A model generated the notes under the pieces. It did no database searches, had not been told where the DNA came from, and saw nothing but the letters and a program-made list of their open reading frames with translations. Made by a program: the position numbers and the translations under genes. This document shows positions 1 through 33,321 of a DNA stretch of 33,321 nt, in pieces. This stretch comes from Deltaproteobacteria bacterium. Lineage in GTDB: Bacteria > Desulfobacterota > Desulfobaccia > Desulfobaccales > 0-14-0-80-60-11. The stretch spans positions 1-33,321 of the forward strand of contig JAKAKP010000025.1 in assembly GCA_021813445.1 (NCBI GenBank), written 5' to 3'. How positions within the stretch are numbered: the first letter of the stretch is position 1; each line of letters begins with the position of its first letter.

Positions 1-64
1 CGGGCCCGGAGGCCTGCCCCACCAATAATAATTTTCTTTTACTAAAAACCGAAAACCATCCTCT

Positions 65-3000
65 ATGATCGCGAAAATCATCGAAGCCTGCGTGCGCAAC
101 CGGGTCCTGGTGCTGATCGTCTGGCTCCTGGTCACGGCCTGGGGCATCTACTGCGCCTACAACATCCCGGTGGACGCCATCCCCGACCTCTCCGACGTGC
201 AGGTGATCATCCGCACCCCCTTCCCGGAACAGGCCCCCCAGATCGTGGAAGACCAGGTGACCTACCCTTTGACCACGGCCATGCTGGCGGTGCCCCGGGC
301 CAAGGTGGTGCGGGGCTACTCCCAGTACGGCCTCTCCCTGGTCTACGTCATCTTTGAGGACGGCACCGATATCTACTGGGCCCGCTCCCGGGTCCTGGAG
401 TATCTCAACTACGTGCAGGGCAAGCTGCCCCGGCAGGTGACCCCGGCTTTGGGGCCGGACGCCACCGGGGTGGGCTGGGTCTTCGAGTACGCCCTGGAAG
501 ACCCCACCGGCAAGACCGACCTGGCCCAGCTCCGCAGCATCCAGGACTGGTACCTGCGCTACCAGCTGCAGACGGTGCCGGGCGTGGCCGAAGTGGCCAG
601 TGTCGGCGGTTTCGTCAAACAGTACCAGGTAGTGGTGGACCCCAACCAGCTCGCGGCCTACAGGCTGCCGCTGTCCAAGATCAAGGAGGCCATCCAGCGC
701 TCCAACCAGGACACCGGCGGCGCGGTGGTGGAGCAGGCCGAGACCGAATTCATGGTGCGGGCCCTGGGCTATATCAAGAATAAAGAGGACGTGGCCAACA
801 TCGTGGTGGGCGCGGACGCCCAGGGCACGCCCATCCTCATCAAAGACGTGGCCCTGGTGCGCCTGGGCCCGGAACTGCGCCGGGGCCTGACCGAAGCCAA
901 CGGCACCGGGGAGGTGGTGGGCGGCATCGTGGTGATGCGCTTCGGGGAAAACGCCCGCACCGTCATCGAAGGCGTCAAGCAGAAGCTGGAGGACCTGAAA
1001 TCGGGTCTGCCCCCCGGCGTGGTCATCAAAACGGCTTATGACCGCTCCGGCCTGATCCAGCGGGCCATCAACACCCTGAAACGGACGATCACCGAAGAAA
1101 TGGTGATCGTCTCCCTGGTCTGTTTTATCTTTTTGCTGCACGTGCGCAGCGCCATCGTTGCCATCATCAGCCTGCCCCTGGGCGTGCTGATCTCGCTGAT
1201 TTTACAGTATTATTTCAATATCAACGCCAATATCCTCAGCCTCGCGGGCATTGCCATCGCCATCGGCGCCATGGTGGACGCGTCGGTGGTCATGGTGGAG
1301 AACGCCCACAAGCACATCGAGCATGCGCCCTCGGACGCGCCCCGGGAGCCCCTGATTCTCGACGCGGCCAAGGAGGTGGGGCCGTCGCTCTTCTTCGCCC
1401 TGTTGGTGCTCACCGTCTCCTTTCTGCCCATCTTCGCGCTGGGCGCGGAAACGGGCCGCCTCTTCCGGCCGCTCGCCTTTACCAAGACCTTTGCCATGGG
1501 CGGTGCGGCCATTCTGGCCATCACCCTCATTCCCATCCTCATGCTCTATTTCATCCGGGGCAAGATCATCCCGGATATGGAAAACCCCATAGCCCGGGCC
1601 ACCATGGTAGTCTATAAGCCCGTGGTCCGGGGCATCCTGCGCTTCCCCAAGACCGCCATCCTGCTGGCGGTGCTGGCCATGGCCGCCACCATCTATCCCT
1701 TCAGCCACCTGGGCTCGGAATTCATGCCGCCGCTGGATGAAGGCGACCTGCTCTACATGCCCACCACCATGCCCGGGATCTCCATCACCGAGGCGAAAAA
1801 CATCCTGCAGCAGACCGACCGCATCATCCGCACCTTCCCGGAGGTGGAGTATGTCTTCGGCAAGGCCGGCCGGGCCGACACCGCCACCGACCCCGCGCCG
1901 CTGTCCATGATAGAGACCACCATCCGCCTCAAACCCCGGGAGCAGTGGCGCAAGGTGCCCACCTGGTACTCCTCCTGGGCGCCAGGGTGGCTGCAGGCCG
2001 TGTTTCGCCATTTCTCTTCCGACCGGATCACCACCGAGGAGCTGATCCGGGAAATGGACCAGGCCGTGAAATTTCCGGGACTGGCCAATTCCTGGGGCTA
2101 TCCCATCAAGATCCGCATCGACATGCTCTCCACCGGCATCAAGACCCCGGTGGGCCTTAAATTCCTGGGCCCGGACCTGAACGTCCTCAACCGCCTGGCC
2201 GTGGACGCGGAAGCCATCCTGAAAAAGGTGCCCGGCACCACCAGCGCCTTTGCCGAGCGGGTCACCGGCGGCTATTATCTCGATTTCGACATCAAGCGCC
2301 GGGAGGCGGCCCGTTACGGCCTCACCGTGGGCGACGTCCAGGACGTCATCGCCAGCGCCATGGGCGGCGAGAACGTCACCCAGACGGTGGAAGGCCTGGA
2401 GCGCTTCCCCGTGAACCTGCGCTACTTTCAGGATTACCGGCAGAATCCCCCGGCCCTGCGCCGCATCTTGATCCCCACCCCCAACCGCGCCCAGGTCCCC
2501 CTGGACCAGGTGGCGGACATCCGGGTCCACCAGGGCCCGGATATGATCAAGAGCGAAGGCTCCCGGCGCTCCGCCTGGGTCTACGTGGACATCGCCAATA
2601 TCGACGTGGGCACCTACATCAAGCGGGCCCAGGAGGCCCTGGCCGCGCATCTCAAGATGCCCTCGGGCTATTCCCTGGTCTGGAGCGGCCAGTACGAATA
2701 CATGGAGGCCGCGGCCAAGCGCCTGAAGGTCATCATCCCCATCACCCTGGTCCTGGTCTTTCTGCTCCTTTATCTCAATACCCACTCCCTCATCAAGGTG
2801 GGCATCGTCATGCTGGCCGTGCCCTTCTCCCTGCTGGGCGCCATCTGGCTCCTGTACCTGCTGGGCTATCACCTGAGCGTCGGCGTGGTGGTGGGCATGC
2901 TGGCCCTGGCGGGCCTGGACGCGGAAACCGGGGTCTTGATGCTCCTCTACCTGGATATTGCCCACGACCAGTGGCGGCAAGAGGGCCGCCTCCGCACCGA

Positions 3001-3247
3001 GTCCGACCTGCATGACGCCATCGAGCACGGCGCGGTGATGCGGGTGCGGCCCAAGCACATGACCATCCTGGCCAACTTGCTCGGCCTGCTGCCCATCATG
3101 TGGGCCACCGGCACCGGCGCGGAAGTGGCCAAACGCATCGCCGCCCCCATGGTCGGCGGCGTGGCCACCTCCTACCTCCTGGAACTCCTCATCTACCCCG
3201 CCATCTACCTCCTCTGGAAACGACACTCAGACTTTAAAGGGAAATAG
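65..3247 (+). CDS. cusA: CusA-type Cu(I)/Ag(I) efflux RND inner-membrane pump
   Basis: Heavy-metal efflux RND permease: proton-driven export of monovalent copper or silver through a tripartite CusCBA-type complex spanning the envelope. The 1060 residues match the usual family length (about 1050). The TM4 motif GAMVDASVVMVENAHK carries the proton-relay Asp at residue 405, the same number as in E. coli CusA. The three methionines of the CusA metal site are all recognisable in context: M565 (LLYMPTT), M615 (APLSMIETT) and M687 (IDMLSTGIKTPVG). This favours Cu/Ag over the divalent-cation CzcA group. About 20 extra residues, including a Trp-rich stretch, lie between M615 and M687. The ATG has only a poor ribosome-binding site. 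The adaptor and outer-membrane partners are not in the window and probably lie upstream. Family is certain; substrate is inferred from the methionines. Confidence 0.95.
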   Translation: MIAKIIEACVRNRVLVLIVWLLVTAWGIYCAYNIPVDAIPDLSDVQVIIRTPFPEQAPQIVEDQVTYPLTTAMLAVPRAKVVRGYSQYGLSLVYVIFEDGTDIYWARSRVLEYLNYVQGKLPRQVTPALGPDATGVGWVFEYALEDPTGKTDLAQLRSIQDWYLRYQLQTVPGVAEVASVGGFVKQYQVVVDPNQLAAYRLPLSKIKEAIQRSNQDTGGAVVEQAETEFMVRALGYIKNKEDVANIVVGADAQGTPILIKDVALVRLGPELRRGLTEANGTGEVVGGIVVMRFGENARTVIEGVKQKLEDLKSGLPPGVVIKTAYDRSGLIQRAINTLKRTITEEMVIVSLVCFIFLLHVRSAIVAIISLPLGVLISLILQYYFNINANILSLAGIAIAIGAMVDASVVMVENAHKHIEHAPSDAPREPLILDAAKEVGPSLFFALLVLTVSFLPIFALGAETGRLFRPLAFTKTFAMGGAAILAITLIPILMLYFIRGKIIPDMENPIARATMVVYKPVVRGILRFPKTAILLAVLAMAATIYPFSHLGSEFMPPLDEGDLLYMPTTMPGISITEAKNILQQTDRIIRTFPEVEYVFGKAGRADTATDPAPLSMIETTIRLKPREQWRKVPTWYSSWAPGWLQAVFRHFSSDRITTEELIREMDQAVKFPGLANSWGYPIKIRIDMLSTGIKTPVGLKFLGPDLNVLNRLAVDAEAILKKVPGTTSAFAERVTGGYYLDFDIKRREAARYGLTVGDVQDVIASAMGGENVTQTVEGLERFPVNLRYFQDYRQNPPALRRILIPTPNRAQVPLDQVADIRVHQGPDMIKSEGSRRSAWVYVDIANIDVGTYIKRAQEALAAHLKMPSGYSLVWSGQYEYMEAAAKRLKVIIPITLVLVFLLLYLNTHSLIKVGIVMLAVPFSLLGAIWLLYLLGYHLSVGVVVGMLALAGLDAETGVLMLLYLDIAHDQWRQEGRLRTESDLHDAIEHGAVMRVRPKHMTILANLLGLLPIMWATGTGAEVAKRIAAPMVGGVATSYLLELLIYPAIYLLWKRHSDFKGK

Positions 3248-3262
3248 GTCTCTAACATTAAA

Positions 3263-3325
3263 CGGCTTTTATCGGCGTGCAAAGGCGGTTAAATATTAGC
3301 CGCGGATGCACGCCGATAAAAGCCG
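3263..3325. repeat. Palindromic intergenic repeat, copy 1 (REP-like)
   Basis: Two perfect 19-bp arms (3263-3281 and 3307-3325) enclose a 25-bp loop that is itself nearly palindromic. The 20-bp core at 3284-3303 occurs again, exactly but on the opposite strand, at 16171-16190, with similar flanks. It lies just after cusA and before the small lipoprotein gene. It could act as a transcription or mRNA-stability barrier; it has no T-run of a classic terminator. Confidence 0.85.
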
Positions 3326-3378
3326 GTCCTCTTGCATTGTGGCTCAAAGAAGCTAACTTTAGAATAAAGGGAGGAGAG

Positions 3379-3573
3379 ATGTTCAGGTTTCTGGCATTGG
3401 CTATGGCCTTGGCGGCCTGGTCTCTTGGCTGCGCCGCGGGGGAATACCGGCCGCAAAAGCCGGAGATGTATTATCCCAGCATTACCGACGTGGACCCATC
3501 ATTTTACGAAGGTGACCCGACCCTGAGGCATTGGTTCACCGCGCCCTACTGGGACCCCAGCAGAGGAGAGTAG
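3379..3573 (+). CDS. Small lipoprotein-like exported protein, unknown function
   Basis: A 64-residue protein not recognised as a known family. The ATG at 3379 is chosen because a strong SD (GGGAGGAGA) sits just before it; a longer in-frame reading from 3277 would run through the palindromic repeat. The N-terminus MFRFLALAMALAAWSLGC is a short hydrophobic signal ending in Cys18, lipoprotein-like although Ser rather than Leu is at -3. The mature part is short, acidic and rich in Tyr and Pro (YRPQKPEMYYPS, then DPTLRHWFTAPYWDPS). It lies between the copper pump and a MetE-like gene whose TTG start follows its stop codon by three bases. A periplasmic accessory role is possible but unproven. Confidence 0.6.
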   Translation: MFRFLALAMALAAWSLGCAAGEYRPQKPEMYYPSITDVDPSFYEGDPTLRHWFTAPYWDPSRGE

Positions 3574-3576
3574 CCC

Positions 3577-4665
3577 TTGGCGCGCCTGGCCCTCCCCTAC
3601 CCAATAGCGGCAGGCTGCACTAGATTATCTCCATGTCTACCCCTGATTCCCGGCAACCTGCTGACCACGGCCATGGCGATTTTGCCTCACGACCGGGCGG
3701 AGCCCGCGCTGGAGCTGGCCCTGTCCCTGGACATCCCCTTCTGGCCGCAACTGCCCCACCTGAACTACTACGAAGACATGTACGTCCAGGCCGCGGAACA
3801 CTTTCCCGGCATTCTGCTCTTCCCGGAAACCGGGTCCATCCGCTTTGACACCAACAAGTTCTACGAAGAACTCCCGGAACTCCTGGAGCATTGGGACGAC
3901 CTGGGATATTTCGACATCTCCCCCACTTATTCCGCGGTTTACCACCGCTTCCTGGAGATGGACCTCAGCGGCTATGCAGCCATCCGGGGGCAACTGGAAG
4001 GGCCGGTGAGCTTCGGCCTGAAAATCCTGGATGAAAACGACCGGCCCCTGATCTTTAACGACGAGGTGCGGTCCCTGCTCATCGACTTCATGGCCCGCCG
4101 GGTCCAGGCGCAGTTGCAGCGGCTGAAAGCGCGGCATCCCGGGGCCTTTATGTTCATCGACGAGCCCGGTATGCAGTTCATCTTCAGCTCCATTTCCGGC
4201 TATACCGACCTCCGGGCCAAAGAGGACCTGGACCGCTTTTTCGCGCAGATCGAGCGGCCCCGGGGCATCCACCTCTGCGGCAACCCGGATTGGGAATTCC
4301 TCCTGAACCGGGACCTGGATATCCTGTCCATGGATATCTATACCAACCGGGAGGTGTTCCAGGCTTACATTCCCGCGATCAAGAGATTCCTTGATAAAGG
4401 CGGGGTTCTCTCCTGGGGCCTGGTGCCAACCGGCTGCGATGTCTTCGGCGGCGAAACCACGGAGGGGCTGATGGCCTTCCTGGAGGACCTGTGGGCCTTC
4501 CTGGCCCGAGCCGGCATCGACCGGGACCAGCTCCTGGCCCAGAGTCTGATTACCCCGGCGACCTGCTGCCTCATCAATCCGGACCGGGAAAAAACCGTGA
4601 CCCTGGCCTATGCCTGGCTCCGGGACATCTCCCGGCAGCTGCGGGAAAAGTACCGGTTGACCTAA
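3577..4665 (+). CDS. MetE-like (cobalamin-independent methionine synthase C-terminal/UroD fold) protein
   Basis: Resembles the catalytic TIM-barrel half of cobalamin-independent methionine synthase, as found in short 'core-MetE' or UroD-like proteins of anaerobes (about 340-360 residues; here 362). Zinc-ligand candidates are visible: H232 and C234 (GIHLCGN) and C330/C331 (PATCCL). The N-terminal stretch TTAMAILPHDRAEPALEL resembles the family's ATxIGSLPHxDPExA start. A methyl transfer to or from a thiol or corrinoid protein is plausible; the substrate is unknown. The start is uncertain. TTG 3577 has an SD (AGAGGAG, spacing about 8), ATG 3673 falls inside the conserved region, and ATG 3633 in another frame would give a family-like N-terminus if one base were skipped near 3654. 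A terminator-like hairpin follows the gene. Confidence 0.75.
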   Translation: MARLALPYPIAAGCTRLSPCLPLIPGNLLTTAMAILPHDRAEPALELALSLDIPFWPQLPHLNYYEDMYVQAAEHFPGILLFPETGSIRFDTNKFYEELPELLEHWDDLGYFDISPTYSAVYHRFLEMDLSGYAAIRGQLEGPVSFGLKILDENDRPLIFNDEVRSLLIDFMARRVQAQLQRLKARHPGAFMFIDEPGMQFIFSSISGYTDLRAKEDLDRFFAQIERPRGIHLCGNPDWEFLLNRDLDILSMDIYTNREVFQAYIPAIKRFLDKGGVLSWGLVPTGCDVFGGETTEGLMAFLEDLWAFLARAGIDRDQLLAQSLITPATCCLINPDREKTVTLAYAWLRDISRQLREKYRLT

Positions 4666-4671
4666 GCCCGA

Positions 4672-4719
4672 TTTAATCCCAGATCTCCCCGGCTCTCCTT
4701 TACCTGGGTTTAAACTTTT
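4672..4719 (+). terminator. Terminator-like hairpin after the MetE-like gene
   Basis: Arms 4672-4682 and 4704-4714 (11 bp, one mismatch) are followed by CTTTT and a further T-rich stretch. It starts seven bases after the stop codon and precedes the kinase gene. The 21-nt loop is longer than typical. Confidence 0.5.
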
Positions 4720-4865
4720 GTCTATTTTACTGACAGACCGGGGGTTTCCTTAATACTTACCCCGCAGTAAGGTTTTTGCATGAATTTCCGATAAGATATG
4801 GATGGATTAAAATCTACCCAACAGTTGCCCGCAATGGACGCCAGACCGGAGAAGGGGGGCCTGAG

Positions 4866-7817
4866 ATGCATGACCAAGGAAAAACCAAAGACCAGCTCCT
4901 CGCGGAATTGTCGGAAATGCGTCAACGACTCGCGAATTTGGAATCCTCCGAATTAAGAATGACCAGGGAATACCTGGAAAATGTCCTGGAGAATTCTCCC
5001 GAATGCATCGGCATCGTCGATCGGCACGGCCGGCTCATTAAATGGAACCGAATGGCCGCGGAGCTTTACGGTTATAGTTTCGAAGAACTCAAAGGCAAAA
5101 AGGCCTTTGATCTCTATGTCGACCGCCGAGAACTTCATAATATGTTGCAGCGGTTACGGCAAAAAGGGGGGGTGAGAAAGTATGAAATAAATATGAAAAA
5201 GAAGGACGGCAGCATTGCTCCCTTTGAGTTATCCATCAGTTTGCTAAAGGATGATGCTAATCAGACCATCGGCAGTGTTTGTGTTTCCCGGGACTTGAGC
5301 GATATCAAAAAAGCCCTGACCACGCTGCGGGCCACAAACGAGCAGCTCAACCAGGAAATTATCGTGCGCCAGCACATCGAAGACGAATTACGGCAAACCA
5401 GGGACTGCTTGGAAAATATCTTTGAAAATTCCCCGGATGTCATCGGCATCGTGGACCGGCATGGCAGATTTGTTAAATGGAACAGGATGGCGGCAGACCT
5501 TTATGGCTACAAATTGGAGGACCTTGAGGGCGTAAGGGCTTTTGATCTTTATGATGATCCGGAGGAACTGAATAACCTGCTGACCCAACTGCGACATGAT
5601 GGAGTGGTGAAAAAATGTGAAATTAATATGAGACGCAAAGATGGCAAAATTATACCTTTCGAAATATCTATCAGTTTATTAAAAGATAGCAAAAATAATA
5701 CTACTGGCAGTGTCTGCGTGGCCCGGGATTTAACCGGCACCAAAAAGGCCCTGGCCATACTTAGAGAAACCAATGAACGCCTTAATCAAGAAATTGCCGA
5801 GCGCCAGCAGGCCGAGGCGGCCCTGCAACAGGCATATGAGCACATCGAACAGAAGGTGAAAGAACGGACCAAAGAGCTATTGCAGACCAATAAACAATTG
5901 ACCTGGGAGATAGAGGAGCGCCGCCGTATCGAGAAAGCCCTGCGTAAAAGTGAAAACAAGTACCGCACCCTGGTGGAAAACCTGCCCCAGAAAATCTTCC
6001 TCAAAGATAAAAACTCCGTTTATTCCTCCTGCAACAAAAATTATGCCCGGGATTTGGGGATCAAGCCCGAAGAAATCCGGGGCAAAACCGACTACGACTT
6101 TTTTCCGGAAACCCTGGCGGAAAAATACCGGACCGACGATAAAAGGGTTTTGGAATCCGGCAATAGCGAGGAAATAGAAGAAAAATATATCCACCAGGGA
6201 CAGGAAGTCTACATCCAAACCGTCAAAACCCCGGTGAAGGACGGCAAGGGCAAGATTATCGGCACCCTGGGGATCTTCTGGGACATCACCGCCCGCCGGC
6301 GGGCGGAAGAAGCATTTAAAACCCTGGTCCTCAACGCGCCTATCGGCCTCTTCATTGCCCAAAACGGCAGGTTCCGGCAGATCAATCCGGAATTCGAGAA
6401 AATTACCGGCTATGGGGAAGAGGAATTATTAAACGATGATTGCCTCTGCCTGGTCATTCCTGAATTTCGGGAAAAAGTCAAAGAAACTGCCATCCAGATC
6501 CTGCAGGGGAAAAGGTTTCTCCCCTTTGAATTCCAGTACCGCACCAAGGGCGGGGATATCCGTTGGGCCCTGGAAAAGGTGGCTACCACTCAATATAACG
6601 GGGAAAGGGCCACCTTGGGATATTTCATGGACATTACCGACAGCAAGCATCTGGAAGTCCAGTTTCTCCAGGCCCAAAAGATGGAGGCGGTGGGGCGGCT
6701 GGCCGGGGGCGTAGCCCACGACTTCAACAACTTGCTGACGGGCATCTTGGGTTATGGCGAGTTGTTGTTCTGGGGCCTCCCGGAGGACCACCCCCGGCGC
6801 CGTTATGTGGAAGAGATCATTAAGACCACGGAGCGGGCCGCGGCCTTGACCCGGCAACTGCTGGCCTTCGGCCGCAAACAGATCATCCAGCCCCGGATCA
6901 TCAATCTGAACGAGGTGATCTTAGGCATGGAAAAAATGCTGCGGCGCCTCCTGGGGGAAGACCTGGATCTGATTACCCTCCTGGAACCCGACTTGGGTGC
7001 AGTCAAAGCCGATCCCGGCCAGATGGACCAGGTGATCATGAACCTGGCGGTGAATGCCCGGGATGCCATGCCCCGGGGGGGTCTGCTCACCCTGAAAACG
7101 GAGAATGTCTTTCTGGACGAGGCCTATATCTGGGAGCACATGGAGGCCAAACCCGGCTCTTATGTGCTGCTGGCAGTGAGCGACAGCGGCAGCGGCATGG
7201 ACCCGGACACCAAGGCCCATATCTTTGAGCCGTTTTTCACCACCAAGGAGCCGGGCAAGGGCACGGGGCTGGGCCTGGCCACCGTCCACGGCATCATCAA
7301 ACAAAGCGGCGGCCATATCTGGGTCTACAGCGAGGCCGGCAAAGGCACCACTTTTAAGATCTACCTGCCCCGGGTGGAAGCCCAAGCCGTCTCCCTGCAG
7401 CCCCAGGCCGCGCCGGCCGCGTCCCTCCGGGGGCAGGAAACCATCCTGGTGGCGGAAGATGATGAGAAGTTGCGGGGCGCGATCTGCCAAACTTTACGTT
7501 CTTATGGCTACTCCGTGTTGGAGGCCGGGAACGGCAACGAGGCCATTTTACTCTGTGGGCAGCATCAGGGGCCGATCCATTTAGTCCTGACTGATGTAAT
7601 TATGCCCGGTATGAGCGGCGGTGAGTTGATAGAACGGCTGGCGCCTTTGAACCGGAAGATGAAGGTGCTCTTCATGTCCGGCTATACCGAGGACACCGCG
7701 GCCCTGCAAAGTCTGCTGGCGGCAGGGGTGCCCTTCTTGGAAAAACCTTTCAAGATGATGAACCTGGTGGAAAAAGTGCGGCAGGTCCTGGACACGCCGC
7801 CGACCTGGTCCCCTTGA
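4866..7817 (+). CDS. Hybrid sensor histidine kinase with four PAS domains and a C-terminal receiver
   Basis: Soluble hybrid kinase of 983 residues without obvious membrane segments. Order: short coiled coil (1-33), PAS1 (about 35-150), PAS2 (about 180-295), coiled coil (about 300-360), PAS3 (365-480), PAS4 (484-600), HisKA with phospho-acceptor H618 ([11 protein letters not shown]), HATPase with N730 and the G1 box around D773 (DSGSGM), then a receiver with acidic pocket E864-D865-D866, phospho-acceptor D910 ([12 protein letters not shown]) and K960 (EKPF). PAS1 and PAS2 are an internal tandem duplication. The start is set at ATG 4866, after GAAGGGGGGCCTGAG; upstream in-frame TTG 4776 adds 30 residues that look untranslated. 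The kinase-receiver half is closely related to the kinase at 9199. The PAS half is visibly lower in GC than the kinase half. The signal is unknown; heme or flavin binding cannot be judged by eye. Confidence 0.92.
4962..5831 (+). repeat. Tandem duplication of a 435-bp PAS unit inside the kinase gene
   Basis: The octamer ACCAGGGA at 4962 recurs at 5397, exactly 435 bp (145 codons) later. The following text stays alignable: [10 protein letters not shown] against [32 protein letters not shown] against [22 protein letters not shown] (shown in part), and the linker NEQLNQEI against NERLNQEI. Protein similarity is higher than DNA identity, so the duplication is not very recent. Confidence 0.85.
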
Positions 7818-7838
7818 GAGTTGCCTGATCCTATGACT

Positions 7839-7970
7839 AGAAGCCGTTTAAAAAACTCTTCTTCTGTCATCCTGAACGCAGAGAAGGATCTCAATCCCTC
7901 GAAAATACGAGATTCTTCGCGACGCGCAGAATGGCTATTCAGGGTTATTTGAGGTTTTGAAATGGCTTCT
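7839..7970. repeat. 132-bp nested palindromic element (MITE/REP-like)
   Basis: Outer arms 7839-7858 and 7951-7970 match at about 16 of 20 positions when folded. Inner arms 7866-7892 and 7909-7935 match at roughly two thirds of 27 positions, more with G-U pairs, around a 16-nt loop. The inner arm contains GTCATCCTGAACGCAGAG, which resembles a dispersed 'GTCATCCTGAGCGCAG' repeat I know from many environmental genomes. It separates the first kinase from the ercA-like gene. Confidence 0.75.
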
Positions 7971-8048
7971 GGGGCGAAAACTGAATTATTTAAAGTCCCT
8001 TGAATGCCGACATATAAATATTATTATTTTTAGCAAAGGGGCACGATT

Positions 8049-9215
8049 ATGAATGTGGAAAATGACCTGGAATTGCGGAAATTTGTTGCTCCTGAGTTTA
8101 TTTTTGGCCTGGGAGCATTAAGGCTGGCCGGTCGTTATGCCAAAAATTTCGGGGCCTCCAAAATATTGATAGTCACCGATCCGGGAGTTATGGCCGCAGG
8201 TTGGACCGATCAGGTAATCGCCAGTCTGGAAGCCGAAGGCATCCCCTATGTCATCTATGCCGGTGTCTCCCCCAATCCCCGGGCTGAAGAGGTAATGACG
8301 GGAGCTGAAGTCTATAAGGAATCCGGCTGCAACCTCATATTGGCGATAGGCGGCGGCAGTCCCATGGACTGCGCCAAGGGGATCGGCATTGTCAGCACCA
8401 ACAGAAAGCATATCCTGGAATTTGAGGGCGTAGACCGGGTTGCCGTCCCCATGCCGCCTTTGATTTGCATTCCCACCACCGGCGGCACATCCGCGGATGT
8501 GTCGCAATTCGCCATTATTACCAATATGACCGAAAGGATCAAAATCGCCATTATCAGTAAGGCAGTGGTCCCTGATGTGGCCTTGATTGATCCTGCCACC
8601 TTGACGACCATGGATCCCTATCTGGCCGGCTGTACCGGCATAGACGCCCTGGTCCACGCCATTGAGGCTTATGTGTCCACCGCCCATTGCCCCATTACCG
8701 ATCTCCATGCCCTGGCGGCCATCCGCCTGTTGTCCTCGAACCTCCTGGCCTCGCTGGCCGCACCTGATGACTTGCAACTGCGCAGTCAGGTGATGCTGGG
8801 CAGTTTGGAGGCCGGGCTGGCCTTTTCCAATGCTTCTCTGGGCGCAGTGCACGCCATGGCCCATAGTTTGGGGGGGTTATTGGATCTCCCCCATGGAGAA
8901 TGCAACGCGATCCTATTGGAGCATGTCATGTCCTTTAATTTTCCCGAGGCCGGCGAACGCTTCCTGCAGATCGGCGAGGCCATGGGGTTGGACCTGAAAA
9001 ACCGGACTCTGCTGGAAAAGAAAGCCACGATCCTGGCTGAGGTCATGCGCTTGCGCAAAGCTGTGGGCATTGAGCAAACCTTAGGTCAAAGGGGAGTGCA
9101 CCGTACTGATGTCCCCGAGCTTTCCCACAAAGCCATGAATGACCCTTGCATTGTCACCAATCCGCGCCGCCCGGTGCGCCGCGATTTAGAGGTTATTTTT
9201 GAAGAAGCCCTCTGA
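8049..9215 (+). CDS. ercA: ErcA-like iron-containing alcohol dehydrogenase family protein
   Basis: Group III (Fe-dependent) alcohol dehydrogenase of 388 residues, the normal length. The NAD-binding GGGSPMDCAKG is near residue 100. The four metal ligands are all present: D199 and H203 (GIDALVHAIEAY), H268 (AVHAMAHSLGG) and H282 (LPHGECN), plus the extra active-site H272. The N-terminus LRKFVAPEFIFGLGA and the block ICIPTTGGTSADVSQFAIIT match the subgroup typified by ErcA of Pseudomonas aeruginosa, which is involved in regulating ethanol oxidation rather than acting as a bulk catabolic enzyme. Context supports this: its last 17 bases overlap a PAS hybrid kinase, and another paralogous kinase lies upstream. 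The ATG follows AAAGGGG. An enzymatic role in aldehyde or alcohol interconversion remains possible because no metal ligand is missing. Confidence 0.9.
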   Translation: MNVENDLELRKFVAPEFIFGLGALRLAGRYAKNFGASKILIVTDPGVMAAGWTDQVIASLEAEGIPYVIYAGVSPNPRAEEVMTGAEVYKESGCNLILAIGGGSPMDCAKGIGIVSTNRKHILEFEGVDRVAVPMPPLICIPTTGGTSADVSQFAIITNMTERIKIAIISKAVVPDVALIDPATLTTMDPYLAGCTGIDALVHAIEAYVSTAHCPITDLHALAAIRLLSSNLLASLAAPDDLQLRSQVMLGSLEAGLAFSNASLGAVHAMAHSLGGLLDLPHGECNAILLEHVMSFNFPEAGERFLQIGEAMGLDLKNRTLLEKKATILAEVMRLRKAVGIEQTLGQRGVHRTDVPELSHKAMNDPCIVTNPRRPVRRDLEVIFEEAL

Positions 9216-10824
9216 GCCGCCGGAAAATTGGAATTCTTTGCGGGAAAAGATCATCGGCCTGGTTGAGCGTTCCCTCAGGAAGAGCTATTATCCTGAATTG
9301 CAGCAACGCCTGGCGGATTTGGAAAGATTTCGCGCCCTGTTGGATCAAAGCAATGACGGTATCTTTCTCCTGCAAGTCCCCTCCGGCCAATTTATCGACG
9401 TCAATGATTTTGCTTTTCGCCATCTCCATTACCCTCCTGAAGAACTGCGCCGGATGTCCATCTATGATTTGGTAGAAACCGCAAAGGCCGAACAAATCAA
9501 GGCCATATTTTCCCGCGGCCAGAGGGGCACCGCCGCGCCGGAGACTCTTATTACCACTCTTCGCCCCCGTTGCGGCAACGACATCCCGGTGGAGATGACG
9601 GTGCGCCTGGTGTTGTTCGCGGAGACTCTCTATGCCGTAGTGGTGGCCCGGGAGATCACCGAACGCCAGCAGCTGGAGGCGCAACTGGTGCAGGCCCAAA
9701 AGATGGAGGCCTTAGGCCGGCTGGCAGGGGGAGTGGCCCATGATTTCAACAACCTGCTCACCGCCATTCTCGGCTATGGCGAGATGCTCATGCAGGAATT
9801 GCCCGAGGATGATGGGCGGCGTCATTACGCGGCACAGATCATCAACACTGCCGAACACGCCGCGGCCTTGACCCGCCAGCTTCTGGTCTTCGGCCGCAAG
9901 CAGATCATCCAGCCCCGCATCCTCAACTTGAATGAGCTAATCTCGGGCATGGAAAAGATGCTGCGGCGTTTGCTGGGAGAAGACCTGGAGATGGTCACCC
10001 TCCTGGACCCGGCTCTGGGCGCGGTCAAAGCCGACCCCAGCCAGATGGACCAGGTGATCATGAACCTGGCGGTGAATGCCCGGGATGCCATGCCCCGGGG
10101 CGGACTGCTAACTATTGAGACGGAAAACGTCGATCTGGATGAAACCTACGCCGGGGATCACCTGGAAGTCAGCCCCGGCCCTTACGTGATGCTGGCGATG
10201 AGCGATACCGGTATCGGCATGGACCTCGCCACCCTGGACCATATCTTTGAGCCGTTCTTCACCACCAAGGAGCCGGGTAAGGGCACGGGCCTGGGTCTGT
10301 CCACGGTATTCGGCATTGTCAAGCAGAGCGGCGGCCATATCTGGGTCTACAGCGAACCCGGGAAGGGCACCACCTTCAAGGTCTACCTGCCCCGGCTGGC
10401 AGAGGGCGCCCTGCCCCTCCACCCTGCAGCGGCCCCCGCCGCCTCTTTGCACGGCAGTGAAACCATCCTGGTGGTGGAAGATGACGAGCAGTTGCGCGAC
10501 GTCATCTGCCAGACCCTGCGCAATTATGGTTATCTGGTGTTGGAGGCCCGCCATGGCAGTGAGGCAATTTTGGTCTGCGGACGCCATCGAGGGCCGATCC
10601 ACCTGGTCTTGACCGATGTGATCATGCCCGGGATGAGCGGCGGCGAATTGATAGAACGGCTGGCGCCCTTGGGCCGGAAAATAAAGGTGCTCTTTATGTC
10701 CGGCTATACCGAAGACACCGCGGTCCTGCACAGCCTCCTGGCGGCAGGGGTCCCCTTTTTGGAAAAGCCCTTCAAAATGATGAACCTGGTAACTATGGTG
10801 CGGGAAGTCCTGGACTCGCCTTAA
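9199..10824 (+). CDS. PAS hybrid sensor kinase with receiver, coupled to ercA
   Basis: 541-residue soluble hybrid kinase (ErcS'-like by context and by its N-terminus). It starts at TTG 9199 inside the end of ercA, after AGAGG, so translation is probably coupled. A basic leader ([16 protein letters not shown]) precedes one PAS domain (about 42-155, [17 protein letters not shown]), then HisKA with H181 ([11 protein letters not shown]), HATPase (DTGIGM; KGTGLGL) and a receiver with phospho-acceptor D473 ([12 protein letters not shown]) and EKPF. From [13 protein letters not shown] onward it aligns almost without gaps to the kinase at 4866, with most residues identical, including the receiver. 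It has no DNA-binding output domain, so it must signal to another regulator by phosphorelay. The signal might be an alcohol- or aldehyde-related state reported with ErcA; this is inference. Confidence 0.92.
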
Positions 10825-11012
10825 CAGACCAAAGTTGCGATTTTTTCATCACCGGACAGGGGTAATTTTCTTAACCCTAATTAGACTAAAATTGTAATCC
10901 CGCCTTATTTCTCGCCCCCTCTTCCTTGACAGCTATTGACACTTGCTCCGCAGCCGTCTTTTTGATAATTTGCATGGTGAGCATCCTTTCCAGAAAAGGA
11001 GGCCGTAAGATC

Positions 11013-12260
11013 ATGAAAGTGGTTGGAACAATCTGCAAGGCGTTATTTGTTGCCTTTTGGGTAACATTGTTTTTATCCTCTTCTACATTCTGCTCCAACG
11101 GACATGGAAACAACTTCTCGGTTAACGGCACTAGTCTCATTTATAATCCCACCGGTAATCGCATCTTCCTCAAAGGAATAGGATATTCTCCCTTTTTTCC
11201 GGGGGAAACCCCCGTATGGGGAGGAAATTTACCAAATGATCAGAGATATGCGGGCCATCTACAAATAATTAAGAACCTGAACTGTAATTTTGTGCACGTC
11301 TTTCCTCAATTCATGCCAGGTAATTTTTTTGAGGCTTTGGATCAGACCAAATTATTTTATGCTCAGGATATCTATGTAGATGGGTACGTGAGCGATATTT
11401 TAGATGCAGATTTCCAGAACAATACCATTGCCCACATAAAGAAAGTAATAGACCATACCCATTCCGCAGGACGGCCAGAAAGGCTGGTTTTCTTCTCCGT
11501 GGGAGACGAAATAAACGCGGGAACCATCTATCGCACTGATAATCTGCATCCCACCGTCAGGAACTTTAATGGCAATTACATAAAATTATCCAACCGAACT
11601 CCTTCGGAAGTGGCAATTGCCAAATTAATTGATGCCGCCATTACCTATGAATATCAGGTCTATGGTGTTAGGCATCTCTATTGCCATACAAGTTGGACGC
11701 ACATCGGGCCAGTGAAGCGGCCAGATTTAGAAGTTGCCGAAAAGTCGATTTTTTTTCCTGATTTCGCAGATATTATCTGCATGAATATTTACACTTATGC
11801 CCGGGGAGTAGTTTCCTCTCCGCCGGGTTCTGTGACTGGCACTACTTATCAGGGCTATCTTGAAGACCTGATAAAGATTTCCACCAAACCGGTGATCATT
11901 ACCCAAGTCGGCCTATCCACTTCACCTGTAGCCCCCAACCCAGGGATTCCAGGGTATGGAGGGAATGATTATCAGAAGGTCTCATCCACTTATGTTCAGG
12001 TTTGGAGGGACCTAAAGACCGCCAAAGGTTCGGGGACTATAAATGGACTGGCGTGGTTCGAGCTCCTGGATGAATGGTGGAAGATCGGGGACGTGGGGGA
12101 TGAATATTCCCATGACGAGAATGACCCTGAAGAATGGTTCGGAATATATGAATTTCAAGCCGACAGGAAAAGCCTTTCTTCTAAGGGAAATATCCCCGAA
12201 ACAATTAAGAGGATCTTTTCCAATAATAATTATTATCTCTTGCCATTGCTCCTTGACTAG
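11013..12260 (+). CDS. Secreted glycosidase-like TIM-barrel protein
   Basis: 415 residues with a signal peptide (about 1-28, hydrophobic FVAFWVTLFLSSS). The ATG at 11013 is chosen for its ideal SD (AAAAGGAGG, 10 bases upstream). NRIFLKGIGYSPFFPGETP, the block WFELLDEWWK and the later EEWFGIYEF resemble glycoside hydrolases of clan A and Gas1-like beta-glucanosyltransferases. FFSVGDEINAG puts a glutamate (E166) where the acid/base residue is expected at the end of strand 4. At the expected nucleophile position in strand 7 (KPVIITQVGLST) there is Gln298 instead of Glu. It may therefore be a carbohydrate-binding or altered-mechanism protein, or the nucleophile may be elsewhere. The gene is clearly AT-richer than its neighbours and stands alone, which suggests acquisition by transfer. 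Substrate unknown. Confidence 0.6.
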   Translation: MKVVGTICKALFVAFWVTLFLSSSTFCSNGHGNNFSVNGTSLIYNPTGNRIFLKGIGYSPFFPGETPVWGGNLPNDQRYAGHLQIIKNLNCNFVHVFPQFMPGNFFEALDQTKLFYAQDIYVDGYVSDILDADFQNNTIAHIKKVIDHTHSAGRPERLVFFSVGDEINAGTIYRTDNLHPTVRNFNGNYIKLSNRTPSEVAIAKLIDAAITYEYQVYGVRHLYCHTSWTHIGPVKRPDLEVAEKSIFFPDFADIICMNIYTYARGVVSSPPGSVTGTTYQGYLEDLIKISTKPVIITQVGLSTSPVAPNPGIPGYGGNDYQKVSSTYVQVWRDLKTAKGSGTINGLAWFELLDEWWKIGDVGDEYSHDENDPEEWFGIYEFQADRKSLSSKGNIPETIKRIFSNNNYYLLPLLLD

Positions 12261-12288
12261 TGATCCAAGTAAGATAAGTTCTTAGATC

Positions 12289-13044
12289 ATGACCTCCCGG
12301 CAAACCCCCGCCATTATCCTGCAAGTCCGCGATTACGGCGAAGCAGACCGGTTGGTGAATTTCCTCACCCCGGACGCGGGCCGGCTCTCCGGCATCGCCA
12401 AGCACGCCAAAAAGAGCCGGCGTCGTTTTGCCAATTGCCTGGAACCATTGAACCGGGTATCGTTCCACCTCTCCCCCAAACCCAGGGGCGATCTGGAATT
12501 TCTGCAACAGGGGGAACTGGTCAATCCTTTCCCCAACCTGCGCCGGGATCTCAAACGGCTGGCGGCCGCGGCGTTGCTGGCAGAGCTGGCCGGAGAACTC
12601 TCCGCGCCGGTGGAAGCCACCGGGGCCATCTTCCAGACCCTGAACCTGGCCCTGGAGCTTTTGGACGGCGGTGCGGACCCGGACTCCCTGCTGCCCCCCT
12701 TCTTTCTCCATTTCTTAAAATTAGGCGGCTACGGCCCCCATTGGGATTCCTGCCGCCAATGCGGCCAGGAGCCGACCGCGCCGTTATATTTCAGCATTGC
12801 TAAGGGCGGGGTGGTCTGCAATCCTTGCAGCCGGTCAGCCGCCGGGCCGCTGCTGCCCCTCAATCCCGGCGTCTGGAAACTGCTGCGCCTGGCCCAGGAA
12901 CTCCCTCCGGAAAAACTCACCCGCCTCCGTTTTCCCCCGGTTCAGCGGGACCAAAGCCTGGCGCTCATTCAAAATTTTCTGCGCCATCACCTGGGCCGGG
13001 ACCTGAAGTCCTGGTCTTTCTGGCTGAAGATGTCCCGGGGTTAG
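12289..13044 (+). CDS. recO: DNA repair protein RecO
   Basis: RecO loads RecA on SSB-coated single-stranded DNA together with RecR in the RecFOR recombination pathway, and anneals complementary strands. 251 residues is the usual length. The N-terminal OB-fold shows TPAIILQVRDYGEADRLV and LTPDAGRLSGIAKHAKKS, standard RecO blocks. The C-terminal half has the zinc-binding set C155-C158 and C177-C180 (CRQC ... CNPC) and the typical FFLHFLKLGGYGP stretch before it. The ATG lies 28 bases after the glycosidase-like gene's stop and has no convincing SD, so expression level is hard to guess. No other recombination gene is adjacent. Confidence 0.95.
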   Translation: MTSRQTPAIILQVRDYGEADRLVNFLTPDAGRLSGIAKHAKKSRRRFANCLEPLNRVSFHLSPKPRGDLEFLQQGELVNPFPNLRRDLKRLAAAALLAELAGELSAPVEATGAIFQTLNLALELLDGGADPDSLLPPFFLHFLKLGGYGPHWDSCRQCGQEPTAPLYFSIAKGGVVCNPCSRSAAGPLLPLNPGVWKLLRLAQELPPEKLTRLRFPPVQRDQSLALIQNFLRHHLGRDLKSWSFWLKMSRG

Positions 13045-13252
13045 CGCCTCCAAATAGCGCGCTTCCTCACTCGCAGCGCGGCATCAAGCTCTCGCCGCCA
13101 TTGCCCATACCCCAGCAATAACCCTGATTTATCCCACCTGGGCCGGGGTCAGGCAATCACTCCGCAAGTACCAAAAATATCAAGTTTCCCCTAAAATTCC
13201 CGATACACCTTTCAAGGAATTACCAATCCCCGCAGCAAAGGCCCGAAATCCC

Positions 13253-14056
13253 TTGAAAGCAAAATCCCTGCTCATTATCCTGCCTGCCTGCCTTCTCTTC
13301 CTCAACCTCTGTCTTTCCCCCGCTGCCTATGGGGGCCGGATCGATCTGGTCGTTGATCACGGGGTGGAAAAAGACGCCGAAGCTCAGGCCCGGGCCGCGG
13401 TCAACGGTGTCACCGATTTTTTTCAAAATACCTATGGGATCGGCTTGGAGAGGGATATTCGCATAAAATTCTCCTGCGATAAACTCAACTATAGGAAGGC
13501 CATTCAGGACTGGTATGGCGCCAGCGAAGGTCAAGCCAATTTTGTGGCCCAAAACACTGCGGGGGTGCAACAGCGCGGGACCCTCATCGTGGATTTGGGA
13601 GATATTAATAGTGACTATAGTAAACTATTTGTCCTTTGCCACGAGATGGTCCATTTCTATCAGGCTCAGGAAAGCCAGGACCATCATGGGTCCATAGGAT
13701 GGATGTTGGAGGGGTCGGCTGACGCTTTGGCGGCCCACATTTTGGCGACCGTGGGGGTAAAAGGCGCGAGCGGCTACAAAGACCGGTGGATCAAGTATCT
13801 CAAGAAGGCTCAAGCGATTCCTAATCTGGAATATTTACACACCCATAAAGGGTTAATGTCCGCTTGCTTTACCTACGGGGGCTTTGTTACTTATAGAACG
13901 TCAGCTTTGGCGGTTATGACCCTGATCGAGTGGCGGGGATACCCGGCCTTATTTGTCTATTTCCAGGCCCTGAAAAATTCCAGCCCGGAGGATGCCTTTT
14001 ACCAGGCCTTTGGCACCAAGGCGGCAGATTTCGAAAAACAATTCCGCCCCTTTTAG
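13253..14056 (+). CDS. Exported HEXXH (gluzincin-type) peptidase-like protein
   Basis: 267 residues, likely periplasmic or secreted: an N-terminal signal (KAKSLLIILPACLLFLNLCL, cleavage near AAYGG). The zinc motif is LCHEMVHFYQ (H130, E131, H134), followed by WMLEGSADALAAH with E153 nineteen residues later, the spacing of the third ligand in gluzincins (peptidase MA clan, 'MA-like' superfamily). All catalytic residues appear intact. The start codon is TTG at 13253 with a weak AAAGG upstream; no ATG fits the signal peptide. The gene is flanked by intergenic gaps of about 200 bp on both sides and looks monocistronic. The substrate is unknown; small single-domain proteins of this kind are often annotated only as basic secretory or peptidase MA proteins. 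Confidence 0.7.
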   Translation: MKAKSLLIILPACLLFLNLCLSPAAYGGRIDLVVDHGVEKDAEAQARAAVNGVTDFFQNTYGIGLERDIRIKFSCDKLNYRKAIQDWYGASEGQANFVAQNTAGVQQRGTLIVDLGDINSDYSKLFVLCHEMVHFYQAQESQDHHGSIGWMLEGSADALAAHILATVGVKGASGYKDRWIKYLKKAQAIPNLEYLHTHKGLMSACFTYGGFVTYRTSALAVMTLIEWRGYPALFVYFQALKNSSPEDAFYQAFGTKAADFEKQFRPF

Positions 14057-14265
14057 GCGCAGCCTTTATCCTCCAAAGAAGACCGGCAAGCCGGTCCCCC
14101 ACCCTACCCGCCTGTGCTAACCCGCGGCGCTCTAAACCAACTTAATTCTATCTCTGCCGATCTTGGCAATTTGGAGGCTTGCCTTAATGGCGGAATTGCT
14201 TATCCTTATCCTATAGACTGAAAAATGCGTTCCGCCCCCCTGGGAACGCGGCCTGAAGAGGGTAT

Positions 14266-15147
14266 ATGCCGGCAATGCCCCAGCCTTTTTACTTGCCCTC
14301 CTGGGTACCCGCGGCTTTGGTGGGTTTTTTTCTGGTAGCGGCGGCCCTGGAGAACCTGTGGCCCCTGCGCCGCTTAAAAAGGCCCCGGCCCCGGCGCTGG
14401 GCGGTCAATCTGGCCCTGACCGCGCTCGCCTTCGGCGTGGGCGCAGCCCTGGTGCGGCCCGCGGCCTTGGCCGCCGCGGCCTGGACCCAGTCCCGGGCCC
14501 TGGGCGTGCTCACCTGGCTGCCCCTGCCCTTCTGGATCCAGTTCGCCTTGGGCTTTCTGTGGATGGACGCCACCTTTTACTTCTGGCACCGGGCCAACCA
14601 CCTCTATCCCCTGCTCTGGCGCTTCCACAACGTGCACCATGTAGACCCGGATCTGGATGTGTCCACCTCCTTCCGTTTTCATTACGGAGAGGTCCTGTAT
14701 TCCTCCATTTTCCGCGTCTTCCAGGTAATGGTGATGGGGGTCTCCCCCTTTACTTATCTGGTCTACGAATTCTGCTTCAATCTGGCTACCATGTTCCAGC
14801 ACAGCAATGTGGGCCTCCCCATCCGGGGGGAGCGCTGGCTCAACAAGATCCTGGTCACCCCCCGGATGCACGGCATTCATCATTCCGTAGTGGGCAACGA
14901 GACCAACTCCAATTACTCCGTCATCTTCTCCTGCTGGGACCGGCTCAACCGCAGCCTCCGCCTCAATGTGCCCCAAGGGGAGGTGATCATCGGGGTGCCC
15001 GGCTACCTGCTGCCCAGGGACAACCGCGTCTGGCCCCTGCTGCTGCAACCCTTCCGCAAACAGCGGCCCTACTGGCGCTGGCCCAGCGGCCGGGCGTCGG
15101 TAAGGAAAGGCGCGGCTACCGCCGCCCCCCAGCATTTGCTCCCCTGA
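14266..15147 (+). CDS. Fatty acid hydroxylase/sterol desaturase superfamily membrane protein
   Basis: 293-residue integral membrane di-iron oxygenase-type protein. After N-terminal hydrophobic helices (about 11-30 and 47-75) come the histidine clusters: H108-H112 (HRANH), H121/H124/H125 (HNVHH), H179 (FQHSN) and H202/H205/H206 (MHGIHH). These are the conserved iron ligands of the superfamily. Members hydroxylate or desaturate lipids with O2 and reductant. In a presumably anaerobic organism this suggests use of trace oxygen, or an isolated transfer. The C-terminal 30 residues are Arg/Ala-rich and probably cytosolic. The ATG at 14266 follows AGAGGG; a second ATG lies three codons later. No lipid-biosynthesis neighbours are in view, so the substrate cannot be assigned. 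Confidence 0.85.
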   Translation: MPAMPQPFYLPSWVPAALVGFFLVAAALENLWPLRRLKRPRPRRWAVNLALTALAFGVGAALVRPAALAAAAWTQSRALGVLTWLPLPFWIQFALGFLWMDATFYFWHRANHLYPLLWRFHNVHHVDPDLDVSTSFRFHYGEVLYSSIFRVFQVMVMGVSPFTYLVYEFCFNLATMFQHSNVGLPIRGERWLNKILVTPRMHGIHHSVVGNETNSNYSVIFSCWDRLNRSLRLNVPQGEVIIGVPGYLLPRDNRVWPLLLQPFRKQRPYWRWPSGRASVRKGAATAAPQHLLP

Positions 15148-15359
15148 CCTGCCTCCGCCCCTCCTCTGCCAAGATGGTCTTTGGCAAAGACGCAAAAATC
15201 TAGCAATGGAGACTACTTGCCTCTGACAACAGTGGCTCCTATCTTATTTGGCAAAGGGGTAGGTTTTCAGCGAGCCGGCAAAAAAGAGGTCTCTCTTTTT
15301 TCCTGCTCACTGCTCACTGCTCCCCCTGCCTCCTTAATTCCTCACAAAGGAGTTTAGCC

Positions 15360-15944
15360 ATGCGGCTGCAAGGCAAACGCATCGCCATCCTGGTGGAGGA
15401 TCACTACCAGGAATTGGAGTTTTGGTATCCCTTGCTGCGCTTCCGGGAGGAAGGCGCGGACGTGGTGGTGGTGGGCTCCGGCGCGGCCCAGGCGTTTACC
15501 GGCAAATACGGCTACCCCGCGGAGGTGGATAAAGCCGCCACCGAAGTAAGCGCCGACCAGTTCGACGCGGTGGTCATTCCCGGGGGTTACGCGCCGGACC
15601 GCATGCGCCGCCATCCCGCCATGGTGGCCTTGGTGCGGGAGGCCGCCGAGAAAGGCAAGATCGTGGCCGCGATCTGCCACGCCGGTTGGATGCTGGCCTC
15701 CGCCGAGGTCATCCAAGGCAAAACCGTCACCGGATTCTTTGCCATCAAGGATGATCTGGTGCACGCGGGGGCCAATTATGTGGACACCCAGGTGGCGGTG
15801 GACGGCAACCTGATCACCTCCAGGAAGCCGGAAGACCTGCCGGCCTTCTGCCGCACCATCATCGTCGCCCTGGGAGGAGAAGTCTCTCCCCCGGTTTGCC
15901 CCCTTTGCCAGCAGACTATCTACAGCGGCAAAACCTGGGACTAG
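15360..15944 (+). CDS. DJ-1/PfpI family protein with C-terminal CxxC
   Basis: 194 residues of the class I glutamine-amidotransferase-like PfpI/DJ-1 family (intracellular protease, deglycase or glyoxalase-type activities have been reported for members). RIAILVEDHYQELEFWYPLLRF is the N-terminal strand with the conserved Glu. VIPGGYAPDRMRR and AICHAGWML supply the oxyanion loop and the nucleophile-elbow Cys106 with adjacent His. The catalytic core ends near residue 175. An added tail, VCPLCQQTIYSGKTWD, has a CxxC that could bind metal or be redox-active and is not part of the usual fold. The ATG is preceded by AAAGGAG. It stands alone; a stress or carbonyl-damage role is the usual guess and is not shown here. 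Confidence 0.9.
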   Translation: MRLQGKRIAILVEDHYQELEFWYPLLRFREEGADVVVVGSGAAQAFTGKYGYPAEVDKAATEVSADQFDAVVIPGGYAPDRMRRHPAMVALVREAAEKGKIVAAICHAGWMLASAEVIQGKTVTGFFAIKDDLVHAGANYVDTQVAVDGNLITSRKPEDLPAFCRTIIVALGGEVSPPVCPLCQQTIYSGKTWD

Positions 15945-16288
15945 GCCGGACCTGCCTCCCCCGGACATGTCCCAGGACTGGCCCCGGGACGGTTAATTTT
16001 TTTCTTAAGAATTTCCTTTACTTGCCTCGTCAGAACCCTGGCCGCATCTTTGCAGAACTTCAGCCTCGGGAGCCGGAGAGCCTGGCTGCCGCAACTTCCC
16101 GACCCGGAGAGCGATTTTTATCAAGTTCGCTGCAACAAATCCTAAAGACCGCGTGTATCGGCGCGCATCGGCGGCTAATATTTAACCGCCGATAAACGCA
16201 GATGAACGCCGCTGATTCTGCCGGTTTGTTGCATGGCAATATGAATTTGGTAGTGGAGGGTCCCTCTCCGGGGTGAGGAGCCGGGGCT
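15945..16288. other. Gene-free stretch holding repeat copy 2
   Basis: 344 bp between the PfpI-like gene and the winged-helix gene. The first part is a GC-rich trailer followed by a T-rich stretch near 15992-16020 without a clear stem. The second copy of the palindromic repeat family sits at 16151-16210. After it comes ordinary sequence leading to the GAGGAG ribosome-binding site at 16275-16280. I saw no RNA gene and no convincing promoter. Confidence 0.6.
16151..16210. repeat. Palindromic intergenic repeat, copy 2 (inverted relative to copy 1)
   Basis: The core GCGGCTAATATTTAACCGCC at 16171-16190 is the exact reverse complement of 3284-3303. Flanks also align with those of copy 1 (about 18 of 22 positions on one side, about 14 of 21 on the other). 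Its own outer arms pair at about 18 of 24 positions, so the copies have diverged while keeping the palindrome. Confidence 0.85.
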
Positions 16289-17206
16289 GTGGAAGGAATC
16301 CTGGGGCTGGCCGCGACTGGCGGCTATCAGTGGTTGGGCGTGGGAGAGGAAGGCCTGGACCGGGCCGTGGTGGCGGGGTTGATGCTGGACGCGGCCCTGG
16401 GGACCGGACCCCGGCCTCCGGACCTTCAGACTTGGGCAGGGCAGCTCAAAATCCGGGTGCAGGAATCTCTGCTCAACCACCTGGCCGGGCGTATCTCCCT
16501 GGACCGTTTCCACGCCCTGATCAACGCCTTGAACCGGTGCTTCCCCTTTTATCTGCCCCTCATCTCCACCTTGCTGCAGCCTGCGGTAGACAGCGCCGAC
16601 TCCCACCGGGCGTTGACGGGAAGAGGGGACCTCCTCCCTTCTTGCAGCAGGGCCGTCCGCGGGGACCTGTTGGGTCCGGCCCTGCGCCACATCCAGGGTT
16701 TGCTGCCCCGGCGGCCGCACAGCAAGCTGCAAGCCGATAAGCTGGTGGACTTCCTGAGCCGCACCTGCGGCCGCTGGTTCCGCTTACGGGACTTCCAGGA
16801 GCATTTCTCCGTGGAGCGCAAGACCGCCTGGGAATACGTGCAAAAGCTTTGGTCTGCCAGAATCCTCTGTCACAACCGGGGCAGGGCCGCAGCCGTGCGC
16901 TATGGCCTGGTGGACCGGTTCTTGATAGTCCAGGGTGAGGCGATCCGCGGCCACGCGGCCGCAGCCCTGTATGACCTCGACCCCGGCCTGGGGCCCCGGG
17001 TGGCGGACCTGCTCATCGGCAGCGGCGGCGAGCCCTTCTGGGAAGAAGATTGGCGCCGGCACCTCGCGCCCGGGCCTCTCCAGGAAATTCTACAACGCCT
17101 CACCGCGCCCGGCTCGCTCCTGGAAGTGGTGAGCACCGCTCCGGGGGGCAGCCGCCTGCTGCGACTACGACTTTCCTGGCTCCAATCCCCGGGCGAGACA
17201 TCTTAA
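16289..17206 (+). CDS. Unknown protein with a winged-helix-like segment
   Basis: 305 residues, no family recognised. It starts at GTG 16289 with a good SD (GAGGAG, spacing about 8). The N-terminal half (MEGILGLAATGGYQWLGVGE, then a helical region) is soluble and Leu/Ala-rich. In the middle, residues about 150-210 (KLVDFLSRTCGRWFRLRDFQ, then ERKTAWEYVQKL and the basic RGRAAAVRYGL) look like a winged helix-turn-helix: helix, RDFQ...ERKTAWEY recognition-type helix, then a basic wing. Such repeats occur in the C-terminal part of SelB and in many regulators. No signal peptide or membrane segment. It precedes the AAA+ gene by 310 bp on the same strand. A nucleic-acid-binding role is an inference from this one segment. 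Confidence 0.6.
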   Translation: MEGILGLAATGGYQWLGVGEEGLDRAVVAGLMLDAALGTGPRPPDLQTWAGQLKIRVQESLLNHLAGRISLDRFHALINALNRCFPFYLPLISTLLQPAVDSADSHRALTGRGDLLPSCSRAVRGDLLGPALRHIQGLLPRRPHSKLQADKLVDFLSRTCGRWFRLRDFQEHFSVERKTAWEYVQKLWSARILCHNRGRAAAVRYGLVDRFLIVQGEAIRGHAAAALYDLDPGLGPRVADLLIGSGGEPFWEEDWRRHLAPGPLQEILQRLTAPGSLLEVVSTAPGGSRLLRLRLSWLQSPGETS

Positions 17207-17516
17207 GGGAATTGTCCCAGGACCAGGCGGGGGAGGGAACCTCTTTCGTGGATAACTCATTAATAACTGCCGGTTTTTGCAGAGAATACCAATCTCACAA
17301 AAATCTAGCTTGATGAACGGACCTGAAATGATAATATTACCTCTGCAAATAATTGCAAAAGTCTCTTGCTTCGCCGGTCCTTGCAAACCCTTGCGCACAC
17401 TCCTTCATAACCAATAAATTTCCGCATTTGAGAACAAGTGCAGCATTCTTGCATCAGGCCTGGAGGCCGTAAAAGGGTTTTGTTAAGGTACCTAGAAATT
17501 GGGGAGGACTTAGATC
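17207..17516. other. Gene-free AT-richer leader of the AAA+ gene
   Basis: 310 bp, lower in GC than both neighbours. TTGCA/TGCAA motifs occur several times (for example near 17276, 17344, 17353, 17383 and 17447), which could be operator-like, but I cannot tie them to a known regulator. No strong -35/-10 pair was found. The last 20 bases hold GGGGAGGA, the SD of the GTG-initiated AAA+ gene. Confidence 0.45.
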
Positions 17517-18599
17517 GTGAACAAAGATTTGCCCGATATACCGTCTCCGGAATTGTGCGCCAACAAGATCTTTGAGCTTTGCGGCACTCGCCTGGAGCCG
17601 GAGATGGCCGCGGAACTGTGGCCCAAAATGCTGCAGCATAAATGGCTGATGTCGGAAAAGTTGGGCCGGGATGTGGGCTTAAAAGTAGCTTGCATCGATT
17701 TCCTGGAAAATATGGAACAGGCCCGGGAGGAATATCTGGCCTACCAGCAGCTGGATATTCTCAAGGAGATGGGCGCCATGGCCATCAGCGAGGAAACCTG
17801 GGACACCATCTCCGAATCGCAGCCTCCGAAGCAGATTGTGCAAAAACGGATCATTCTGCCTTTGACCCAACAGCATCTCTCGCAAAAACACGGGGTGGTG
17901 CCGCCCAAGGCCATTATTTTTTTCGGCCCTCCGGGCACCGGCAAGACCCACTTTGCCAAAGCCATAGCCGGAGCCCTGTCCTGGTGGTTCATCGAGATCG
18001 CCCCCAGCATGCTCATGGCTGACGGCGCCGAAAAAATGGGGGCCAATCTGCGGACCATCATGGAAAAATGCCGCAGCTTGAAAGAAACCGTCATTTTTAT
18101 CGATGAGTTCGAAGAGATTGCCGGCAGCCGGGATGAGGCCTCCCGGTTGGATAAATCCATCACCAACGAATTCCTGAAACAGGTGCCGTTGTTGAAAAGC
18201 CAGGAGAACAACCTGCTCCTCATCTGCGCCACCAATTACATCCGAGACCTCGACGCGGCGCTGCTGCGGCCGGGCAGGTTTGATTGCATCATTCCGGTGG
18301 GCACTTTGAACGAAGAAGAGAGGGCCAATATCCTGGAGCACTACCTGGCAAAATTGAATACCGGGGAGGTCGATCTGAACCGGATCATCAAAATGACCAC
18401 CCGCTTCACCCCGGCGGATATCGAATATCTGTTCCAGCAAGTGGCCCAGTTCGCTTTTGAGCAGGAACTGGCCACCCAGCAGGATTACCGCGTGACTACG
18501 GACACCATCTTTGAAATTATCCCGAAAATCCGGGCAACTTTGACTGACGAAATCATCGTGGAGTTCGAAAAGGATTCTATCACTTACTCCCGCTATTAA
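17517..18599 (+). CDS. AAA+ ATPase with a distinct N-terminal helical domain
   Basis: 360 residues; GTG start after GGGGAGGA. Classic AAA core of the FtsH/26S-regulatory-subunit type: Walker A GPPGTGKT at 137-144 (K143), Walker B IFIDEFEEI with D196-E197, sensor-1 ICATN, and the DAALLRPGRFD arginine-finger block, so ATP-driven remodelling is likely. No protease domain follows and there is no membrane anchor. The N-terminal 120 residues are helical and acidic. They contain KWLMSEKLGRDVGLKVAC, which resembles, from memory, the 'WxLSExxGRDVG' motif of DUF4032 proteins. The C-terminus has the small helical lid (RFTPADIEYLFQQVAQFAFE). The substrate is unknown. It faces typA convergently across a large palindrome. 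Confidence 0.85.
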   Translation: MNKDLPDIPSPELCANKIFELCGTRLEPEMAAELWPKMLQHKWLMSEKLGRDVGLKVACIDFLENMEQAREEYLAYQQLDILKEMGAMAISEETWDTISESQPPKQIVQKRIILPLTQQHLSQKHGVVPPKAIIFFGPPGTGKTHFAKAIAGALSWWFIEIAPSMLMADGAEKMGANLRTIMEKCRSLKETVIFIDEFEEIAGSRDEASRLDKSITNEFLKQVPLLKSQENNLLLICATNYIRDLDAALLRPGRFDCIIPVGTLNEEERANILEHYLAKLNTGEVDLNRIIKMTTRFTPADIEYLFQQVAQFAFEQELATQQDYRVTTDTIFEIIPKIRATLTDEIIVEFEKDSITYSRY

Positions 18600-18614
18600 C
18601 TCGCAAAATTCACA

Positions 18615-18710
18615 CCCCTCTGCGCCCTCTGCGGTGGTTGGCGGATTGGCGGTTTAGCGGGCCGACCCGCTAAACCGCCAATCCGCTGAACCGCTGGCCA
18701 TGCAGAGGGG
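18615..18710. repeat. Large palindrome between convergent genes (possible bidirectional terminator)
   Basis: Perfect 21-bp arms at 18641-18661 and 18666-18686 around a 4-nt loop, extended by outer 9-bp arms at 18615-18623 and 18702-18710. It fills the gap between the AAA+ gene (+) and typA (-). There is no T-run on either side, so it is either a rho-assisted or mRNA-stabilising end for both transcripts, or a REP-type insertion. Confidence 0.8.
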
Positions 18711-18721
18711 CAGAGCGAAAA

Positions 18722-20506
18722 TCATCCCGAGGCCATCTTCCTTAGCCGGATGGCCCCGGGGGTCACTTCCACCAGTTCATCTTCATTGATAAACTCCATG
18801 GCCTGCTCCAGGCTGAACTGCCGGGGCGGCACCAGGCGCAGCGCCTCATCGGAGCCCGAGGCCCGCATATTGGTCAGCTTCTTTTCCTTGGTGATATTCA
18901 CCCAGATATCTTCGCCCCGGCTATTTTCCCCCACAATCATGCCCCGGTAGACCGGGTCCCCCGGCTGCACAAAGATCGTGCCCCGGGGCTGGAGGTGAAA
19001 AATGGCGTAGGCCACGGCCTTGCCGGGCCGGTCCGCGATCAGGGCGCCGTTGGGCCGGCCACCGATCTCGCCGGCATAGGGGGTGAAGCCCTCCAGGATG
19101 GTGTTCAGCAGCCCCGTGCCCCGGGTGTCGTTCAGGAACTGGCCCCGGAAGCCGATCAAACCCCGGGACGGGATCTGGTACTCCAGGCGCACCCGGCCGG
19201 AGCCGTGGTTGACCATCTTCACCATCCGCCCCCGGCGGCCCGCCATCTTTTCGGTGACAATGCCGATGAATTCCTCGGGGATATCCACCACCGCCAGTTC
19301 CACCGGCTCGGTGAGCACGCCGTCCCGCTCCCGGGTGATGACCCGGGGTTTGGACAGCGACAATTCAAAGCCTTCCCGGCGCATCATCTCGATCAAGACC
19401 GCGAGTTGCAGCTCGCCCCGGGCGCTCACCCGGAAAGCGTCTTTGGTCTCCCCGGGCTCCACCTTGATGGAGACGTTATATAAAACTTCCTTTTCCAGGC
19501 GCTCCTTGAGGTGCCGGGAGGTGAGGAGCTTCCCCTCCTTGCCGGCCAGGGGCGAGGTGTTCACGGAAAAGACCATGGAAATGGTGGGTTCTTCCACGGT
19601 GATGCCGGGCAGGGGCCGGGGGTCCTCCGGGTCGCCCAGGGTATCGCCGATAAAGGCTGCGGGCACGCCCGCCACCGCGGCCAGGTCCCCGGCTGCGATC
19701 TGCTCGGGCTCGCTGCGGTCCAGGCCCTCAAAGCTGTATAAGACGCTGATGCCCGCCTTGCCCGCCTGCTCCCCCTGCTTCAGCAGGGCCACTTCCTGGC
19801 CCTTGTTAAGAGCGCCGTTGACGATTTTGCCCACCGCGATGAGGCCCACGTAGTCGCTGTAATCCAGGCTGGTGACCAGGAATTGCAGGGGCGCGTCCGG
19901 GTCGTATCGGGGCGCGGGGATGGCGGCCAAAATCGTTTCAAAGAGAGGCGTCAGGTCCCGGCCCTCCCCTTCCGGCTCGGTCAGGGCAATGCCCGCCTTG
20001 GCGTTGGTGTAGAGCACCGGGAACTCCAGTTGCTCCTCGGACGCGTCCAGGTCGATGAACAGGTCGTAGATCTCGTTGAGCACTTCCTGGGGGCGCCGGT
20101 CCTCCCGGTCGATCTTGTTGATGACCACGATGGCCGGGAGCCCCTTCTCCAGGGCCTTTCCCAGCACGAACCGGGTCTGGGGCAAGGGGCCCTCGGTGGC
20201 GTCCACCAGGAGCATGACCCCGTCCACCAGGTTCAGGGTGCGTTCCACTTCCCCCCCGAAATCGGCGTGGCCCGGGGTGTCCACGATATTGATCTTCACG
20301 CCCTTGTAGGTGATGGCCATGTTTTTGGCCATGATGGTGATGCCCTTTTCCCGCTCCAGGTCCATGCTGTCCAGGACCCGTTCGGCCACCTGCTCATTTT
20401 CCCGGAAAATCCCGCTCTGCCAGAGCATGGCATCCGCCAGGGTGGTCTTCCCGTGGTCCACGTGGGCGATAATGGCGAGGTTGCGTAAATCGTTTCTGGT
20501 TTTCAT
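18722..20506 (-). CDS. typA: Ribosome-associated GTPase TypA/BipA
   Basis: Translational GTPase of the EF-G-like group that helps late 50S assembly and translation under stress or cold. 594 residues is close to the normal length (about 605). G1 AHVDHGKTT at 14-22, the EREKGITI switch [15 protein letters not shown] (G3) and [10 protein letters not shown] (G4) are intact. They are followed by the domain II beta-barrel, EF-G-like domains III and V ([20 protein letters not shown]) and the TypA-specific C-terminal domain with [20 protein letters not shown]. The ATG has only a weak SD. The 5' leader carries a GC-rich hairpin and a TATAAT box. It appears to be transcribed alone, with the HAD gene 123 bp upstream on the same strand. 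Confidence 0.97.
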
Positions 20507-20525
20507 CTGGCATTAACAAAATAAG

Positions 20526-20544
20526 GGCCGCTGCCGCAGCGGCC
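20526..20544 (-). terminator. GC-rich hairpin upstream of typA: terminator of the HAD gene or typA leader stem
   Basis: A 19-nt perfect palindrome (nine-base arms, one central base) followed on the - strand by CTTATTTTG. It lies 86 bases past the stop of the exported HAD gene and 20 bases before typA. Since a TATAAT box occurs between the HAD stop and the hairpin, it would also be inside a typA leader transcript. Confidence 0.5.
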
Positions 20545-20578
20545 TCTATTTCAATACTCCTTTAATAATATTTTAACT

Positions 20579-20584
20579 ATTATA
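20579..20584 (-). promoter_or_regulatory. Candidate -10 box for typA
   Basis: On the - strand this reads TATAAT in an AT-rich island, 73 bases before the typA ATG. No good -35 is seen at 17 bases; TTGCAG is present but too close. The downstream AAAGGAG is not followed by an open frame. Confidence 0.4.
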
Positions 20585-20629
20585 AGAAATTCTGCAAGCG
20601 AGGGAACCGCTTAAGGCCACAGTAGGTCA

Positions 20630-21688
20630 TCATTTTGTGCCCTTGGGAAAGACCACTTTGAAATCCTTTTTCATGCTGATCACCGTCCAACCGCGCTGGT
20701 TGGCGATGGCCAGGGCCCTCTCCGTGCCCCGATCATAGGCGTACTCCCGGACCGGGTCGTCGTGGTGCACGAGGAGATGCAGGCTGGGGCCCCGGCGGCC
20801 GGCGGTGAACTCCAGCATCTGCAGGTCGCCGTCCGAATTGCCCGCAGCCATCAGAGGCCGCTCCCCGATCTGGAGCTGGATGCCCACGGGCTTGCCCGCC
20901 CCGTCGTTGCTCCGGCCCAAGGCCGGCAGGCGGAAAATCAGCCCCCGGCCCTGATCGGCCCGGTATTCCAGCTTGACCGTGCTGCCGATCACCTGTTCCG
21001 GCGGAATGCCGTAAAGGGAGAAAGAGAACTGGCGCACGAACTCCAGGCCGCCGCCGGTGCAGATAAAGGTCTTGATGCCGTTTTGCCGGAGATAGGCCAG
21101 CAGTTCCAGCATAGGTTGATAGGCCAGTTGTTTGATGCCCGCGTGATAGCGGGGATGCCGCCAGGTCGCCAGGAACCGGCGCACCTGCCGTTCGTACTCC
21201 TCCTCCGGCATGCAAGCCAGGGTCGCCTGGATCAGCTCCATCATTTCCTTGCCGGTCAGCTTTTCCAGGGCCGGCCGGTCATTTTCCAGGACCGCCTTAA
21301 AGGGCTGGCGCTGGCGCCATTCCGGATGGTCCGGGGCCATGGCCCGGATCTGGTCAAGGATGAAAAATCCCTGAATATATAAAGGCTTTTCCACACAGAG
21401 GGTCCCGTCGTTGTCAAAAGTGGCCCGGCGTTCCTGCGGTGGCACAAAATTGGGGCTGGTGGGATTCGTAACCTCCCGGACAAACCTGATGATCTTTTGT
21501 TTGGCGGCTCCGTCGTTCCAGGAGGACAGCGCCTCGGCCGCGGACCCGGCCCGGACTGGCGCGCCCACGGCCAGGAGGCTCAAGAGAAGCAGCACCCAGA
21601 CCACGGTCAGCAGGGATCGCCGGCAAGTTCCGGGGCTGAGGCTCAACATTGTGCGGGGTAAAGCCTTCCTCCTCTGGAAGCTGCTCAT
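20630..21688 (-). CDS. Exported HAD-superfamily phosphatase-like protein
   Basis: 352 residues from the ATG at 21686-21688, chosen because AGGAGGAG lies just upstream; an in-frame extension of 57 codons has no SD and looks non-coding. The N-terminus is a long signal peptide or anchor (RRSLLTVVWVLLLLSLLAVGAPVRAG, in two blocks), so the enzyme acts outside the cytoplasm. HAD motif I is FDNDGTLCVEKP (nucleophile D92, acid D94). Motif II is probably FICTGGG, and motif IV is MAAGNSDGDLQML. This pattern fits the phosphoserine-phosphatase-like group. A helical cap lies between motifs I and II. The substrate is unknown. The upstream gene on this strand encodes a membrane protein 181 bp away, so an operon is possible but not shown. 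Confidence 0.82.
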   Translation of the reverse strand: MSSFQRRKALPRTMLSLSPGTCRRSLLTVVWVLLLLSLLAVGAPVRAGSAAEALSSWNDGAAKQKIIRFVREVTNPTSPNFVPPQERRATFDNDGTLCVEKPLYIQGFFILDQIRAMAPDHPEWRQRQPFKAVLENDRPALEKLTGKEMMELIQATLACMPEEEYERQVRRFLATWRHPRYHAGIKQLAYQPMLELLAYLRQNGIKTFICTGGGLEFVRQFSFSLYGIPPEQVIGSTVKLEYRADQGRGLIFRLPALGRSNDGAGKPVGIQLQIGERPLMAAGNSDGDLQMLEFTAGRRGPSLHLLVHHDDPVREYAYDRGTERALAIANQRGWTVISMKKDFKVVFPKGTK

Positions 21689-21869
21689 CTCTTCCCTCCT
21701 CCTGCCGGGCGGCAAAATAGAAAACCAGCACCGTTCATGGGTCACCATGTTAGCAGATATCGGCCATATTCTCCAGGGAAACGCCTCATTGCCTTGCAGC
21801 AGTCCCTCCGGCTGCCCCTGCCCTTTGGTTAGTCTGGCAATTTCCCGTATCGTTCCCAAATTACTTTAG

Positions 21870-22529
21870 TCACCCCGCCAGCCAGGCCGCGGTCACCAGC
21901 AGCCAGGTGGTTTCGTTGGCCGCCTCACTTAAGGCCGCGGCCAGGCGGTTGCGGTCCCAGCCCGCCTCCCGGATGGCAAAGTAGAGCTGGCCCAGCCGGG
22001 TGCAGATGCCGATATGCCCGGCCAGAAGCATGGCCCCGGCCAGGCCGGCCCCGCCCACGGTGAAGATCTTGTAAGCCAGGGTGAGTTGCGGCAGGCCGAT
22101 GAAGCACATGGCGAAGCCCGCATTCACCATGGGGTCGATGAGGCCCAGGCCCCGCCGCCAGGCCCAGAGGCAGACGAGCGCCACCCCCGGACCCACCATG
22201 GCCAGGGTCACCATATCCGTGTAGTCCCACAACTCCTGGCCCATCCACAGCAGCACCCCCAAATCCGCGGCGATGACCGTGGTCCAGGCCCCGTAAGTGA
22301 GGACCGTCTGCCAGGTCACCCGGCTGGGCCGGCTGCGGTGGGCCCGGATGGTCAGGCCCAGGTTGATCAGCAGAAAGGTGAGCCAACTGGCCAGCCAACT
22401 GACATTCACCCCCTGGGAGGTGGTGAGCAGGCGCAGGAACTGGCTGCCCCCGGAAATCAGGGCCAGGCAGATTTGCAGGACGAAAAAGAGGTCCGCCGCC
22501 AGCTTTTTGCTTATCTTCATCCGGATCAC
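21870..22529 (-). CDS. Multi-pass membrane protein, possibly PQ-loop-like
   Basis: 219 residues with about six or seven hydrophobic segments (LFFVLQICLALISGG, SWLASWLTFLLINLGL, TVIAADLGVLLWMG, MVGPGVALVCLWAW, then three more). It is an inner-membrane protein. Two places resemble halves of PQ-loop/SWEET transporters: SQFLRLLTTSQGVNVSWLAS, with Ser for Pro, and GLPQLTLAYKIFT with an intact PQ. This is only suggestive. The start is GTG at 22527-22529; an ATG three codons later is equally possible, and neither has a clear SD. It is transcribed away from the nitroreductase-like gene, so 22530-22721 holds divergent promoters. No function can be assigned with confidence. Confidence 0.6.
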   Translation of the reverse strand: MIRMKISKKLAADLFFVLQICLALISGGSQFLRLLTTSQGVNVSWLASWLTFLLINLGLTIRAHRSRPSRVTWQTVLTYGAWTTVIAADLGVLLWMGQELWDYTDMVTLAMVGPGVALVCLWAWRRGLGLIDPMVNAGFAMCFIGLPQLTLAYKIFTVGGAGLAGAMLLAGHIGICTRLGQLYFAIREAGWDRNRLAAALSEAANETTWLLVTAAWLAG

Positions 22530-22660
22530 AAAGAGAATGCATTAGAGTTTCCATAATTCTAAGCATACCTCCGGCGGCCGCCAAGTAAATTCGCGGCCCA
22601 CCCGGTGGAAAGGGGCGCGGGCGCAGCCAGGCCCGTTTAGTGAAATCTCTATGGCACGCC

Positions 22661-22690
22661 TTGATGTGGTTAGGTCCGGTTTTATATTAT
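22661..22690 (+). promoter_or_regulatory. Candidate sigma-70-type promoter of the nitroreductase-like gene
   Basis: TTGATG (22661-22666) and TATTAT (22685-22690) are 18 bases apart, or TATATT (22683-22688) at 16. The start codon follows 31 bases after the -10. Confidence 0.5.
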
Positions 22691-22721
22691 GCGGAAAGTC
22701 AGAAATTAAGGAGGAGTATTC

Positions 22722-23393
22722 ATGCAAAACCACTGGAGATCATCCAGGTCCAAGGGGCTGATCGTAGTAGCCCTGGCGGCCTTCATATTGACGCTGGCCG
22801 CGCCTGATTACCCCGGCCCGGCCCAGGCCCAACCAGCCGGGAGCGCCGCGGCCGCCATCCAGGTCCCCAAAGGCACGCTGGATGCGGTCACCGCCATCCT
22901 CACCCGGCGCAGTATCCGGGATTATACGCCCCACCCGGTCCCCCCGGAGATGATCAAGCTGCTCCTGACTGCGGGCATGGCCGCGCCCTCGGCCTTCGAT
23001 GAACGCTCCACGGAGTTCGTGGTGGTCAATGACCCCAAAATCCTCAAGGAAATTGCCAAGGTCAATCCCAACTCCCGGCAACTCAAAAAGATGACCGTGG
23101 GCATCGTAGTCTGCGGCAATCAGGCCAAGGAGAAGCACAAGGGGCAGGGCTACTGGCAACTGGACGGCGCGGTGGCCTCCGAAAACATCCTCATCGCCGC
23201 CAACGCCATCGGCCTGGGCGCGGTCTGGACCGCGATCTATCCCTATCCGGACCGGATTCCCAAGGTGCAAAAGCTGCTCAATCTGCCCCAGGAGGTCATC
23301 CCGCTGAATATCATCCCCGTGGGCTACCCCGCGGAGAAGAAGATCACCGGCGACCGCTACGACCCGGCCCGGGCCCATACCAACCGCTGGTAG
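22722..23393 (+). CDS. Exported nitroreductase-family protein
   Basis: 223 residues; strong SD (AAGGAGGAG). After an N-terminal signal-like segment (about 12-36, GLIVVALAAFILTLAAP and AQAQPAG) comes a nitroreductase fold: RRSIRDYTPHPVPPEM with R62-R63 for FMN phosphate, AAPSAFDERSTEFVVV, and the C-terminal GLGAVWTAIYPYPDR and IIPVGYPAEK blocks. Cytosolic members bind FMN and use NAD(P)H to reduce nitro or quinone compounds. Export is unusual because no NAD(P)H is available in the periplasm. There is no twin-arginine motif, so either flavin is added after Sec export or the segment is a membrane anchor. It is not linked to an obvious partner. Catalysis is inferred from family only. Confidence 0.85.
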   Translation: MQNHWRSSRSKGLIVVALAAFILTLAAPDYPGPAQAQPAGSAAAAIQVPKGTLDAVTAILTRRSIRDYTPHPVPPEMIKLLLTAGMAAPSAFDERSTEFVVVNDPKILKEIAKVNPNSRQLKKMTVGIVVCGNQAKEKHKGQGYWQLDGAVASENILIAANAIGLGAVWTAIYPYPDRIPKVQKLLNLPQEVIPLNIIPVGYPAEKKITGDRYDPARAHTNRW

Positions 23394-23789
23394 CAAGCCG
23401 CAACCGCGGCCCCGACCGGGCTTATGAGAGTTCCGCCAGGGAACAAACCAGGTTACCGGGGGGAAGGGTAAAGACTTCTGGTCAAACCCCGCCCCCTGGT
23501 CCTTTTCCAGGAAATCCCGCCCCTATTTTTCCACCCGTCTCTGCCGCCGGTACGAGCGATCTATTAAACGCGGCAGGCGCTGCCTTCCCCCCCAAGGGAT
23601 AGCTTCCCGGCATGGAGCCGCGGCTGGCGGGCTTGGAATCCGCATCTGGGGAAAAGCCGGGGGAAACTTCTCATGAAAAATAACTTATTGCCGAAATAAA
23701 CCTAGAACAAATTTCTTTTAGCGAAGAAAAACTTATTCTCCCGGCGACGGTCAAGAAGGTTGTCTGATCTCAGCCGGGATGGAGGAGCT
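23394..23789. other. Gene-free stretch before the Tat metallophosphoesterase
   Basis: 396 bp. The first 270 bases are GC-rich, with small stem-forming pieces (CCTGG/CCAGG at 23495-23511; GGCAG/CTGCC at 23572-23584; AGCCGCGGCT at 23616-23625), none long enough to call an RNA. The last 120 bases are AT-rich and probably hold the promoter. GGAGGA at 23781-23786 is the SD for the downstream GTG start. I found no tRNA or known riboswitch pattern. Confidence 0.5.
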
Positions 23790-25982
23790 GTGGGCGTTTC
23801 CAGAAGGTCTTTTCTGAGGTGTTGTGCCGGGGCCGCAGCCGCCCTGAGGCTGGATTTATCGATCCTCGGCACCCTGGAGAAAGCGGTGGCCAGCGGCGGC
23901 CCCCTTAAGTTCGAGGCGGCTGCGGTCAATGTGCCGACCTACCCCATCACCCCCCAGGTCTTCACGACCCTGGAGAAGACGGTGATCCCCATAGCCCCCT
24001 ATCCTCCGTACCCGGGCACGATTGTGCTGACGCCGGGCCAGGTCTCCCAATACGCCGCCTATGGCTATGGGGTGTGGGGTAATGACGGCACCTATCCCAC
24101 CGGGCCCCCGTACCTTTACGTCCGCCCTCCCATGGTGATCGGAGGCAAAGACGGGCCGCCGCCGCCCGATCCCTCGGTCCGTGACCCCCTGGCCGCGACC
24201 CTGCTGACTTTCTTCACCATGAGCGATATCCATATCTGCGACAAAGAAAGCCCGGCGCAGGTGCCTTACATGGCTTTCCAGTATCCCAACCCGATGACAG
24301 CCCAGGGACAATCCATGGGTAATTCTTCGGCGTATTCCGCGGTAATCCTCTCCACCACCCAGGTCCTGGACGCCGCGGTCCAGACCATCAACGTCTTGCA
24401 CCAAAGGACGCCTTTTGATTTCGGCCTGGCGCTCGGCGATATGGCCAACAACACCCAGCACAACGAGCTGCGCTGGTTTATCGACGTCATCGACGGCAAG
24501 CCGATCCGGCCCAGCTCCGGGGCACACCGGGGAGCCGGAACCATCGGTTACCAGAAACCCTTCCAGCCCGCCGGTCTCGACCCGTCGATCCCCTGGTACG
24601 CGGCCGTCGGCAACCACGATCTCTTCTGGATGGGCTCCTCCCCGGTCACGGATTACATCCGGGATACCCTCCTGGGCGGGAGCGTCCTCAACACCGGGCT
24701 GCCAACCACCGTGCCCCCCGACTTCCCCGCAGTCTTGAACAGCCGCGGTTACTGCATGGGGGTCATTGATGGGGCCACGGAATACGGGGACCTCATCTAT
24801 GGGGGGTTGGCCCGGCAATTCCCCTACTTCCCGCTGGTGACCGCCGACCCGGACCGCGGCTCGCTCTCCCTCAGCGACTGGATGGGGGAATTCTTGAACA
24901 CCACCACCACTCCGGTGGGCCATGGCTTCACGCCGGAGATGGTGAGCGAGGGATTTGCTTGTTATCACTTTTACCCGAAGGCCGATATTCCCATCAAGTT
25001 CATCGTCCTCGACGACACCGATAAGGTCAACGGGGATGCCGCGGGCTATATCGACCAAAGGACCTACGAATGGCTCATCAATGAACTGGACGAGGGCGAG
25101 GCCGCGGGTGAACTCATGATCATCTGCGCCCATATTCCGCTGCTGCCCTATGCGCAGCCCCAGAGTCCGCCGCCCGCCAACAACCCTCTTTATCCCTTGT
25201 GGCCCATGTGGACCTCGTCCTCCTATAATCCCGACCCAAGTTTGTACCCTACCCCCGACTTATTTTTGCGCGCCCAACTCCACAAATATAAAAACCTCAT
25301 CCTCTGGCTCTCGGGACATACGCACCGCAACTGCATTACGCCGCAACCGGCCCCCGACGGCAATCCCGAATACGGCTACTGGGAAGTGGAGACCCCGTCA
25401 CTAAGGGATTTTCCCCAGCAGTTCCGTCACTTCGAGATCGTGCGCAACCGTGACCAGACCATTTCCATCTTTACCCATAACGTCGATACCGCGGTCAATC
25501 CCAGCCCCGCCGGGAACGGGTCGGTGCCGCCCGCGTGGAATTCCCGCTCCTACGGCATCGCCGCCCAAGAGATCTTCCAACTGCAGATTAAGCAAGGACC
25601 TAATGCCAGTCCCCTTTCCGGGGTTTATAACGCGGAACTGGTCAAAGTGTTGAGTCCGGAAATGCAGGCGAAGCTGGCGCAAATTGCACCGGTGGTCAGT
25701 TCGTTCAAGATCAACGGCGGCGCCATTATCCCGGGTCCCCAGGTCACCCTGAACAACACCGTCGTCGGCAGCACTCCCACGCATTACCAAGCCAGCGAAG
25801 ATCCCGGCTTCGCCGGTGCGGAGTGGCTGCCCTACGCGCAGGCCCCCTCTTTTTCCCCAAGTTCCAGATTCAAGAATATCTACTTCAAAGTCAAAGACGG
25901 CTCGGGCAGGGAATCGGCTGTGGTCAGCTCCAGGCTCCCCAATCCTCTCCCGGCCATTCTGGGTTTAGTGTTGGATCATTGA
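23790..25982 (+). CDS. Tat-exported metallophosphoesterase (RPA4764-like)
   Basis: 730 residues; GTG start at 23790 chosen for GGAGGA just upstream, which places the twin-arginine motif SRRSFLR right at the N-terminus. The calcineurin-like motifs are all present but spread by long inserts: SDIH (D146, H148), GDMANN (D217), GNHD (N275-D277), CAHIPL (H448) and GHTHRN (H510, H512). Wide spacing plus a Tat signal is the hallmark of the RPA4764-type metallophosphoesterases. A di-metal phosphoesterase folded in the cytoplasm and exported is expected. The last about 100 residues (FKINGGAIIPGPQVTLNNTV, YQASEDPGFAGAEW) look like a beta-sandwich domain. Substrate unknown; phosphate scavenging is one possibility. 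A strong terminator follows. Confidence 0.88.
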   Translation: MGVSRRSFLRCCAGAAAALRLDLSILGTLEKAVASGGPLKFEAAAVNVPTYPITPQVFTTLEKTVIPIAPYPPYPGTIVLTPGQVSQYAAYGYGVWGNDGTYPTGPPYLYVRPPMVIGGKDGPPPPDPSVRDPLAATLLTFFTMSDIHICDKESPAQVPYMAFQYPNPMTAQGQSMGNSSAYSAVILSTTQVLDAAVQTINVLHQRTPFDFGLALGDMANNTQHNELRWFIDVIDGKPIRPSSGAHRGAGTIGYQKPFQPAGLDPSIPWYAAVGNHDLFWMGSSPVTDYIRDTLLGGSVLNTGLPTTVPPDFPAVLNSRGYCMGVIDGATEYGDLIYGGLARQFPYFPLVTADPDRGSLSLSDWMGEFLNTTTTPVGHGFTPEMVSEGFACYHFYPKADIPIKFIVLDDTDKVNGDAAGYIDQRTYEWLINELDEGEAAGELMIICAHIPLLPYAQPQSPPPANNPLYPLWPMWTSSSYNPDPSLYPTPDLFLRAQLHKYKNLILWLSGHTHRNCITPQPAPDGNPEYGYWEVETPSLRDFPQQFRHFEIVRNRDQTISIFTHNVDTAVNPSPAGNGSVPPAWNSRSYGIAAQEIFQLQIKQGPNASPLSGVYNAELVKVLSPEMQAKLAQIAPVVSSFKINGGAIIPGPQVTLNNTVVGSTPTHYQASEDPGFAGAEWLPYAQAPSFSPSSRFKNIYFKVKDGSGRESAVVSSRLPNPLPAILGLVLDH

Positions 25983-26028
25983 GGCAGGATTTTAGGGCGA
26001 GTTCGGGATTTCGTGCAAATAGTAAGAT

Positions 26029-26068
26029 AGGGACAGACTCTAGATTTCCTGAGAGTCTGTCCCTTTTT
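26029..26068 (+). terminator. Rho-independent terminator after the metallophosphoesterase gene
   Basis: Perfect 13-bp arms 26029-26041 and 26052-26064, 10-nt loop, then a T-run. It separates the + strand metallophosphoesterase gene from the convergent - strand pair and may also serve the latter in the other direction. Confidence 0.9.
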
Positions 26069-26075
26069 CCGGCAA

Positions 26076-26660
26076 CTATTGATTAGGGTTCGGGACCACG
26101 CAATAGCCCGATTCACTCCCTTGATAGCAGGGCTGATAGTAGGTGCCCTGGTCGTAATAATAAGTCTGGTTGTTCACCACCAGCGGTTGCGCCGAGGAGG
26201 ATAGGGCGCCCACCACCGCACCCACGGCCAGACCCGCGGCCGCACCCGCGGCCACACCGCCCCAGCCGGGACCGTAGTATGGTCCCCAACCGCCGCCGCC
26301 GTAAACGTTGACGTTTTTGTTGTAGTTATAGTTGTTGTGATAGGGGGGATGCGGACCAGGCCCGGGGTGAGGGCCGGGACCGGGACCCGGGTGGGGGCCA
26401 GGGCCGGGCTGGGGTTTGGGGCCAGGGGCCGGATGCGGACCCGGTCCCGGCGCCGGGCCGGGATGGTAGCCGCCCGCGTAATGCGGTTGCGGCTTGAAGC
26501 TGCCGCCGCCAAAGCCACCGCCGCCATAATGGCCTCCACCGCCGCCGGCATGGCCGCCGCCGCCCCGGGCTTCAGCCGCCTGGGGGAGGAAGGGAAAGCC
26601 CACCAATAACAGGGCCACTAAAACTGCCGCCAGCAAGCGGGGGAATTGCGCAAGCCTCAT
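26076..26660 (-). CDS. Secreted Gly/Pro/His-rich protein with glycine-zipper segment
   Basis: 194 residues, exported by a Sec-type signal (1-31, VALLLVGFPFLPQAAEA). The mature protein has a Gly/His-rich stretch (GGGGHAGGGGGHYGGGG), then PHPGPGP-type repeats from about residue 65 to 105. An Asn/Tyr-rich segment follows (YHNNYNYNKNVNVYGGGG), then a Gly/Ala zipper-like hydrophobic helix (GVAAGAAAGLAVGAVVGAL) and a Tyr/Cys C-terminus (YYYDQGTYYQPCYQ ... CVVPNP). The low-complexity part may bind metals through its histidines. The C-terminal pattern recurs in small outer-membrane or surface proteins of Proteobacteria. Its ATG overlaps the stop of the DUF2092-like gene (ATGA), so the two are translated together and probably function together. 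Confidence 0.8.
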   Translation of the reverse strand: MRLAQFPRLLAAVLVALLLVGFPFLPQAAEARGGGGHAGGGGGHYGGGGFGGGSFKPQPHYAGGYHPGPAPGPGPHPAPGPKPQPGPGPHPGPGPGPHPGPGPHPPYHNNYNYNKNVNVYGGGGWGPYYGPGWGGVAAGAAAGLAVGAVVGALSSSAQPLVVNNQTYYYDQGTYYQPCYQGSESGYCVVPNPNQ

Positions 26661-27511
26661 GACGCACCTCCCTTCTTTTTCGGCTTCACCTTTTTGGGCG
26701 CCGGGGTGGTGCTGCTGTGCACCGGCATAAATTTGATCTTTTGCGCCCCCTCAGGCGGCACAAAGGTGAAAAGATTTTCCGCAAAGGCGGGAGCAAAATT
26801 CCAATCGGAAAGATATGCGGTCCATTGGGGCGAACCGGGTTCATTCTTCCTGGTGACCACTATCTTCCGCAACACCGGCTTATCGCCGACTTCGATCCAG
26901 AGTTGAAAGAGCCTGTCTTTCCGGTCAAAAGCCAGATGATGACAGGAGACGCCCCGCACCACGTGGCGTCCCACATACAGGGCATGGGCCATCCTCTCCA
27001 GGGCGTGCCTACAGAGTTTGGCGCTGCCCAACTCCGCCAGCCCCACCCGCAACCCATATTCTTTATAGGCCTTGTCCAGGGCCCCGTCGATGTCGCCAGG
27101 GACGTCGATGGTGGCATAATGATTCTGATATTTGTCATAAAGGGTGAGGGTCTTGCCGTCGAAGACGAGTTCTTTGCTCTCCAGGTCGCCGTCTCCATCT
27201 ATCTTGAGATGGTCGGGACGCTGGAAGAAAGCCGCCACCTCCATGCCGAACTGCAGCTTCTTGCCGCCGGCATAGACCCGGTCGTTGGTAACCTCGGCCT
27301 TGAAAGAGAATTTCGGCTGCTTCTTGAGAAATTCGCAACTCTGCTGGATTATGGCCTTCGGGTCAGGGATCGCTTCCTTTACGGCCTGGGCACCCGGGGC
27401 CGCAGCCTGGGGGGGCTGGGGCGGCGCCTTTTCCTGCCCGAAACCGGCCCCTGGGGCCATCAGGAGGATGACCGCCAGCAGGCCCGGTATCCAGAAAATC
27501 CTTTTGCTCAT
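26657..27511 (-). CDS. DUF2092-like periplasmic protein
   Basis: 284 residues from the ATG at 27509-27511 (SD GGGAGGAAAG just before it). The signal peptide covers about 1-25 (IFWIPGLLAVILLMAPGAG). The mature part opens with a Pro/Ala linker. It continues with a LolA/LppX-like pattern of alternating strands: FSFKAEVTNDRVYAGGKKLQ, FFQRPDHLKIDGDGD, LVFDGKTLTLYDKYQNHYAT, and finally WNFAPAFAENLFTFVPPEGA. This matches the DUF2092 (predicted periplasmic) family. LolA-like folds bind lipids or lipoproteins; whether this one does is unknown. The C-terminal tail is very basic (KKVKPKKKGG). It is coupled by ATGA overlap to the Gly/His/Pro-rich secreted protein downstream. Confidence 0.82.
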   Translation of the reverse strand: MSKRIFWIPGLLAVILLMAPGAGFGQEKAPPQPPQAAAPGAQAVKEAIPDPKAIIQQSCEFLKKQPKFSFKAEVTNDRVYAGGKKLQFGMEVAAFFQRPDHLKIDGDGDLESKELVFDGKTLTLYDKYQNHYATIDVPGDIDGALDKAYKEYGLRVGLAELGSAKLCRHALERMAHALYVGRHVVRGVSCHHLAFDRKDRLFQLWIEVGDKPVLRKIVVTRKNEPGSPQWTAYLSDWNFAPAFAENLFTFVPPEGAQKIKFMPVHSSTTPAPKKVKPKKKGGAS

Positions 27512-27792
27512 TTCTTTCCTCCCTTGCCTTAACACAGATCAAAAGTGATAACCTACGTTTCGGGAAAGTTGGTTATTGCCTAAAGAAATATGTCATTTTC
27601 TTAAAAAAGAAAATCGATGCCGGCTACTTTTGGACTTTCATATTTGCCGTCCAGTCTAACACCATTTTGGGAGAATGCGGTAAGGGTTATTTTGAGGCGA
27701 ACTGTCCTTTTCGCCCGCTTATTCCCCATTGACCCCGGAAACAAATTTGTGATACTTTGGTCGAATCGCCTTCAGGAGGAATACAAGATTTC

Positions 27793-29094
27793 ATGATCCG
27801 CGATATTGAAAACGAAACCATGCCTCGGGAGGACCTCCGGGCCTTGCAGCTCCAGCGCCTGCAGGCCATCGTGGAACGGGTATACCATCTGGTGCCTTTC
27901 TACCGCCGCCGCCTGGATGAAGCCGGGGTCAAACCCGAAGACATCCGTACCCTGGACGATTTGAAAAGGCTGCCCTTTACCACCAAGCAGGACATCCGGG
28001 ACAACTACCCCTTCGGCCTCTTCGCCGCGCCCATGGACCAGATCGTCCGGCTCCACGCCTCCTCCGGCACCACCGGCAAGCCCACCCCCGTGGCCTATAC
28101 CCAGCGGGACCTGGACACCTGGGCCGAGCTCATGGCCCGGACCATCGCCTGCGCCGGCGCCCACCGGGGGGACATCGTCCATATCGGTTACGGCTACGGC
28201 CTCTTCACCGGCGGCCTGGGATTCCATTATGGCGCCGAGCGCCTGGGGGCCGCGGTCATCCCGGTGTCGGGAGGCCAGACCCGCCGCCAGGTCATGCTTA
28301 TCCAGGATTTTTGTCCCACCGTGCTCTGCTGCACCCCCTCATTTGCCCTCTACCTGGCCGAAGTGGCCCAGGAAATGGGAGTGAACTTCAAAGACACCAA
28401 GTTGCGGGTGGGTATCTTTGGCGCCGAGCCCTGGAGCGAAGCCATGCGCCAGGAGATCGAAAACCGCCTGGCCCTTGACGCCCTGGACATCTACGGCCTC
28501 TCGGAAATCATCGGCCCCGGGGTAGCGGTGGAGTGCATCGAAGCCAAGAAGGGCCTGCACCTGTTTGAAGACCATTTTCTCCCGGAGATCATCAATCCCC
28601 AGACCCTGGAGCCCGTGGCCCCCGGCGAAACCGGGGAATTGGTCATCACCCCCCTCACTAAAGAGGCCTTCCCCCTGTTGCGCTACCGCACCCGGGACGT
28701 CACCTCCCTGGATTACGCCCCTTGCACCTGCGGCCGCACCATCGCCCGCATGCAGCGCATCCGGGGCCGCTCCGACGACATGCTCATCATCCGCGGGGTG
28801 AACGTCTTCCCCTCCCAGATCGAGTCCGTGCTCGTGGAGACGCCGGGGGTGGCGCCCCACTACCAGCTCATCGTTGACCGGGAAGGTCAGTTGGACACCC
28901 TGGAAGTGCTCGTGGAAGTCGATGAAGGGATGTTCTCCGATGAGGTTAAGAAGATGGAGGCCCTGGCCAAGAACATCCAGCGCCAGATCAAGGACTATTT
29001 CACCGTCTCCGTCAAGGTAAAGCTGGTGGAGCCCCGGACCATCCCCCGGAGCGAAGGCAAGGCCCAGCGGGTCATTGACAAGCGGAAGATTTAG
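27793..29094 (+). CDS. paaK: Phenylacetate-CoA ligase
   Basis: ATP-dependent formation of aryl-acetyl-CoA (phenylacetate or indoleacetate type acids), EC 6.2.1.30 family. 433 residues is the normal length. The start is ATG 27793, after AGGAGGAA; an in-frame extension of 12 codons carries no SD. The phosphate loop SSGTTGKPT is at about 90-98. [17 protein letters not shown] and [10 protein letters not shown] are the A5 and A7 motifs. [21 protein letters not shown] is the hinge, and the C-terminal lysine region reads [14 protein letters not shown]. In anaerobes this gene is commonly found with ACT and Liv genes and works after 2-keto-acid oxidoreductases in aromatic amino-acid breakdown; no oxidoreductase is in view here. 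Confidence 0.93.
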
Positions 29095-29342
29095 GGGACA
29101 GGGGCCAGGGATCAGGGGTCAGTAAAAAAAAGAATTCCAACCTTGTTCCCGGCTTTGCTTAGAAACGGTTTGCAAGCCAAGCCGATTGGGATTCCACTTT
29201 ATCCCCAAGAGCAACCCGGGAACGGGCAAAAATCATTACCCCCCTTTTCTAAAGGGGGACTTAAAGACCCACGGTTTCGACAAAGTTCTTAATTGACCGC
29301 GGGCTTACTTGATCAAATCATTATTCAAATTAGGTGGATAAC
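29095..29342. repeat. Repeat-rich gap between paaK and the MBL-fold gene
   Basis: 248 bp made mostly of repeats. It contains short near-repeats (GGGACAGG, GGCCAGGG, ATCAGGGG), an imperfect inverted repeat whose best part is GTTCCCGG/CCGGGAAC (29145-29152, 29216-29223), and a tight hairpin of 8-bp arms at 29240-29247 and 29251-29258. This suggests decaying dispersed elements that may break the operon here. Confidence 0.6.
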
Positions 29343-30278
29343 TTGAAAAAATTAGCAATTCTGGGATTCGCGTTTCTCCTGTTGTTTCTCTCGCACCGCC
29401 CAGCGAACGCAGCCATGGGGCTGCAAAAAATTTCTGACTCCGTCTACGCATATGCGGATACCAAAGCCGCGTCGCCGCAAAACAGTTTTGGCGCCAATGC
29501 CGGCATCATCATCGGCCAGGACTTCATTGTGGCCGTGGACTCCCTGATCTCCGCCCATGAAGCCCAGCGGTTCATTAAGGATATCCGGAAAATCTCCAAG
29601 AAACCCATCAGGTTTCTGATCAATACCCACTACCACCTGGATCACTCCTTGGGGAACTCGGAATTCGCCAAACTGGGCGCGGTCATCATCTCCCAGGAAA
29701 ACGACAAGGAGAACATGCAGAAGGCCGGGGCGGGCATGCTGCAATACGCCAGGCAAAGCGGCCTCACCGACAAAGACCTGCAAGGCACCAAGATCACCTA
29801 TCCCACCCTGACCTTCAAGGATCGGCTCACCCTGGATCTGGGGAACAATAAGAAGGTCGAGATCCTCTATCTGGGTCCGGCCCACACCAGCGGCAGCGCC
29901 GTGGTCTATGTGCCCCAGGAGAAGGTGTTGTTCACCGGGGACCTGCTGTTCACCGCGTTTCACCCCTTTCTCGGAGAGGCCGATATTGCGGGATGGGTCA
30001 AGGCCCTGAATCAGTTGCAGACCATGGAGGTGGATAAATTTATCCCCGGACATGGTCCGGTCTCCACGAAAAAGGACCTGGCCGATTTGCAGAGTTATTT
30101 GCTGCTCTTCGACCGGAAGGCCAAGGAGCTGACGGCCAAGTCCCATGATCTTAATTTCATCGTCGCGGAGATGAAAAAAGCCTTACCGCACCGGCCGCAA
30201 CTCGACCGGCTCATTGCCCAAAATATTCAAATGAAATACTTGCCCAAAGGCAAGCAGTCACAGGCTCAGGCTAAATAA
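29343..30278 (+). CDS. Exported metallo-beta-lactamase-fold hydrolase
   Basis: 311 residues. Start taken as TTG 29343, with AGGTGGA directly upstream; GTG 29334 is the alternative but has no SD. The signal peptide covers 1-24 (KKLAILGFAFLLLFLSHRPA, cleaved near ANA). The complete metal set is visible: H96, H98, D100 and H101 (THYHLDHS), H181 (GPAHTSG), D200 (FTGDLLF) and H237 (IPGHGPV). It therefore should bind two metal ions and hydrolyse an unknown substrate in the periplasm; it belongs to the glyoxalase II/SoxH-like side of the superfamily rather than the true beta-lactamases. It stands between paaK and the ACT gene (25 bp upstream), which is not the usual order of that cluster. Confidence 0.88.
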   Translation: MKKLAILGFAFLLLFLSHRPANAAMGLQKISDSVYAYADTKAASPQNSFGANAGIIIGQDFIVAVDSLISAHEAQRFIKDIRKISKKPIRFLINTHYHLDHSLGNSEFAKLGAVIISQENDKENMQKAGAGMLQYARQSGLTDKDLQGTKITYPTLTFKDRLTLDLGNNKKVEILYLGPAHTSGSAVVYVPQEKVLFTGDLLFTAFHPFLGEADIAGWVKALNQLQTMEVDKFIPGHGPVSTKKDLADLQSYLLLFDRKAKELTAKSHDLNFIVAEMKKALPHRPQLDRLIAQNIQMKYLPKGKQSQAQAK

Positions 30279-30303
30279 AACAAATAATTAAGGGGAGAAC
30301 CCC

Positions 30304-30735
30304 ATGAAGGTTGAGCAGATCTCGGTTTTTCTGGAGAACAAGGCGGGCCGCTTGGCCGAAGTCACCCGGGTCCTGGGGGAAGGGGGCATCAACATCCGGG
30401 CCCTGTCCCTGGCCGACACCACGGATTTCGGTATCCTCAGGCTGATCGTGGACCAATACGACAAGGCCCGGGAACTCTTGAAGCAAAAAGGTTTCACCGT
30501 CGGCAAAACCGAAGTGGTGGCCGTGGAGGTCCCCGACCGTCCCGGCGGCCTGGGGCTGGTCCTCCAGATCCTGGCCCAAGCCGGGATCAACGTGGAATAC
30601 ATGTATGCGTTCGTGCAGCACAGCGGCATGAACGCGGTGATCATCTTCCGGTTTGACAACCTGGACGACGCCATCACCATCCTCCAAAAAGAGGGCATCC
30701 ATATCTATAAAGGCGAGGAGGTTTATCGCCTGTAA
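30304..30735 (+). CDS. Tandem ACT-domain amino-acid-binding protein
   Basis: 143 residues made of two ACT domains (about 1-70 and 72-143) with no catalytic part. [20 protein letters not shown], then [16 protein letters not shown], shows the ligand-binding turn of the first; [20 protein letters not shown] and INVEYMYAF that of the second. Stand-alone tandem ACT proteins of this kind are regularly found next to phenylacetate-CoA ligase and branched-chain amino-acid transport genes in Desulfobacterota, and are thought to sense amino acids for that cluster. The ATG follows AAGGGGAGA. It is 25 bp after the MBL-fold gene, so both are probably in one transcript. Confidence 0.92.
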
Positions 30736-30849
30736 CCAATTGGGGGCAGGGTTCGAGGGCCGGGCGCGGTTTCACGCCCTCCGGTAATGACTCGAATCGT
30801 CTCCCGCGGCCAGGGAAAACGTTGACAAAACCCCGGGGGGGTCCGGGGC

Positions 30850-30879
30850 TTGAGCAATATTATTGGAGCGGCATAATAT
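30850..30879 (+). promoter_or_regulatory. Candidate promoter of the liv genes
   Basis: TTGAGC (30850-30855) and TAATAT (30874-30879) lie 18 bases apart, 18 bases before the livK start. A perfect TTGACA at 30822-30827 has no fitting -10. Confidence 0.4.
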
Positions 30880-30897
30880 CAGGCCAGGGAGGAAAGG

Positions 30898-32058
30898 ATG
30901 AGAAGCAGAGGGATCGCGGCAATCTTGATTTTCTTACTGGGTGTCATGCTGTTCACGGCCGGCTGCGCCAAAGGCCCGGAAACGGAGCCTTACGTGGTGG
31001 GCGGCATCTTCTCCGTCACCGGTCCGGCCTCCTATCTGGGGGAGCCCGAGCGCAACACCATGGACATGCTGGCTGAAGCCATCAACGCCAAAGGCGGCAT
31101 CAAGGGCCATCCCCTGAAAGTGGTGATTTACGACGATGAGGGCGACGTCACCAAGGCCCGCCTCCATGCCGAGAAACTGATCACCAAGGACGGGGCCATC
31201 GCCATCATCGGCCCCAGCATAACTCCATCCTCCATGGCGGTGTTGGAGATTACCCAAAAGGCCAAGATGCCCCTGATTTCCTGCGCCGCGGCCGCGGGTA
31301 TCACCGCCCCGGCCAAAGACCGCTTATGGACCTTTAAGACCGCCCAAACGGATCAGATGGCGGTGGAACGGATATACCAATACTGCAAGAAGCACGGCAT
31401 CTCCAAGGTGGCCCTCCTCACGGTGTCCTCCGCCTTTGGGGTGGCGGGCAAGGGTCAACTGCTGGCCCAGGCCCCCCAATACGGCATGGAAGTGGTGGGT
31501 CAAGAAGTCTTCGGGGATAAGGACACCGATATGACCCCCCAGCTCACCAAGATCCGCAGCCTCCCGGCCCAGGCAGTGATCTGCTGGGGCGTCGGCCCCG
31601 CACCGGCCCTGGTGGCCAAGAACATGAAACAGTTGGGCTTTACCATCCCTCTGATCCAGAGCCATGGCGCCGCTTCCCAGAAGTTCATCGAACTGGCGGG
31701 CGATGCGGGTGACGGCATCATTCTGCCCGCGGGCAAGCTCGCGATCTATGCCCAACTGCCCGACTCCGACCCCCAGAAAGCGGTCTGCAAAGAGTACGCG
31801 GAAAAGTACCAGACCAAATTCAAGAAACCGGTCTCCAGCTTCGGGGGCTATGCCTACGACGCCATGCAAATGCTGACCAAGGTCCTGGCCCAGGCCGGCA
31901 AAAACAAAGAGAAGATCCGCAGCGGCCTCGAAAACACCAAGAATTATGTGGGCGTCAGCGGCGTCTTCAACATGAGCCCGGAAGACCACAACGGTCTGAC
32001 ACCGGCAGCCTTCGTGATGGTGAAGATCGAGAAGGGTCATTTTAAATTGATCGATTGA
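30898..32058 (+). CDS. livK: Branched-chain amino-acid ABC transporter substrate-binding lipoprotein
   Basis: Periplasmic type I binding protein that delivers branched-chain or aromatic amino acids, or related acids, to LivHMGF. 386 residues; start ATG with GGGAGGAAAGG. The N-terminus is a lipoprotein signal ending FTAGC (Cys23), so it is membrane-tethered, as often in Desulfobacterota. The mature sequence shows YVVGGIFSVTGPASYLGEPE, EAINAKGGIKGHPLKVVIYD, IGPSITPSSMAVLEI and the C-terminal FGGYAYDAMQMLTKVL, all standard. The ligand cannot be predicted by eye. A hairpin lies after the gene, before livH, which may give more binding protein than permease. Confidence 0.92.
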   Translation: MRSRGIAAILIFLLGVMLFTAGCAKGPETEPYVVGGIFSVTGPASYLGEPERNTMDMLAEAINAKGGIKGHPLKVVIYDDEGDVTKARLHAEKLITKDGAIAIIGPSITPSSMAVLEITQKAKMPLISCAAAAGITAPAKDRLWTFKTAQTDQMAVERIYQYCKKHGISKVALLTVSSAFGVAGKGQLLAQAPQYGMEVVGQEVFGDKDTDMTPQLTKIRSLPAQAVICWGVGPAPALVAKNMKQLGFTIPLIQSHGAASQKFIELAGDAGDGIILPAGKLAIYAQLPDSDPQKAVCKEYAEKYQTKFKKPVSSFGGYAYDAMQMLTKVLAQAGKNKEKIRSGLENTKNYVGVSGVFNMSPEDHNGLTPAAFVMVKIEKGHFKLID

Positions 32059-32067
32059 TGGTTTTTG

Positions 32068-32164
32068 GTTTTCTGTTTCCTGTCCCGGCGGTGAGCCTGT
32101 TATTCTCCTGAATCAGGCTCACCCCGGGCCACCGGCAATGTGAGCGTCACTAGAAACAGAAAAC
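32068..32164. repeat. Nested inverted repeats between livK and livH
   Basis: Outer 12-bp arms (32068-32079 and 32153-32164) read GTTTTCTGTTTC and its exact complement. Inside them a 10-bp stem (32090-32099, 32114-32123) has a 14-nt loop. The right outer arm runs into ACAGAAAAC-type direct repeats up to the livH start. Likely a transcript-processing or attenuation structure, or an inserted palindromic element. Confidence 0.8.
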
Positions 32165-32189
32165 AGAAAACGGAAAACAGAAAACTATC

Positions 32190-33056
32190 TTGGAACTAGC
32201 CTCACTCCTGCAATATCTCATCTCCGGCCTCACCAACGGCGCCATCTACGCCCTCATTGCCCTGGGCTTCGTCATTATTTATCACGCCACCACCATCATC
32301 AATTTTGCCCAGGGCGAAATGGTGATGCTGGGGGCCCTGTGCGCCATCACCTTTTATCATCACTACCCTTCCCTGCCCGTGGCCTTCCTGGGAGGCGTGG
32401 CCCTGGTGACCCTGGTGGGTATCCTTTTCGAGCGTCTGGCCCTGCGGCCGGTTAAAGACCCCAATCCCATCACCCTGATTATCATCACCGTGGGCGGCGG
32501 GGTCTTTTTCAAAGGGGTGGCCATGCTCCTCTGGGGCAAAGACGCGTACAGTTTCCCCTCTTTCTCCGGCGACGCGCCTTTCCACCTGGGGGAGGCCACC
32601 TTGCTGCCCCAGAATCTCTGGGTCATAGGCCTCACCGCCGTGGTGCTTCTGGCCCTGGAGGCCTTCTTCCGCCTCACCCTGGTGGGCAAGGCCATGCGGG
32701 CCTGCGCTTACAACCCCCGGGCCGCCCGCCTGGTGGGCATCTCCCAGGGGCGCATGGTGCAGCTCTCCTTTGCCCTCAGCGCCGCGCTGGGCGCGGGCGC
32801 AGGCATCCTCATCGCGCCTTTGACCCTGGGGGTCTACGACATGGGCACCATGTTGGGGCTCAAAGGCTTCTGCGCCGCCATCCTGGGGGGCCTCGGCAGC
32901 AGTTTCGGGGGCGTTTTAGGGGGCCTCATCCTGGGGGTGGCGGAATCCCTGGCCACCGGCCTGGTCTCCTCCGGCTACCGGGATGCGGTGGCCTTCCTCA
33001 TCCTGCTCCTGGTCCTTTTTCTCCGGCCCCAGGGCCTGATCCGGGGCGGAGGATGA
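32190..33056 (+). CDS. livH: Branched-chain amino-acid ABC transporter permease LivH
   Basis: 288-residue integral inner-membrane permease, normal length, with about eight hydrophobic helices. QYLISGLTNGAIYALIALGF and ATTIINFAQGEMVMLGA are the signature N-terminal blocks of LivH. The EAA-like coupling helix region is MRACAYNPRAARLVGI, and LKGFCAAILGGLGSSFGGV is the conserved late loop. It pairs with LivM in the membrane. The start codon is TTG 32190, with no recognisable SD: the sequence before it is the A-rich direct repeat noted above, so initiation may be weak. Its stop overlaps the livM start. Confidence 0.92.
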   Translation: MELASLLQYLISGLTNGAIYALIALGFVIIYHATTIINFAQGEMVMLGALCAITFYHHYPSLPVAFLGGVALVTLVGILFERLALRPVKDPNPITLIIITVGGGVFFKGVAMLLWGKDAYSFPSFSGDAPFHLGEATLLPQNLWVIGLTAVVLLALEAFFRLTLVGKAMRACAYNPRAARLVGISQGRMVQLSFALSAALGAGAGILIAPLTLGVYDMGTMLGLKGFCAAILGGLGSSFGGVLGGLILGVAESLATGLVSSGYRDAVAFLILLLVLFLRPQGLIRGGG

Positions 33057-33321
33057 AACGGCAGCTCTTAAATCCCTGGGTCATATTTGGCGCCGCGGTC
33101 CTGCTGCTGGCGGGGGTGCTAGACAGCGACTATTATTTAACCCTGGTCAACTTCATCGGCATTTTCACCCTGCTGGTGGTGGGCCTCAATCTGCTCATGG
33201 GTTATGCGGGCCAGATCTCCCTGGGCCACGCCGCGTTCTTCGGCCTGGGAGCTTACACCTCGGGGATTCTTACCGCCACTTACGGGGTCAACCCCTGGCT
33301 GGCCATGCTGGCCGGGCTGGT
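33053..33321 (+). CDS. livM: Branched-chain amino-acid ABC transporter permease LivM (5' part)
   Basis: Partial gene: the first 89 codons, running off the window end. The ATG overlaps the livH stop (ATGA) and has GGGGCGGAGG before it, so translation is coupled. The first hydrophobic helix (WVIFGAAVLLLAGVL) is followed by GLNLLMGYAGQISLGHAAFF, which is the LivM signature. The two ATPases, livG and livF, are expected downstream outside the window. Confidence 0.92.
   Translation, partial: MKRQLLNPWVIFGAAVLLLAGVLDSDYYLTLVNFIGIFTLLVVGLNLLMGYAGQISLGHAAFFGLGAYTSGILTATYGVNPWLAMLAGL

Follow-up and report, generated by a model that had tools for sequence, protein, structure and literature searches.

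The palindromic repeats of the window (the whole stretch of 33,321 nucleotides analysed here, which is contig C29 of the 4.18 Mb, 166-contig host assembly) are with high probability, about 0.85, copies of a chimeric MITE: the ends of an IS630-family insertion sequence enclose a palindromic core that comes from a separate repeat superfamily. The assignment to an IS630-type MITE follows from the homology of the arms to a complete insertion sequence, from target duplications and from empty sites. The outer arms of about 30–40 bp would represent the left and right ends of such an insertion sequence, with a 3-bp TNA duplication arising on insertion, and the copies were presumably moved in trans by an IS630-family transposase. 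The core may, less certainly, derive from an element which used a GxxExxY nuclease as its own helper. As a MITE the element is ordinary in kind, yet it is chimeric and has an unusual TNA duplication.

Repeat copies in the window and in the host genome

The features concerned are the following.

3263–3325, plus strand: central palindrome of copy 1 (repeat search, folding), with outer 19-nt arms at 3263–3281 and 3307–3325
3326–3363 (end approximate), plus strand: right transposon-arm remnant of copy 1 (arm matching against subfamily copies)
16119–16252, minus strand: copy 2, a nearly whole element of 134 bp with both arms (match to the family consensus)
16151–16211, minus strand: central palindrome of copy 2 (inverted-repeat pair with copy 1)
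65–3247, plus strand: gene for an AcrB/AcrD/AcrF family efflux protein, upstream of copy 1 (context)

An earlier sequence-only reading had proposed a dispersed palindrome family with perfect 19-bp arms in copy 1 and a 20-bp core shared, in inverse orientation, with copy 2. The outer 19-nt arms of copy 1 are indeed exact reverse complements, and the 20-nt core at 3284–3303 has its exact inverted match at 16171–16190. The alignment of about 60 bp, which that reading had also noted, holds as such (61 nt, 82%), but the whole unit is about 140 bp long, not 60. By repeat search, copy 1 has 30-nt arms that are 87% complementary and 3 nt apart. Folding of the copy 1 strand with DNA parameters gave z = −8.5, a value equalled by none of 200 shuffles; for copy 2, z was −1.4 and −1.8, one value per strand. 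The fold of copy 1, together with the number of family places in the host (see below), argues against a chance repeat.

Copy 1 has lost its left transposon arm, which is unrecognisable (end scores 14/28 on the left and 22/28 on the right; 95% point of the background, 16). Its right flank matches the right arms of the subfamily copies L059 and L053 (0/2000 shuffles each), and does not match the arm of the main family consensus (166/2000 shuffles as good). Copy 2 carries an 8-nt deletion in one arm, and its flanks, TTT and GTG, show no target duplication.

Other repeats were observed in the window. A palindrome at 18641–18686 has perfect 21-nt arms and a 4-nt loop and folds with z = −8.4; flanked by a convergent AAA-ATPase ORF and a TypA/BipA-type ORF, it is perhaps a bidirectional terminator. 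An inverted repeat of AAAAC-rich units occupies 32061–32178 (87% over 23 nt); these units recall the tails (GAAAAC) that core-less elements have elsewhere in the genus. A 300-nt direct repeat of 74% identity (6629–6928 and 9651–9950) falls within two long ORFs.

Scoring of 40 of the 46 candidates gave at least 36 places in the host assembly with a match to the 150-nt consensus of the family (E ≤ 1e-5), so the notion that the window holds the only two copies is false. Two of these places, on contigs C67 and C128, have common flanks and look like one copy. The flanks of many copies align for 30–45 nt outward past the palindrome and end with TACCAAATTC... and ...GAACTTGGTA. The whole element measures 131–152 bp, with inverted ends TACCAA...TTGGTA and the palindrome at its centre.

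Target duplication was assessed on 29 rows, 23 of which reach at least 18/28 at both ends. The 3-bp flanks (TAA, TTA or TGA) are identical in 14 of the 23, compared with 103 of 506 mismatched pairings, and exact duplication is absent in the remaining 9; position by position, the three duplicated bases agree in 18/23, 18/23 and 17/23 rows. To find empty sites, the joined flanks of 10 copies were compared with the seven genomes of the genus. Six sites have a match across the junction (L030, L033, L034, L040, L042 and, over only 24 nt, L041), and for the other four (L031, L032, L035, L036) there is no junction-spanning match among the matches listed. Five candidates were aligned, of which two are exact to the base: at L033 the host reads TAA[142 bp]TAA where genome G017 has a single TAA, and L042 is matched by a second host place, L317, also with a single TAA. 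The remaining three (L030, L034, L040) fit the empty-site reading, with divergence at the junction. The L042 site itself (e.g. L316, L317) belongs to another dispersed repeat, well over 100 nt long, for which dozens of matches are listed in the host and in all six other genomes of the genus.

The copies avoid ORFs, intergenic bias being among the checks that the earlier reading had named: predicted ORFs are overlapped by more than 40 nt in 10 of 30 copies, compared with 4755 of 5295 positions drawn at random from these loci. The family is dispersed, mostly intergenic and mobile, as had been suggested, whereas its attribution to the REP kind is not borne out: the unit has transposon ends, a TNA duplication, empty sites and, in a genome of the same genus, an IS630-family counterpart.

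Perfect arms are peculiar to copy 1. Among 27 aligned host rows, copy 1 alone exceeds 15/19 outer-arm matches (19/19), the other 26 rows having at most 15/19. Its left arm has the right-arm base at all four positions where the consensus arms differ, and a T which is absent from the consensus arms is present in both of its arms. Passages in two papers report that template switching between inverted-repeat arms homogenises the arms (PMC8604942, PMC7202029). Judging from the aligned copies, copy 1 owes its perfect arms to a secondary homogenisation; they are not the state of the family. A later template switch would have copied the right arm of copy 1 onto the left, which would account for the difference between the perfect copy 1 and the imperfect copy 2.

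The IS630-family element and related elements

In genome G014 of the same genus (contig C82), MITE-type ends with TTA/TTA flanks lie 1120 bp apart around a transposase region. The left end of this element agrees with the left arm of the MITE at 25/28 positions, where the best of 10,000 shuffles reached 18; for the right end and the right arm the agreement is 23/28. Its two ORFs scored 134 and 91 bits against NF033545, the NCBIfam model of the IS630 transposase (cut-off 100). Because these ORFs are in two overlapping frames, this copy of the element may be frameshifted or dead. A parent insertion sequence would be expected to have the ends TACCAARTTC...GCAACAAA and an intact transposase. No such element with MITE ends was found in the host assembly, where the matches were inspected by eye for the end pair. 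The sequence-only reading was right in placing the helper of the family outside the window. Locus L294 of G017 has a matching end, and no transposase-like ORF was recognised there by eye. G014, G017 and G018 also contain IS630-type elements with TATAGCG ends, which were set aside as candidates.

A second abundant element of the host has TACCAAGTTG ends next to TNA, and its left end is found at 24 places in the host assembly. Of 99 matches to it, 23 fall in the opening 133 bases of a contig, where the minus strand reads TNATACCAAGTTG, which puts these ends at assembly breaks; one of the 23 (C22) is a different short element. Many host contigs (e.g. L084–L096, L098, L099 and L101–L103) terminate within copies of this IS630-type element, and the assembly is accordingly broken by it. 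The body of the element is missing from the host assembly (0 DDE_3 matches), and a relative in genome G020 consists of two pieces with IS630-type matches, each under the IS630 cut-off. We rejected this high-copy element as the direct parent of the MITE, since its agreement with the MITE arm amounts to just 9/10 over the initial 10 bases and 14/28 over the initial 28. It may act on the MITE in trans.

The core and the GxxExxY nuclease genes

The core is a palindrome of about 63 bp built from units of about 10 bp (ATCTGCGTTC...ATCGGCGGTTAA) and belongs to a wider repeat superfamily. It is separable from the arms. Eighteen of 25 loci from other genomes were examined for arms, scored against a background whose 95% point was 16 and whose maximum was 25: seven have both arms, three have one and eight have none, and all three loci of genome G018 consist of the core only. 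The same examination of five host loci gave one arm in two (one being copy 1 of the window) and none in three. Conversely, G013, G014, G016 and G018 contain elements with similar ends and TNA flanks that do not have the window-type core. In some host elements a TACCAAGTTG end is succeeded by palindromes of the GGGCGAACC or a similar type (L134 at 1299, L138 at 1145, L141 at 1298, L148 at 1338 and L135 at 1361); one end of each was read, and they are possibly further chimeric MITEs.

A search of the seven genomes of the genus with PF13366 (PDDEXK_3) gave eight matches in four genomes, two of them being pieces of one broken host gene. On contigs G013:C38 and G018:C115, the ATCTGCG/ATCGGCG core of the window family stands on both sides of the GxxExxY gene. 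The left arm contains an ATG in G018, and the stop codon overlaps TAATCTGCG in both genomes. The remaining loci of the genus, including the two host genes, show sister unit repeats by eye, e.g. CTCACGCAAAGACGC, CACCGCAGAGACGC, CACCACGGAGACAC and ACCACAAAGGCAC. In the host, neither of the two GxxExxY genes has flanks of the ATCTGCG type; both carry a sister family. Host contigs C4 and C142 also show sister unit repeats (CTCTGTG and CGCAAAGACGC types; L005 at 2916, L021 at 1279), and the PF13366 search matched no GxxExxY gene there.

In a wider scan of named genomes we took the best 80 of 587 GxxExxY loci and required an inverted-repeat score of at least 30 joining the two flanks. Inverted flanks were found at 57 of 79 of these best loci, compared with 53 of 790 mismatched pairs. 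Going by record titles, the positives include Verrucomicrobia, Bacteroidetes, Acidobacteria, Proteobacteria, Planctomycetes and Chloroflexota; two archaeal loci had flank scores of only 16 and 17. With stricter gene calls, inverted flanks occur at 46 of 68 GxxExxY genes (22 being below the threshold), at 6 of 124 neighbouring ORFs and in 50 of 680 mismatched pairs. The corresponding numbers for the G018-type subfamily within the host phylum are 13 of 27 (14 below the threshold), 1 of 14 and 19 of 270. The query for this subfamily has matches at E ≤ 1e-20 in 93 of 395 genomes of the phylum. The core was found in at least 8 of the 395 by an insensitive search, in which at most two candidates per genome were scored, and five of these eight are among the 93.

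The predicted structure of the GxxExxY protein, made from 32 sequences, has a mean pLDDT of 95.2, and the residues D, E and K are invariant across the 32. VIA-align returned three chains at Z ≥ 8, with the nuclease-fold entries 4ic1 (Z 9.5, 99 aligned residues, 3.8 Å) and 3ijm (Z 8.4, 101 residues, 3.6 Å). Holliday-junction resolvases scored Z 6–7, which may reflect only a common arrangement. A sequence search of the PDB gave one match (E 0.09), and Foldseek against the PDB gave none at E ≤ 0.001 (best 0.007). In the open-licence literature, GxxExxY is named in two papers, in passages that do not concern repeats, and no paper with the repeat strings was found.

From the arrangement of genes and repeats, the GxxExxY nuclease appears the likeliest original helper of the core, and it might cut a cruciform formed by the palindrome. 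We tentatively extend this to a general proposal, to which we give odds clearly below even. GxxExxY PD-(D/E)XK nuclease genes and their flanking unit repeats (ATCTGCG, CTCTGCG, CTTTGCG, CTCTGTG and similar) would together make up one class of mobile elements found in many phyla of bacteria: a structure-specific nuclease would spread the palindromes, which also occur as solo copies. The window repeats would be palindromes of this kind that an IS630-type MITE captured and an unrelated transposase re-amplified.

A passive link between core and GxxExxY gene, with the IS630-type MITE itself correctly identified, comes not far short of an even chance. The genes would then lie in, or have been inserted into, palindromes which were moved otherwise, or the repeats would be operator or attachment sites. 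Solo palindromes and sister repeats do occur with no GxxExxY gene nearby, and other genes are also placed between such arms, e.g. the 156-aa ORF in L197 and L196. A passive link has to face, on the other hand, the recurrence of the association across many phyla with different repeat families, and the start and stop codons which abut or fall in the repeat in G013 and G018, as suits a single co-moving unit. The ORF just mentioned (148–156 aa; L197 1921–2391, L196 946–1392) adjoins the GxxExxY gene between further repeat arms, like a row of repeat-bracketed genes; its L197 copy has no Pfam match.

In our view the link of the core to GxxExxY outweighs the MITE itself, as scattered short palindromes of unit repeats, not so far assigned to a helper, bracket a small nuclease-fold family in many phyla of bacteria. 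A causal link would offer a testable role both for the repeats and for the GxxExxY proteins.

Other explanations and comparison with known systems

That the hairpin is maintained for transcription termination or RNA stabilisation is improbable as an explanation of the family. Copy 1 does start 15 nt past the stop codon of the efflux gene and folds stably, and several copies lie between convergent ORFs, but no T-run follows the copy 1 hairpin, no Rfam family reaches the gathering score within the window, and duplications and empty sites account for the dispersal without selection. The copy 1 hairpin may nevertheless have a local role.

REP, BIME and REPIN sequences with their RAYT resemble the window family in being palindromic, dispersed and mostly intergenic, and the sequence-only reading had considered a RAYT-type (Y1) transposase as a possible helper. 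RAYT-type genes are present in all seven genomes of the genus (35 matches, five of them in the host). Of these, 30 loci were examined, and the ATCTGCG-type unit motif occurs in the flanks of about 1.5 kb at one only (L174), more than 1 kb from the gene, which speaks against such a helper. A passage in PMC3733652 describes a REP as a 20–40-bp palindrome with a GTAG or CGTC tag; neither tag is found at the ends of the 63-bp window palindrome. The window family also differs in its longer core, its transposon arms, its TNA duplication and the lack of a RAYT beside the copies. Movement of a REP/BIME family by a RAYT is therefore very improbable, despite the general likeness and the Y1-type genes available: the 131–152-bp unit has transposon ends and a TNA duplication, the unit motif is near-absent from the Y1 loci, and the tag is missing.

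The genes bracketed by the window core (G013, G018) or by sister repeats match the GxxExxY/PDDEXK_3 family (PF13366), the annotation of which describes a nuclease-superfamily protein only.

The closest comparison for the chimeric MITE is with known MITEs of IS630-family elements. Like these, the window family is short and gene-less, has IS630-family ends and a target duplication, and is present in dozens of intergenic copies. The target duplication of IS630 elements is usually TA, whereas that of the window family is the 3-bp TNA, and the interior of the window family is the palindrome of another repeat superfamily, which also occurs alone. Comparable IS630-derived MITEs are the Correia-type elements of Neisseria.
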